Under the pieces are notes generated by a model. That model was not told where the DNA came from. It ran no database searches and saw only the letters and a program-made list of their open reading frames with translations. From positions 1 through 53,315 of the forward strand of contig NZ_JAPUVR010000106.1 of the NCBI RefSeq assembly GCF_029255125.1: a stretch of DNA of 53,315 nt. The letters run 5' to 3'. The stretch comes from Accumulibacter sp. (GTDB lineage Bacteria > Pseudomonadota > Gammaproteobacteria > Burkholderiales > Rhodocyclaceae). A program made the position numbers and the translations under genes. Positions within the stretch are counted from its first letter, which is position 1. Each line of letters begins with the position of its first letter. Shown here piece by piece: positions 1 through 53,315 of the stretch.

Positions 1-177
1 ATCGAGCAAGGCATCGGGCAGGGTCAGGCACGGCTGCTCAGGCAGTTGCTGAATTGCCGTTTCGGTGCTTTGCCGCCCTGGGTCGAGACCCGCCTGGCCG
101 ACGCCGAACCGGCGCGGCTGGAGACGTGGGCGCGGCGTGTGCTCGACGCAGCGAGCCTGGAGGCGGTGTTCGACGAG
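1..177 (+). pseudogene. C-terminal fragment of a DUF4351 / Rpn-family protein, stop codon lost
   Basis: The window opens inside a forward reading frame. Its first ~57 residues (short Glu/Gln/Gly-rich helix, then RLLRQLL..RFG.LPPWVETRL and a VLDAASLEAVF-like end) match the DUF4351 C-terminal domain found on Rpn-type recombination-promoting nucleases / putative transposases (PD-(D/E)XK family). Such proteins normally stop a few residues after the LEAVF-like motif. Here the frame stays open through the hairpin region and on as antisense of the next gene up to base 2901, so the natural 3' end appears to be lost or replaced. The catalytic nuclease part would lie left of the window. Family assignment is from motif memory only. 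Confidence 0.55.
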
Positions 178-278
178 CGTGGCCGAGCGCTTTCCGCAGC
201 GCTGTGGGCCGCGGTGCCGGGCTTGTTGGCGACGCCGCGCCGGCGGCAAAATGGGCAAGGCCCGAAAAAATTTCGCGC

Positions 279-314
279 GGGGCGCTGCGCGCCCCGGAAC
301 GCCGCTGCGCGGCG
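279..314 (-). repeat. Two tandem GCA-loop hairpins downstream of variable region 1
   Basis: Read on the minus strand, bases 314-300 form a 6-bp stem (CGCCGC/GCGGCG) with a GCA loop. Bases 295-279 form a 7-bp stem (GGGGCGC/GCGCCCC) with the same GCA loop, followed by a T-rich run. The first hairpin starts exactly 38 nt after the 60-nt identical block shared with the gene at 45745-49005, and the same pair occurs there with the same spacing. Hairpin or cruciform structures just downstream of the target site are known requirements for DGR retrohoming. The second hairpin plus T-run could also act as a transcription terminator. Confidence 0.7.
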
Positions 315-345
315 ACAGAGAGACAGAGCAGCAGAGAAACAGAGA

Positions 346-3144
346 TCAGCGTTCCGGTGGGCAGCGGTTCAAAAGGATGGGGGACACACACACCACCCGA
401 ACGCCAAGGGCGTAGTTGCGGCCTCCGGGATGGGAGAGGTAGCGGACAGCACAGCGCGCGTCGCCGCGGTTGGCGAGCCAGGAGCCGCCGCGCACCACGC
501 GCCGGGCGTCGCCGTCTTCGCTCACATCCTTTGGCGTGTCGTAGGCGTTGAGACACCACTCCCAGACATTGCCGGCCAGATCGAAGACGCCGTGCACCGA
601 CTGGCCCGCCGGGTACACGCCGACCGCGGTCATGCGGCCAAGCTGGTTTTCAAAGGTGTTGGCGCACCCCGCGTGCCATTCGCCCCAGGGGTAATCGCGC
701 TGCGCGTCGCCGCCGGTCGCCGCCTGCTGCCACTCCCATTCGGTCGGCAGGCGGACCTCGTGGCCGGCGACGCGGGTGAGCCAGCGGCAATAGGCGATCG
801 CTTCGAAGCAGGTGATCATGACCGCCGGCTGGTTGGCGCGCCCGCGCTGCGGGTCAGGTTCCCAGCCGCGCACCCGGCGCACCAACGCCTCGTAGCCCTC
901 CTCGGCGGCGACGAAAGCCTGCCATTGGGCGACGGTGATCGGGTAGCGGGCCATGTGGAAAGGCTGGACCTTGAAGCGTCGCCGTCGCGTCGGCGCCGCC
1001 TCGTCGACTGCGAGCACCACCTCGCCGCCGGGGATCGCCTGCCAGACGAGGTCGGGAACGCCGTCGGCGGTCAGGCCGACGCCGGGGCGTGGGTCGCCGT
1101 CGGGCAGCAGCGTCAGGCGGTCGCCGATCCTTGCCCGTTCACCGTGCGTCGTCGCCGGGTCGGCGAGACGGGCGAGCAGCTCGTCGGCGGCGAGCGGGCC
1201 GAGGAAGCGGCGCTCGTTCTCGCTCAGCGCGAAGCGCGTCCCCAGCCGGCGCAGCATCGGCGCCGTTTCGTTCATGACCCGCTCGTCCGACCAGCGATGG
1301 GAATCGCCGTGCGTCTGCCAGGCTTGCGCCGCACGCTCGATCTCGCGTCGCTGGTGCAGGTCGGCGCGGTTTTCAGCCAGCCAGTCGACCAGGCGCGGCC
1401 AGCGCCGGATCAGCGCTTCGTGCGCGACTTCGACCGTCTCCTCGCCGCGCGCCGGGTCGTTGCCGACGACGAGCAGGCGCTTACTGGCCAGTTGCTCGAT
1501 CAGCGGCTGTGCGGCGGCGGCGAAATCGCCGCGCCGCGCCCGCCGGCGCGTGTCTTCGCTGTTGTCGCCCAGTTGCACGAGCTGCAGGAAGACGTCGCGC
1601 ACGAGGTCATGGCGCTGCTGCGCGCCGCCGGGTGCGAGTTCGTCGAGCACGCCGTCGGCGTAGCGGACGATGGCGCCGGCGACGCCGCCGAGCGCGTCGT
1701 AGGCGCGATGGCACATGCGGCCGGCGGCGTCGCGCTGCGCGAAAAGCTGCGTCAGGCAGAATTCGAGCAGCGGCAGGTTGCCCGGCTCGTCGCCGACGTC
1801 GTCCAGCATGCGGCGGACGAGGCCGTCTTCGAAAGCGAAGCCGGCGACCTCGGCCGGGCCGACGATCGCCCGCTCGCGCTCGCTGCGCGTCATCCCGCCG
1901 AGGAAGACGGTTGCCGCCTGCAGGCGGTCGCGCAGCGGGCGGTGGTCGACGGCGTGGTGCGTGAAGTCGGCGCGCAGCGTGAGGACGACGGTCAGCGGCG
2001 CCTGCTGCGTACCAGTGATCAGCGCGTCGGCGAAGCGTGCGGCGGTTGCCGCCGTTGCTGCCGTCGGCGCGCTGATCTCGTCGCCGGCGGCGTCCTTCTT
2101 CTCGTAGGTGTACAGCTCCTCCCATTGATCGACGAGCAGCAGCAGACGGCGGCTGCCCGGCTGGCCGGCGAGGATGTCGGGCAGCAGGTGACGCAGCGCG
2201 AGCTTGCCGCCGTCGGCGCCCTTTGCCAGTTCGTCGGCCAGTTGGCCGATGACGAGCTGGCGCAGCGCGCCGGCGCTACCGGCGGCGTCCGCCCGACCCG
2301 TGGCGGCCAGATCGTGCAGGCAGCCGGCGAGGCTGCGCCAGGGTTCCTCGCCCGGCCGCAGCACGCCGACCGCCCAGCCGCCGCGCCGGCGCAGCGCCGG
2401 AATCAGCCCGGCCTGGACGACCGACGACTTGCCGCTGCCGGAAGCGCCGACGACAGCGACGAAAGGGCTGCCGTCGACGGCCTGCAGCAGCTCGCGCGTG
2501 AAGCCCTCGCGGCCGAAGAAGAACGGCGCGTCGGCGTCAGTGAAGGCGCGCAGGTCGCGGTAGGGGCAGTCGATGAGCGCGGGCGGCGGGCCGGCCGGCG
2601 TAGGGGCGGTGGCGCCCGGCGCGCCGCTGCTGGTTGCGCCGTCCGCTGCGCTGTGGCGCGGGTGGCGCTTTTCGTGCGCGACGAGCGCCTGCGTCAGCAG
2701 TCCGGCGAGGTCGTTGGCGGTGGTGAACGAGCGGCTGCTGACGCGCTCGCTGCGCAGCCGCTGCTTGAAGGCGGCAAGCAAGTCGCCGTCCTTGCCCTTG
2801 TCGACGCGGCTGGCCGGCCACGGATGCTCTTCGTCCATGAAGAAAAGCAGGCGCGGTTTGCCGCCGTCCCTGGCGCGCTCATGCTCGATCTCGCAGATTG
2901 AAACGGCGCTGCCCGCTGGCTTCCAGCCGTAGCGGAAGGCGTAGAGGCCGACGAAAATATCGGCCGCGTCGACTTCGCGCAGGCAGACGGCTTCGGCGTC
3001 GGCGTCCTCCGCCGGCCAGTATTCCATGCCGAGCGGGAAATAGCCGAGGCCGAGGCAGGCCGCGACGACCTGCCGGCGATGCTCGGGCAGGTCGATCGAT
3101 GTGCTCGAAATGAAGACGCTGGGCCGGGCCGGCGGTTGGGACAT
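346..3144 (-). CDS. DUF4062 - STAND NTPase - FGE-sulfatase protein, candidate DGR target
   Basis: A 932-residue multidomain protein. Residues ~8-150 are a DUF4062 domain (VFISSTSIDL start), typical of N-termini of STAND signalling proteins. Residues ~190-680 are a novel-STAND NTPase: a FFFGRE motif at ~208-212, Walker A GASGSGKS at 233-240, and a hydrophobic Walker B ending in DQWEEL. The conserved VAHEALIRRWPRL segment marks the end of the winged-helix part. Residues ~685-932 are an FGE-sulfatase (C-type-lectin-like) domain with GNVWEW and VVRGGSW motifs. The start is ATG at 3144, preceded by CAGGGGA and placing the DUF4062 fold at the N-terminus; the frame extends 76 codons further upstream but that part is low-complexity. 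The last 43 residues are encoded by the variable/constant cassette shared with 45745-49005. Likely an intracellular sensor of the biological-conflict type; the trigger is unknown. Confidence 0.85.
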   Translation of the reverse strand: MSQPPARPSVFISSTSIDLPEHRRQVVAACLGLGYFPLGMEYWPAEDADAEAVCLREVDAADIFVGLYAFRYGWKPAGSAVSICEIEHERARDGGKPRLLFFMDEEHPWPASRVDKGKDGDLLAAFKQRLRSERVSSRSFTTANDLAGLLTQALVAHEKRHPRHSAADGATSSGAPGATAPTPAGPPPALIDCPYRDLRAFTDADAPFFFGREGFTRELLQAVDGSPFVAVVGASGSGKSSVVQAGLIPALRRRGGWAVGVLRPGEEPWRSLAGCLHDLAATGRADAAGSAGALRQLVIGQLADELAKGADGGKLALRHLLPDILAGQPGSRRLLLLVDQWEELYTYEKKDAAGDEISAPTAATAATAARFADALITGTQQAPLTVVLTLRADFTHHAVDHRPLRDRLQAATVFLGGMTRSERERAIVGPAEVAGFAFEDGLVRRMLDDVGDEPGNLPLLEFCLTQLFAQRDAAGRMCHRAYDALGGVAGAIVRYADGVLDELAPGGAQQRHDLVRDVFLQLVQLGDNSEDTRRRARRGDFAAAAQPLIEQLASKRLLVVGNDPARGEETVEVAHEALIRRWPRLVDWLAENRADLHQRREIERAAQAWQTHGDSHRWSDERVMNETAPMLRRLGTRFALSENERRFLGPLAADELLARLADPATTHGERARIGDRLTLLPDGDPRPGVGLTADGVPDLVWQAIPGGEVVLAVDEAAPTRRRRFKVQPFHMARYPITVAQWQAFVAAEEGYEALVRRVRGWEPDPQRGRANQPAVMITCFEAIAYCRWLTRVAGHEVRLPTEWEWQQAATGGDAQRDYPWGEWHAGCANTFENQLGRMTAVGVYPAGQSVHGVFDLAGNVWEWCLNAYDTPKDVSEDGDARRVVRGGSWLANRGDARCAVRYLSHPGGRNYALGVRVVCVSPILLNRCPPER
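352..411 (-). other. IMH-like constant block 1 (60 nt identical to 48940-48999)
   Basis: This block encodes the C-terminal residues from ALGVRVVCV to CPPE. It is identical base for base, including all third codon positions, to 48940-48999, although the FGE domains upstream of the cassette differ strongly in DNA. In DGRs the initiation-of-mutagenic-homing site lies immediately 3' of the variable region and stays constant, which fits this position. Identity of coding DNA between otherwise diverged genes implies recent copying. Confidence 0.75.
412..477 (-). other. Candidate DGR variable region 1 (VR1)
   Basis: These 22 codons (residues 890-911 of the 346-3144 protein) follow the conserved VVRGGSW motif. 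Against 48874-48939 there are 13 amino-acid changes. Eighteen of 19 base differences fall at codon positions 1 and 2 and one at position 3. Every variable codon can be derived from a template with A at the changed positions: mostly AAC, for example CTC/TTC, GCC/GAC, AAC/GAC, GAC/TTC, TCC/CGC, with one TAT (TGT/TTT) and one ACT (GCT/ACT). Interspersed R, A, H, P, G and N codons are constant. This is the pattern of adenine-specific mutagenic retrohoming. Confidence 0.78.
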
Positions 3145-3370
3145 CGTTTTCCCCTGGACGATGGGCGCTGGCGCGATTATCTCTCGCCGGGCGTGTCGGC
3201 GGGAGGGAGATTGTCTGCCGGCCGGGCGCCCGGCAGCGGCGATCGCTGGTCGACGGCCGCCGCCGGGCAGAGCGGGCCGGCTTCCGGTAGAATCCCGCCT
3301 GCGCGCCGGCGCTTGCCGCCGTTCCGGCTTCCGTCCTTCCCTCCCTCCTTCCTTCGCTTCCCGGCCGTTC

Positions 3371-4018
3371 ATGGATTACCTGCTCAGCTTCATCGACATC
3401 GTCCTGCATCTCGACAAGCACTTGGCTTTGCTTGTCCAGCAGTACGGACAATGGATTTACGTGATTCTCTTCGCGATCATCTTCAGCGAGACGGGTTTTG
3501 TCGTGACGCCTTTTCTGCCCGGCGACTCGCTGATTTTCGTCGCCGGCGCGCTGGCGGCGCTCGGTGGAATGGACATCGGCATCCTGCTCGCGGTGCTCAG
3601 CGCGGCGGCGATCCTCGGCAACATGGTCAATTACCAGATCGGTCGCTTTCTCGGACCGAAGGTCTTCCATTGGGAGCAGTCGCGCTTCTTCAACAAGGCG
3701 GCGCTCGACAAGACGCACGCTTTCTACGAGAAGCACGGCGGCAAGACGCTGGTCATTTCGCGTTTCCTGCCGCTCTTCAGGACTTTCGCGCCCTTCGTCG
3801 CCGGGATCGGCGCGATGGGCTACGCGCGCTTCACGTTCTTCAACCTGATCGGCGCGCTGGCCTGGGTCGGCTCGCTGACGCTGGCCGGTTACTGGTTCGG
3901 CAATCTGCCGTGGATCCAGCAGAATCTGACGCTGGTCATCGTGGCGATCATCGTCATTTCGCTGCTGCCGGTCGTCTACGGCTGGTGGCAGCATCGGCAG
4001 GCTGGAGGGCAAGCATGA
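3371..4018 (+). CDS. DedA-family inner-membrane protein
   Basis: A 215-residue DedA/SNARE-associated (DUF groups around YqjA/YghB/DedA) protein, the usual family length. The hallmark motif around residues 38-52 (FSETGFVVTPFLPGDS) with the acidic residue and PGDS is present, as is the conserved RFLPLFRTFAPFVAG block with membrane-embedded arginines at ~135-150. Family members are polytopic and are implicated in lipid carrier or phospholipid flipping and in envelope proton-motive-force homeostasis. The start is ATG at 3371; the frame extends upstream into non-conserved sequence. A TAGAAT -10-like hexamer lies at 3288-3293. The stop overlaps the purN start as ATGA, so the two are translationally coupled. 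Confidence 0.9.
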   Translation: MDYLLSFIDIVLHLDKHLALLVQQYGQWIYVILFAIIFSETGFVVTPFLPGDSLIFVAGALAALGGMDIGILLAVLSAAAILGNMVNYQIGRFLGPKVFHWEQSRFFNKAALDKTHAFYEKHGGKTLVISRFLPLFRTFAPFVAGIGAMGYARFTFFNLIGALAWVGSLTLAGYWFGNLPWIQQNLTLVIVAIIVISLLPVVYGWWQHRQAGGQA

Positions 4019-4668
4019 TTTCGCTCGTCATCCTGATTTCCGGGCGGGGCAGCAACATGGCTGCGCTGCTGGACGCCGCCGGGCGCGGCGACCTGCCGGT
4101 ACGCATCGCTGGCGTCGTGGCGAATCGGCCGGATGCCGCCGGTTTGGCGACGGCCGCCGCCGCCGGCGTGCCGACCTGCGTCGTCGATCATCGCGCTTTC
4201 GCCGGCCGCGCAGAGTTCGACGCCGCGCTGGCCGAGGCGATCGACGCTTGCGCGCCGGATCTGGTCGTTCTCGCCGGCTTCATGCGCATCCTCGGCGAGG
4301 CTTTCGTGCAACGCTACGCCGGTCGTCTGCTCAACATTCATCCGTCGCTGCTGCCCGCCTTCCCCGGTCTGCACACGCACCGGCGGGCGCTCGCCGAGGG
4401 CGTGCGGATTCACGGCTGCAGCGTGCATTTCGTCACCGCCGACCTCGACCATGGGCCGATCGTCGTCCAGGCAGCCGTTCCGGTTCTCGACAGCGACGAT
4501 GAGGAGACGCTGGCCGCGCGCGTTATCGCGCAGGAGCACCGGATCTACCCGCTCGCCGTGCGCTGGTTCGCCGAAGGCCGCCTGCAGTTGCGCCAGGGGC
4601 GCGTCGTCTGTGCCGTCGAACAGGCCGCGCACCCCTGGCTGATCGTTCCGGCGAGCGCGGCCGGCTGA
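4015..4668 (+). CDS. purN: Phosphoribosylglycinamide formyltransferase (PurN)
   Basis: A 217-residue GART. It transfers the formyl group from 10-formyltetrahydrofolate to glycinamide ribonucleotide in step three of cytosolic purine synthesis. Visible signatures are SGRGSN at residues 9-14 (phosphate-binding loop), LAGFMRIL at ~86-93, NIHPSLLPAFPG with catalytic Asn107 and His109, and TADLDHGPI with the catalytic Asp at 145. The start overlaps the dedA stop (ATGA). The length matches E. coli PurN (~212). It sits in a run with dedA, DUF3108, rsmB and mscS with overlaps or gaps of at most 11 nt, so co-transcription is likely. Confidence 0.96.
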   Translation: MISLVILISGRGSNMAALLDAAGRGDLPVRIAGVVANRPDAAGLATAAAAGVPTCVVDHRAFAGRAEFDAALAEAIDACAPDLVVLAGFMRILGEAFVQRYAGRLLNIHPSLLPAFPGLHTHRRALAEGVRIHGCSVHFVTADLDHGPIVVQAAVPVLDSDDEETLAARVIAQEHRIYPLAVRWFAEGRLQLRQGRVVCAVEQAAHPWLIVPASAAG

Positions 4669-4679
4669 CCGGCGGGCCG

Positions 4680-5828
4680 ATGCAGCGTGGTTTGCTCGTT
4701 GCTCTGCTCGTCTCGCTCGTGCTGCATGCGCTGGCGCTCTTCGCGACGCAGATGAGCTTGCCGGGCGCGGGCGATCCACCCCCGTTGCTCGCCGAGTTGC
4801 GTCCGTCGCCGCAGACGGGCGGTGCAGCGCCGGCGCAGCTCAGCGACCCGCCGCCGGTAAGGCGCGCGGCGCCGCGGCCGCCGCCGGCGCGACCGCGTGC
4901 GGCGCGTCCGACGCCGCCGCGTGACTCGGCAATCGTCGCTGCGCCGCCCGCGAGCGCACCGCCAGAGGTCGCGCCGGACGAACCGGCGCCGGCCGACGCG
5001 CTTGGCGATGCGCCGGCGGCGGACGATCAGCCGGAACGGGCGGCAGAGCAGCCCGCTGCGCCGGACGAAGTGGGCGATGTGGCGGGCGCACCCGGGATGG
5101 GCAGCGTTCCGGGCATACCCGGAGTGGCCGGCGTACCCGAGGTGGGCGGCGATGAGCCGGCCGCTGTCGAGGCGACACCGCCGGTCGTCGTCACCGCGCG
5201 TCTGCCGGCGCGCGGCTCGATTCGCTACCGCGTCGAGCGTGGCGACCGCAGTTTCCCGATCGGTTTCGCGCGGCAGGAGTGGGAGGTGCGCGCCGACCGT
5301 TACCGGATCAGCGCGCTGAGCGAGACGAGCGGGCTGGTCGCCCTGTTCAAACGCGTGCGCGTCGAGGCCGAGAGTCGCGGCCGGGTCGGTTCCAGCGGCC
5401 TCGTTCCGGAGCACTTCGTCGTCCGCCGCAGCGGACGCGAGCGCGCCGAGGAGATCGATTTCGACTGGCCGGCGCGCCAGGTGCGCATGGGCGAGCGGCC
5501 GCCGCTGGCGCTGCGCGGCGGGACGCAGGACATCCTGTCGCTGAACTTTCAACTGGCGCTGCTGCCCGAGCATTCCGGCGTCGCAGTGAACGTCGCTACT
5601 GGCCGCAAGCTGGCCGGCTATCGGATCGAGGTGATGGGCGAGGAGACGATCGAGACACCGGCGGGCAGTTTCCGCTGCCTGCACCTGCGCCTTGCCGGCA
5701 CGGCGACGACCGAGCTTTGGCTGGCTTACGAGCAGGCGCTGCTGCCGGTGAAGATTCGCCATGTCGATCGCAAGGGTGACGTCTTCGTGCAGTCGGCGAC
5801 CCACATCGATTTCACCCGGGAACCCTGA
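4680..5828 (+). CDS. DUF3108 protein with N-terminal anchor and Pro/Ala-rich spacer
   Basis: A 382-residue protein of unknown function. An N-terminal membrane anchor (~5-25) is followed by a long Pro/Ala/Arg-rich spacer (~30-165), including short GVPGIPGVAGVPEVGG-like repeats, then a DUF3108 domain from ~170 to the end with GSIRYRVERGD and a VTARLPARG start. The topology (cytoplasmic-membrane anchor plus extended spacer, as in TonB or TolA) suggests a periplasmic domain reaching into the envelope; this is inference. DUF3108 genes often sit beside purN in betaproteobacteria. It follows purN by 11 nt and overlaps the next start as TGATG. Confidence 0.8.
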   Translation: MQRGLLVALLVSLVLHALALFATQMSLPGAGDPPPLLAELRPSPQTGGAAPAQLSDPPPVRRAAPRPPPARPRAARPTPPRDSAIVAAPPASAPPEVAPDEPAPADALGDAPAADDQPERAAEQPAAPDEVGDVAGAPGMGSVPGIPGVAGVPEVGGDEPAAVEATPPVVVTARLPARGSIRYRVERGDRSFPIGFARQEWEVRADRYRISALSETSGLVALFKRVRVEAESRGRVGSSGLVPEHFVVRRSGRERAEEIDFDWPARQVRMGERPPLALRGGTQDILSLNFQLALLPEHSGVAVNVATGRKLAGYRIEVMGEETIETPAGSFRCLHLRLAGTATTELWLAYEQALLPVKIRHVDRKGDVFVQSATHIDFTREP

Positions 5829-7087
5829 TGACGAACATTCACCCCGTTCTGCTCGCGCACGCCGAACGCCTGCTTGGCGAATTGCTGAAGACCCACCTGC
5901 CGGCCGACGCGGTCGTTTCGACTTATTTCCGGCACCAGCGCGAACTCGGTCACGCCGATCGGGCGTTTATCGCCGAGAACGTCTTCGCCGTTCTCCGCCA
6001 TCGCCGTTCGCTCACCGCGCGCTGTGCCGGCGACCTCAGCTCGCGCCGTCTGCTGCTCGCCGCGCTGGCCTGCCGGCAGGGGCTGAACCTGCGCCAGTTG
6101 GCGCCGTTTCTCAACGCCAGCGAAAGCCGCTGGCTGGCGCAGGCCAAGGCGCTGCGCGTGGAAGACCTGCCGCCGGCGGTTCGCCTCGATCTGCCTGACT
6201 GGTTGTACGAGCAACTTGCTGGACAATTTTCCGCCGACGACCTGGCTGCGCTGGCGGCGGCGCTCAATCGACCGGCGCCGCTCGACCTGCGCGTCAATCC
6301 GCTGAAGACCGACCGGCCGGCGGTGCTCGCTCGCCTGCACGCCGACGGGATTGCCGCGGCCGCCGGACGCTGGTCGCCGCTCGCCGTTCGCCTGGCGGAA
6401 AAGCCGGCGCTGTCTGCGCATCCGCTGTTCATCGACGGCAGCCTCGAAGTCCAGGACGAAGGCAGCCAGTTGCTCGGTTTTCTGCTTCAGCCGAAGCGCG
6501 GCGAAATGGTCGCCGATTTCTGCGCCGGGGCCGGCGGCAAGACCTTGCTGCTCGGCGCGCTGATGCGCTCGCAAGGCCGCCTGTATGCGTTCGACGTTGC
6601 CGAGCACCGGCTGGCGCGCCTGAAGCCGCGCCTGGCACGCTCAGGTCTGTCGAACGTGCATCCGCTGCGCATCGAGTCCGAGCGCGACCTGAAGGTCAAA
6701 CGGCTGGCCGGCAAGCTCGACCGCGTCCTGGTCGACGCGCCGTGCTCAGGCTTGGGCACGCTGCGCCGCAATCCCGATTTGAAGTGGCGGCAGACGCCGG
6801 CTAGCGTAGACGAACTGAGCGTCAAGCAGGCGGCGATCCTGCGTGCTGCGGCGACGCTGGTCAAACCCGGCGGGCGCCTGGTTTACGCGACGTGCAGCCT
6901 GCTCGCGGCGGAGAACGAGGCGGTGGTCGACGCCTTCCTCAGCGCGCATCCGGACTTCATCGTCCACTCGGCCGAGGAGATTCTTGCCGCGCAGCAGATC
7001 GCCGTAAGCTGCGGCGAGCGCTTGCGGCTGCTCCCGCAGGTGCACGCGACGGACGCTTTCTACGCTGTGGCGATGGAGAGGACATGA
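5828..7087 (+). CDS. RsmB/NOP2-family RNA (cytosine-5) methyltransferase
   Basis: A 419-residue SAM-dependent m5C methyltransferase. The SAM-binding segment FCAGAGGKTLLLGAL is at ~232-246. Motif IV DAPCSGLGTLRRNP holds the release cysteine (~306), and motif VI YATCSLL holds the nucleophilic cysteine (~356). The family modifies 16S rRNA (RsmB, C967) or related sites. Length is close to RsmB (429), but I cannot assign the exact target, and the N-terminal NusB-like part is short or divergent. The start overlaps the DUF3108 stop and the stop overlaps the mscS start (ATGA), so translation is coupled on both sides. Confidence 0.88.
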   Translation: MTNIHPVLLAHAERLLGELLKTHLPADAVVSTYFRHQRELGHADRAFIAENVFAVLRHRRSLTARCAGDLSSRRLLLAALACRQGLNLRQLAPFLNASESRWLAQAKALRVEDLPPAVRLDLPDWLYEQLAGQFSADDLAALAAALNRPAPLDLRVNPLKTDRPAVLARLHADGIAAAAGRWSPLAVRLAEKPALSAHPLFIDGSLEVQDEGSQLLGFLLQPKRGEMVADFCAGAGGKTLLLGALMRSQGRLYAFDVAEHRLARLKPRLARSGLSNVHPLRIESERDLKVKRLAGKLDRVLVDAPCSGLGTLRRNPDLKWRQTPASVDELSVKQAAILRAAATLVKPGGRLVYATCSLLAAENEAVVDAFLSAHPDFIVHSAEEILAAQQIAVSCGERLRLLPQVHATDAFYAVAMERT

Positions 7088-8382
7088 ACGAAAAACAGAC
7101 CTTTGCCTTGCTCATCGAGCTCTGGCACGACGTCAGCGACCCGAACTTCATTCGCCAGATCGTCGCACTCGGGATCAGCCTGCTGCTCGCCTGGGGCCTC
7201 TCGCGTTACGGCCGGCGGGCGGATTTTGCCCAGACCAGCGCCGAGCACGGCGCGCTGCGTACCTTCGGAACCGGCAGCCTGAAACGCGTCGCCTTTCCGC
7301 TGCTCGGCTTCGCTTTCATCCTGGTTGCCCGCAAGCTGTTCAAGTTCTGGCATCTGGGCTCGGTCAGCCTGCTCGATGTGGCGCTGCCGCTGCTCCTGTC
7401 GATGGCACTGGTGCGCGCGGCGATCTACGTTCTGCGCCACGCATTTTCGCCGAGCGGCTGGCTGGCGACTTCCGAGCGCTTCGTCGCAACCGGCATCTGG
7501 CTCTGCCTGGCGCTCTACCTGAGCGGTCTGGCCGAGCCGCTGATCGAATTGCTCGAACAGGTCAGCCTGCACATCGGCAAGCAGAAGCTCGACCTGTGGA
7601 CCTTGCTCAACGGCATTGTCACGGTCATCGTCACCGTGCTCGTCGCGCTCTGGCTGTCCGGCGTCGTCGAGCGTCGCCTGCTCGCCAGCGAAGGGCTCGA
7701 TTCCAGCCTGCGCGTCGTCCTCGGCCGGCTGGTCAAGGCGGTGCTCTCGGTGATCGCTCTCCTGCTCAGCCTCTCGCTGGTCGGCATCGACATCACCACG
7801 CTGTCGGTTTTCGGCGGCGCGCTCGGCGTCGGTCTCGGTCTTGGCCTGCAGCGGATTGCCAGCAACTACGTCAGCGGCTTCATCATTCTGCTCGATCGCT
7901 CGATTCGCCTGGGCAATGTCGTCGCCATCGACGCGGCGACTTCCGGTGTGGTGAACGAGATCACCGCGCGTTATACGGTCGTGCGTACGCTCACCGGGAC
8001 GGCGGTGATCATTCCGAACGAATATCTGGTGTCGAACATCGTGCGCAACGAATCCTTCGCCGATCCGCGCGTGCGCCTGGTCGTTTCGCTGCAGGTGGCC
8101 TACGGCACCGACCTTGAAGCGGCAATGCGGCTGATGGTCGAGGCCGCGCGCGAGCAAGCGCGCGTCCTCGCCGATCCGCCGCCGCAGGCGCTGCTGACTG
8201 CCTTTGCCGACAGCGGGATCAATCTCGATCTGGGCTTCTGGATCAACGATCCAGAAGAGGGTACCGGCGGCGTTCGCTCGGCGGTCAATCTGGCGATCTG
8301 GCGCGCCTTCCGCACGCACGGCATCGAGATTCCTTTCCCGCAACGCGAAGTACGCATCGTCGGCGACGCAGCAGCCGCCTGA
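7084..8382 (+). CDS. MscS-family mechanosensitive ion channel
   Basis: A 432-residue channel. There are several N-terminal hydrophobic helices (~28-200), then the MscS core: pore helix TM3 with the Gly/Ala-rich segment FGGALGVGLGLGLQRIASNYVSGF at ~248-271, followed by LLDRSIRLGN and the beta domain (IPNEYLVSN), the diagnostic MscS block. The family opens under membrane tension to release solutes on hypo-osmotic shock. It is longer than E. coli MscS (286), so it belongs to the class with extra N-terminal helices. ATG at 7084 overlaps the upstream stop; the frame extends further upstream as a shadow of rsmB. Confidence 0.92.
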   Translation: MNEKQTFALLIELWHDVSDPNFIRQIVALGISLLLAWGLSRYGRRADFAQTSAEHGALRTFGTGSLKRVAFPLLGFAFILVARKLFKFWHLGSVSLLDVALPLLLSMALVRAAIYVLRHAFSPSGWLATSERFVATGIWLCLALYLSGLAEPLIELLEQVSLHIGKQKLDLWTLLNGIVTVIVTVLVALWLSGVVERRLLASEGLDSSLRVVLGRLVKAVLSVIALLLSLSLVGIDITTLSVFGGALGVGLGLGLQRIASNYVSGFIILLDRSIRLGNVVAIDAATSGVVNEITARYTVVRTLTGTAVIIPNEYLVSNIVRNESFADPRVRLVVSLQVAYGTDLEAAMRLMVEAAREQARVLADPPPQALLTAFADSGINLDLGFWINDPEEGTGGVRSAVNLAIWRAFRTHGIEIPFPQREVRIVGDAAAA

Positions 8383-8478
8383 GCGGCGGTGCCCAGCGGG
8401 TCAGGGAGCGCAGTCGCCGCGCGCGGGAGAAGGCGCAGTCTGCCGGCACCAGCCGAAGGCTGCTGCCCTGCGTCGGAC

Positions 8479-8532
8479 AAAAAAAAACCGCGCTGGGGGA
8501 GCGCGGTTGAAGGCCCACCCGGGGCGGTGGGC
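8479..8532 (-). terminator. Intrinsic terminator for the small-protein operon, with a second hairpin
   Basis: A perfect 9-bp stem (AACCGCGCT at 8486-8494 with AGCGCGGTT at 8500-8508) is preceded on the plus strand by a run of A. Read leftward, this is a GC-rich hairpin followed by a U-tract, the form of a rho-independent terminator for the minus-strand genes ending at 8583. A second 7-bp hairpin (8513-8519 with 8526-8532) lies just upstream of it. Confidence 0.75.
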
Positions 8533-8582
8533 ATCAGGGAGGGAAAGCTGGTACTGTCAGGATTCGCCGCGTCGGTCGGCGG

Positions 8583-8780
8583 TCAAAGCCGATTGCGTCG
8601 GCGGTGCGCGAGCCAGCAGCGGGCGCCGTACCAGACGCCGGAGGCGCCGGCGGCAAGCAGCCCGGCGGTCAGCAGATCGACCTTGCCGACGCTGAGCACA
8701 TCCCAGGCTGCGATCCCGAAGAAGATGCCGAGACCCTCGGCAAGCGGGAACGGGACCTGGGGTTGTGCCACCGTACTCAT
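8583..8780 (-). CDS. Small membrane protein, unknown function
   Basis: A 65-residue protein with two likely membrane segments (~12-30 LAEGLGIFFGIAAWDVLSV, ~34-52 LLTAGLLAAGASGVWYG) and a basic C-terminus. I do not recognise a named family. The start overlaps the stop of the upstream 52-residue ORF as ATGA, and an intrinsic terminator follows at 8479-8508, so the pair forms a compact two-gene transcript. The coupling and the terminator support it being real. Confidence 0.65.
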   Translation of the reverse strand: MSTVAQPQVPFPLAEGLGIFFGIAAWDVLSVGKVDLLTAGLLAAGASGVWYGARCWLAHRRRNRL

Positions 8781-8935
8781 TTTCCGGTGTGGGCGCGCGG
8801 GTGCGTTTCGCTGTTGAGCGCTTGCGCCGGGCCGCCGCTGAGGTCGCTCTGGAAGGCTATCGCGCGATCACCGGCAAAGAAATGCTGCCGCGTGGTAGCC
8901 AGAAACCGTTCGCAGTTTGCTCTGAATTCGCTCAT
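8777..8935 (-). CDS. 52-residue small ORF coupled to the downstream membrane protein
   Basis: A short soluble-looking protein beginning MSEFRANCERFLATT. Its ATG at 8935 follows a strong GAGGAGACGAGACA ribosome-binding site, and its stop overlaps the next start as ATGA. No recognised domain. It could be an independent small protein or a translational leader for the membrane protein at 8583-8780. The ribosome-binding site and overlap are the only support. Confidence 0.5.
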   Translation of the reverse strand: MSEFRANCERFLATTRQHFFAGDRAIAFQSDLSGGPAQALNSETHPRAHTGK

Positions 8936-9015
8936 TGTCTCGTCTCCTCGCTCGTTGTGGTGTGAACAGAGCGAGATGATAGAGACCAGGCGCCACGTCG
9001 TCTTGCGCGATTGCG

Positions 9016-10419
9016 TCAGCTTTCGGTGACGCTTTGTGACAGCGGCCAGGTCAGCGTCAGGCGCGCACCACCGCTTGGCGACTCGCCCGCGGTCGCCGTT
9101 CCGCCGTGGTGTTCAAGAACCAGGCGGGCGATCGCCAGGCCCAGACCGTGACCGCCGGTCGTCCGGTCGCGCGAGCGGTCGAGCCGGGTGAAGGCGAGGA
9201 AGACGCGCTCGCGCTCGTCGCGGGGAATGCCGATTCCGTCGTCGTCGACGTGCACGCTGATCCAGCCCTCGCTGATTTCGGCGCTGACCTCGATTCGCGA
9301 GCGTGCGTACTTGATGGCGTTGCGCAGCAGGTTGGCGATAGCATATGGCAGGCTGCGGCAATCGATTTCAACACGCTGGCCCGGCGGCAGCGCCGAGGTG
9401 TCGAGCCGGAGGTCGATTTCGCGGCTGAGCAGGCGAACCGCCTCGATCTGCTCGGCGAGCCAGACGGCGATGTCGACCGAGCTGATCTGCAGTTCGGGTT
9501 GTTCGCGCTCGAAGCGGGCATAGGTCAGACTGGCGTCGATCAGGCCGTCGAGTTCGCCGAGATCGTCCTCCATCGCCTTGCGCAAGCGTTCGCGCTCGCT
9601 CGTCTCGTCGGTTTCGGTGAGCATTTCGAGCGCGAAGCGCAGGCGCGCGATCGGTGTTCGCAATTCGTGCGAGATGGCGCTCGACAGTTCCTTCTGCGTC
9701 GCGATCAGCAGTTGAATCCGCTCGGCCATGCCGTTGAGCGTCTCGGCAAGCGGCCCGAAGGCGCTGCTGCGCATGCCCGGCGCGCGCGCATCGAAGAGAC
9801 CTTCGCCAAGCGCGCGTGCGGTCTGGCGCATCGCTTCCAGGTCGCGCCAGACCGGGTAGACCCAGAACCAGACGACGATTGCCAGGCAGACGCCAATCAG
9901 GCTCCAGGTCAACAGGCTGATCCGCAGATCGAGCGGCAGGCCGCGCTGGTACTCGGGATTGCGCTCGGGCGATATCGGGCCGACGACCAGGATTTGCGGC
10001 GTCTGCTTCAGGCGGTGGTATACGATATCGCCTTGCGCGTCGATCGCCAGTTCGCCGCCGTCGAGCTTCTCGGCCTCTTCTGGCGGAAGCTTCAGCGTCC
10101 ACCGATCGACGATTTCCAGCTTGTAGGCGAACTTGCGGTCGAGCGCCTCGATCGTTTTTGGCCATTCTGAGCGTGGCTTGCGAAACAACTCGTCTTCGAT
10201 GAGCACGATCGTCCCGCGCATGAAGCGGCTGGTGTAATCGTTGGTGACTCCCTTGATCGCCGCCGAGATGACGAAATCGGCAAAGATCGCGATGGCCACG
10301 AAGGAACCCATGACCAGCAAGTAAAAGTTGAAGAACAGCCGCGACAGGCTGTAGCGGCCCCGCCACGGCGCCGGTTTGTAGGTCCCCAGCCGGGCGAGCA
10401 GTCGATTACTGCCAATCAT
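9016..10419 (-). CDS. Sensor histidine kinase (RstB-like)
   Basis: A 467-residue membrane kinase. TM1 is ~28-52, a periplasmic sensor loop runs from ~55 to 165, TM2 is ~168-190, then HAMP. The H-box SSAISHELRTPIARLRF carries phosphorylatable His251, followed by N (LRNAIKYA), G1 (DDDGIGIP) and G2 (GGHGLGLAIA) ATP-binding boxes. ATG at 10419 overlaps the regulator's stop by 14 nt; the longer upstream frame is a shadow of the regulator gene. Overall layout and the partner's sequence resemble the RstBA system. The ligand is not visible. Confidence 0.9.
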   Translation of the reverse strand: MIGSNRLLARLGTYKPAPWRGRYSLSRLFFNFYLLVMGSFVAIAIFADFVISAAIKGVTNDYTSRFMRGTIVLIEDELFRKPRSEWPKTIEALDRKFAYKLEIVDRWTLKLPPEEAEKLDGGELAIDAQGDIVYHRLKQTPQILVVGPISPERNPEYQRGLPLDLRISLLTWSLIGVCLAIVVWFWVYPVWRDLEAMRQTARALGEGLFDARAPGMRSSAFGPLAETLNGMAERIQLLIATQKELSSAISHELRTPIARLRFALEMLTETDETSERERLRKAMEDDLGELDGLIDASLTYARFEREQPELQISSVDIAVWLAEQIEAVRLLSREIDLRLDTSALPPGQRVEIDCRSLPYAIANLLRNAIKYARSRIEVSAEISEGWISVHVDDDGIGIPRDERERVFLAFTRLDRSRDRTTGGHGLGLAIARLVLEHHGGTATAGESPSGGARLTLTWPLSQSVTES

Positions 10420-11128
10420 GCTTGCTGAACAGGTAGCCCTTACCGCGTACAGTCTTGATCCGCGTCGGGTTTTCCGGGTCGTCGCCGAGTTTGCGGCGGA
10501 GGCGCGAAATGCGCGCGTCGATCGAGCGATCGAGCCCATCGAAGCCGATCCCACGTAGTTCCTGCAGCAGGTTGTCGCGCGAGAGGATGTTGCCGGCATG
10601 GCGGGCGAGTTGCCAGAGGAGGTCGAACTCGGCCGTCGTCAGGTCGATGCTGTCGTCGCCGAGTGCAGCGTTGCGCGTCGTCTGGCTGATCCGGAAGCGC
10701 CCGAAGGCGAGTTCGGTGGGCTCGCCGCTCTCGTTCTCGCCACCGCTCTGTCCGCCGGCAGCGGGCACGGTTCGGCGTAACAAGGCCTTGATGCGGGCGA
10801 GCAGCAGGCGCGGTTGAACAGGCTTGGCGATGTAGTCGTCGGCGCCCAGCTCAAGACCGAAGATCTGGTCGAAATCCTCTTCGCGCGCGGTCAGCATCAG
10901 GATCACGCCGGTGAAGCGTGAACGAACGGCCCGGCAGATTTCGAAACCGTCCTTCCCCGGCAGCATGACATCGAGGATGACCAGATCGGGACGCTCGCCG
11001 AGAATGCGTTCTTCGGCGGCGTCACCGCGCGCTTCGACGAGGACCTCGAAGTCGTTCTTGCGCAGGTATTCGGCAGTCAGTAGGGCGAGGCGCTCGTCGT
11101 CCTCGATCAGCAAGATGCGTGTCTTCAT
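10406..11128 (-). CDS. OmpR/RstA-like response regulator
   Basis: A 240-residue regulator: receiver domain ~4-118 with acidic pocket ED/D at 10-11, phospho-acceptor Asp53 (LVILDVMLPGKDG) and the conserved Lys in the AKP motif. A winged-helix DNA-binding domain lies at ~145-237 (ILSRDNLLQELRGIG..DRSIDARISRLRRKLGDDP..RTVRGKGYLF). The receiver strongly resembles RstA (VEARGDAAEE..LGERPDLVILDVMLPGKDG). It is the first gene of the pair and is followed by the overlapping kinase. Confidence 0.93.
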   Translation of the reverse strand: MKTRILLIEDDERLALLTAEYLRKNDFEVLVEARGDAAEERILGERPDLVILDVMLPGKDGFEICRAVRSRFTGVILMLTAREEDFDQIFGLELGADDYIAKPVQPRLLLARIKALLRRTVPAAGGQSGGENESGEPTELAFGRFRISQTTRNAALGDDSIDLTTAEFDLLWQLARHAGNILSRDNLLQELRGIGFDGLDRSIDARISRLRRKLGDDPENPTRIKTVRGKGYLFSKHDWQ

Positions 11129-11153
11129 CGCTCAATCATAACGGGTTGTCGGC

Positions 11154-11187
11154 GCCAGGCGTACGCTTCTCGCGAATAACGCCTGGC
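11154..11187. repeat. 9-bp inverted repeat upstream of the response regulator
   Basis: GCCAGGCGT (11154-11162) and ACGCCTGGC (11179-11187) form a perfect inverted repeat with a 16-nt centre, 26-59 nt upstream of the regulator's start. It could be an operator (possibly for autoregulation) or an RNA hairpin. No direct evidence separates these. Confidence 0.4.
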
Positions 11188-11409
11188 AGCGGAAAAAGGC
11201 GGACTCGACGAGCGATATACTCCCGCCCGGGCAGCGTGGGGCAGCGTGGCAGCGTGCCTGTGGAGCGTGCCTTTGCCGTAAAATCGAAGGTTTTCCTGGC
11301 TGGAGTTGCGAGTGATGGGGGAAATCCGCTTGCCGCGGCAGTTGGCGTCGGACGTGGCGTGCGCGTGCTGTCTGCTTGCCCGATCAGCCGCGTGTTCGGG
11401 GATGCGCTG

Positions 11410-11898
11410 ATGCGCCTGGCGCTACGGCACGCGTTCGTCGTCGTTGGTGTGGCAGCGATCAGCCTGACGGCAGCGGCCTGGGGAATCGGCGAGCTGCTCC
11501 ACCTGCAGCCCTGCCCGCTGTGTATCTTCCAACGTCTGCTGTATCTGCTGCTGGCGGCGCTTGCCTTTTTCGCCGCTTTCGTTCCTGTCGCGCGGCGGCT
11601 GTTCTGCGGCCTGCTCGTGCTCACCGCGGCTGGCGGGGTGACGACCGCGAGCTACCAGAGCTGGCTGCAGTGGCAGCCTGACGCAAGTCTGGAGTGCGGC
11701 TCTGGTGAGCCGAACCTGATCGAGCGCATCGTCTATTGGTTTGGCGATCTGTGGCCCCAGATGTTCATGGCCACTGGCTTCTGCAGCAGCAAGGAGTGGG
11801 TTTTCCTTCATCTATCGATGGCCAATTGGTCGGCCCTCTGCTTCTTCGCCTTCCTGCTAGCCGCTGCGTGGCTGGCGCGGGGAGCCGCGCGGAACTAG
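11410..11898 (+). CDS. dsbB: Disulfide bond formation protein DsbB
   Basis: A 162-residue four-helix inner-membrane protein that reoxidises periplasmic DsbA and passes electrons to quinone. The first cysteine pair is in LQPCPLCIFQR (Cys35, Cys38). The second pair is in the periplasmic loop (LECGS and GFCSS). Length is typical. I chose ATG at 11410, since it puts TM1 at the N-terminus; the frame extends 97 codons upstream without conserved content. A dsbA is not in the window. Confidence 0.93.
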   Translation: MRLALRHAFVVVGVAAISLTAAAWGIGELLHLQPCPLCIFQRLLYLLLAALAFFAAFVPVARRLFCGLLVLTAAGGVTTASYQSWLQWQPDASLECGSGEPNLIERIVYWFGDLWPQMFMATGFCSSKEWVFLHLSMANWSALCFFAFLLAAAWLARGAARN

Positions 11899-12051
11899 CG
11901 ACGCGCCTCCGAGATCCGCCCGCAAACGTTCGTGACAATGCGCACAGACACGGTTCCGGGTGACGGTAGACTGCAGCGCATCGCCGCATCGCCCACCAGG
12001 AACCCGCCTGCGTTTTTCGAGCAGGCGACAGCACGGAGCTTCGTTTCTCGT

Positions 12052-12387
12052 ATGAACTGCCCAAAGTGTCAATCGGACGACGTTCGTCGTTCGCGTCGCC
12101 GCGGTCCGCAAGAGGGCTTGGCGCTGCGCGTCAAGCATCAGGCGCCCTATCGCTGCCGAGCGTGCGGTTTGCGCTTCGTTGCCGAAGAGGAAGTGACCGC
12201 AGAAAGCGATCGCCCGTTGTCGATTGCCGACTATCTTGGCCTGCGCGGTTGGGCGCGCCGTATCCTGACCGACCAGGTGATCTACGGCGGGATCGCCCTC
12301 TTGGTCATTCTGGTCGTGATCATCATGGTTTTCGTTCTTGCTTTCGGGGGTATCGCGCCGCCGGTTACCGGGTATCAAGGCGAATAA
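12052..12387 (+). CDS. Zinc-ribbon membrane protein, unknown function
   Basis: 111 residues. An N-terminal zinc ribbon has two CxxC pairs (CPKC at 3-6 and CRAC around 35-38), followed by a soluble stretch and one C-terminal transmembrane helix (VIYGGIALLVILVVIIMVFVLAFGG, ~76-100). The ATG at 12052 puts the first CxxC at residue 3. No specific function is recognised. It is followed by an 18-bp GC palindrome at 12423-12440. Confidence 0.7.
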   Translation: MNCPKCQSDDVRRSRRRGPQEGLALRVKHQAPYRCRACGLRFVAEEEVTAESDRPLSIADYLGLRGWARRILTDQVIYGGIALLVILVVIIMVFVLAFGGIAPPVTGYQGE

Positions 12388-12422
12388 CCCACCTGGCGAT
12401 GGCCGGGTAAGCGCTCTGGCGC

Positions 12423-12440
12423 GGCGCCCGGCCGGGCGCC
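12423..12440. repeat. Perfect 18-bp GC palindrome
   Basis: GGCGCCCGG directly abuts its reverse complement CCGGGCGCC, 35 nt after the zinc-ribbon gene. It could be part of a terminator, but no T-run follows. Confidence 0.35.
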
Positions 12441-12503
12441 TGACGCAGCGCCGCGGGATGAGGGTATAGTTTGCTTCCCGCGTGTCTCCGGAGTGCTGCC
12501 GCG

Positions 12504-14159
12504 ATGTCTTGCCATCGATTCTCCCGCTTTGCGCTTTGCCTGATCCTCAGCTTGCTGGTCGTGCCTGCGCGCGCTTTGATGGCCGCCGAGCCAGCGGCCG
12601 GCGGGCCGCGAGTTGCTTTGGTCGTGGGTAATGGCGCGTATCGCTCGGCACCACTGGTCAACCCGGCGGGCGACGCGCGCGCGGTGGCAGAACGCCTGCG
12701 CCAGGCGGGTTTTGGCGTGACGTTGGTGCTTGATGTTGGTCGCCGTGACCTGCACGAGGCGATCCGCAAGTTCGGCGACGCGCTGCTGCGCGACAGCCGT
12801 ACGGTTGGCGTCTTCTACTACGCCGGGCACGGCGTACAACTCAACTGGCGCAACTTCATGCTGCCGGTGGACGTGCGCATCAGGAACCAGGCGGACATTG
12901 CCGGACAGGGGGTCGATCTCGGGCTCCTGCTGGAAGTGCTCGGGCGGGCACGCAACGCGCTCAATCTGGTGATTCTCGACGCCTGCCGCAATAATCCCCT
13001 GGGCAGCGACTTCCGCGTTGACGATCGCGGCCTGTCACAACTCGACGCGCCGCCGGGAACGCTGCTCGCTTACGCAACGGCGCCGGGCAACACCGCCGAC
13101 GACGGCGAAGGCGAGCACGGACTGTATACCGGGAGGTTGCTGCAGGAGATGGCGGTCCCCGGGGCAGCGGTGGAAGATGTGTTCAAGCGTGTTCGCCTGG
13201 CTGTGCGGCGCGCTTCGCAAGGAGCACAGATCCCTTGGGAAAGTACTTCGCTGGAAGGCGATTTCTCGTTCCTCGGCGAAACCAGGCGCGAGCTCAACCG
13301 CGAGCAGAAGGAATTCGAAGCCGATCTCGCGGCGTGGAGCAAGCTGCGCGAGGCAACGACGCCCGAACCGCTGGAGGCTTTCATCCGCCAGCGGCCGAGC
13401 GGCAAATTCGCCGAACTCGCGCAGCACAGGCTCGATTTCGTGCTTCGCCGGAAGGGCGAGAAGCCCGTTCAGGCGAGCGTTTCGCCGGCTTTGGCGCGCG
13501 AGGCGTGCGTGCCAGGCGTGGTCAGCGGATCGTCGGCAGCCTCCTATCCGGGCGCCGCACTGCCGTTTCGACCTGGCGAGCGCTATCGCTATCGGAGTCT
13601 CGATTTGCTCACTCAGCAGGAAACGCAGCAGATCGACGATACAGTACTCAGGATCGCTGGCGACGAGGTCTTCTTCAACGATGGCAGCAAAGTCACCGAC
13701 CTTTTCGGCAATTCGGTTCAGGCGCCCGATGGTACACGCTGGACACCGTACCAGTTCTTCATCAACGACTATGCGCTGGGTAAGCGTTGGTCCGCCCAGT
13801 TCATCGTCACCCAGCCCGATGGGTCGAAGGTGAACGTCCGTTTCGATCTGCGTGTTGCGGCGCGCGAACGAATCACTCTGCCGGCCGGCACCTTCGACGC
13901 CTATCGGATCGAAGCGCGCGGCCTCAATCTGGCCGGTGGCGCTGAGCTCGAGCGGCGGGCATGGGTGGCGCCCGAGCGCATGCGTGGCGTTCTCGCGCTG
14001 GAAAGCCTGGTGCGCAAGGGAGGTACGGTCGTCGGAGGCGAACGCACTGAACTCGTCGAATACCGCGCCGGTGCGGGCGGCGCGGCGACCGGCGGCGCGC
14101 TGCCGGGAGCCGACGGAAGGAAGGATGAGGCAGGCTGGCGGCCAGCCTCGGCCTACTGA
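12504..14159 (+). CDS. Secreted caspase-like (peptidase C14 / metacaspase-type) protein
   Basis: 551 residues. A signal peptide occupies ~1-28 and a caspase p20-like domain ~35-270. The catalytic dyad is visible: His109 in FYYAGHGVQ and Cys161 in ILDACRNNP, with VGNGAY and LNPAGDA at the start of the fold. A helical linker (~275-335) leads to a C-terminal beta-rich domain of unknown type (~350-530). Bacterial orthocaspases cleave after basic residues, but the substrate here is unknown. The start is ATG at 12504 with a GGAG upstream. It is convergent with an FGE-sulfatase gene 64 nt away. Confidence 0.87.
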   Translation: MSCHRFSRFALCLILSLLVVPARALMAAEPAAGGPRVALVVGNGAYRSAPLVNPAGDARAVAERLRQAGFGVTLVLDVGRRDLHEAIRKFGDALLRDSRTVGVFYYAGHGVQLNWRNFMLPVDVRIRNQADIAGQGVDLGLLLEVLGRARNALNLVILDACRNNPLGSDFRVDDRGLSQLDAPPGTLLAYATAPGNTADDGEGEHGLYTGRLLQEMAVPGAAVEDVFKRVRLAVRRASQGAQIPWESTSLEGDFSFLGETRRELNREQKEFEADLAAWSKLREATTPEPLEAFIRQRPSGKFAELAQHRLDFVLRRKGEKPVQASVSPALAREACVPGVVSGSSAASYPGAALPFRPGERYRYRSLDLLTQQETQQIDDTVLRIAGDEVFFNDGSKVTDLFGNSVQAPDGTRWTPYQFFINDYALGKRWSAQFIVTQPDGSKVNVRFDLRVAARERITLPAGTFDAYRIEARGLNLAGGAELERRAWVAPERMRGVLALESLVRKGGTVVGGERTELVEYRAGAGGAATGGALPGADGRKDEAGWRPASAY

Positions 14160-14223
14160 GCGCATCCCTCGCCAGGCGCACGCCAGCCGCGCGCCGGCTG
14201 CCCAACGGTTGGCAGGCCAGCTT

Positions 14224-15078
14224 TCAGCGCGGACCGAGGACGAGGCGAAAACCTGTGCTGCGCGGGCGGTAGGCGGGCTCGATCCGGCTGCGCGTGGCCG
14301 AGCGTGCATAGCGCGCCGGGTCGCTCCAGGTGCCGCCGCGCAGCACGCGCATCTTGCCGTACGGTGGCCCGCGCGGGTCGGACTGCGGTTCGCAGACATA
14401 CTCGCAATACCAGTCGGCACACCACTCCCAGACGTTGCCGTGCATTTCGTACAGGCCCCAAGGGTTGGCCGGCAGCGAAGCGACCGGCACCGTCTGACCA
14501 CGATGGATTCCCGGCGCGCCGCCAGCGTACGGATGCTCGCCGTGGTAATTCACCTGCTCGGGGGTGATTCCTGGGCCGAAGGAAAACGCTGTCGTGGTGC
14601 CGGCACGGCAGGCGTATTCCCACTCGGCTTCGCTCGGCAGACGCGCGGCGAGCCCGGGCAATCGTTTGTTCAGCTCGCTGATGAAGCCTTGCGCATCGTG
14701 CCAGCTGACGTTTTCGACCGGATTCTGTCGGCAGGCGTCGAAGTGGCTGGGATTGACCGGCCAGACGGCGAGCCAGAACTCCTGCGTACAGGCGGTGTCG
14801 GCCAGCCAGTAGCCATACGACAGGCGCACTTCGTGTTGGCTTTCGCTGTTGCCGCGCTGCGCTTCGTCGGCCGGTGAGCCCATCATGAAGCAACCGGGAG
14901 GAATCCAGCGAAAAACCTGGCGGGCGTTGCCGATTTTCAGAGTCAGCGAGCGACCGTAATCGTCATCCTCGCCAAACGCCGTCCAGGGAACGCGAAAAGG
15001 CGGCTCGATTCGACTTCCGGACGTCTCACTGGCAGGTTTCAACGCCATCGGGGCGGAGACTGAAGGCTGGCTGGACAT
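14224..15078 (-). CDS. FGE-sulfatase (SUMF1-like) domain protein
   Basis: 284 residues, almost entirely a formylglycine-generating-enzyme / sulfatase-modifying-factor fold: FRWIPPGCFMMGSPADE at ~57, NPVENVSWHDAQGFISELN, RLPSEAEWEYACRAGT, MHGNVWEWCADWY and RVLRGGTWSD..STGFRLVL. It has no signal peptide. Unlike the FGE ends at 346-3144 and 45745-49005, it lacks the repeated variable/constant cassette and the GCA hairpins, so it looks like a non-diversified relative. Whether it has true oxidase activity cannot be told. Convergent with the caspase gene. Confidence 0.88.
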   Translation of the reverse strand: MSSQPSVSAPMALKPASETSGSRIEPPFRVPWTAFGEDDDYGRSLTLKIGNARQVFRWIPPGCFMMGSPADEAQRGNSESQHEVRLSYGYWLADTACTQEFWLAVWPVNPSHFDACRQNPVENVSWHDAQGFISELNKRLPGLAARLPSEAEWEYACRAGTTTAFSFGPGITPEQVNYHGEHPYAGGAPGIHRGQTVPVASLPANPWGLYEMHGNVWEWCADWYCEYVCEPQSDPRGPPYGKMRVLRGGTWSDPARYARSATRSRIEPAYRPRSTGFRLVLGPR

Positions 15079-15318
15079 CGTTCCTGCGGATTGGTTGAGT
15101 CCCGGCGTGGCTCGCTGCGGCGCGCAGATGGCCGGGGGCAGGCGAGACTATACCGTGAAGGCGCTTGATTCAAGTGTTGTGTTTGCGCAACAATGCGGCC
15201 TGGCCAAGGAGTTTTTTGCGATGCAAGCGGTTCTGCCCAAAGCGGACGCTCCGGTCGCTGCCGAATTGCGGTTGGCGCGACGGTGAGCGGTGATGAGACT
15301 TCCCGGACACTGCCAGCG

Positions 15319-16050
15319 ATGACGAATGCGTCACTTGCTGCGACCGGCCGCGAGCGGCTGCCCGCGCTTTCGATCATCATTCCGGTACTCGACGAGGCAG
15401 CGACGATTTCCGCCCGGCTGGCTGCGCTGCAGGCACTGCGGCAGCGCGGCGCTGAACTGATCGTCGTCGATGGCGGCAGCCGGGATGGAACGGGTGACCT
15501 GGCGCGGGCAGCGGTCGATCGTTTCCTGGTCACCGCGCGCGGGCGAGCGACGCAGATGAACGCCGGTGCTGGCACCAGCCAGGGTGGCGTGCTGCTTTTC
15601 CTGCATGCCGATACGACGCTGCCGGCGCAGGCCGATGCGCTCATTCAGCGAGCGGTCGCGCGCGGCGCCTTATGGGGTCGTTTCGATGTGACAATCGACG
15701 GACGCCATCGCCTGTTGCGCGTGGTCGAGCGAATGATGAACTTGCGTTCGCGTTTGACCGGCATCGCGACCGGCGACCAGGCGATTTTCGTTCGCCAGGA
15801 CGTTTTCGCGCGCGCCGGGGGTTTTCCCGAACTGCCGTTGATGGAGGACATTGCGCTGTCGCGCCGGTTGCTCCGCCTGGCGCGGCCTGCCTGCCTGCGC
15901 GCGCGCGTGCTCACTTCCGGGCGGCGCTGGGAGAAGAACGGCGTCGTGCGGACGATCCTGCTGATGTGGTCCTTGCGCCTGCGCTACTTCCTGGGCGCCG
16001 ACCCGGCCCGATTGGCGGTTCGTTATGGCTATGCAGCACGCGAACGCTGA
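15319..16050 (+). CDS. Family 2 glycosyltransferase, rSAM/selenodomain-associated type 2 (TIGR04283-like)
   Basis: 243 residues with a GT-A fold: LSIIIPVLDEAATI at the N-terminus, IVVDGGSRDGT, FLHADTTLP (DxD-like HAD) and GDQAIFVRQDVF, the arrangement of TIGR04283. ATG at 15319 gives a complete domain, but GTG at 15283 in the same frame cannot be excluded. It overlaps the next gene, a type 1 associated transferase, by 26 nt; the two types commonly co-occur. Acceptor and donor are unknown. Confidence 0.82.
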   Translation: MTNASLAATGRERLPALSIIIPVLDEAATISARLAALQALRQRGAELIVVDGGSRDGTGDLARAAVDRFLVTARGRATQMNAGAGTSQGGVLLFLHADTTLPAQADALIQRAVARGALWGRFDVTIDGRHRLLRVVERMMNLRSRLTGIATGDQAIFVRQDVFARAGGFPELPLMEDIALSRRLLRLARPACLRARVLTSGRRWEKNGVVRTILLMWSLRLRYFLGADPARLAVRYGYAARER

Positions 16051-16840
16051 CCCCGATCGGCGATTGACCGCCGCCGGTCGGCCGTCGCCAATCGCCAGTT
16101 CGCCTGCGCCAGCCGGCGGCTGCGCCGTGGGCAACGAGGGCGACGTGCCGACGATTGCCGTATTCGCGCGCGCGCCGGTGGCGGGCAACTGCAAGACGCG
16201 CCTGATCGCGCTGCTCGGACCGGTCGGCGCAGCGCGCCTGCATCGGCGCCTGACTTTGCATGCCTTGGCAATGACGCGCCGCGCCGGGCTGGGCCAGGTC
16301 GTGCTTTACGCTGCCCCCGACGCGCGGCATCGCTTCTTCCGCGCCGTGCGTGAGCACTGCGCGGTCGCTCTGTGCAGCCAGTCCGGCGGCAACCTCGGGG
16401 CGCGCATGGCGGCAGCTTTTGCTGCGCACGCGGGGCCGTTGCTGCTCGTCGGCAGTGACTGCCCGGCCTTGCAGGCGGAGCATCTGATTGCCGCTGCCGC
16501 CGCACTCGCTGCGCTGCCGTCGACCCCGGGCGGGGCGAACGCGGCGGTGTTCATCCCGGCTGAAGACGGCGGATACGTTCTGGTCGGGCTGCGTTTCGCC
16601 GAGCCGCGCCTGTTCGTCGATATCGACTGGGGGAGCGCCCGGGTGATGGCGCAAACGCGTCGGCGTTTGCGCGATTTGGCTCTGCCCTGGACTGAACTTC
16701 CGGTTTTGTGGGATGTTGACCGGCCGGCCGATCTGCTGCGATTGGGCGAACTGCCCGCATTCTCTGACTGCCGTGAGCTGCGTGTGGCCGGTTTGCCGTC
16801 GGCTGCGCGCGCGCGAGCCGGCGCGCCAGAGTCGCCGTGA
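16025..16840 (+). CDS. DUF2064 glycosyltransferase, rSAM/selenodomain-associated type 1 (TIGR04282-like)
   Basis: 271 residues. The conserved core starts at ~43 (TIAVFARAPVAGNCKTRL), with NLGARMAAAF, GSDCPAL and AEDGGYVLVGL, a TIGR04282/DUF2064 signature (nucleotidyltransferase-like GT-A fold, also seen in arsenosugar pathway enzymes). The first ~40 residues are extra and low-complexity, so a later start is possible. It overlaps the preceding transferase and is coupled to DUF3047 through GTGA. Confidence 0.83.
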   Translation: MAMQHANADPDRRLTAAGRPSPIASSPAPAGGCAVGNEGDVPTIAVFARAPVAGNCKTRLIALLGPVGAARLHRRLTLHALAMTRRAGLGQVVLYAAPDARHRFFRAVREHCAVALCSQSGGNLGARMAAAFAAHAGPLLLVGSDCPALQAEHLIAAAAALAALPSTPGGANAAVFIPAEDGGYVLVGLRFAEPRLFVDIDWGSARVMAQTRRRLRDLALPWTELPVLWDVDRPADLLRLGELPAFSDCRELRVAGLPSAARARAGAPESP

Positions 16841-17727
16841 GCCGCCGGAGGTGGGTGCCAGGCTCGTCACCAGCGTCATCCGGCGCGCCGGCCCGCACGA
16901 CGGTGCGTGCCGGGGGAGAAGTCCGGCCCGGGCGGCCGATCAAGCTGGCGCGCCGAACCGTTGTCCGTTGGCTGCTCGCCGCGCCAGCGATCATCGGCGG
17001 TGTCGATGCGCGGCCGGCGCCTGCTGCGGCTGAGACGGTGTCGGTCGACAGCGGGCGCAGCGCGGTGCCACGCTTTTCGGCGCAGCCGCCCGGGGAGCGG
17101 CTGCCGACCGGGTGGACGCATCAGACGCTGCCGTCAGTCGATAGAACGAATCGCTTCGACCTGGTCGGCGATCAGGGAACGACCGTGCTGCGCGTGCGCT
17201 CGGAGCGCTCGGCGTCCAGCCTGGCGGTCGTGCTGCGGATAGACCCGGCGAAGACACCGCTGTTGCGCTGGCGCTGGCGCGTTTCGAACATCGTGACGGC
17301 ATCCGACCTGCGGCGCAAGGACGGTGACGATTACGCGGCGCGTGTCTATGTCCTCTTCGACCTGCCGCCCGAGCGTCTGAGCGTGCGCGACCGGCTGCGC
17401 ATCGCCGCCGCGCGCTTGCTGCACGGCGCCCGACTGCCGGCGGCCGCGCTATGTTACGTCTGGGGAAACGCCCAGGCGGTTGGCGAGGCGGGCTGGAATC
17501 CCTATACCGATCGTCTGCGGATGATCGTCGTCGATTCCGGACCAACTCACGCCGGACAGTGGCGCGAGCTCGTGCGCGACGTGGCGAGCGACTTCCACGC
17601 CGCATTCGGTGGCCCGGTTCCACCGATTTCGGGCCTGGCGGTGGGCGCCGATACTGACAACACCGGCGAGGCCGTCGAGGCACGCTTTGCCGATCTGGTT
17701 TTCGAGGCCCGTCCAATCGAAAATTAA
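16837..17727 (+). CDS. DUF3047 secreted protein
   Basis: 296 residues. A basic N-terminus and a hydrophobic stretch (~40-66, ending PAPAAAE) suggest an export signal. DUF3047 follows from ~80: GWTHQTL, LLRWRWRVSNIV, KDGDDYAARVYVLFD, LCYVWGN and a VVDSGP..GQWRELVRDV block. Function is unknown. The GTG start overlaps the previous stop as GTGA, so it is coupled to the two transferases and probably works in the same pathway. Confidence 0.8.
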   Translation: MSRRRWVPGSSPASSGAPARTTVRAGGEVRPGRPIKLARRTVVRWLLAAPAIIGGVDARPAPAAAETVSVDSGRSAVPRFSAQPPGERLPTGWTHQTLPSVDRTNRFDLVGDQGTTVLRVRSERSASSLAVVLRIDPAKTPLLRWRWRVSNIVTASDLRRKDGDDYAARVYVLFDLPPERLSVRDRLRIAAARLLHGARLPAAALCYVWGNAQAVGEAGWNPYTDRLRMIVVDSGPTHAGQWRELVRDVASDFHAAFGGPVPPISGLAVGADTDNTGEAVEARFADLVFEARPIEN

Positions 17728-17787
17728 TTTTCGTCACTTACTCAAAAATTAAGTGCAATCCTGAGCGGGGCGTGCTATCGTTCGGGC

Positions 17788-20367
17788 ATGGCAAACTCGA
17801 TCGCACGTTACGAATTCAGCGAACGCCTCGCCGACATCCTTGGCGAGTCGCGGCGCGACCTGCGCTTTCGCGTCACCCTGATGGTCAGCAGCGGCCTGGT
17901 CGCCGCAGGCCCGCGCGGCCGCGGCTCACCGCCGGCGACGCCGGAATACGCGGCACAACTGCTGATCGGCGCCATGGCGGCGCCCCAGCAAGCGCAGACG
18001 GTTGAGGCGATCCGCTGCTACGGCGCCTTGCAACCGCGGGCGGTGGCCGCCGGCGGCGATGTGCCACGCGTGCTCTTCGGGCCGGCGCCGGTGGATAGCG
18101 AGGAGGCGCCGCACGCGCTGACGATACGGCTCGACGGCTTGCGCTTCGCCGATGCACTGGCGGGTGTGCTCGAACTGGCTTGCGCCGAAGAAACGCGCGC
18201 GATCGTTGCCAGCGAGTTCTTCGGCGTCTGGGTCAACCGCGCCTGCCCGGTGGCTGCTTTACAGTTCAGCACGTTCCGGCAAGGCAGGCGGGCAGTCATC
18301 AGTCATACCTATGGCCTGGCAGCGGACGCGTCGCCGCCCGCCTGGCTCGATCCCCAACGTGGTGGAGTGGTCGACCCCGGACTCTTCCACAGCGTTTTCC
18401 TGCCGGTCCGCAAGATGCTCGAGATCGGCCTCGTCACTACCTTGTCCGACGACAGGAGTTCATCGATGATCAAGAAACTTGGCCACAAAGTGGCCGCCAT
18501 TGCCCGGATGGCAGAACTTGCGGCGAAGACGCCGCATGGCAAGCGCTGGGAGAAACTGCTTTCGGCGCTGGCCGCCGTGCAGGCCTGGTCCGACCAGGTC
18601 GATGCGCAGGAGCACCGCTTGCGCGAGGTGGTGGACTTCGGTTCCAACCCGGGCGAGCTGCGCATGCTCACCTACTTGCCGGCAAACCTGCCGAAGAACG
18701 CGCCGCTGGTCGTCGTTCTGCACGGCTGCACGCAGAGTGCTGCTTCGTACAACAAGGGAGCAGGTTGGTCGACGCTGGCCGACCGGCACGGCTTCGCCCT
18801 GCTTTTTCCCCAGCAGCAGTGGAACAACAATCCCTTGCGCTGTTTCAACTGGTTTCGCCCGGAAGACAACGAGCGCGAGCGCGGCGAACCGGTGTCGATT
18901 CGACAGATGGTCGACAAGCTGCTCGGCGAGCAGCAACTCGACCGCCGCCGGGTTTACGTGACCGGTACCTCGTCGGGTGGTGCGATGACCGCTGTCCTCC
19001 TCGCGACGTATCCCGATGTGTTCGCTGGCGGGGCGATCCTTGCGGGTGTTCCCTATCGCGCGGCGAACGGTCTGCAGGAAGGGCTCGAGACGATTTTCGT
19101 CGGGCGACCCCGTGCGCCGCGCGAATGGGGTGACCTTGTCCGCGCAGCGTCGCCGCATTGTGGTCCGTGGCCGAAGGTATCGGTCTGGCACGGTGACGCC
19201 GATACGGCGGTCAAGCCCGTGAATGCCGAAGAAATCCTCAAGCAGTGGACCGATCTGCATGGCCTGGCGCTGTCGCCGACGATCGAAACGCGGGTAGACG
19301 GCCATGCGCGGCGTGTCTGGCTGGCGGCCGACGGCGATGAGCTGATCGAATCCTATACGATTGCCGGCATGGCGCATGGCGCTGCCATCGACCCCGGCGC
19401 AGCGCCCCATCAATGCGGAACGGCTGCGCCCTTCTTTAACGCGGTGGGGATTTCATCGACGCACCGGATTGCCGAATTCTGGGGGCTATGTGGCGAACGC
19501 GCGGTCGCTGGTGAGGCGCCGGCCGGTGTCGTCGATGGCGCTGCGGCAGGCGGTGATGCTGCGCCGGCGGGAGCCGGAGTCACCCGGGAGGGCGAACATC
19601 TGGCCCGGGACGAGCGCTCCGACGCGGCCAGCGGCCCGACCGGCGGGGCATCCGGCGATCGCACAGGCGCGGCGGACGATTCCCGCGGCGCCACCGCTCG
19701 GCCGTTCGGCCTCGACGTACACGGGATCATTGCGGCCTCGCTCGAGGCAGCAGGCTTGCTCAAGGCTGACCGGGAGCGCCGCTCGAGCAGTTCGGCGCCG
19801 CTCGGCATCGACGTTCCGGCGATCGTTTCGACGGCACTGGAAGCGGCTGGCGTGCTCAAGGGAATCGCTGCGCGCAACGGCCTGGCGAACGGCGAGGCCA
19901 AGCTGAAAGCGGCTGGCTGGCAAGGCTCGGGATGGGAACTGCTGCACGGTGATGCGCGTGCTTTCCGTGGCGGAGCAATGCTCTACGGCTGCGTCACGGC
20001 GGGCGAGACGGGCACCGTCGGCGCCCGGACGAGCGCCATCGCACGCCGGCTGACCCTCGGCGAACGGCCTGAACTGTGCTACGTCCGCCGGCTCGATTTG
20101 AGCGCGGCGGTCAACGACTATACGAGCGCCAGCTTCCGCGTCCTGGTCGACGGTGTCGTCGTCGACGAGGTCACTGCGATCGGCATGCTGCATCAGGAGA
20201 GCGAATGGCTGCGCCGGCCAGGAATCGACCTGGCGCGCTTCGCCAATCGCACGGTCGTGCTGACGCTCGAAGTCGCCGCCTACGCCAATATCTATAGCCC
20301 GGTGTGCGCGCGCGCCTGGGTCGATGACATTACCATCCACAGCGCGGTCGACGTCGTCCGCTGCTGA
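17788..20367 (+). CDS. PHB-depolymerase-type esterase with an extra N-terminal module and C-terminal domain
   Basis: 859 residues. Residues 1-226 form an unrecognised module. Residues ~227-560 are an esterase of the PHB depolymerase family: VVVLHGCTQSA oxyanion region, lipase box G393-T-S395-S-G397 with nucleophile Ser395, HGDADTAV and a GMAHG region that can supply Asp and His. A Ser/Ala/Gly-rich linker follows, with two related ~20-residue repeats (VHGIIAASLEAAGLLK; VPAIVSTALEAAGVLK), then a beta-sandwich-like C-terminal domain (~700-859). ATG18466 inside the frame is preceded by AGGAG and begins where ordinary members of the family begin, so two products are possible. There is no obvious signal peptide. 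Confidence 0.8.
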   Translation: MANSIARYEFSERLADILGESRRDLRFRVTLMVSSGLVAAGPRGRGSPPATPEYAAQLLIGAMAAPQQAQTVEAIRCYGALQPRAVAAGGDVPRVLFGPAPVDSEEAPHALTIRLDGLRFADALAGVLELACAEETRAIVASEFFGVWVNRACPVAALQFSTFRQGRRAVISHTYGLAADASPPAWLDPQRGGVVDPGLFHSVFLPVRKMLEIGLVTTLSDDRSSSMIKKLGHKVAAIARMAELAAKTPHGKRWEKLLSALAAVQAWSDQVDAQEHRLREVVDFGSNPGELRMLTYLPANLPKNAPLVVVLHGCTQSAASYNKGAGWSTLADRHGFALLFPQQQWNNNPLRCFNWFRPEDNERERGEPVSIRQMVDKLLGEQQLDRRRVYVTGTSSGGAMTAVLLATYPDVFAGGAILAGVPYRAANGLQEGLETIFVGRPRAPREWGDLVRAASPHCGPWPKVSVWHGDADTAVKPVNAEEILKQWTDLHGLALSPTIETRVDGHARRVWLAADGDELIESYTIAGMAHGAAIDPGAAPHQCGTAAPFFNAVGISSTHRIAEFWGLCGERAVAGEAPAGVVDGAAAGGDAAPAGAGVTREGEHLARDERSDAASGPTGGASGDRTGAADDSRGATARPFGLDVHGIIAASLEAAGLLKADRERRSSSSAPLGIDVPAIVSTALEAAGVLKGIAARNGLANGEAKLKAAGWQGSGWELLHGDARAFRGGAMLYGCVTAGETGTVGARTSAIARRLTLGERPELCYVRRLDLSAAVNDYTSASFRVLVDGVVVDEVTAIGMLHQESEWLRRPGIDLARFANRTVVLTLEVAAYANIYSPVCARAWVDDITIHSAVDVVRC

Positions 20368-20370
20368 AGC

Positions 20371-20398
20371 CGACGACCAGCCTCGCGGCGGGTCGTCG
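20371..20398. terminator. Possible bidirectional terminator hairpin
   Basis: CGACGACC at 20371-20378 pairs with GGTCGTCG at 20391-20398 between the convergent esterase and nirH genes. The stem is 8 bp and GC-rich, but the T-run is poor. Confidence 0.35.
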
Positions 20399-20454
20399 AT
20401 CTGTCTGGCGGGGAAGGGTAGGTTGGCGTGGTCGCGTTGCTTGGGGCAGGTGAC

Positions 20455-20970
20455 TCAATCGCTGCCGCTGATCCTCAGTCCGGTTTTCTTGAGGATGCGT
20501 GTCGAGAAGAGTACGTCGTGCGCGCGGCAGGCTTCGCTGAGGAGGTCGGCGATGATCGCCACCTTGGCCAGAACCTCGCCGCGCGAGCTGCCATGCACCA
20601 TGGCAAAGAGGTTGTACGGCCAATCGGGCAGGCGGCGCGGTCGGTGGTAGCAGTGCGTCACGAAGTCGAGCGCGCCGACCTTGCCGCCGAACTCGTCGAT
20701 CTGCTCGTCGGGAACGTCCCAGACGCTCATGCCGTTCGCCGTGTAGCCGATCGCGTAGTGGTTGGGGACCGCTCCGATGCGCCGGATGATTCCCCGTTCG
20801 AGCATGCTTTGCAGACGCCCCATCACCTCCTGCGCGCTGCACCCGAGCGCTTCCGCCAGCCGCTCGTAAGGCTGCGGGACGAGCGGCAAACCGCCTTGGG
20901 TGGCGATCACCAGCGCGCGATCGACAGCGTCCAGCGACAGGTTTGCTCCTGCCGCAGCCGGCGCTCTCAT
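20455..20970 (-). CDS. nirH: Siroheme decarboxylase subunit NirH
   Basis: 171 residues of the Lrp/AsnC-like AhbA/B-NirDLGH family. It has an N-terminal helix-turn-helix (LDAVDRALVIATQGGLPLVPQPYERLA) and a C-terminal RAM-like half with IRRIGAVPNHYAIGYTANGMSVWDVPD, CYHRPRRLPDWPYNLFAMVHG. NirDLGH decarboxylates siroheme to 12,18-didecarboxysiroheme in heme d1 synthesis. ATG at 20970 overlaps the nirG stop as ATGA. It is the last gene of the nirF-nirDL-nirG-nirH run. Confidence 0.88.
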   Translation of the reverse strand: MRAPAAAGANLSLDAVDRALVIATQGGLPLVPQPYERLAEALGCSAQEVMGRLQSMLERGIIRRIGAVPNHYAIGYTANGMSVWDVPDEQIDEFGGKVGALDFVTHCYHRPRRLPDWPYNLFAMVHGSSRGEVLAKVAIIADLLSEACRAHDVLFSTRILKKTGLRISGSD

Positions 20971-21446
20971 GCGCGCACCGCCAGGCGCATGTCGACAAAG
21001 TACTCCCGTAGCTTCGGGAAGGCGCAGACGGGCAGGCCGCTCGCCTCCTCGATCCGCCGGATGGTCGTTGCGACGGCAGCGTCGCTCTCGCTGGCGAGCA
21101 CGAACCACATGTTGAACGCGCACTGCTGCGCGCTTTCGCGCTGGTAGTTGTGCGCTACCTCGGGAAACGAATTGACCAGATCGACCACTTCGGACCATCT
21201 GGCCGGCGGAACGTGCATCGCCGCCAGGAGGAAGACGCCGCCCATGCGCTCGACCTGAAAGAGCGGGCCAAAGCGCGTCAGCACGCGGGCGTCGAGCAGG
21301 CGTTGCAGACGTGCAAGCAGATCCGCCTCGCCGATCCCCAGGCTGGTTGCGGCTACCGCGTAGGGTTGCGGGGAAATCGGAAAACCGCCCTGCAGGTGCT
21401 CGATGATCGCCCGGTCGACGGCGTCGAGCGCTACCGACTCAGGCAT
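20967..21446 (-). CDS. nirG: Siroheme decarboxylase subunit NirG
   Basis: 159 residues of the same family, with the helix-turn-helix start LDAVDRAIIEHLQGGFPISPQPYAVAA and LTRFGPLFQVERMGG, VAHNYQRESAQQCAFNMWFVLASE. Together with NirDL and NirH it forms the siroheme decarboxylase complex. It overlaps nirDL by 8 nt and nirH by 4 nt. Confidence 0.88.
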   Translation of the reverse strand: MPESVALDAVDRAIIEHLQGGFPISPQPYAVAATSLGIGEADLLARLQRLLDARVLTRFGPLFQVERMGGVFLLAAMHVPPARWSEVVDLVNSFPEVAHNYQRESAQQCAFNMWFVLASESDAAVATTIRRIEEASGLPVCAFPKLREYFVDMRLAVRA

Positions 21447-22437
21447 AGCGCGCCCCGCACTGTTTGAAGCGGGTCAGCGAGAACAGCACGTCATACGCAT
21501 AGGCAGCCAGTTGCAGACGCTCGCGCAACTCCCGGATGCGTGCTTCGACCTCGCTCCTGGTCTGGCCGTGCAGCATGCAAAACAGGTTGTACGGCCAGTC
21601 TGGCCGCACGCGCGGACGCTGGTAGCAGAGCGTGATGCCAGCTTCGCCGGCCAGCCGTTCGCCGACCTCGGCGACTGTCTCGTCGGGTATGTCGTGCACC
21701 AGCATCGCGTTTGCCGTATAGCCGAGTTCGTGGTGGCGGACGATGACGCCGAAGCGTTTGACGATGCCTTCCGCGCACCAGGCGCGCAGCCGCTCGATCA
21801 GTGCGTTCTCGCTGTAGCCGACGCGGCTGGCGAGAACGGCAAACGGACGACGGCAGAGCGGCAACCCTTCCTGTACCGCTGCGACCAGCCGGCGATCGGT
21901 CTCGCCCAGGGGCGCCGGCGCAACGGGCGCGCTTGGTCGCGTGCTGCGCCGGGCACGATCGCTGCCGTCAAGCGGAAAACCGAGGTCGACGTGGTACTCG
22001 CGCAGCATCGGCAAGGCAAGGACGGGACAACCGGCGGCCCGCTCGATCGCGGCGAGCACCGCCTGCAGCCGTTCACCCGATCCAGCGGTGACGACGAACC
22101 ACAGATTGTAGTGGTGCTCGCGCTCGTAATTGTGATTCACTTCGGGAAAGCGGCTGACCATATCGGCGACGCCGTGCAGCGCTTCCGCGGGTACGGCAAG
22201 CGCCGCCAGCGTGCTGGTGCCGATCCGCTGGGGAGCGAAGACCGCACCGACGCGCGCCACCCTGCCGCGCTGGCAGAGCGCTGCCAGCGTTCGCAGGATC
22301 GTCCCTTCGCCGGCTCCGAGGCGCGCGGCAAGTTCGGCAAAGGGTGTCGGACAGAGCGGGAAATCCCGTTGAAAGTCGTTCAGCAGGCGAAAGCTCAGCC
22401 GGTCGTCGGCCAGTTCATCGAGTGTGCTGCTCGCCAC
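21439..22437 (-). CDS. nirDL: Siroheme decarboxylase fused subunit NirDL
   Basis: 332 residues: two AhbA/B-like halves in one chain. The first has LNDFQRDFPLCPTPFAELAARLG..RVGAVFAPQRIG and NHNYEREHHYNLWFVV. The second, from ~175, has TDRRLVAAVQEGLPLCRRPFAVLA..VKRFGVIVRHHELGYTANAMLVHDIPD and CYQRPRVRPDWPYNLFCMLHG. The halves correspond to NirD and NirL, which are fused in many betaproteobacteria. GTG start at 22437; the gap to nirF is 5 nt. Confidence 0.9.
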   Translation of the reverse strand: MASSTLDELADDRLSFRLLNDFQRDFPLCPTPFAELAARLGAGEGTILRTLAALCQRGRVARVGAVFAPQRIGTSTLAALAVPAEALHGVADMVSRFPEVNHNYEREHHYNLWFVVTAGSGERLQAVLAAIERAAGCPVLALPMLREYHVDLGFPLDGSDRARRSTRPSAPVAPAPLGETDRRLVAAVQEGLPLCRRPFAVLASRVGYSENALIERLRAWCAEGIVKRFGVIVRHHELGYTANAMLVHDIPDETVAEVGERLAGEAGITLCYQRPRVRPDWPYNLFCMLHGQTRSEVEARIRELRERLQLAAYAYDVLFSLTRFKQCGARYA

Positions 22438-22442
22438 TTTAT

Positions 22443-23615
22443 TCAGAACCCGGTGCGGCCGGCACGGCTGGTGAAAAAGATGCCGCTCGGCGCTTCGGCG
22501 GCGATCTCGCCGATCCTGGCGAAGCTCGCGGTATCGTAGATGACGACGCGATTGTCGTCGCGCGCCGATATCCAGACGTGCTCGCCGCGCGGGGTGAACT
22601 CCATATGCAGAACGGCCTTGCCGGGGGCGAGCGTGTGCACGACCTGCGCCGTCAGCGTATCGATCACTTCAACCCAGCCGTTATCGGGGAACGCGTAGTT
22701 GACCCACACCTGACGTCCGTCCGGCCGGGCGATGACGAACACTGGCTGGCTCTTGACCTTGATACGGCCGACTTCCTGCCAGGTGGCGGTGGACACGACG
22801 AGAACCTCGTGCCGACCGATCGCCGGCAAGTAGGCCTTGCCCTGGGCGACGGCCCAGCCGCGCAAGTGCGGCATCTTGAAGACCGGCAGCTTTTCCTCGC
22901 CACGCCCGTAGTGCTCGAGAATGCGCCGCGTCCCTTGTTCAGGCTGCCAGGTATCGAGCAGCGCGACGCCGTCCTCGCCGAACAGCCCGGCCAGGTAGTG
23001 GCGTCCGTCAGGCGTCACCAGCCCGTCGTAAGGCTGCTGCCCGGCCGGAAAGCGCAGCGTTTTCGGCTGCCGCGGCTGGCTGAAGTCGCTCAGCCAGATT
23101 TCGCCGCCGTCGAAGAGCGCATAGGCAAAGCGCTGGCCGCTCAGGTCGGCCAGGCCGACGACTTTGGAAAAGGCGCCCGGGGCATACTCGGCCGGCACTT
23201 CGGCGAGCAACTCCAGCGTATCGGCGTCGAAAGCCTTGATGCCGCCCGGCGTGTAATTCTGTGCGACGACGATTCGTCCATCCTGAGAGATCGATCCGCC
23301 GATCGCGTTGCCCGACTGCAGGATGCGCTTGACGACGCGTGCGCCGAGCAGGTCGAGCTTGCTCAGGCCGCCGTCACGGCCGAAAACGTAAGCGTAGCGC
23401 GCATCACGGGAGTACACGACGGAGGCGTGCGAGAGGTCACCGAGGCCCCCGATACGCGCGTACGCTTCACGCCGGCTCGTATCGACCAGCGTCACGTGAC
23501 CGTTCGCACGTTCGATGATCAGCCCGAGGTCGCCGGTGCCGCGCAAGGGCGCCTGCGCGCAGGCGGCAAGCAGCAGGACCAGCACGACGAGGAGAAGTCT
23601 GCTGGCCGTCGTCAC
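22443..23615 (-). CDS. nirF: Heme d1 biosynthesis protein NirF (lipoprotein)
   Basis: 390 residues, close to NirF of pseudomonads. The N-terminus has a lipoprotein signal with lipobox LAAC (Cys19). The rest is a cytochrome d1-like beta-propeller with repeated blades such as TGDLGLIIERANGHVTLVDT, AYVFGRDGGLSKLDL, NAIGGSISQDGRIVVAQNY and VNYAFPDNGWVEVID. NirF acts in the periplasm late in heme d1 assembly. GTG at 23615 overlaps the thioredoxin stop as GTGA. nirS, nirE and nirJ are not in the window. Confidence 0.87.
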   Translation of the reverse strand: MTTASRLLLVVLVLLLAACAQAPLRGTGDLGLIIERANGHVTLVDTSRREAYARIGGLGDLSHASVVYSRDARYAYVFGRDGGLSKLDLLGARVVKRILQSGNAIGGSISQDGRIVVAQNYTPGGIKAFDADTLELLAEVPAEYAPGAFSKVVGLADLSGQRFAYALFDGGEIWLSDFSQPRQPKTLRFPAGQQPYDGLVTPDGRHYLAGLFGEDGVALLDTWQPEQGTRRILEHYGRGEEKLPVFKMPHLRGWAVAQGKAYLPAIGRHEVLVVSTATWQEVGRIKVKSQPVFVIARPDGRQVWVNYAFPDNGWVEVIDTLTAQVVHTLAPGKAVLHMEFTPRGEHVWISARDDNRVVIYDTASFARIGEIAAEAPSGIFFTSRAGRTGF

Positions 23616-24151
23616 AACACGAGCCGCACGGCGGCCTCCATTTCAGTTTGTGTCATGGCCCCGAGCTTGCTGCTGCGGATCGTACCGGTGCGGTCGATGG
23701 CAATCGTGAACGGCAGACCGGCTTTCTGGTTGCCCAGCGCGCGCATCAGCTCGATGCCTGGCTGCAGGCCACCGATCAGCGACGTGTAGGACAACTCGTA
23801 GGCCTTGGCGAAATCGCGCACGCCCTCCCGGCTTTCCGCGTCCTCGACAGCGATGCCGACGACCTCGAGCCCGCCGCTTCGGTAGCGGGCATGCACGGCA
23901 ACCAGTTCGGGAATCTCCCGGCGGCAGGGTAGGCACCAGCGGGCCCAGAAGTTAACCAACAGTGGTCGCCCCTGGAGTCCGGCAAGGGCGAAAGGCCGTC
24001 CGTTGGTAACACCTCTGAGGGACAGCGCGAACAGCACGGCCGTGGCCGACGGCCCTGGAGCATCGGCCGCTGCGGTTGCGGGCTGTGCGCCAAGCGCCAT
24101 GACGAGCGCTGTAGCCAGGCCGATGAATCGATTTCGCGTCAAGTGTGCCAC
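23612..24151 (-). CDS. TlpA/ResA-like periplasmic thioredoxin
   Basis: 179 residues. An N-terminal signal or anchor (~5-26) is followed by a thioredoxin fold with active site WCLPC in VNFWARWCLPCRREIPEL, VVGIAVEDAE, and the cis-Pro loop LPFTIAIDRTGTI. Such proteins reduce apocytochrome cysteines or deliver reducing power in the periplasm. Translational coupling to nirF (GTGA) suggests a role in maturing the cd1 nitrite reductase or its cofactor; that is inference. GTG at 24151 chosen to keep a compact signal peptide; an in-frame TTG at 24142 is also possible. Confidence 0.82.
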   Translation of the reverse strand: MAHLTRNRFIGLATALVMALGAQPATAAADAPGPSATAVLFALSLRGVTNGRPFALAGLQGRPLLVNFWARWCLPCRREIPELVAVHARYRSGGLEVVGIAVEDAESREGVRDFAKAYELSYTSLIGGLQPGIELMRALGNQKAGLPFTIAIDRTGTIRSSKLGAMTQTEMEAAVRLVL

Positions 24152-24301
24152 TGGCCGATGACCGGGGGTGCAAAGCGGAAAGTGTAGCAAACCTGCGAGT
24201 GGCGCGCTTGCTCCAACGGCGCTCTTTAGAGCATCGCTTATCCAAGAGCGGGGACGGAAGCCCGCCGGTACCGTCGGGCGGCCTTCACACGCCGAAAACA
24301 A

Positions 24302-24327
24302 AGAGCCCCGCTCTTGGGCGGGGCTCT
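24302..24327 (-). terminator. Intrinsic terminator of the PEP-CTERM gene
   Basis: AGAGCCCCG (24302-24310) pairs with CGGGGCTCT (24319-24327) across an 8-nt loop. On the minus strand the stem is followed by CTTTGTTTT. It lies 37 nt past the stop at 24364. Confidence 0.8.
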
Positions 24328-24363
24328 CGTTGCGCAGGAAGCTGCGCGGATACTGTCGAAGGA

Positions 24364-25239
24364 TCAGGCCTTGTTCGCTTTTCTACGAGCGCCAAATCCC
24401 AGGCCGGCCATGCTTACGCCGAGGAGGGCCAGAGAACCCGGCTCGGGAATGGCGAAATCCTGAACTTCGCCGGTGCCGAAGAACGCCCAACCGGCTGCAT
24501 TCGGGTTGGCGCCAAGCTGTCCGGAACTCGTGAACACCTTGTCGGCAGAATTCGGGCAGGGCGAACCCGGAAGGCCAGGCGTGCAGTTGAACGTATTGGT
24601 GTCGAAATGAACCGCCGCCAGACCGCCAGTCACGTCGAGGTTGCCCATTCCGCCGACGGAGCCGGAAGCGAGCGGGCCGACCGAGCGCAGCGTGATCGGG
24701 GTGTTGCTGACGCTGCCGTACTCGCTGCTGCCAAGAGCCTCGAGGCCGATCGGCGAGCCTTGCAGGGACAGCCAGAGCACGCCATCGCTAGCAGTGGCGA
24801 TACCGCCGGCCTGGGTCGCGGTCGGCGCGAAGTTGCCGGCAGCACCAGCCCAGATTTCCACCTTACCGCCGGTGAAACCGATCTTGACATCGGCACCACC
24901 AGCGGGATCGAAATTCTCGGCGACATAGTCGTAGAAGTAGATGGTCAGTTCCATCCCGTTGTCGCCACTCTGCCACAGGATCGGGTTGCCGTTGGCAATG
25001 TCATTCGCCCGGATTCTGTTGACCTGGCCGATCCCGACGAGCTTTTCGCCGAGTTGATCGATCTTGCCGTTGTCGTCACCGATGCCGTCGCCGAAGGCTT
25101 CGGCTTCGAAGAGGTCGATGGTTTCGAAGATGGCCCCGTCCTGGAAATGGATCCCGGCGACCGTGATTGCGCTAGCCAATGTCGGGACACTAAGGGCGCT
25201 CGCCAAGGCTGCGCCCAAGGCTGCTTTGCGGATATTCAT
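24364..25239 (-). CDS. PEP-CTERM sorted exported protein
   Basis: 291 residues. An N-terminal Sec signal peptide (MNIRKAALGAALASALSVPTLASA region) is followed by a Gly/Asn/Asp-rich beta-type ectodomain. The C-terminus is a PEP-CTERM sorting signal: IPEPGSLALLGVSMAGLGFGARRK, i.e. PEP motif, hydrophobic helix and basic tail. PEP-CTERM proteins are processed by exosortase and linked to exopolysaccharide/biofilm in floc-forming betaproteobacteria. A sigma-54-type promoter lies upstream (25340-25354) and a terminator follows, so it is monocistronic. ATG at 25239 is preferred over one seven codons earlier because it fits the signal peptide. Confidence 0.9.
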   Translation of the reverse strand: MNIRKAALGAALASALSVPTLASAITVAGIHFQDGAIFETIDLFEAEAFGDGIGDDNGKIDQLGEKLVGIGQVNRIRANDIANGNPILWQSGDNGMELTIYFYDYVAENFDPAGGADVKIGFTGGKVEIWAGAAGNFAPTATQAGGIATASDGVLWLSLQGSPIGLEALGSSEYGSVSNTPITLRSVGPLASGSVGGMGNLDVTGGLAAVHFDTNTFNCTPGLPGSPCPNSADKVFTSSGQLGANPNAAGWAFFGTGEVQDFAIPEPGSLALLGVSMAGLGFGARRKANKA

Positions 25240-25945
25240 TATGTGTGGCTCCAGAGTCAAGTTGAAAGAATCAGTTTTGGGTGCAGGAGGACTTCCGCCC
25301 TAAACTTCAGCCCCCCGTGCGGGGCCGTACCAGAATAAAGCAATGACTGTGCCACGGCCGCCAGGCAAGTCGTCGACGCCTGAATACATCATTGATCTAT
25401 TGATAGTACACGAGATTGAGATAGGACGGGCAGTCTTGATCGGGCTCTTCCCGCTTGGCGGAATGGCGGTCGGTGTAAAATTTTTCGACACAAATATGTT
25501 CTTCCTTGCCCGCCAGCCGGCTGCCCCGCGATGTTTGTCGGACCAGCGTGCGCGCACTTGTGCAGGCCTTCGTTTCGTCCATGTCTTGTTGCTGAGCGCA
25601 CACCAACCGCGCGCGGCCGCGAAGGGCTTGCTCGCTGGCCCGGCGCGAATTGACTTGGGCGAGCGAGATCCGGCATACTGGGCCATCATCAGGCTGCCAG
25701 TCTGGCTCTTCAGAGCGGCGATGCGCCCGACTCCGCGTGTCGCATGCGGTGAATGAGCGATGCACTTGCGCAGCGAGGCGCTGAATCAGGATCCCAGGCA
25801 TCGCGCCGCCTTTGTTTGTGATGGAAGCTATGGGCAGCTTGCTTGTTTGTCGAGCGTCGATGGCGAGTCAGGCGCCAATCCTGCAGCCGGCTCGATCACC
25901 TGGACACGATGCCAGCGCGGTGTCGTTGAGCGGGTTGTGTCGACG
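25240..25945. other. 706-nt intergenic region with a sigma-54 promoter and an AT-rich pocket
   Basis: The region lies between divergent genes. It holds the sigma-54-type site at 25340-25354, a GC inverted repeat in the 5' leader of the PEP-CTERM gene (about 25311-25326), and a clearly AT-richer stretch at ~25380-25500. Frames of 130-140 codons exist on both strands, but none shows a recognisable domain or a good ribosome-binding site, so I call no gene. Confidence 0.5.
25340..25354 (-). promoter_or_regulatory. Sigma-54 (-24/-12) promoter for the PEP-CTERM gene
   Basis: On the minus strand the sequence TGGCACagtcaTTGC matches the RpoN consensus TGGCAC-N5-TTGC exactly, with GG and GC elements 12 nt apart. 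It is about 100 nt upstream of the start at 25239. PEP-CTERM genes are commonly under the PrsK/PrsR-RpoN system, which agrees. Confidence 0.72.
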
Positions 25946-27175
25946 ATGATCGGCGAGATGTTCGCACTGGCCTGGCGTAACTTGGCGCGCCACGGTCGGC
26001 GCACGGCAGTCTGCGTTGGCGCGATCGTCTTTGGCGTCGTCGCGCTCGTGCTCGCTGGCGGGTTTGCCGAATGGATGATATGGATGGAGGGGGAATCGAC
26101 GATTCACTCGCGTCTCGGCCATCTGCAGATCGTCAAGCGCGGCTTCTACGAACATGGCGTTGCCGACCCACACGCCTACCTGTTCGGCGACAGGATCATC
26201 GATACGCAGCAGATCACTGCCTTGCCGCATGTCAAGGCAGTGACGCCGAGGGTCGCCTTTTCCGGTCTGATTTCGCGCGGCGACACGACGGTGAGCTTCA
26301 TCGGCGAGGGTGTCGTGCCAGAGACGGAAGCTGCCGTCTCGCGCGATGTGATCGTCCATGCCGGCGAGCCTTTGGCGAGCAGCCATCGCAACGGAGTGAT
26401 CCTGGGCAAGGGTCTGGCGGCAAGCCTCGGTGCTGAACCCGGTGCCCTCGTCGTCCTCCTGACGACGACGCCGGGCGGTGGCGTTTCTGCGGTGGAAGCG
26501 CAAGTGCGTGGCATCTTTCATACCGCGATCAAGGCTTTCGACGATTCGGCGTTGCGTGTCCCGATTCCCCTCGCGCGCAAGCTGATGAAAGCCGGCGGCT
26601 CGCATCAACTGATCGTCCTGCTCACCGAGACAAAGCGCACCGACGAGGTTCTGCGCCAGGTGCGGCGCCTGGTCGATGAACCGCAAAGCGGCTTGCAGGT
26701 CACGCCGTGGATAGACCTGGCGGATTTCTATAAGGCGGTGGTCGATCTGTTTGCATCACAAACCGGATTCGTGCGCGCGATCATCGCGATCATCATCGTA
26801 ATGAGCATGTCCAACGCGCTGATGACCAGCGTTCGCGAACGCACCAGCGAAATCGGGACGATGATGGCGATTGGCTTTCGCCGTCATGAGGTGATGCAAC
26901 TGTTCGTTAGCGAGGGGGTCACCATGGGGCTGATCGGGGGGACGCTAGGGGTGCTGCTGGCTTATCTGCTGGCGGTGGCGATCTCGGCGGTGGGGATTCC
27001 GATGCCGCCCGCGCCGGGGATGGATCACGGTTTCGACGCCGAGATCAGGGTCACTCTGGGCCTTGCTGCAAGCGGTTTCCTGTTGGCGCTTGTGTCGTCG
27101 ACGCTGGCCAGCCTCTATCCGGCGTGGAAGGCGTCGCGCCTGGCCATCGTCGATGCCTTGCGGCGCGCACTTTAG
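25946..27175 (+). CDS. ABC transporter permease (FtsX/LolE/MacB-PCD type)
   Basis: 409 residues. TM1 follows the start (ALAWRNLARHGRRTAVCVGAIVFGVVALVLAGGF, ~5-38). A large periplasmic domain (~45-270) is followed by three TMs of the FtsX domain (~275-409), with the signature VRERTSEIGTMMAIGFRRHEVMQLFVSEG and the end LYPAWKASRLAIVDALRRAL. Family members move lipoproteins or drugs, or act as mechanotransmitters. ATG at 25946 starts shortly before TM1. The gap to the next permease is 9 nt. No ATPase gene is adjacent. Confidence 0.85.
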   Translation: MIGEMFALAWRNLARHGRRTAVCVGAIVFGVVALVLAGGFAEWMIWMEGESTIHSRLGHLQIVKRGFYEHGVADPHAYLFGDRIIDTQQITALPHVKAVTPRVAFSGLISRGDTTVSFIGEGVVPETEAAVSRDVIVHAGEPLASSHRNGVILGKGLAASLGAEPGALVVLLTTTPGGGVSAVEAQVRGIFHTAIKAFDDSALRVPIPLARKLMKAGGSHQLIVLLTETKRTDEVLRQVRRLVDEPQSGLQVTPWIDLADFYKAVVDLFASQTGFVRAIIAIIIVMSMSNALMTSVRERTSEIGTMMAIGFRRHEVMQLFVSEGVTMGLIGGTLGVLLAYLLAVAISAVGIPMPPAPGMDHGFDAEIRVTLGLAASGFLLALVSSTLASLYPAWKASRLAIVDALRRAL

Positions 27176-27184
27176 GCGAGCGCG

Positions 27185-28414
27185 ATGAGCTTCGACTCAC
27201 TCAGTCTGCGCTGCAGTCTGCGCAACATCTTTCGTCAGAAGGCGCGCAGCGGCATGACCTTGGCCTCGATCGTCTTCGGCGTCGTGGGCCTCATCGTCTC
27301 GGGTGGCTTCGTCGAGGATGTCTTCGTCCAGCTACGCGAGGCGACGATCCATTCGCGCTTCGGCCACCTCCAGATCTACAAGGAGGGCTTTTACGCGAAC
27401 GGCGTGAAGGAGCCATACAACTATCTGATTCCAGAGCCAGATGCGGTGAAAACCGCGGTTGCCGCGGTTCCGGGTGTGCTCGATTCAATGATGCGGATCA
27501 ACTTCTTCGGCTTGCTGAACAATGGCAAGACCGACCTGCCGATTCTCGGCGAGGGCGTTGAGGCCGGCAAGGAGGCGAAACTGGGCAGCCACCTTTTCCT
27601 GATTGCCGGCCGGCAACTCGCCGATCAGGACGCCAACGGCATCCTGCTCGGCGAGGGCGTCGCGCGATCGATGGGCGTTGGCGTCGGTTCGTACGTAACC
27701 ATACTGACAAATACGCCGGAGGGTGCACTGAACAGCCTCGAGTTCCAGGTGGTCGGGATCTTTCGCACCTATGCGAAGGATTTTGACGACCGCGCGGTGC
27801 GTGTGGCGGTTGGTGCTGCGCAGGACTTGCTCGGGGTCAAGGGTGCGCATGCGGTCGTCGTCTCGCTCGACGACGCGCTGAGCACCGACCGTGTCGCTGC
27901 CGCGTTGAAAAAGAGCCTCGGTGTGCGCGGCTTCGAGGTCAAGACCTGGTTTGAACTCGACGACTTCTACGCCAAGACGGTTGAACTGTATCAGGTCCAG
28001 TTGGGCGTCCTGCAGTTCACCATCCTGGTCGTGGTTCTGCTCAGCGTCGCCAACAGCGTCAATATGACGGCCTACGAACGTGTCGGCGAGTTTGGTACGC
28101 TGAAGGCGCTGGGCACGCGCAGTTGGCAGATTTCGCTGCTGATTGTGCTCGAGAATGCGCTGCTGGGCCTGATCGGGGCAAGTCTGGGCGTCGTCCTCGG
28201 CGTCGTCCTCGCTCTTGGTCTGTCGGCGATCGGCATTCCGATGCCGCCACCGCCGAACTCGAATGTTGGCTATACGGCTTACATCCGTATCGTGCCGAGC
28301 GTGCTCGCGCTCTCGTTCATCATTGGTTTCCTGGCCACCGTACTCTCGTCGCTCCTGCCGGCGCGTGGTGTTGCGCGCATCCCCGTCGTCGACGCGCTGC
28401 GCCAGAACGTCTGA
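27185..28414 (+). CDS. Second ABC transporter permease, paralogue of the preceding gene
   Basis: 409 residues with the same layout and length as 25946-27175: TM1 (LRNIFRQKARSGMTLASIVFGVVGLIVSGGF), a large periplasmic loop containing IHSRFGHLQIYKEGFY, and a C-terminal FtsX domain with YERVGEFGTLKALGTRSWQISLLIVLENALLG and LLPARGVARIPVVDALRQNV. It probably forms a heterodimeric permease with the preceding protein. The cognate ATP-binding subunit must be elsewhere. Confidence 0.85.
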   Translation: MSFDSLSLRCSLRNIFRQKARSGMTLASIVFGVVGLIVSGGFVEDVFVQLREATIHSRFGHLQIYKEGFYANGVKEPYNYLIPEPDAVKTAVAAVPGVLDSMMRINFFGLLNNGKTDLPILGEGVEAGKEAKLGSHLFLIAGRQLADQDANGILLGEGVARSMGVGVGSYVTILTNTPEGALNSLEFQVVGIFRTYAKDFDDRAVRVAVGAAQDLLGVKGAHAVVVSLDDALSTDRVAAALKKSLGVRGFEVKTWFELDDFYAKTVELYQVQLGVLQFTILVVVLLSVANSVNMTAYERVGEFGTLKALGTRSWQISLLIVLENALLGLIGASLGVVLGVVLALGLSAIGIPMPPPPNSNVGYTAYIRIVPSVLALSFIIGFLATVLSSLLPARGVARIPVVDALRQNV

Positions 28415-28535
28415 TCCTCGGCGCGACAAGGCGCGCGTCAGGCAGGATTGCTTTGTTGCGCACTCGGTCGTCCGCGTCCGAAGCTCTGCTCCCCTTGTCT
28501 GCCAGCTCGCGTATCGGCTGCTGCGCGCAAGCTCT

Positions 28536-29387
28536 TCAGAGGGGTGAGCGGACAGCGGTCCACCTGAAAATCGCCTGCAGCGCGGCGTACTTCATGCGCT
28601 CGCGCCACGGAAGAAGCGGGTGTTCGGGCGCCGGCGGACTCGCCCTGACGGCCTGCTGCTGGTGGGCGAGCAGGAGCATCGGGAACAGGTACGACCATTC
28701 GCTCAGCATGCCAGACAAGCGGCTGCGCTGCAGCAACTGGGTAAACTCGGCGAGGGAAAAGGCAGCCAGATAGGAGTCGGTCGTCTCCTTCAGAAAGCTT
28801 TCGCCGTGCGCACGGTCGTGCTTTTCTGCCAGCCAGCGCCAGGTCTCGTCTCGCTTGAACCTCGCCAGATCAACCACAAAACAGGATCCAGCGGGTTTGA
28901 GCAAAGCGGCCATGGCGTCGAGCGTGGCCAGCGCTGCCTCGGGCGTCGGGCAGTAGTTCAGCCCGAAGGTCCAGGTGACTGCGTCGAACTTTCGCTCACC
29001 CAGCACCTTCGGCAAGTCAGTCATGTCGCCTTCGATCAGCTCGACGTTGTCGATTCGCTCGCGCCCGAGATGCTCCTTGGCCAGGAGAAGCATCGCGCGC
29101 GAGATCTCGACGCCGGTGAACCGCACGCCGGGCCGCCGCCGGGCCAATTCTCCCAGGAGGAGGGCCGGGCCACAGGCCACATCGAGCGCTTCGCCGTGCG
29201 CCGGAATGCCGGCCAGCGCGCGCTGGAGAACGAACGCCTGAATGATCCGGAAATCGCTCAGACGCGAAGCAGCGATGTACTGCTCGCAGAATGCCCGGTC
29301 GAAAATCAGAGGGTTCGCGTGCGCGACACGTGGCCTATGCGCCGCGGTCAGCCGCTCGCGGGTAAAGTAGTAAAGTTCTTCAAGCAT
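28536..29387 (-). CDS. SAM-dependent class I methyltransferase
   Basis: 283 residues. A Rossmann methyltransferase core at ~65-190: motif I EALDVACGPALLLGELARR, VEISRAML, VELIEGDMTDLP, and FDAVTWTFGLNYCPTPEAALATLDAMAALLKPAGSCFVVDLARF. The C-terminal ~90 residues may bind substrate. ATG at 29387 begins MLEELYYFTRERL; the frame runs far upstream without conserved content. It is transcribed opposite to its neighbours. Substrate unknown; possibly part of the adjacent ligase/reductase pathway. Confidence 0.8.
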   Translation of the reverse strand: MLEELYYFTRERLTAAHRPRVAHANPLIFDRAFCEQYIAASRLSDFRIIQAFVLQRALAGIPAHGEALDVACGPALLLGELARRRPGVRFTGVEISRAMLLLAKEHLGRERIDNVELIEGDMTDLPKVLGERKFDAVTWTFGLNYCPTPEAALATLDAMAALLKPAGSCFVVDLARFKRDETWRWLAEKHDRAHGESFLKETTDSYLAAFSLAEFTQLLQRSRLSGMLSEWSYLFPMLLLAHQQQAVRASPPAPEHPLLPWRERMKYAALQAIFRWTAVRSPL

Positions 29388-29907
29388 GCGGCAATGCCAA
29401 GGAAAAGGCGGTGCTGCGGGAAGTTCCGCGCGATCGCAGTGCGCTCGCCGGCGGCCTGTTGCCGTATCGACCGGGCGCCTTGAGAGGACTCGTTTCGCCC
29501 TTTCCGTGCCAAGCGCCCAACTCCAGATGCGTGCGGAGTAATGCACTCTACATGGTTGCACCGGTACTGGCAACACGGCAGAATAGGTGGCGCAAGGCGC
29601 CCCGGGTGGCGCGCACGGCCGGGGTTCCGATGGTCTCTTGGCGCTTCTGGCCAGGATGCCGCGGTTGCAAGGCAGCGTGCGCCGGGGCAGGCCGAGGTTT
29701 CGGGGGGTTGGGCAAGCGCCTGAAATCTGCGTTGCCTGGGCCACGTATCAGGTTTGTCGGGCAAGCAGCACGAGCCGGTTTGCCACCAAGCGTGGCAGAT
29801 GATCGTGCTGTTCCGGCCGGCCGCCAGTGGTCCGTTGCGACGGAGGGCGATCAGTTGATCGATACGATGTCCGCTGCCCGGTCCGCGGTCCGAGAGGAGA
29901 CAGTAGA
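29388..29907. other. 520-nt divergent intergenic region
   Basis: Lies between the methyltransferase (minus) and the PP-loop gene (plus), so it should carry both promoters. Apart from the GAGAGGAGACAGTAGA ribosome-binding site of the right-hand gene I see no repeats, structured elements or convincing gene. Frames present have no recognisable domain. Confidence 0.45.
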
Positions 29908-30987
29908 ATGAGAAGATGCGCCAAATGCCTGGTTCCCGATCAGGTGCCCGGAGTATCGCTGGCTGACGACGGGGTTTGCAACCTGTGTCGCGATGAAGCA
30001 GCGCTGGCCAGGGAAACGGCGCAAGCCGAAGAAGCGCGCCGCGCGTTCGAGCTGGACCTGGAAAGGACCTTGGCCGAATCGCGTGGTCAGGCCGAGTATG
30101 ATTGTCTGGTGCCGCTGAGCGGCGGCAAGGACAGTATCTATCTGCTCTACCGGCTGGCGGTCGAACTCAAGCTAAAGGTTCTCGCCTTTACGGTCGATAT
30201 CAATATACCGCCTCTCGCCTGGGACAACATCAGGCGCGCGCTGGCCAAGCTCGATATCGACCATCTCAGCTACTCGCCCTCGCAGGCGTTTTACCGCAAG
30301 ACGTTTCGTTATCTACTGAGCAACCAGGAAGAACGGGGCGCCGTCTATACGTTGTCTTATGTTTATGCTCCGCTTTTCGAGGGTGATGCGATCAAACTGG
30401 CGATAGAAAAAGGCATCCCGCTGGTCCTAGCCGGCTACTCACCCGGACAGCCTGAGCCTGAGCGGATGCTCTATGAATTTTCCCGGCCGCTGATTTGCGC
30501 GACCGACTGGACGCCCCCGGAACTGAGGCGTTGCGGTGAGTTCAGCGAGGAGGAACTGGCACGTTTCTACAACCCGACGACGCTGCCGAAGGGGACCGCG
30601 ATTCCGCGTTACCTGGCACCCTTCCATGCATGGCCATACAACCAGGAAGAGATCATGCGCAAGGTGGTTGAGCATGATCTGGTCGCCTCGAGCAAACACG
30701 CCAACCCGATCCACAGCAACTACCCGATCAACTGGCTGCTGATGTACTCGGATCTGCGTACTTTTGGCTACAACCCCTACGCCCCAGAATTCTCCACCCT
30801 GATCCGCCACGGCAAGGCGAACCGCAGATACTGGCAGATCATGGGGCCGGTGGTCGATTTTCTGATCCGCCACCGCATCGGTCCGGCCAAGGAAGTGACG
30901 CGCAGCCTGGACTGGCTGGGCATGACGGCAGACGATCTTCGCCTTACGCGCGCGCGCGGCGCCTACGATCCGGTTGTCCAGGCATGA
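29908..30987 (+). CDS. PP-loop ATPase, N-acetyl sugar amidotransferase-like
   Basis: 359 residues. An N-terminal zinc-ribbon-like pair (CAKCLVPDQVPG and CNLC, ~4-28) is followed by a PP-loop ATP-pyrophosphatase motif SGGKDS at 70-75 (LVPLSGGKDSIYLLYRLA) and a conserved body with GYSPGQPEPERM and NPIHSNYPINW. The layout matches the WbpG/PseA-like N-acetyl sugar amidotransferase family, which adenylates a substrate and adds an amine or sulfur. The ATG at 29908 has a strong GAGGAG upstream. It is followed by an acyl-CoA ligase and a reductase, an unusual setting for a sugar amidotransferase, so the substrate may differ. Confidence 0.75.
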   Translation: MRRCAKCLVPDQVPGVSLADDGVCNLCRDEAALARETAQAEEARRAFELDLERTLAESRGQAEYDCLVPLSGGKDSIYLLYRLAVELKLKVLAFTVDINIPPLAWDNIRRALAKLDIDHLSYSPSQAFYRKTFRYLLSNQEERGAVYTLSYVYAPLFEGDAIKLAIEKGIPLVLAGYSPGQPEPERMLYEFSRPLICATDWTPPELRRCGEFSEEELARFYNPTTLPKGTAIPRYLAPFHAWPYNQEEIMRKVVEHDLVASSKHANPIHSNYPINWLLMYSDLRTFGYNPYAPEFSTLIRHGKANRRYWQIMGPVVDFLIRHRIGPAKEVTRSLDWLGMTADDLRLTRARGAYDPVVQA

Positions 30988-31045
30988 TCAGTAGTAGCGC
31001 CAGTGCGTGCGCCAACCGGCAGACCTGGGCGCAATAACCGCGGAC

Positions 31046-32857
31046 ATGAGTGGCGTAGCCGAGCTCGATCGCGTGTTCGCGGTCAGTGACTGGACGGTGC
31101 CCGGCCTGTTGCTCGCACGTAGCGAGCACAGTCCGGAGGCGCCGGCCTTGTGGAGTCTGGCTGCCGACGGACAATGGGAGCCAACCGACTGGCGTACCTA
31201 CCGGCAAGCGGTAGCGTCGCTGAGCAGCAGCTTCCGCAAGCTTGGTCTGACGGCGGGCGAGCCGGTCGGCATCATGGCTCCCGCCTGTCGCGAATGGGAT
31301 TTCGCGCAACTTGGCGTTCTCGCTGCTGGCGGCGTTGCCGTCGGCCTTGATCCTTACGCACTCGGCGAGCAGTTGTGCGCCATTGCGCGTCGCTGTGGCT
31401 TCGTCGGCCTGGTGGTTGCCGACCGTTCGTACCTCGACAGGTTCGACGCGAACATGCGCCAACAGTTGCGTTTCGCGGTCTGTCTGCGTGACGGCGATGA
31501 TGACGGAGTCATTTCGCTGGCCACGCTGCTCGCGCCAGCGTCGGCCGGCGACGACTGGAATCTGGCCCTGCCGGATGCGCCGGCGACGATCGTCTTCACT
31601 TCCGGCACGACCGGCGAGCCGAAAGGCATCGAGTATTCGCATCGGCAGATCTGCCTGGCGGCGAGTGCGATTCTCTCGGCTTTTCCGCAGGTCGGCGCGG
31701 AAAGCCGCCTCGCCTGCTGGTTGCCGCTCTCCAATCTGTTTCAGCGGATGATCAATCTGAGCGCGATCGCGCGCGGCGCGCAGACCTTCTACGTCAGCGA
31801 TCCGCGCGAGATCATGCGCTATGTCAAGTTCATCGCGCCGCACCTCTTCATCGGCGTGCCTCGCTTCTACGAGAAACTGCAGGCCGGCATCGATGCGGTG
31901 ATCGAGCAACAGCCCTCGTGGCAACGGCGAATGGTCAGGTGGGCGCTGCGCGTTGGTCAAAGACACGCCGCGGCGAGCCGGGCGGGAGAGCGCGCAGGAC
32001 TGGCCGACCGTTTGGCGCATGTGCTGGCCGATTGGCTGGCCTTGAGCCGAATTCGCGGTGCGCTCGGGCCCAACCTGCGTTTCATGGTCAGCGGTTCGGC
32101 GCCGATGCCCGGGTGGTTGCTCGAGCGTCTGCATGCCATCGGTCTGCCCGTTCTGGAAGCGTACGGCGTCAGCGAGAATGTCATCCCGATCGCGATCAAT
32201 CGGCCAGACCGCTTTCGCTTCGGCACGGTCGGTCAGCCGGCTCCGGGCAGCGAAGTTCGCCTGGCCGAGGATGGCGAGCTCCTGGTGCGGGGTGCCGGCG
32301 TCTTTTCCGGTTATCTCGGTGCTGAGAAACCGGCGCCCGCGCTACTTGCCGATGGCTACCTGGCGACCGGTGATCTGGCGACGATCGATGGTGATGGCTT
32401 CATCACGCTGATCGGTCGCAAATCCGAGATTTTCAAGACGTCCACCGGCCGTCGCATCGCTCCGGCAGGAATCGAAAGCGGCCTGCAGCAGATTCGGCAG
32501 ATCGAACACGCGGTTGTCTTTGGCGCCGGGCGCGCCCGGCCAGTCGCCTTGCTGGTCGTCAGTGAAGGGCAGTGGCAGGCCGCCCAGCAGAATTCGTTCA
32601 GCGCTCTGCGCGCCCAGGTGGCGGCGGTAAGCGAGCAGATGGCGGCGTATCAGCGCCCAGCCGGCCTGATCTTCAGTGCTCAGGCGCTGACCATCGATGC
32701 TGGCGAACTGACCACCAACCTCAAACTCCGCCGACAGGTCATCGAGGCGAAGCATCGTGCAGTTTTGCACGAACTCTACGCCCGGATTGATGCTGCACCT
32801 GGCAGTCGATTCGAAGCCTGGAGTGCCGACCACCAGATTTTCTACTGCGAGTCATGA
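31046..32857 (+). CDS. AMP-forming acyl-CoA synthetase / long-chain fatty acid ligase
   Basis: 603 residues of the ANL superfamily. Adenylation motifs: A3 IVFTSGTTGEPKGIEYSH, YGVSENVIPIAINRP, GYLATGDLATIDGDGFITLIGRKSEIFKTSTGRRIAP (A7/A8). Overall it is like FAA1/FadD15-type long-chain ligases. The final part has TTNLKLRR, the usual A10 position, where the catalytic Lys is expected. ATG at 31046 chosen over GTG at 31007. The stop overlaps the next start as ATGA, so activation and reduction of an acyl group look coupled. Confidence 0.88.
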   Translation: MSGVAELDRVFAVSDWTVPGLLLARSEHSPEAPALWSLAADGQWEPTDWRTYRQAVASLSSSFRKLGLTAGEPVGIMAPACREWDFAQLGVLAAGGVAVGLDPYALGEQLCAIARRCGFVGLVVADRSYLDRFDANMRQQLRFAVCLRDGDDDGVISLATLLAPASAGDDWNLALPDAPATIVFTSGTTGEPKGIEYSHRQICLAASAILSAFPQVGAESRLACWLPLSNLFQRMINLSAIARGAQTFYVSDPREIMRYVKFIAPHLFIGVPRFYEKLQAGIDAVIEQQPSWQRRMVRWALRVGQRHAAASRAGERAGLADRLAHVLADWLALSRIRGALGPNLRFMVSGSAPMPGWLLERLHAIGLPVLEAYGVSENVIPIAINRPDRFRFGTVGQPAPGSEVRLAEDGELLVRGAGVFSGYLGAEKPAPALLADGYLATGDLATIDGDGFITLIGRKSEIFKTSTGRRIAPAGIESGLQQIRQIEHAVVFGAGRARPVALLVVSEGQWQAAQQNSFSALRAQVAAVSEQMAAYQRPAGLIFSAQALTIDAGELTTNLKLRRQVIEAKHRAVLHELYARIDAAPGSRFEAWSADHQIFYCES

Positions 32858-33966
32858 GCCACTACTTCATTACCGGGGCCACCGGAGCGATCGGCAGCAG
32901 TCTGGTGCCGGTGTTGCTGCAGCAGCCGACGAGCGAGCTGACCCTGCTCCTGCGCGCGGAGACCGCCGACAAGCTGAACGAGCGGCTGGAGGAGCTGTAC
33001 CGTTTCTGGGGAATCGGCTCGAGCGACCAAGCCGCGCGCCAGCGCATACGGGCCTTGCGCGGCGACGTCACGCTGCCCGAATTCGGCTTGACGGCGCACG
33101 AATACCAGGCGCTCTGCGCCGCCTGTACGCACATCATCCATGCGGCCGGCAATGTGCGGATGAATCTGCCGATCGAGCAGGCACGCCGCTCTTCGGTCGA
33201 TTCGGCGAAGCATGTCGTGGCTCTCGCGCACGCCGCACCCAAGCTCGAGAAGATCGAGTTCGTCAGCACCGTTGGCGTCGGCGGTCGGACGTATCGGCAA
33301 GTGCCGGAAGAATGGCTGACTGATCGGCGCGACTTTCACAACACCTACGAGCAAGCCAAGGCGGAAGCCGAAGAACTCGTTCGCGGCGAAGCCGAGCGCG
33401 GCCTCCCGGTGACCGTCCACCGTCCGAGCATGGTCGTCGGCGAGAGCGCCAGCGGTCGCATCATACATTTCCAGGTCTTCTATCACCTGTGCGAGTTTCT
33501 CTCCGGGCAGCGCACGCGTGGCCTCAGTCCTCGGTTTGGCGGCACTCGCCTCGATGTCGTCCCGGCCGACTATGTCGCCAAGACCATCGCCTGGTCGAGC
33601 CAGACCTCGGCGAGCGGGGGATTGATCCTCCATTCGTGTTCCGGCCCCACGTTGGCCGTTGCCCTCGTGCCGCTGCGCGAGCGCGTCAGGGCGGCGTTCT
33701 CGCGGGCGGGTCGCGACCTGCCGCGGATGGTCGAACTGCCGACGCCATTGTTCAAGGCGATCGTTGCCGGTGTCAGCGTCTTCATGCCGACAGAACTCAG
33801 GCGCGCGGTGCGAACGCTGCCGGTGTTCCTCGACTACCTGGCGACCGAGCAGACCTTCATCAATCAGCGCACACAGGAGCTGCTCGCGGCAGCGCAGCTT
33901 CCGGTGCCGCATCCTGACCGCTATCTGGACAAGGTACTGGACTACTACCTGGAGCGCAGCCGCTAG
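32854..33966 (+). CDS. NAD(P)-binding thioester-reductase / male-sterility-type protein
   Basis: 370 residues, an extended short-chain dehydrogenase. ITGATGAIGSSLVPVLL (~6-22) is the Rossmann nucleotide loop, HIIHAAGNVRMNLP and EFVSTVGVGG follow, and the YEQAK motif supplies catalytic Tyr and Lys. VHRPSMVVGES and a C-terminal helical region complete the fold. The family (NAD_binding_4) reduces acyl thioesters to aldehydes or alcohols. Directly coupled to the acyl-CoA ligase, so it probably reduces that product. Confidence 0.83.
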   Translation: MSHYFITGATGAIGSSLVPVLLQQPTSELTLLLRAETADKLNERLEELYRFWGIGSSDQAARQRIRALRGDVTLPEFGLTAHEYQALCAACTHIIHAAGNVRMNLPIEQARRSSVDSAKHVVALAHAAPKLEKIEFVSTVGVGGRTYRQVPEEWLTDRRDFHNTYEQAKAEAEELVRGEAERGLPVTVHRPSMVVGESASGRIIHFQVFYHLCEFLSGQRTRGLSPRFGGTRLDVVPADYVAKTIAWSSQTSASGGLILHSCSGPTLAVALVPLRERVRAAFSRAGRDLPRMVELPTPLFKAIVAGVSVFMPTELRRAVRTLPVFLDYLATEQTFINQRTQELLAAAQLPVPHPDRYLDKVLDYYLERSR

Positions 33967-34092
33967 CCATCGTGCGCCATCTCGTTTGGGCCAGGGCCGT
34001 GGCGCGGGCCGGGCGGCCGAATCACCCCAGCCAACAAGCGTCCAGCCGTCCAACGGACAGCCGCTTTTCGGTTCGTCGGCGCGAGAACAACT

Positions 34093-34098
34093 TATACT
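34093..34098 (+). promoter_or_regulatory. Possible -10 element upstream of the DUF3467 gene
   Basis: TATACT lies 69 nt upstream of the ATG at 34167 and resembles a sigma-70 -10 hexamer. No good -35 is visible. A small AT-flanked hairpin (CACGC/GCGTG with flanking A and T runs) occurs at ~34111-34140 in the leader. Confidence 0.35.
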
Positions 34099-34166
34099 AG
34101 CAGTGATCGAAAAAACCCGGCACGCTGAAATGGCGTGTTTTCATCAAACCGAGAAAGGAGTGCACA

Positions 34167-34454
34167 ATGGCCGAATCACCTGCCGAAAAGAGACCCGAAC
34201 CCGTCGGTACACGCGTCAAGTGGAACGTCGAACAGTTGAAGAGCAGTTATGTCAATTTCGCCAACGCCAACTCGACGCGCGAAGAAGTCGTGATGAACTT
34301 TGGACTGAACGCGAGTTGGGACCGCAGCCAGCCGGAAATGGAGATCGAACTGGCGCACCGCATCGTGATGAGCCCGTTCGCCGCCAAGCGCCTGGCCGAA
34401 TTGCTGAACAAGCTGATTGCCGAATACGAGTCGCGTTACGGCGAGTTGAAGTAA
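34167..34454 (+). CDS. DUF3467 protein
   Basis: 95 residues, almost all a DUF3467 domain: VKWNVEQLKSSYVNFANANSTREEVVMNFG, AHRIVMSPFAAKRLAELLNKLIAEYE. Function unknown; it is a small soluble protein. A GAAAGGAGTGCACA ribosome-binding site precedes the ATG. It is monocistronic with a terminator at 34484-34525. Confidence 0.88.
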   Translation: MAESPAEKRPEPVGTRVKWNVEQLKSSYVNFANANSTREEVVMNFGLNASWDRSQPEMEIELAHRIVMSPFAAKRLAELLNKLIAEYESRYGELK

Positions 34455-34483
34455 GGCGAAGCACGACGCAGTAAGGGCAAGAC

Positions 34484-34525
34484 GGCGGCTTGCCCTGGCG
34501 GCAGCGCAGGCGAGCCGCCCGTTTT
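34484..34525 (+). terminator. Intrinsic terminator after the DUF3467 gene
   Basis: GGCGGCTTGCC (34484-34494) pairs with GGCGAGCCGCC (34509-34519), 11 bp with one G-U pair, followed by CGTTTTCCC. It may also serve the convergent gene ending at 34583. Confidence 0.6.
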
Positions 34526-34582
34526 CCCCTGCGTCGGCTCACCCCTCTGCCGCCGACTTGCGGCGAGCGCCGGCGATGTCGC

Positions 34583-35062
34583 TCAATCGCTTCCGACGAC
34601 GAAGCGGAAGGGCTGCGCAATGACTGCCTTGCCGGTGTCGACGAGCAGCGTCGCCTCCCACTCCATGCCGCCGGTGATGCACACCGGCAGGTTGGCATTA
34701 CCCGCAAAGTGGCTGCCGCCTGCCGCGCTTTCCGCCTGCCTCGCCAGTTGCGGGCGGTTGTAACCCATCTTCATCTCGGTGCCGGCAAAGTCGATTTCGG
34801 CTTTGCGCACCTCGATCCCGCTGAAGTTCGCCCTGACCCGCAAAGGCTTGAGTGCCGGGATCGGGCGCGGCTCGATCGACAGCTCGACCTTGCCGCCGTC
34901 GGCCAGAATGGCCGTGCAGGTCTGCCGGGCGAGGTCGCAGGTCGACCGCGGCAGCGCGATATCGGTCCGCGGTTCGAGCAGCGGAGCCAGCTTGTAGCCG
35001 GCGAAACCCACCCCGGCAAGTCCCAGCAATAGGGCGGCGTCAAGCGCCAGGTTTCTGATCAT
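34583..35062 (-). CDS. Membrane-anchored hypothetical protein next to nosZ
   Basis: 159 residues. One N-terminal transmembrane helix (~5-25, LALDAALLLGLAGVGFAGYKLAP) is followed by a beta-rich periplasmic domain with STCDLARQTCTAIL (two cysteines) and LPVCITGGMEWEATLLVDTGKA. No named family recognised. ATG at 35062 begins MIRNLAL; the longer frame is not conserved-looking. It is divergent from nosZ and shares its 385-nt upstream region, so co-regulation with N2O respiration is possible but unproven. Confidence 0.65.
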   Translation of the reverse strand: MIRNLALDAALLLGLAGVGFAGYKLAPLLEPRTDIALPRSTCDLARQTCTAILADGGKVELSIEPRPIPALKPLRVRANFSGIEVRKAEIDFAGTEMKMGYNRPQLARQAESAAGGSHFAGNANLPVCITGGMEWEATLLVDTGKAVIAQPFRFVVGSD

Positions 35063-35447
35063 CGTCTGCGGTTCGTTGGTCGGTGGCGAAGCGCGGCTGC
35101 CGCCGGGTGTGGCGCTGCCTGCCAGCGGCATGCTGCGGCCGCCTGGCTGGCTGGCAGACCGCCAAGGCGCACCGGCCGCCGGCAGGCGCTGTGGAAAATT
35201 TTAGCGTAGGTCAAATTATCGCAGTCGGCATCTCCGCACAATGTGCGACACATTGCCGCAGCCGCGTCGTGTCGCACGGGCAGCACGACGACACGCGCGC
35301 CGGCGATCGAGAAACCTCCCTTGTCGTCCGGAGGAACCGGCGGTGGGGGCGAGGAGGCGGTCATCGCCATCATTCGGGGTGGCTGCCGAGACAATGACCG
35401 TGGGCATCAAGGAAGGGACCACCCCAATGACCAGAGGGAGAGTCAAG
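35063..35447. other. 385-nt divergent region between the membrane protein and nosZ
   Basis: The region carries the upstream control of the nos operon. It includes one AT-rich segment (35195-35222) with the candidate FNR/DNR-like site at 35202-35215, and a strong GAGGGAGAG ribosome-binding site before nosZ. No separate gene is supported. Confidence 0.5.
35202..35215. promoter_or_regulatory. Candidate degenerate FNR/DNR-type box
   Basis: TTAGCgtagGTCAA has the 5-4-5 spacing of the CRP/FNR-family consensus TTGAY-N4-RTCAA. The right half is a good match and the left half has mismatches. nos operons are commonly controlled by FNR/DNR regulators. The call rests on position and a half-site only. 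Confidence 0.35.
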
Positions 35448-37745
35448 ATGAAAATGCGTACCAGGCAGCTTGCGTCGCTGCTGTTGACGGCAGGGATCGG
35501 CCTTGCCGCGGCGGGCAGCGTCGGGTCTGCCGAATCGCTGCAGGACGTGTTGAAGCGCCGCAATCTTTCGCAGCAGGACCTCCTGGCTGCCGCCAAGACC
35601 TATGTACCGACCGGCAAGCGTGACGAGTTCGTTGCCTTCTCGTCCGGCGGCCAGTCGGGCCAGGTGATCGTCTATGGCGTTCCGTCGATGCGTATCCTGA
35701 AGTACATCGGCGTGTTCACGCCGGAACCGTGGCAGGGCTACGGTTTCGACGAAAACTCCAAGGCCGTTCTCGCGCAGGGGCGCATCGACGGCAAGGACAT
35801 CACCTGGGGCGACACGCACCACCCGGCGATCTCCGAGACGCAGGGCAAGTACGACGGTCAGTTCCTGTTCATCAACGACAAGGCCAATCCGCGGCTGGCG
35901 GTGATCGACCTGCGCGATTTCGAAACCAAGCAAATCGTCGTCAACCCGATCTTCAAGTCCGAGCACGGCGGCGCTTTCGTCACGCCGAACACCGAATACG
36001 TCATCGAGGCTGCGCAGTACGCCGCGCCGCTGGAAAACAAGAAGTTCTATCCGCTCGAAGAGTTCAACGATAAATACCGCGGCGGCGTCACCTACTGGAA
36101 GTTCGACCGCAAGGAAGGCCGGATCAACCCGAAGCAGTCGTTCTCGCTTGAACTGCCGCCGTACAGCCAGGACCTGAGCGACGCCGGCAAGGGGCCGTCC
36201 GACGGCTGGTCGTTCACCAACTCGTTCTGTTCCGAGCGCTACGTCGGCGGCATCGAGAAAGGCCGGCCACCGTACGAAGCCGGCTGCTCGGCGAAGGACA
36301 CCGACTACCTGCACGTGATCAACTGGAAGAAGGCGGCCGAACTGGTTGCTGCCGGCAAGGCGAAGAAGATCAACGGGCACGACGTGCTGATGATGGAGAC
36401 GGCGATCAAGGAGGGCATCCTCTTCCTGATTCCCGAACCGAAGTCGCCGCACGGCGTCGATGTCACCCCGGACGGCAAGTTCATTACCGTTTCCGGCAAG
36501 CTCGACACGCACGTTTCGGTCTATTCGTTCGACAAGATCCAGGCGGCAATCAAGGCCGGCAAGTTCGAGTCGAAGGACGCCTACGGCATCCCGGTGATCG
36601 GCATGAAGGAAGCGCTGCACACGCAGGTCCAGCTCGGCCTCGGCCCGCTGCATACGCAGTATGACGCCAAGCCTTGCGTTGCCTACACCTCGCTCTACGT
36701 CGATTCGCAGGTTGCCAAGTGGAACTTCTGCGAAGGCAAGGTGCTCGACAAGATCAGCGTGCACTACAACATCGGTCACCTGGTCACGATGGAAGGCGAC
36801 TCGGTCGATCCGAAAGGGCGTTATCTGATCGCGCTGAACAAGCTGGCGATCGACCGCTTCGTTCCGGTTGGCCCGCTGCACCCGCAGAACCACCAGTTGA
36901 TCGACATCAGCAACGACAAGATGCAGCTCCTGTACGACATGCCGCTGCCGCTCGGCGAGCCGCACTACGTCGTCGCCATCGAGGCCGGCAAGCTGAAGCC
37001 GGGCGTGCGCTACAAGGTCGGCACCGACAGCCGGACCGACAAGCCGCACCCGGGAGCCGTGCGCGCCGGCGAAGAGAAGACCGTCAAGAAAGGCAACAAG
37101 ATCGAGGTCTTCGGCACGCTGATCCGCTCGCACATCACGCCGGAAACGATCGAAGCCGAGGTCGGCGACGAAGTGACGATCCACCTGACCAACCTCGAAC
37201 GCGCGCAGGACGAAACGCACGGCTTTACCGTGTCGACCTACAACGTGCATGCCTCGGTCGAACCCGGCAAGACGGTCACGGTCAAGTTCAAGGCCGATCG
37301 CGAAGGCGTCTATCCGTACTACTGCACCGAGTTCTGCTCGGCCTTGCACCTCGAAATGCAGGGCTACCTGCTGGTCAAGCCGAAAGGCTGGAAGCCGAGC
37401 AAGGCAGGTGGCGCGGCCGGCGCGAACTACAGCGAAGCCGACTACAAGGCGCAGTTGAAGAAGGTGGCCGACACGCAGGCGGTCATCGACTCGGTCGTCG
37501 GTTACATCACCAGCGTCAACTACAAGGACTTCCCGGACGTGGTCAACATGATGGACGACGCGGTCGATCAGTTGGGCAAGATCAAGGACGCGAAAGCCAA
37601 GGCTGACGAAGCGGCGGGCAAGAAGGACTGGAACAACGCTGCGTTGTGGACCGAGCAGATCTGGCAATACCAGGTCAAGGCAGCCGACCTCGGCCTGCGC
37701 GCCAAGACGTATCTTGAGCAGAACGGCGCCAAGAAGGTGAAGTAA
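35448..37745 (+). CDS. nosZ: Nitrous oxide reductase NosZ, clade II (Sec-dependent)
   Basis: 765 residues. It reduces N2O to N2 in the periplasm. The N-terminus is an ordinary Sec signal peptide (cleaved near residue 27) with no twin-arginine motif, which is the mark of clade II. A seven-bladed propeller (~60-540) carries CuZ-ligand regions such as DTHHPAI, PHGVD and HTQ. The cupredoxin domain has the CuA ligands in YYCTEFCSALHLEMQG: Cys626, Cys630, His634, Met637. A ~100-residue helical C-terminal extension follows; unlike Wolinella NosZ it has no CxxCH heme site. ATG at 35448 follows GAGGGAGAG. Confidence 0.95.
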   Translation: MKMRTRQLASLLLTAGIGLAAAGSVGSAESLQDVLKRRNLSQQDLLAAAKTYVPTGKRDEFVAFSSGGQSGQVIVYGVPSMRILKYIGVFTPEPWQGYGFDENSKAVLAQGRIDGKDITWGDTHHPAISETQGKYDGQFLFINDKANPRLAVIDLRDFETKQIVVNPIFKSEHGGAFVTPNTEYVIEAAQYAAPLENKKFYPLEEFNDKYRGGVTYWKFDRKEGRINPKQSFSLELPPYSQDLSDAGKGPSDGWSFTNSFCSERYVGGIEKGRPPYEAGCSAKDTDYLHVINWKKAAELVAAGKAKKINGHDVLMMETAIKEGILFLIPEPKSPHGVDVTPDGKFITVSGKLDTHVSVYSFDKIQAAIKAGKFESKDAYGIPVIGMKEALHTQVQLGLGPLHTQYDAKPCVAYTSLYVDSQVAKWNFCEGKVLDKISVHYNIGHLVTMEGDSVDPKGRYLIALNKLAIDRFVPVGPLHPQNHQLIDISNDKMQLLYDMPLPLGEPHYVVAIEAGKLKPGVRYKVGTDSRTDKPHPGAVRAGEEKTVKKGNKIEVFGTLIRSHITPETIEAEVGDEVTIHLTNLERAQDETHGFTVSTYNVHASVEPGKTVTVKFKADREGVYPYYCTEFCSALHLEMQGYLLVKPKGWKPSKAGGAAGANYSEADYKAQLKKVADTQAVIDSVVGYITSVNYKDFPDVVNMMDDAVDQLGKIKDAKAKADEAAGKKDWNNAALWTEQIWQYQVKAADLGLRAKTYLEQNGAKKVK

Positions 37746-37775
37746 GCGCTCTTGATGCATCTCAAGGCAGATCAG

Positions 37776-37802
37776 CGGGGAGCAGGACTATCCTGTTCCC
37801 CG
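37776..37802 (+). terminator. Hairpin between nosZ and the first cytochrome gene
   Basis: CGGGGAGCAGG (37776-37786) pairs with CCTGTTCCCCG (37792-37802) across ACTAT, 11 bp including one G-U pair, followed by TTTCATT. It may be a leaky terminator or a 3' stabiliser that gives more nosZ mRNA than downstream genes. Confidence 0.6.
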
Positions 37803-37826
37803 TTTCATTCCCAGGAAGGAAAAACG

Positions 37827-38138
37827 ATGAAGAAACCGATCGTACTGCTCGCCCTGCTGGCGCTGGCGGCGGCGCCAGCCCTGGCGGCCGACGGCGCCAA
37901 GCTGTACACGGAAAAGACCTGCAATGCCTGCCACGGCCCGGCGGGCAACAAGGCGCTGCTGCCCGACTACCCGAAGATCGCCGGGCAGAACGCCAAGTAC
38001 GCCGAACGACAGATGCTCGACATCAAGAGCGGCGCGCGCGCCAACGGCAACGCAGCGGCGATGAAGGGCGTCATGCACCTGGTCAGCGACGAAGAAATCA
38101 AAGTGCTTGCCGACTACGTCTCGAAGCTCAAGCCCTGA
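37827..38138 (+). CDS. Small monoheme cytochrome c (c553-type) of the nos operon
   Basis: 103 residues. A signal peptide (~1-20, cleaved after ALA) is followed by one CNACH heme site at ~32-36 and a distal Met in the MKGVMHLVSDEEI region. Clade II nos operons carry such cytochromes after nosZ to pass electrons to the CuA site. A strong AGGAAGG ribosome-binding site precedes ATG 37827. Confidence 0.9.
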   Translation: MKKPIVLLALLALAAAPALAADGAKLYTEKTCNACHGPAGNKALLPDYPKIAGQNAKYAERQMLDIKSGARANGNAAAMKGVMHLVSDEEIKVLADYVSKLKP

Positions 38139-38255
38139 GCCGTTCGCCGACGGCCGGCGCGCGGCCGTCGGGCGCACGTTCCGATGGCGCGCAGCGAAGA
38201 GCGGACGGCCGAGCGGATCAGCCGCAGTGACTTCTCATACAGCAGGGAGCAGACA

Positions 38256-38990
38256 ATGAAAAAAGTGATACTGGCGACGGCGCTGGCGATGTTCGCGGCG
38301 GGCGCGGTGCAGGCCGGCCCACCGGCGCCCAAGACGCAGGGGATCGAGAGCAAGGACTACAAATGGAACGCCCAGGAGGGCGAGAAGATCGAGGCCTTGA
38401 AGCTGAAGGGCGATCGCAAGCGCGGCGAGGAGGCGTACGAAGTCTGCGGCGCCTGCCACCTGCCGTCGGGCGCCGGGCGTCCGGACGGCACCTTCCCGCA
38501 GCTCGCCGGGCAGCATACGACGGTGCTGATCAAGCAGATGGCCGACATTCGCGCCGGCCTGCGCGACAATCCGACGATGTACCCGTTCGCTGCGACGCTC
38601 ACCGACCCGCAGGAACTCGCCGACGTTGCTGCGTACATCGAACAGTTGTGCATTCCGCTCGAACACGGCAAGTACGAAGGCAAGGACGCCGACAAGCAAC
38701 TGGCGACCGGCAAGGACCTCTACGAGAAGGAATGCAAGGAGTGCCACGGCGCCAACGGCGAGGGCGTCAAGGACAAGTTCTATCCGGTGATCGCCGGTCA
38801 GCACTACAAGTACCTGCTCCGCCAGATGACCGAAATTCGCGACGGCCATCGCCGCAACGCCAACCCGGACATGGTCAGAATCATCAAGAAATACAACAAC
38901 GATCAACTCATTGCCATCTCGGCCTACCAATCGAGCCTGGTCATGCCCGGCAACATGTGCAAGGCCAAGGCGCCAGCGAAGAAGAAGTAG
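38256..38990 (+). CDS. Diheme cytochrome c of the nos operon
   Basis: 244 residues. A signal peptide (~1-20) precedes two c-type heme sites, CGACH (~64-68) and CKECH (~160-164), each within a cytochrome c4/c553-like lobe (FPQLAGQH..., FYPVIAGQHYKYL). It probably relays electrons from the membrane to NosZ with the preceding cytochrome. ATG at 38256, GGGAG upstream. It is followed after 1 nt by nosB. Confidence 0.9.
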   Translation: MKKVILATALAMFAAGAVQAGPPAPKTQGIESKDYKWNAQEGEKIEALKLKGDRKRGEEAYEVCGACHLPSGAGRPDGTFPQLAGQHTTVLIKQMADIRAGLRDNPTMYPFAATLTDPQELADVAAYIEQLCIPLEHGKYEGKDADKQLATGKDLYEKECKECHGANGEGVKDKFYPVIAGQHYKYLLRQMTEIRDGHRRNANPDMVRIIKKYNNDQLIAISAYQSSLVMPGNMCKAKAPAKKK

Positions 38991-38991
38991 G

Positions 38992-39981
38992 ATGTCGGCA
39001 AACCCCTTTGCCGGGCCGAACCGGATCGTCGCCCTGCTCAGCGCAGTGGCGACGGCCCTGATGATCGGCGCGTACTTCGCGCCGATCTGGTGGGTCTCGC
39101 TGACCGCCCCGAACTATCCGCCGGACGCCTTTCCCGACGGAATCCGCATCCATTTCCACTTCAACGGCGTCTTCAACGGCTGCAGCGCCGCCGGCAAGGG
39201 GTCGCGCATGGCCGGCGAGATCATCCAGAAGGACATTTCGCACGAAGACGAGCGCTACAATCCGATCACCGACAAGGGCAAGGACGTCAACCAGGGCGCG
39301 CAGGGACTCGATTGCGTGCACGAGATGAACACCATCAACCACTACGTCGGCATGTTTCCGATCGCCACCGGCGCGCCGGTCGAGAAACCGCTGGCCAAGT
39401 TCTTCTTTGCCTTCTTCGCCGTCATGCTGATCGGCTTCATGCTGCCGCAGCGAGCGGCGCGCGTGCGCCTGCTGAGCGCCGGCTTTCTTGCCGTCGCCGC
39501 CTGGATGCTGGTCGACCAGTACGCGCTCGGCGGACTGCAGGCGCATGTCGCGCACTACGTCAGCGAGACCGCGACCTTCTTCAACGAGCCCGAAAAAATC
39601 CGCGGCTGGGGCGAGAACGTGACGCGCATCACGCACCTGGTGATCGGCGCCACCTTTGTCGCCATGCTGCTGATCGTTCTTGGCGTTGCCCGCGTGCGCG
39701 CGTTCACGCTCGTTCTCGCGCTGATCCCGGCGCTTTTGCCGATCTACTTCCTGATCACCTACGCCGGCTGGCTGTGGTTCTTCGGGCACAACATGCACCC
39801 CTGGGGCGCTTTTACGCTGAAGCCCTTCATGCCGACCGTTTTCGGCGAGGGCAAGGTGGCGCAGTTCTCGACCTACTCCTACCCTTACTGGGGCTACGCG
39901 ATGCTCGTCGGCGTGATGATCTGCCTGCTGCTCGCGCTGCTGATCCGCCGCCGGCAGTTGCGCGAGGGAAGTGTGGAGTAA
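38992..39981 (+). CDS. nosB: NosB-like membrane protein (clade II nos accessory)
   Basis: 329 residues with about six membrane helices: one near the N-terminus (~15-35), then a periplasmic region (HFHFNGVFNGCSAAGKGSRM..HEMNTINHYVGM), then further helices at ~140-325. This matches the NosB protein found only with clade II NosZ, replacing NosR; it is essential for N2O respiration in Wolinella by published work on the family. The two-cysteine periplasmic loop is notable. Overlaps the nosD frame region slightly upstream of nosD's start at 39989. Confidence 0.82.
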   Translation: MSANPFAGPNRIVALLSAVATALMIGAYFAPIWWVSLTAPNYPPDAFPDGIRIHFHFNGVFNGCSAAGKGSRMAGEIIQKDISHEDERYNPITDKGKDVNQGAQGLDCVHEMNTINHYVGMFPIATGAPVEKPLAKFFFAFFAVMLIGFMLPQRAARVRLLSAGFLAVAAWMLVDQYALGGLQAHVAHYVSETATFFNEPEKIRGWGENVTRITHLVIGATFVAMLLIVLGVARVRAFTLVLALIPALLPIYFLITYAGWLWFFGHNMHPWGAFTLKPFMPTVFGEGKVAQFSTYSYPYWGYAMLVGVMICLLLALLIRRRQLREGSVE

Positions 39982-39988
39982 GCGACCG

Positions 39989-41452
39989 ATGCTGCGTCGT
40001 CTGCTCGCCGTCGGCCTGAGCTGCGGGTTCGCACTGCTGGCGCTGCCCCTGGCGGGCGACGCCGAAGACGCGCTGACCGCCTTGTTGCGCAGCGGCGCGC
40101 GCGGCAGCGGCGGCAACACGGCCAATGCAGCGCGCAACGCGGACAATGAAGCGCGCGACGAACGCCTGGGCGGAATGGCCGCGCCGCCGGGCCGGGCGGC
40201 GCCGGGAAACGCCGGCTGGGGCGGCATCGACCAGCCAGTGAGCATTCCTCTCGCGGCGCACGTTGCCGGGCTGCCTTTCCTGCAGGATCTGGTCAATGCC
40301 GCGCCCGCCGGCACGCTGCTCAAGCTGGCGCCGGGCAGGTACTCGGGTCCGGTCGTCGTCAACAAGCCGCTGCATATCGACGGTGGCGGGCAGGTGACGA
40401 TAGACGGCGGCGGCAAGGGAACGGTCTTCATACTCGCGGCGAACGATTCCGTTCTGCGCGGACTTCATCTGACCGCTTCCGGGGCGTCGCACGACACCGA
40501 CGACGCCTGCCTGAACGTACGCGGCGACCGCAACATGCTCGAAGACCTGACGATCGACGACTGCCTGTTCGGCATCGACCTCAAGAAGTCGAACGACAAC
40601 GTCGTGCGCAACAACCGGATACGCTCCAAGCCTTTCGACCTCGGCACGCGCGGCGACAGCCTGCGCCTGTGGTACAGCCAGCGCAACCTGATCGCCGGCA
40701 ACATGATCGAGGACGCGCGCGACATGGTCGCCTGGTACTCGAACGACAATCGCTACCTGGGCAACGAGGCCAGGCGCAGCCGCTATTCGATCCACTTCAT
40801 GTTTGCCGCCAACAACCTGGTCGAAGGCAACCGCTTTTCCGATAACGCCGTCGGCGTCTATGTCATGTATTCCGGCGGCGGCGCGATCCGGCGCAATCTC
40901 TTCTCGCACGCCAACGGGCCGACCGGGATGGCGGTCGGCTTCAAGGAGGCCTCGGACGTGCTCGTCGAGGAGAACGAAATCATCTACTGCGGCGTCGGCA
41001 TCGGGCTCGACATGTCGCCTTTCGAGCCCGAGAGCACGATCCGGATTCGCCGCAACCGCATTGCCTACAACGGCGTCGGCATGAGTTTTCTTGCCGACAA
41101 GGACGGCACGCTGATCGAGGGCAACGTCTTCGAGGGCAACCTGACGCAGGTGGCGATGGGCGACGCCGGTAGCGCGCGCCACAACGTCTGGAAAAACAAC
41201 TATTGGGACGACTATCAGGGTTTCGACCGCGACCACGACGCGATCGGCGACCGCCCGCACGAGCTGTACGCCTACGCCGACCAGTTGTGGATGGAAGTGC
41301 CCTACGCGCGCTTCTTCCGCAACGCACCGATGATGGAAACGCTCGACTTCCTCGAACGCCTGGCGCCGTTTTCGACGCCGGTGCTGCTCCTGCGCGACGA
41401 GCAGCCGGCGTTCACGCGGACGCCGGCGCGCCACACGGGAGCGGGCGAATGA
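39989..41452 (+). CDS. nosD: NosD periplasmic copper-delivery protein
   Basis: 487 residues. A signal peptide (~1-25) is followed by a right-handed beta-helix of carbohydrate-binding/CASH repeats (~110-420) with PLHIDGGGQVTIDGGGKGT, DCLFGIDLKKSNDNVVRNN and NYWDDYQGFDRDHDAIGD. NosD works with NosF and NosY in maturing the CuZ site. A Gly/Asn/Arg-rich insert at ~38-75 after the signal peptide is unusual. ATG 39989 is 7 nt after nosB. The stop overlaps nosG as ATGA. Confidence 0.92.
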   Translation: MLRRLLAVGLSCGFALLALPLAGDAEDALTALLRSGARGSGGNTANAARNADNEARDERLGGMAAPPGRAAPGNAGWGGIDQPVSIPLAAHVAGLPFLQDLVNAAPAGTLLKLAPGRYSGPVVVNKPLHIDGGGQVTIDGGGKGTVFILAANDSVLRGLHLTASGASHDTDDACLNVRGDRNMLEDLTIDDCLFGIDLKKSNDNVVRNNRIRSKPFDLGTRGDSLRLWYSQRNLIAGNMIEDARDMVAWYSNDNRYLGNEARRSRYSIHFMFAANNLVEGNRFSDNAVGVYVMYSGGGAIRRNLFSHANGPTGMAVGFKEASDVLVEENEIIYCGVGIGLDMSPFEPESTIRIRRNRIAYNGVGMSFLADKDGTLIEGNVFEGNLTQVAMGDAGSARHNVWKNNYWDDYQGFDRDHDAIGDRPHELYAYADQLWMEVPYARFFRNAPMMETLDFLERLAPFSTPVLLLRDEQPAFTRTPARHTGAGE

Positions 41453-42354
41453 ACCAGCCAGGCAAGGATCAGTCGGGCGTCGACCTCGATCCGGCCGCTG
41501 CGACGAACGAAAGCGCGGCCCCGGGAGGAGCGAAACGATCGCCGGCGCCGGTGCGCCGGCAGGCGAACCGGCGCCGCTTCATCCGTTCCGCCTTTCTGGT
41601 CGGTGGCGTTCTCGGCCTGGCGATGCTCGGCTACGTTCCGGTGGCCAGCGCGCGCAAGGCGCGTCTGCGCCCGCCGGGGGCGCTCGAGGAGAGCGATTTC
41701 CTTTCCTCGTGCATCAAGTGCGGCCAGTGCGTGCAGGTCTGTCCGGTCGCGGCGATCAAACTCGACGATCTCGACGCCGGTTTCGGGCTTGGCGTTCCGT
41801 ACATCGACGCGCGCCGGCAGGCGTGCGACTTTTCCTGCGACGCGGTGCAGTGCATCCTGGCGTGCCCGACCGGCTCGCTGACCTACAAGAAACCGGCGAC
41901 GCTGCCGACGCGGCCCGGCATGCCGCTCGCTCGCGCGCCGGTGCTCAAGGCGAAGGAAAAGGACGCCGAGCCGACGCTCAATCTGCGCGAGCGTATCGGC
42001 CTCGCCCGCCTGGCGCGGCCCGAGACGTGTCTGGCGGTGCAGGGCAAAGGCTTTCGCGGGCAGGCGCGCGGCGCCGACTTCACCGGACGCCTGCGCTACA
42101 GCGCGATCGACCGCTGGCGCCCGATCGCCGTGCGCGAACACCCCTACGAACGCGACATCTGCGACCTGTGCGTCAGCGAATGCCCGATCAAGGACGCCAT
42201 CCACCTGCAGGAAACGATCGGCCCCGACGGGCAGAAGCACTATCGCCCGCAGGTGCTCGAACAATGCGTCGGCTGCGGCGTCTGCGAGATGATCTGCCCG
42301 CTCGAAACGGCAGCGATCGTCGTCGATCAACGCGCCGCGTGGAGCGCCGGATGA
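41449..42354 (+). CDS. nosG: NosG ferredoxin-type protein (NapG-like)
   Basis: 301 residues. The N-terminal ANRRRFIRSAFLVGG resembles a twin-arginine signal as in NapG. Four cysteine clusters for [4Fe-4S] centres follow: CIKCGQCVQVCP, CDFSC...CILACPTG, CDLCVSECP and CVGCGVCEMICP. With NosH it is thought to pass quinol electrons toward the periplasmic cytochromes and NosZ in clade II systems. Overlaps nosD and nosH, each as ATGA. Confidence 0.9.
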   Translation: MNQPGKDQSGVDLDPAAATNESAAPGGAKRSPAPVRRQANRRRFIRSAFLVGGVLGLAMLGYVPVASARKARLRPPGALEESDFLSSCIKCGQCVQVCPVAAIKLDDLDAGFGLGVPYIDARRQACDFSCDAVQCILACPTGSLTYKKPATLPTRPGMPLARAPVLKAKEKDAEPTLNLRERIGLARLARPETCLAVQGKGFRGQARGADFTGRLRYSAIDRWRPIAVREHPYERDICDLCVSECPIKDAIHLQETIGPDGQKHYRPQVLEQCVGCGVCEMICPLETAAIVVDQRAAWSAG

Positions 42355-43313
42355 GCCAGCTTGAAGCACTGCGCGTCCTCTTCGGCGCCGCGCCGCAGAA
42401 ACCGCCGGTGATCTCGCCGGCAGCGCGCCAGGTACACAGCCTGAAACGAATGACCAAGGCCGACTTCGCGGCGCTCAAGCAACACGCGCACGATCACCAA
42501 CTGGTCAACCACAAATGGCGCAACCGGCGCTGGCTCGTTCTCATCCTGGTCAACCTGTTGTTCACCTTCTCCTTCTGGCTCGACATCCAGATGCTCGAAG
42601 GATCGCTCACCGCCTCGCGCTTCGTCGGCTTTCACCTGATCGACCTCAACTCGGCGCTGCAGGTGATGCTTGCCCACAAGCACGTCATCGTCAATCTGTT
42701 CATCGGCACGGTGACCGTCTTCGTTCTCTGGGTGGCGCTCGGCGGGCGCTCGTTCTGCTCGTGGGTCTGTCCCTACCACCTGGTCGCCGAGTGGTTCGAG
42801 TGGCTGCACCTCCAACTGGTGGCGAAGAAACGGGTCAGCGACCACGAATTCCACCGCGGCGCGCGCAGCATTTTCTGGCTGGTCTTCTCGCTGCTCGCGC
42901 TGCTCAGCGGCTACACCGTCTTTGAAACGATCTCGCCGACCGGAATCCTCTCGCGTGCGCTGATCTACGGTCCGTCGCTCGCCCTGGGCTGGGTGCTCGT
43001 GCTGCTCGTCTTCGAAGTCGTCTATTCGCGGCGCGCCTGGTGCCGTTACGTCTGCCCGATCGGGCTGACCTATGGTATCGTCGGCGCCGTCTCTCCGCTG
43101 CGTATCGAGTACCGGCTCGAAAATTGTTTCCACGAAGGCGATTGCCGCAAGGTCTGTCTGGTGCCGCACGTGCTCGATGTCGTCATCAAGGGCAGGGCAG
43201 CCGAGCTGCGCGAGCCGATCGGCCCCGACTGCACGCGCTGCGGCCTCTGCGTCGACGTCTGTCCGAGCGGCGCGCTGGTTTTTTCGGTCAAGGGCCTCGA
43301 CCGCCTGCTCTGA
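42351..43313 (+). CDS. nosH: NosH membrane ferredoxin (NapH-like)
   Basis: 320 residues with four or so membrane helices (~60-240) and cytoplasmic CSWVCPYHL and CRYVCPIGL (CxxxCP motifs typical of NapH/NosR), plus a C-terminal ferredoxin cluster CTRCGLCVDVCPSGA. It forms the membrane quinol-oxidising partner of NosG. The ATG overlaps the nosG stop. Confidence 0.9.
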   Translation: MSQLEALRVLFGAAPQKPPVISPAARQVHSLKRMTKADFAALKQHAHDHQLVNHKWRNRRWLVLILVNLLFTFSFWLDIQMLEGSLTASRFVGFHLIDLNSALQVMLAHKHVIVNLFIGTVTVFVLWVALGGRSFCSWVCPYHLVAEWFEWLHLQLVAKKRVSDHEFHRGARSIFWLVFSLLALLSGYTVFETISPTGILSRALIYGPSLALGWVLVLLVFEVVYSRRAWCRYVCPIGLTYGIVGAVSPLRIEYRLENCFHEGDCRKVCLVPHVLDVVIKGRAAELREPIGPDCTRCGLCVDVCPSGALVFSVKGLDRLL

Positions 43314-43325
43314 ACAAGATTGCGC

Positions 43326-44198
43326 ATGATACGTTTCGACAACGTCGGCAAGGATTTCCGCAAGCAACGCGTGCTCGACGGCGTCAACCTCGAGATCGGC
43401 CTTGGCGAGCGCATCGCGCTGATCGGTTCGAACGGCGCCGGCAAGACGACGCTGATTCGCTGCCTGCTCGGCGAATACACGCACCAGGGCAAGGTCACCA
43501 TCGACGGGCGCGAGCCGCGCAGCGAGCGCACGCTCGTCCTCGGCCGCATCGGCTTCGTTCCGCAGTTGCCGCCGCCGCTCAAGATGCCGGTCGCGCAACT
43601 CGTCGGCTTTGCCGCCGGCGTCTGCCATTCGGCGAGTGAGCGCATCCTCGCCGTCGCGCGTCGGCTCGGGCTCGAGGTCGAGGCGATCCTGGCGCGGCCG
43701 TTCAACCGCCTGTCGGGCGGCATGAAACAGAAGCTCCTGATCGCCATCGCGCTTGGCCGCGACGCGCAGGTTCTGGTGCTTGACGAACCGGCGGCCAACC
43801 TCGACCCGGAAGCGCGGCACACCTTCTTCAGCCTGCTCGCCGAGCGCCTCGCCGGCAGCACGATGATCATCTCCAGCCACCGTCTCGACGAAGTCGCGCC
43901 GCTGGTCAACCGCGTCGTCGAACTCGACACCGGGCGCATCGTGCTCGACGACCGGGTCGCCGAAGAGGGCGCGCTGGCGGCGCTTTTCCAGGTGCATCTG
44001 ACCTTTACCCGCGCCGACGCGGCGATCACCCGCACGCTCGCCGCCTGGCAGTTTGCCGATCGGCGCGCCGGCCTCGAATGGCACGGCACGGTCGCCGGCG
44101 CCGACCGCCTGCGCTTCATGGGCGTCGTCGCGCGCTACGTCGGGCTGCTCGCGCGCATCGAAATGCACGCGCTCGACCCGGCGGTCGTCCTCCAATGA
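43326..44198 (+). CDS. nosF: NosF copper-maturation ABC ATPase
   Basis: 290 residues. Walker A GSNGAGKTT (~35-43), ABC signature LSGGMKQK, Walker B VLVLDEPAANLD, switch His in ISSHRLDEV. ATP-binding subunit of the NosDFY complex that supports CuZ assembly. ATG at 43326 chosen; a TTG two codons earlier gives the same protein plus two residues. It is 12 nt after nosH. Confidence 0.93.
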   Translation: MIRFDNVGKDFRKQRVLDGVNLEIGLGERIALIGSNGAGKTTLIRCLLGEYTHQGKVTIDGREPRSERTLVLGRIGFVPQLPPPLKMPVAQLVGFAAGVCHSASERILAVARRLGLEVEAILARPFNRLSGGMKQKLLIAIALGRDAQVLVLDEPAANLDPEARHTFFSLLAERLAGSTMIISSHRLDEVAPLVNRVVELDTGRIVLDDRVAEEGALAALFQVHLTFTRADAAITRTLAAWQFADRRAGLEWHGTVAGADRLRFMGVVARYVGLLARIEMHALDPAVVLQ

Positions 44199-44223
44199 GC
44201 CGGCGAATTCCGCCGCCAGAGGC

Positions 44224-44679
44224 ATGAAGCGCCGGCGCTTCGTCGGCATCGTCCGGCTGCTGCCGCTCGCTCCGGCGCTGCTGCCGGCGGCGTTCGCGGC
44301 CGGCTGCGCGCGCGAAGCCGAGCACGGCCCGGTCGACATCAAGTGGGATCGCGACCTCGACGCGCGCTGCGGCATGGTGATCAGCGACCGGCGCTTCGCG
44401 GCGCAGATTCGCGACCCGGCGGGCAAGGTCTGGAAGTTCGACGACATCGGCTGCGCCGTCTTCTGGCTCGCCCGCCAGCCCTTCGACGACAACGCGGCCA
44501 GGCTCGAATACTGGGTCGCCGACCAGCGCACGCTGGCCTGGCTCGACGCCCGCCAGGCGCACTACCTGGCGGGTCGCAAGAGCCCGATGGGCTACCAGTT
44601 CGCAGCGCAGGCGAACGCCGAAGACGGCAGCCTGAGCTACGGCGAAATGAAGCAGCGCATCCTGGCGCGCGGCAAATGA
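44224..44679 (+). CDS. nosL: NosL copper chaperone lipoprotein
   Basis: 151 residues. A lipoprotein-like signal with Cys28 (FAAGC). The NosL fold follows: RCGMVISDRRFAAQI, KFDDIGCAVFWL, YWVADQ, YLAGRKSPMGYQF. NosL binds Cu(I) on the outer face and hands it to NosD. ATG at 44224 is 25 nt after nosF. Confidence 0.92.
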   Translation: MKRRRFVGIVRLLPLAPALLPAAFAAGCAREAEHGPVDIKWDRDLDARCGMVISDRRFAAQIRDPAGKVWKFDDIGCAVFWLARQPFDDNAARLEYWVADQRTLAWLDARQAHYLAGRKSPMGYQFAAQANAEDGSLSYGEMKQRILARGK

Positions 44680-44710
44680 GCCGGCGGCAGCCCGCGCCGA
44701 GCAGCCCGGC

Positions 44711-45538
44711 ATGAACGCATTCCTGCTCACCGCCCGCCTGGACATCGTCGAATCGCTGCGCGCGCGCTGGTTCCTCGTCTACAGCCTGGTTTTCGGCGGC
44801 ATCGTCGCGCTACTCTTTGCCTTCGGTCTGACCGAATCGCGCGTTCTCGGCTTCATCGGCCTGTCGCGTCTGCTCGTCACCTACATCCAGTTGACCATGG
44901 CCATCCTGCCGGTCTTCGTCCTCATCACCACCGTGCGCTCGGTCGCCGGCGACCGCGAGGCCGGCGTCTACGAGTACCTGCTCGCGCTGCCGGTCGGTCT
45001 CGCCGCGTGGTTCTGGGGCAAGCTGCTCGGCCGCTACCTGGTCATTTTCCTGCCCGTCTTCGCGGCCATGCTCGGCGCCGTCGTCTGGTCGCTCTTCCAG
45101 GCGATCGACGTGCCGTGGGCGATGTTCTTCTACTACACTGGGCTGCTCGCCGCGCTCGCCTGGTGCTTCCTCGGCATCGGCATGCTGATCTCGACGCTGG
45201 CGCGCAGCACCGACGTTGCGCAGGGCGCCGCCTTTCTCGTCTGGCTGTGCATGCTCCTCTTCCTCGACCTGATCCTGCTCGGCCTGCTGATCCAGGGTCG
45301 CGCCGCGCCCGAAGTCGCGGTCGGCATCGCGCTGCTCAACCCGCTGCAGGTCTTCCGCACCGCCGCGCTGGCCATGTTCGACCCGCAACTGATCGTCCTC
45401 GGCCCGTCGGCCTACGTCATCCTCGACCTCTTCGGGCGCGACGGCTTCCGCCTTTACGCGCTGCTCTACCCGCTCTTCATCGGCGCGCTGTGCGCGCTGG
45501 CCGGCTACTGGACGTTCCGGCGCAGCGACCTGCCGTAA
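44711..45538 (+). CDS. nosY: NosY ABC membrane permease
   Basis: 275 residues with six hydrophobic helices; NosY/ABC-2 family features TTVRSVAGDREAGVYEYLLALPV at ~75-97. Membrane half of NosDFY. It is the last recognised gene of the nos run and is followed by the promoter region of an unrelated gene. Confidence 0.9.
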   Translation: MNAFLLTARLDIVESLRARWFLVYSLVFGGIVALLFAFGLTESRVLGFIGLSRLLVTYIQLTMAILPVFVLITTVRSVAGDREAGVYEYLLALPVGLAAWFWGKLLGRYLVIFLPVFAAMLGAVVWSLFQAIDVPWAMFFYYTGLLAALAWCFLGIGMLISTLARSTDVAQGAAFLVWLCMLLFLDLILLGLLIQGRAAPEVAVGIALLNPLQVFRTAALAMFDPQLIVLGPSAYVILDLFGRDGFRLYALLYPLFIGALCALAGYWTFRRSDLP

Positions 45539-45622
45539 GTCGGCGGTGAAGCGCCGCCCGCCGGGCGTGCCAGCGTGTAGCCGTCGGCCGGCGAGCATGC
45601 CCGGCCATTTTTCCGGCAGAGG

Positions 45623-45637
45623 TTTTCGGCTAATATC
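45623..45637 (+). promoter_or_regulatory. 15-nt element shared upstream of both TIR genes (copy 1)
   Basis: TTTTCGGCTAATATC is present here, 107 nt before the ATG at 45745, and again exactly at 51191-51205, 115 nt before the ATG at 51321. TAATAT could be a -10 hexamer. The surrounding sequence is not conserved, so the element is likely functional. Confidence 0.5.
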
Positions 45638-45744
45638 CGTCTCGTAGCCATTAGCCGTCGGCCGCCTTCGTCGGCTTCTCACTCTTCCTTGGCCTCCTCC
45701 TTCACGCACGCTGCCTGCCCCATGCTGTTCGCTCCGAGTCCACG

Positions 45745-48700
45745 ATGAGACGCGCCGCGCCCGCTACCACACCGACCGACTTCTTCATCAGCTACACGCA
45801 AGCCGATGAAGACTGGGCGGCGTGGATTGCCTGGCAGCTCGAAGAGGCCGGCTACCGGACGCTGATCCAGGCGTGGGATTTCGCTGCCGGCGGCAACTTC
45901 GTCGGCGAGATGCAGCGCGCACTGCAGACAGCGGCGCGCACGATTGCCGTGCTGTCGGACGAGTACCTGGCGGCGCCCTTTCCGCACGCCGAGTGGACGG
46001 CTGCTTTCGCGCAGGACCCGACAGCCGAAGCCGGCCGCCTGCTGCCGGTGCGCGTGGCGGCCTGCCGGCCGGACGGGCTGCTGGGGCAGGTCGTCTACAT
46101 CGATCTCGTCGGGCTCGACGAGGCGACCGCGCGGACGAAACTGCTGACCGAAGTCTACCGCGGCAGGCGCAAGCCGGCGACGCCGCCCGGCTTTCCGGGC
46201 CCAGCCCGGGCGACGTCCGGCGGCGCCGCCACGACGCCATCGCCGCCCGCTTTTCCCGGAAGCGCGGAGAACCCCTTGCGCGCGCTGCAGCAAGCCGTCG
46301 TTGCCGGTGGCGAGCTGCCGGAGCTTGCTGAGGCTGCGCTGCGCGAGATCGGGGCCCACTCGCCGCGCACGCTGGCCGAATACCGCCTCGGCCGCATCGC
46401 CGAATGGTCGCAGCCGCGGCACGCGCTGAACAAGCGCTTCACGCGGTTGACGCTGCTGCTCGATCAGGGACAGGACGCGCAAGGCGTTCGCTGGCAGCCG
46501 CAGGCGCAGAGTTTCGACGACCTGCGCCAGGTGCTTGCCGCCGCGGTCGATGCGCCGGCGCTCGTCGTCCTCGGCCCGCCGGGCTGCGGCAAGAGCACGC
46601 TGCTGCGCCGGCTCGAACTCGACCTCGCCTGCGCCGCGCTGCGCGCCGGCGGCGGGGAGGGCGAGCCTCAGGGCACAACGAGTGCGGACGCCGACGCCGA
46701 CGCCGACGAGAGCGTCATCACCTTCTTCGTGCCGCTCAACCGCTACCGGCCGGCGAACCCCGGCGCAGCGCTGCCGTTGCCGGGCGACTGGCTGACGGCC
46801 GAATGGGCGCGCCGCACGCCCGATCTGCCGGCGCTCGCCGACATCCTGCGCGGCCGCCGGCTGCTCCTGCTGCTCGACGCGGTGAACGAAATCCCGCACA
46901 CCGACGCGGCCGACTACGAACAGCGCATCGAGCTCTGGCGCGACTTTCTCGCCCGACCGCCGACCGGGTGGCGCATGCGGGCGATCTTCTCGTGCCGCAG
47001 CCTGGACTACAGCGCCTCGCTGTCGACGCCGGAGTTGTCGGTGCCGCACGTGCGCATCGAACAACTCTCCGACCGCCAGGTTGAAGACTTCCTCGCCGCG
47101 TACAGCCCGGCGCACGGCGCCGACCTCTGGCGACAACTGCGCGGCACGCCGCAGCTCGATCTTTTCCGCTCGCCGTTCTACCTACGGCTGTTGATCGCCC
47201 AGGCCGGCGAAGGCGGGCCGCTGCTGCGCGGTCGCGCCGCACTGTTCACCGGCTTCGTCCGTCAGGCGCTGCTGCGCGAAATCGAAGCCGGCAATCGGCT
47301 CTTCCGCCCCGGCTTCCTGCTCGACCGACGAGACAACGAACATATCGTTCGCCGCGCCTGGCGCAATGCGCTCGACCTGCCGACGCGCGGTCCGCTGCTG
47401 CCGGCGCTCAGCCGCCTGGCGCATGCCCTGCAGGCGCGCCGCGCGCCGGGCGAAGCCTCGCGCGTGGGCGTGCCGTGGGACGACGCCTGCCAGCTCCTCG
47501 CCGCGGCGGACGCCGCGCCGGCGGCCGAGCTGCTGCACGCCGGCGGCGCGCTGCAGGTGCTCGAAGAACAATGGGACGACATCCTCTACGTCCACCAGTT
47601 GTTGCAGGAGTATTTCGCTGCCCGCGCGCTGGCCGCGCATCCGCAACCGGGCCTGGTCGCCGGCGAATGGCGCGCCGACCGCGTCTCGCCCAGCCTGAGC
47701 GAAGTCATCGCCGGCCTGGGCGACGCCGACCCGCTGCCGGCGCTGCCGGGCAGCGGCTGGGAAGAGGCCTTTGTCCTCGCCGCGGCGCTGGCGCCGCGCG
47801 CCGACGACTTCGTCGCTGCCGTCGGCGCGGTAAACCTGCCGCTCGCCGGTCGCTGCGCCGCGCAGCCGGATGTGGCCGTTTCCGAGCCGTTGCGCCGGCG
47901 GCTGCAGGACGAGTTGATCGCCCGCAGCCGCGACCGGGCGGCCGACCTGCGCGCGCGCATCGGCGCGGCGCGCGCGCTGGGCGAACTCGGCGACCCGCGT
48001 TACGAACGGCGCAGCGGGCCGCACGGCGCCTACTTGCTGCCGCCGCTGGTGGCGATTGCCGGCGGCGACTACCCGCTGGGCAGCGACGAAGGGCTGTACG
48101 ACAATGAAGCGCCGGCGCATCGCGTGTCGGTCGCCGCCTTCGCCATTGCCCGTTTTGCGCTGAGCAACGCCGAGTGGCGGCTGTTCATCGAAGCCGGCGG
48201 CTACGACGACGAGCGCTGGTGGGAGGGCGAAGCAGCGCAAGCCTGGCGCCGCGGCGAAGGCACGGCCGACGGGCCGAAGGAGGCCTCGCTTGACGCCCGG
48301 CGCTGGGTGCAGGACAACCTAGCGGCGGTGCGCCTGTGGCCAGCCGAGGGCCGCATGACTTTGCAGCGGCTGACCGATTGGGAGAAGTGGTGCGCGATGT
48401 CCGACGCCGAGTTTGCAGCGCTGCTTGAAGGCGAGTACCCGTCCGGTCGGCAGAGGCAGCCGACGTACTGGAACGATCCAGCGTTCAACCAGGCGGCGCA
48501 GCCGGTAGTCGGTGTGTCCTGGTACGAAGCGTGCGCGTACTGCGCGTGGCTGTCGGAGCAGACAGGGCAGGCGTGGCGGTTGGCGAGCGAGGCGGAGTGG
48601 GAAGCTGCGGCGCGCGGAAGGGCGGGTCGGCGTTACCCGTGGGGAGACGATTTCGACCCTGCACGCGCGAACACCTTCGAAACGCACGCGCGTACAACGA

Positions 48701-49005
48701 CGCCGGTGGGGGTGTTTGCCGGCGGCGACACGCTGGAGGCCGTGGCCGATCTGAGCGGCAACGTCTGGGAATGGACGAGCAGCGCGTACGAGTCGTACCC
48801 CTACGTGGCGGACGATGGGCGCGAAGATCCGGATCGGACGACGCCCCGGCGCGTGGTGCGCGGCGGCTCTTGGTTCGACGACCGCGACTTCGCGCGCTTT
48901 ACTTACCGCGGCCGCCGCCATCCTGGAACCCGCAACAACGCCCTTGGCGTTCGGGTGGTGTGTGTGTCCCCCATCCTTTTGAACCGCTGCCCACCGGAAT
49001 GCTGA
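45745..49005 (+). CDS. TIR-NACHT-FGE-sulfatase protein, candidate DGR target
   Basis: 1086 residues. Residues ~11-135 are a TIR domain (TIR_2-like, DFFISYTQADEDWAAWIAWQLEEAGY). The catalytic Glu for NAD cleavage cannot be identified with certainty. A Pro/Gly-rich linker with two FPG repeats follows (~145-175). The NACHT/STAND NTPase (~220-700) has Walker A GPPGCGKST at 277-285 and Walker B LLLLLDAVNEIP at 373-384, with a low-complexity insert (ADADADAD) between them. The FGE-sulfatase fold (~766-1086) has GNVWEW and RRVVRGGSW. Residues 1044-1065 are the variable stretch and the last 20 residues match those of the 346-3144 protein. Likely a conflict-type sensor; ligand unknown. Confidence 0.88.
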   Translation: MRRAAPATTPTDFFISYTQADEDWAAWIAWQLEEAGYRTLIQAWDFAAGGNFVGEMQRALQTAARTIAVLSDEYLAAPFPHAEWTAAFAQDPTAEAGRLLPVRVAACRPDGLLGQVVYIDLVGLDEATARTKLLTEVYRGRRKPATPPGFPGPARATSGGAATTPSPPAFPGSAENPLRALQQAVVAGGELPELAEAALREIGAHSPRTLAEYRLGRIAEWSQPRHALNKRFTRLTLLLDQGQDAQGVRWQPQAQSFDDLRQVLAAAVDAPALVVLGPPGCGKSTLLRRLELDLACAALRAGGGEGEPQGTTSADADADADESVITFFVPLNRYRPANPGAALPLPGDWLTAEWARRTPDLPALADILRGRRLLLLLDAVNEIPHTDAADYEQRIELWRDFLARPPTGWRMRAIFSCRSLDYSASLSTPELSVPHVRIEQLSDRQVEDFLAAYSPAHGADLWRQLRGTPQLDLFRSPFYLRLLIAQAGEGGPLLRGRAALFTGFVRQALLREIEAGNRLFRPGFLLDRRDNEHIVRRAWRNALDLPTRGPLLPALSRLAHALQARRAPGEASRVGVPWDDACQLLAAADAAPAAELLHAGGALQVLEEQWDDILYVHQLLQEYFAARALAAHPQPGLVAGEWRADRVSPSLSEVIAGLGDADPLPALPGSGWEEAFVLAAALAPRADDFVAAVGAVNLPLAGRCAAQPDVAVSEPLRRRLQDELIARSRDRAADLRARIGAARALGELGDPRYERRSGPHGAYLLPPLVAIAGGDYPLGSDEGLYDNEAPAHRVSVAAFAIARFALSNAEWRLFIEAGGYDDERWWEGEAAQAWRRGEGTADGPKEASLDARRWVQDNLAAVRLWPAEGRMTLQRLTDWEKWCAMSDAEFAALLEGEYPSGRQRQPTYWNDPAFNQAAQPVVGVSWYEACAYCAWLSEQTGQAWRLASEAEWEAAARGRAGRRYPWGDDFDPARANTFETHARTTTPVGVFAGGDTLEAVADLSGNVWEWTSSAYESYPYVADDGREDPDRTTPRRVVRGGSWFDDRDFARFTYRGRRHPGTRNNALGVRVVCVSPILLNRCPPEC
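48874..48939 (+). other. Candidate DGR variable region 2 (VR2)
   Basis: 22 codons encoding residues 1044-1065, aligned without gaps to 412-477 (minus). See that entry for the counts. Residues that vary are interleaved with constant R, A, H, P, G and N. Many variable codons end in C, as expected for AAC codons in a template. Confidence 0.78.
48940..48999 (+). other. IMH-like constant block 2
   Basis: 60 nt identical to 352-411 (minus strand), covering ALGVRVVCV to CPPE. It is followed by a pyrimidine-rich stretch that is similar but not identical between the two copies, and then by the hairpins at 49037-49094. Confidence 0.75.
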
Positions 49006-49036
49006 TCACTGATTTTCTGATCTTCTGCTCCTCTGT

Positions 49037-49094
49037 CGCCGCGCAGCGGCGTCGTTCTTCGGCTTTTCCGCTTTTCACCGGGCGCGCAGCGCCC
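49037..49094 (+). repeat. Two GCA-loop hairpins downstream of variable region 2
   Basis: CGCCGC-GCA-GCGGCG at 49037-49051 is identical to the first hairpin beyond VR1 and begins 38 nt after the constant block, exactly as there. GGGCGC-GCA-GCGCCC at 49080-49094 is a second hairpin of the same design, one base pair shorter than its VR1 counterpart. Confidence 0.7.
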
Positions 49095-49561
49095 GCGCCT
49101 TGTTGCGGGCGATTTTCTCCGTGTTTCCACTGAGCTTTCCGAGAAACTACGGATGGTGCAAGCCCCTTGGTCTCGTTACGCTTGTGTGGTGCGCGCTACG
49201 GCTGAGGGCGGCGTCGCCTGTCACCGTTGGGCTGGCGGTGCGGCGGGTGAAGGGCGGTTTTGCTCGTCGCCGGGCGAGCAGCGAGCATCGCCTGTGGAGC
49301 CCTCCCGGCAGAGCCCGAGACGCTCGCGAACGGAAGGCGAGATCCGGTGAAGCGGCGTCGTCCGTGCACGCCGGTTGGCCGAGCTCTCGGCCTGGCCGTC
49401 CCGTCCGCGGCTTGACCGTGCCGGCAACGAGCGGCTTCGCTGGCTGGCGTGCCCTTTTTGCCGGAGGGGCTGGCTCCCGGTCTCGGGCGTAGCGCGTTTA
49501 TCGCCTGCCGCCGTTGCTGCGCGGCGGGCGTGTTCGCGTTCTTTGACCGGGGGAGATATCG
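49095..49561. other. 467-nt region without a supported gene
   Basis: Between the second hairpin and the chemoreceptor start. Frames exist on both strands but show no recognisable domain. A GGGGGAGATATCG segment directly before 49562 serves as the ribosome-binding site of the next gene. Nothing else is seen. Confidence 0.45.
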
Positions 49562-51091
49562 ATGTTCCGCAATCTCAATCTGGGTACCCGCCTGGGAGCT
49601 GCCTTCGCTGCCGTACTCATCCTGCTGCTTGGCGTCGCCGGGATCGGCTTCAAGCGTGTTGGCGACCTGCAGGCCGAGATCAGCGATCTGGTCCAGGACA
49701 AGAACCGGAAAGTCAGGCTGGCCAACGAGCTCAACGACATCGTGCATGTGGCTGCCGCGTCGCGCCTGAACATGTTGATTCTGCGCAACGACGAGGCGAG
49801 TCACAACGAACTCGAGCAACGCGCGGCAGCGAGCAAGCGGGCGACCGAGATCATCGACACGCTCGCCGGTTTGCGCGATGGCGAGGCGGGCGAGGCGGGC
49901 AAGGCAGCGCTGGCGGCGATCGTGCAGGCGCGGGCGGCGTCGAACGCGATGTCCGGCACGCTGCAGGAGATGATCAAGGCGAAGGAATGGGAGGCGGCGG
50001 TCAGCCATTTCGGCAAGCACTATCGTCCGGCGCAAGCGGCTTATCTGAAAGCCATCGGCGATTTCGTCGGGCAGCAGAATGAGCGCGCCGAGGAGGTCAG
50101 CCGGCGAGCGGAGGGGCTGGTCGCCTCGACGCACGTGCTGATCGCCGGCCTGGCCGCGGCGGCGGTCTTGCTCGGTGGCGCGCTGGCGACCTGGATTTGC
50201 CTTTCGATTACGCGACCGATCCACAGCGCGCTGCAGGTTGCCGGCGCGCTCGCCGAGGGTGATCTGTCGGTCGGCATCGAGGCGGATGGCAAGGACGAAC
50301 TCGGCCAGTTGCTGACGGCGATGCAGGCGATGGTCGGTAAGCTGGGTACGATCATCGGCGAGGTGCTCGCCGCCGCCGACAATGTATCGAACGCCTCCGG
50401 CCAGGTGTCGTCCACCGCCGTTTCGCTCTCGCAGTCGACCAGCGAGCAGGCGGCGGCGGCCGAGGAAACCAGTGCCAGCATCGAAGAGATGAGCGCCGCG
50501 ATCGTGCGCAACAGCGAGAACGCGAAAGTCACCGAGGGCATGGCCGCGGGCGCTGCGCGGCAGGCGGGCGAGGGCGGTGCGGCGGTGGCTCGCACGGTCG
50601 AGGCGATGAAGAGCATCGCCGGCAAGATCGGCATCGTCGACGACATCGCCTACCAGACGAATCTGCTGGCGCTCAACGCAGCGATCGAGGCGGCGCGCGC
50701 CGGCGAGCACGGCAAGGGCTTCGCCGTCGTTGCCGCCGAGGTGCGCAAACTCGCCGAACGCAGCCAGGTTGCCGCGCAGGAAATCGGCACGCTGGCGCGT
50801 GATTCGGTCGGCCTCGCGGAAGGCGCCGGCGCGCTGCTCGTCGAAATGGTGCCGTCGATCCGCAAGGTGTCCGACTTCGTGCGCGAAATCGCCGCCGCCT
50901 CGCACGAGCAGTCCACGCGGGTTGGCCAGATCAGCAGCGCGATGGGCCACTTGAATCAGGCGACGCAGCAGAACGCTTCGGCCTCCGAGCAACTCGCCGC
51001 GACGGCCGAAGAACTCGGTGCGCAGGCCATACAGTTGCAGGAGCTGATGGACTTTTTCCACCTTGGCCGCAAGGCGCACATCGCCGGCTGA
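49562..51091 (+). CDS. Methyl-accepting chemotaxis protein
   Basis: 509 residues. TM1 is ~8-30, a helical periplasmic (4HB_MCP-type) sensor spans ~31-185, and TM2 is ~190-212. HAMP follows, then a long coiled-coil signalling domain with the hairpin-tip motif [30 protein letters not shown]. It directs CheA activity; the ligand is not predictable. It lies between two TIR-NACHT paralogues, both on the same strand. Confidence 0.93.
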
Positions 51092-51190
51092 GCCGCTGCC
51101 GGCGGCCGCAGCGCCGGGCTGGTCGTCGCGCCGCTGACGATCGCGCGATGACGCGCGACTGGCCTGGCGATCCTCTCCGCAGCACGGGTA

Positions 51191-51205
51191 TTTTCGGCTA
51201 ATATC
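51191..51205 (+). promoter_or_regulatory. 15-nt element shared upstream of both TIR genes (copy 2)
   Basis: Exact match to 45623-45637 (TTTTCGGCTAATATC), 115 nt before the ATG at 51321. Confidence 0.5.
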
Positions 51206-51320
51206 ATCGTCCCCGGCATCGCTCGCCGAGAGCGGACGACACCGGACGGCATTGCCGAGAGCAGCGCGCAGCGCTGGCCAGTTTCTCGGCATTCCGCCTA
51301 CCGCCCAGCCCGAGCCCACG

Positions 51321-53315
51321 ATGACTTCCAGCGCCGCGACGCCGCCGATCGACTTCTTCGTCAGCTACACGCAGGCCGACCGCGCGTGGGCCGAGTGGAT
51401 TGCCTGGCAGCTCGAAGACGCGGGCTACAAGACATTGATTCAGGCATGGGACTTCGACCCGGGCAGCAATTTCGTCAGCGCGATGCAGCGCGCGCTGCAG
51501 AAGGCCGAGCGCACGATTGCCGTGTTGTCGGACGCCTACTTCGCTTCGGGCTTCACCGAGGCCGAATGGACAGGCGCTTTCGCGGCGGGTCGCCAGCGTC
51601 TGCTGCCGGTGCGCGTGCGCGACTGTCGGCCGGATGGCTTGCTCGCTGCCATCGTCTACCTCGATCTGGTCGGTGCTGACGAGGTGGCAGCGCGCGCGAA
51701 GCTGCTCGCCGGAGTCGAACGCGGGCGGCGCAAGCCGCCGACGGCGCCGCCATTCCCGGGCGCTGCAGCATCGGCGCCGCCGGCTTTCCCCGGCGTTGCG
51801 CGCGCTCCGCTGAGCGGGCTGCGCCGGGCGATCATCGACGGCGGCGAGCTGCCGGAAATCAGCGAAGCCGCGCTGCACGAGATCCTCGCCGCTTCGCCGC
51901 GCACGCTGAGCGACTACCGACTGGCGCGCATTGCCGAATGGTCGCAGCCGCGCTACGCGCTGAACAGGCGCTTCACGCGGCTGACGCTGCTGCTCGACCA
52001 GGGGCAGGACGCGCAAGGCATGCGCTGGCAGGCGCAGCCGCAGAGCTTCGACGATCTGCGCCAGGTGCTCGCGGCCGCGGCCGACGCGCCGGCACTCGTC
52101 GTTCTCGGCCCGCCCGGCTGCGGCAAGAGCACGCTGCTGCGCCGGCTGGAACTCGACCTGGCGTACGACGCACTACGCGCGGCAGAAGGCAAAGGGAAGG
52201 GCCAAGGCGAAGGGGAAGGCCAGGGCACAGGCGAAGGCACAGGCGAAGGCACAGGCGAAGGCACAGGCGCAGCCCGGGCGGTGGGCGGAGTAGCCGCCGA
52301 CGGCTGGGTGAGCTTCTTTGTCCCGTTGAACCGCTACCGACCGGCGCGCGCCGGCGAAGCGCTACCGTCGCCGGATGACTGGCTGGCGGCCGAATGGGAG
52401 CGGCGCACGCCGCACCTGCCGCCGCTCGCCGATTTCCTGCGGCGCGGCCGGGTGCTTCTCCTGCTCGATGCGGTCAACGAAATCCCGCACGGCGACGCGG
52501 CGGACTACGCACAGCGGATCGACCTATGGCGCGACTTCCTCGCGCGCCTGCCGCATGGCGTGCGCGCGATCTTTTCGTGCCGCCGCCTCGACTACAGCGC
52601 ATCGCTGTCGACGCCGGAGCGTTCGGTGCCGCACGTGCGCATCGAACAACTCGCCGACCGTCAGGTCGAAGACTTCCTCGCCGCATACAGCCCGACGCAC
52701 GGCGCCGACCTCTGGTCGCAACTGCGCGGCACGCCGCAACTCGATCTCTTCCGCTCGCCGTTCTACCTGCGCCTGCTGATCGCCCAGGCGGGTGAAGGCG
52801 GGCCGCCGCTGCGTGGGCGCGCCGCCCTGTTCACCGGCTTCGTTCGGCAAGCGCTGCTGCGCGAAATCGAAGCTGGCAACCGAATGTTTCGCCCTGGCTA
52901 CCTGCTCGACGCGCGCGACCACGCACACATCGTCCGCCGCGAATGGCGCAACGCGCTCGAACTGCCGACGCGCGGCCCGCTCCTCCCGGCGCTCAGCCGG
53001 CTGGCGCATGCGCTGCAGGCGCGCCGCGCACCGGGCCAAGCCTCGCGCGTGCGCGTGCCGTGGGACGACGCCTGCGAACTCCTCAGCGCTTCGGGCGGCG
53101 GCGTACCGGCGGCCGAGCTGCTGTGCGCCGGCAGCGCGCTGCAGGTGCTCGAAGAACAATGGGACGACCTCCTCTACGTCCACCAGTTGCTGCAGGAATA
53201 CTTCGCCGCGCGCTGGCTGGCTGCGCACCCGCAGGCGGAACTCGCCGCCAGCGAATGGCGCGCGGCGACGATCTCGCCCAGCCTGGACGAAGTGATCGCC
53301 GGTCTCGGTGACGCC
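51321..53315 (+). CDS. Second TIR-NACHT protein, truncated by the window end
   Basis: 665 residues visible, open to the right. TIR domain ~10-130 (DFFVSYTQADRAWAEWIAWQLEDAGY). The linker, NACHT Walker A GPPGCGKST and Walker B VLLLLDAVNEIP closely parallel 45745-49005. A Gly/Glu/Thr low-complexity insert occupies the same inter-motif position as the ADADADAD insert of the paralogue. The FGE domain expected at the C-terminus is beyond the window. ATG at 51321 aligns with the paralogue's start. Confidence 0.87.
   Translation, partial: MTSSAATPPIDFFVSYTQADRAWAEWIAWQLEDAGYKTLIQAWDFDPGSNFVSAMQRALQKAERTIAVLSDAYFASGFTEAEWTGAFAAGRQRLLPVRVRDCRPDGLLAAIVYLDLVGADEVAARAKLLAGVERGRRKPPTAPPFPGAAASAPPAFPGVARAPLSGLRRAIIDGGELPEISEAALHEILAASPRTLSDYRLARIAEWSQPRYALNRRFTRLTLLLDQGQDAQGMRWQAQPQSFDDLRQVLAAAADAPALVVLGPPGCGKSTLLRRLELDLAYDALRAAEGKGKGQGEGEGQGTGEGTGEGTGEGTGAARAVGGVAADGWVSFFVPLNRYRPARAGEALPSPDDWLAAEWERRTPHLPPLADFLRRGRVLLLLDAVNEIPHGDAADYAQRIDLWRDFLARLPHGVRAIFSCRRLDYSASLSTPERSVPHVRIEQLADRQVEDFLAAYSPTHGADLWSQLRGTPQLDLFRSPFYLRLLIAQAGEGGPPLRGRAALFTGFVRQALLREIEAGNRMFRPGYLLDARDHAHIVRREWRNALELPTRGPLLPALSRLAHALQARRAPGQASRVRVPWDDACELLSASGGGVPAAELLCAGSALQVLEEQWDDLLYVHQLLQEYFAARWLAAHPQAELAASEWRAATISPSLDEVIAGLGDA
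52224..52270 (+). repeat. 12-nt tandem repeat inside the NACHT domain gene
   Basis: GGCACAGGCGAA is repeated in frame almost four times (52224-52235, 52236-52247, 52248-52259, then a partial copy), encoding GTGE repeats. It falls between Walker A and Walker B, in a loop that also carries low-complexity sequence in the paralogue (ADADADAD). Confidence 0.85.

Follow-up and report, generated by a model that had tools for sequence, protein, structure and literature searches.

Probable DGR variable repeats at the 3′ ends of two STAND/NACHT genes of Accumulibacter, each followed by a phased CTG array

The window, meaning the whole 53,315-nt stretch of Accumulibacter sp. DNA analyzed here (contig NZ_JAPUVR010000106.1), carries two genes that end in an FGE-type domain containing a variable repeat (VR). 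Target gene A (346..3372, minus strand, 1008 aa) encodes DUF4062, an nSTAND1 NTPase, and a C-terminal FGE domain, all above the Pfam cut-offs (PF13271, PF20703, and PF03781), and target gene B (45745..49005, plus strand, 1086 aa) encodes TIR, NACHT, and a C-terminal FGE domain (PF13676, PF05729 at its cut-off, and PF03781). A TIR-NACHT paralogue of gene B, target gene C (51252..53315, plus strand), has Pfam TIR_2 and NACHT domains and 78% identity to gene B residues 5-661, and is severed by the contig end, with the FGE part and any VR missing. A third FGE gene of the window lies at 14224-15078, and no TR was found for it. The FGE fold at the VR-bearing gene ends is indicated both by the Pfam domain and by a PDB sequence match, that of the gene A FGE part to Treponema denticola variable protein 1 (PDB 2y3c, E 3.7e-6). 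This is a DGR variable protein by its name and, unlike gene A, is not known to be fused to a STAND NTPase. A structure model of the gene A FGE domain, built from 9 aligned sequences, had a mean pLDDT of 52.9, with values below 50 over the VR, and was discarded. A layout of N-terminal effector, STAND NTPase, and C-terminal sensor is found within one protein, as TIR-NACHT-FGE in gene B and as DUF4062-nSTAND1-FGE, with a DUF4062 of unknown function, in gene A. PADLOC gave no more than weak partial matches, and an antiphage function may be supposed for these targets.

The repeats themselves are VR-A, at the 3′ end of gene A (382..504, minus strand, with the variable codons within 414-477), and VR-B, at the 3′ end of gene B (48847..48969, plus strand). 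In a blastn comparison of window 1-3600 with gene B, only window 346-514 stood out as significant, at 87% over 171 nt with E 4e-50 (the second-ranked hit had E 0.002), and the similarity between the two repeats extends 89 nt downstream of the VR, at 90%. When 352-477 (minus strand) was aligned in frame and without gaps to 48874-48999 (plus strand), we counted 19 base differences in 126 nt, 18 of them in the first or second codon position and a single one (CCC/CCT) in the third, altering 14 codons and 13 amino acids, all within the first 22 codons and followed by 62 identical nt. These counts reproduce those of the first-pass annotation, which had reported 13 amino-acid changes in 22 codons, the same split over codon positions, and an identical run of 60 nt. 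Assuming an equal chance per position, the probability of at most one of 19 differences falling at third positions is 0.0047. The 99-nt core has 20 differences, because it takes in another one at a third position (TCC/TCT) immediately beyond the 126-nt block.

Seven template repeats (TRs) of the window-VR type, called by their TCC-CAC ending, were read in related genomes, and for five of the seven a reverse transcriptase (RT) or an RT remnant lies on the same contig; in genomes G273 and G305, a gene of the gene B type is followed by the TR and an RT or RT remnant. The relatives' RTs of this type carry the DGR motifs GLPIGNL[TS]SQ and YVDD. The TRs are AAC-rich. The window VRs end in TCC-CCC, like the VRs of the relatives, and this VR end (IMH) is distinct from the TR end (IMH*). 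The best local VRs differ from their TRs solely at adenines (17/17 and 18/18), and in ten TR/VR comparisons from five genomes the differences at TR adenines were 17/17, 18/18, 17/19, 15/17, 11/12, 17/36, 18/19, 18/20, 15/35, and 15/15, with non-adenine differences about equal or more numerous in two of the ten (17/36 and 15/35). A frameshifted VR (G299) and one TR (G312, contig C90) were left out of these comparisons, and the third VR of G194 was dropped because its alignment was out of register. More broadly, an A-specific TR/VR pair was present in 56 of the 80 named loci kept for the window-type RT, and a scan of 26 loci that included other template bases gave A in 20, G in 4, and C or T in none. 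Lone matches to the constant block in G110, G220, and G238 lay within an unrelated protein and were rejected, and an exact scan for this block over genome-contig and viral-contig collections gave 0 matches.

The differences between the two window VRs fall largely on the same adenine columns. Of the 99 columns, 24 have A in at least four of the seven TRs, and 15 of the 20 differences fall on these 24 (p=5.5e-8). Another difference (CCC/CCT) is found where fewer than half of the TRs have A, and four (TCC/TCT, TGT/TTT, GCT/ACT, and the first base of GTC/TAC) are found where none of the seven does. The earlier suggestion that the changed codons all fit A-containing templates is possible, but for some of them the related TRs suggest otherwise. 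The suggestion that DGR retrohoming explains the whole pattern is too strong, since a different cause is required for four or five of the 20 differences and for about 30 nt at the far end of the identical tail. The TR/VR similarity in relatives stops at TCC-C/A-C, and retrohoming would therefore not account for those ~30 nt, which belong to the conserved stretch behind the VR.

That stretch contains a phased array of CTG triplets, each a chain of five CTG spaced 7-8 nt apart, at 316..349 (minus strand) behind VR-A, with an extra CTG at 362-364 and counterparts seen in relatives, and at 49002..49035 (plus strand) behind VR-B. In the whole window, chains of at least five CTG occur only in these two places. 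Past each array, ~70-130 nt from the VR, lie two triloop hairpins: at 300..314 (CGCCGC-GCA-GCGGCG) and 278..296 (CGGGGCGC-GCA-GCGCCCCG) on the minus strand behind VR-A, and at 49037..49051 (CGCCGC-GCA-GCGGCG) and 49079..49095 (CGGGCGC-GCA-GCGCCCG) on the plus strand behind VR-B. Within the clade of the window-type RT, at least four CTG within 70 nt were found behind 41 of 50 VRs, compared with 2 of 50 TRs and 8.6% of random stretches, leaving nine VRs where the dense array is missing; outside Accumulibacter, it lies behind 36 of 45 VRs of the clade. This count covers 50 of the 56 pair loci, five having been left out for other strand arrangements and one for short flanks. The arrays of the clade keep the 7-8 nt spacing, with units of about G-A-T-C-T-CTG and often a hairpin after them. 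Part of the CTG excess reflects composition (4.48 in shuffles vs 6.78, from 31 of 51 loci); 16 loci belonging to other RT types did not show this CTG density, and the complement of the CTG unit showed no enrichment behind TRs. At least one hairpin was found behind 19 of 23 VRs; among TRs this held for 4 of 7, and in random stretches the rate was 24.7%. The array behind VRs of this RT clade is apparently new.

We propose, at a probability of about 0.87, that VR-A and VR-B are variable repeats of one Accumulibacter DGR system whose TR and RT have most probably fallen into an assembly gap. An error-prone RT would reverse-transcribe an adenine-rich template RNA, and the resulting cDNA, randomised at adenines, would replace the 3′ end of target genes. 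Each target codes for TIR or DUF4062 at its N terminus, then a STAND/NACHT NTPase, and at its C terminus an FGE-type lectin domain, so that the altered part would be the surface with which a sensor of the immune type putatively binds its ligand. The stretch behind the VR would not be template-copied, its phased CTG and then GC-rich triloop hairpins forming a candidate target address, and the system may be currently active in this strain. The central claim of the first-pass annotation, a DGR variable repeat ending a STAND-FGE gene, is upheld by the same-type TRs of the relatives with their adenine-centered differences, by the RTs or remnants beside them, and by the VR-type ends and hairpins of both window repeats.

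The targets (DUF4062-nSTAND1-FGE and TIR-NACHT-FGE) belong to a kind already published. Clade 5D DGRs (Dore et al. 2024, PMC10907252) diversify STAND/NACHT antigen sensors, and in the available text of that paper they often have two targets with a central nSTAND1 or NACHT and a C-terminal lectin with the VR, some with TIR, as well as degenerate loci and trans activity, with Accumulibacter named among them. The window system is likened to this clade by locus features; a DUF4062 fusion and a CTG array were not found described in that available text, and the words "hairpin" and "cruciform" are absent from its main text.

Neither a matching TR nor a matching RT, which the first-pass annotation had proposed to look for, was found in the strain's own 150-contig assembly, where the RTs present are one of another type with a YMDH active site (contig C121) and one on contig C100, set aside for a continuation that we take to be Cas1-like. 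No accessory gene (avd or HRDC) was seen adjoining the window VRs, and the contig has no terminal overlap that would make it circular. As the assembly is a draft and the contig ends inside gene C, the missing TR and RT do not refute the DGR claim. A search with gene B residues 661-900 at E 1e-6 found no match on any other contig of the assembly. With the contig end inside gene C, the sensor half not found, and TR and RT (or its remnant) placed after a gene of the gene B type in G273 and G305, a gap is favored over loss; the most probable place of the matching TR and RT is past a contig end, the right end within gene C being the best candidate. The strain could instead have lost the DGR that diversified both repeats, leaving orphaned VRs that now drift, which would agree with the missing TR and RT and with the four never-A differences. 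True orphan VRs exist, since the single-contig genome G158 has a window-type VR and lacks an RT of that type, and by our reading of the sequences, such RTs are broken in several relatives. We nevertheless regard this loss as rather unlikely, given the contig end inside gene C, the intact reading frames, the intact stretch behind the VRs, and another TR of the same genome (contig C133), for which all differences over 104 nt from its VRs, one on C133 and one on C8, are at adenines (13/13 each). No RT was seen with that cassette, whose avd-like gene is below the Pfam and NCBIfam cut-offs, and the only other DGR-type RT found, that of C121, has an altered active site, so these adenine-only pairs suggest that the RT escaped assembly or was lost very recently.

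The DGR of contig C121, with its DGR-type RT, HRDC gene, FGE target gene, and TR-like repeat, could in theory act on the window VRs in trans, but its repeat does not match them, its active-site motif is YMDH where the 12 relatives picked up by a motif search have YMDD, and loci of its RT type have VRs without the CTG array, several with GGA-loop hairpins, making such action highly improbable. An origin without any DGR, by 3′-end duplication or gene conversion and subsequent positive selection on surface residues, gains from the identical tail, which is longer than the TR homology and so requires some conversion or duplication of the stretch behind the VR in any case. The clustering of differences on TR-adenine columns and the TRs of relatives with matching constant parts, five of the seven sharing their contig with an RT or its remnant, leave this origin scarcely credible.

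Beyond the DGR reading itself, we lean slightly towards the view that DGRs of this RT clade read the phased CTG triplets (7-8 nt) together with the GC-rich hairpins as a DNA address, and that this address rather than gene position selects the hypermutated genes, so that one RT could serve scattered targets in trans, while another DGR type of the same genus would use GGA-loop hairpins. The array may be a clade-specific target address and would then take part in target choice. RT-centered surveys miss remote DGR targets, according to the available text of Roux 2021; if the address is real, orphan targets could be assigned to an RT type from DNA alone and unlinked targets could be found in fragmented genomes. 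Common behind VRs and rare behind TRs across many kinds of bacteria, the array is a simple, testable address candidate beyond the Bordetella phage model, and the targets add hypermutated TIR/NACHT sensors for a bacterium growing as dense microcolonies. In the BPP-1 DGR, a hairpin behind the VR likewise acts in target recognition, but Guo et al. 2011 (PMC3240598) describe in the available text a single hairpin that lies 4-34 bp from the VR and has a GRNA tetraloop, in contrast to the triloops of the window, and we counted 0 CTG in the 70 nt behind the BPP-1 VR. The DGRs of nanoarchaea (Paul et al. 2015, PMC4372165) differ in having the hairpin within the target gene, with no array mentioned in the available text, but share with the window hairpins whose loops are trinucleotides, and an IMH that differs from IMH* by G/A.

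Two variable repeats (VRs) of a diversity-generating retroelement (DGR) end target genes in the window, VR-A (382-504, minus strand) at the 3′ end of gene A and VR-B (48847-48969, plus strand) at that of gene B. Between 352-477 (minus) and 48874-48999 (plus), 18 of the 19 base differences fall at codon positions 1 or 2 (P = 0.0047 for at most one third-position change among 19), with 13 amino acid changes within 22 codons, and 62 nt without a difference come after the variable codons in both blocks, bearing out the first-pass annotation, which had claimed changes at these positions and an identical tail. This tail extends past the region of homology to template repeats (TRs), and the likeness of VR-A and VR-B goes on for 89 nt beyond the VR at 90%. 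The sole significant blastn match of window 1-3600 to gene B was window 346-514 (87% over 171 nt).

Gene A (346-3372, minus) has the architecture DUF4062-nSTAND1-FGE, and its FGE part matches solved FGE-fold proteins in sequence, as well as Treponema denticola variable protein 1 (E 3.7e-6). Gene B (45745-49005, plus) is TIR-NACHT-FGE; at E 1e-6, no other part of the own genome matched its residues 661-900. Gene C, a third target with TIR and NACHT parts (51252-53315, plus), is 78% identical to residues 5-661 of gene B and is an open frame at the right end, as the contig stops before its sensor half. Between genes B and C lies a gene for a methyl-accepting chemotaxis protein (49562-51091, plus).

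The pattern of the constant block was matched in 5 of 297 genomes of the family, our own included, and G194 holds four copies, one of them an AAC-rich TR. Within the genus, VR DNA was matched in 23 of 28 genomes (own included) and the reverse transcriptase (RT) at 1e-10 in 19 of 28, where weaker matches may be other RTs. We fetched 15 stretches from 9 genus genomes. Altogether we read seven TRs of the window-VR type, one of them in G194 and the other six within the genus; AAC codons abound in them, and their ends are TCC-CAC, against TCC-CCC in the VRs. An RT or its remnant lies on the TR's contig for five of the seven (G273, G305, G303, G299, and G194); no RT was seen on the contigs of the two G312 TRs.

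TRs were compared with VRs of their own genome ten times, in five genomes and over a core of 99 nt, and the share of differences located at adenines was 17/17, 18/18, 17/19, 15/17, 11/12, 17/36, 18/19, 18/20, 15/35, and 15/15. The mixed values (17/36 and 15/35) stem from two VRs, one with a frameshift in G312, the other a second VR in G303. Of the 20 core differences that separate VR-A from VR-B, 15 lie on the 24 columns with A in at least four of the seven TRs (p = 5.5e-8; stricter column set, 11/20, p = 8.9e-5; looser set, 16/20, p = 3.1e-7), and 4 on columns that are never A. VR-A and VR-B also have three bases in common that occur in none of the seven TRs, which would fit either an exclusive template shared by the two or sequence conversion from one to the other. 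An RT-alignment search, from whose longer list 80 named loci were kept, gave an A-specific TR/VR pair in 56 of the 80 among the matches listed, counting any strand arrangement; a same-strand scan by template base in 26 loci returned A in 20, G in 4, and neither C nor T.

The first-pass annotation had also proposed looking in the rest of the genome for a matching TR beside a DGR-type RT; no such TR or RT turned up in the own assembly (3.83 Mb in 150 contigs, marker completeness 99.96%). The constant block has no additional copy there with up to 3 mismatches, BLAST found no TR-type match, and the pattern GGSWNNN with at most 1 mismatch found only a TR on contig C133 and a VR on C49. RT searches returned two RTs. 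One, on C100 (L012, 4158-6857, plus), is an 899-aa protein with the RT domain at its start, followed by what we take from its sequence to be a Cas1-like part, a putative RT-Cas1. The other lies on C121 with an FGE gene, an HRDC gene, and a TR-like repeat, which was ruled out as template of the window VRs since the sequences do not match. This DGR-type RT (IGSLCSQ; L011, 4507-5745, minus) reads YMDH at the active site, where 12 relatives of that type found by motif search read YMDD, possibly reflecting loss of function or a sequencing error. C49, C40, C22, and C90 (L003, L007, L008, and L034) carry additional FGE genes whose VR-like ends belong to other types. The VRs of C49 and C121 look alike, with no TR seen for either, and the ends on C40 and C22 are similar to the TR of C121, though many of the changes are at bases other than A.

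The C133 cassette (L041, 293-2132) consists of an FGE target gene with its VR, an avd-like gene (NCBIfam DivGenRetAVD, 71.7 bits, below the cut-off of 80), the TR, and an unrelated opposite-strand gene, presumably truB, with no RT between the latter two. We favor an assembly gap over loss from the strain for the missing TR and RT of the window VRs, at about two to one. As loss would predict, several relatives have seemingly broken RTs of this type, and G158, a single contig, has a VR of this type and no RT of this type. However, the window contig stops inside gene C, and a gene of the gene B type precedes a TR and an RT or RT remnant in both G273 and G305. Gene A relatives likewise lie near contig ends in G298 and G303 (C75), but not in G300 and G304. 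Moreover, over 104 nt every difference between the C133 TR and its two VRs, on C133 and on C8, is at an adenine (13/13 each); this requires an RT, either one that the assembly does not show in intact form or one very recently lost.

Returning to sites rather than templates, alignment of the sequences after the VRs revealed a conserved noncoding block, in which CTG triplets, mostly 7-8 nt apart, lie between the VR and hairpins. CTG averaged 6.78 per 62 nt behind 23 VRs versus 1.00 behind 7 TRs; shuffled VR stretches gave 4.48, so composition accounts for part of the excess, but not for the spacing. Among the matches listed, 50 named loci had a same-strand pair and full flanks, and at least four CTG in the 70 nt that follow were found for 41/50 VRs versus 2/50 TRs and 8.6% of random stretches (36/45 VRs without the five Accumulibacter loci), with spacings of mainly 7 nt (95) and 8 nt (63). 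TCT scores above CTG behind VRs (z 28 versus 19) because the repeat unit is approximately TCTCTG. In 22 comparison loci, 17 had a TR/VR pair and none of these reached four CTG, counts being rough in four loci where the VR end was placed early; 16 pairs belong to other RT types, and the 17th, L235, belongs to this clade and has three CTG. L235 comes from IMG/VR, where it is filed as a viral contig; its RT is 60% identical, its TR and VR form a clean pair (17 differences at adenines, none elsewhere), and the CTG run that follows the VR is short.

On both strands, the window holds two chains of at least five CTG, behind VR-A and VR-B, and none occurs in 173,056 nt (both strands counted) of other own-genome stretches, which overlap in part and include VRs of other types. 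The 80 named loci, among the matches listed, hold 59 chains in 1,317,478 nt; a simple rule places 42 of these after a VR motif of lectin type (34/80 loci), and the remaining 17 include VR-end-like sequences and plain repeats. Control triplets formed few chains (GTC 4, TCG 3, GCT 1, CGT 2, and TGC 1), CAG (59) being the complement of CTG and CTC (31) overlapping the unit.

Hairpins (stem of at least 6, loop of 3-5, within 160 nt) were found by stem-loop scan at 300-314 and 278-296 (minus) behind VR-A and at 49037-49051 and 49079-49095 (plus) behind VR-B, with single-strand DNA folding z of -2.46 and -1.89 for the two stretches. At least one hairpin follows 19/23 VRs versus 4/7 TRs and 24.7% of random stretches, and at least two follow 16/23 versus 0/7 and 4.1%, the second being an A/T-rich stem in 2 of the 16. 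In the named loci, at least one follows 37/51 VRs, 13/51 TRs, and 12.7% of random stretches.

We propose that RT, accessory protein, and template RNA would produce an adenine-randomized cDNA that takes the place of the VR, and that the stretch behind the VR may mark the target site, by analogy with phage BPP-1, in which a hairpin behind the VR does so (Guo 2011, PMC3240598). We found no CTG in the 70 nt behind the BPP-1 VR, and the open-licence literature, covered mostly as listings, yielded no account of a phased CTG array. Vallota-Eastman 2020 (PMC7517822) raised the possibility that remote targets are activated through features in cis. Hypermutated STAND/NACHT-lectin sensors are already published, with Accumulibacter among the hosts of multiple DGRs (Dore 2024, PMC10907252), and Kaur 2020 tied DGRs to related conflict systems. 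An altered sensor would presumably shift what triggers the putative NTPase and effector, as Dore 2024 propose. Triloop hairpins are known in nanoarchaeal DGRs (Paul 2015, PMC4372165). In loci of other genus genomes with the C121 type of RT (L079-L084 and L097), the VRs are followed, with no CTG array, by GC-rich GGA-loop hairpins or GGAGCC-type repeats.
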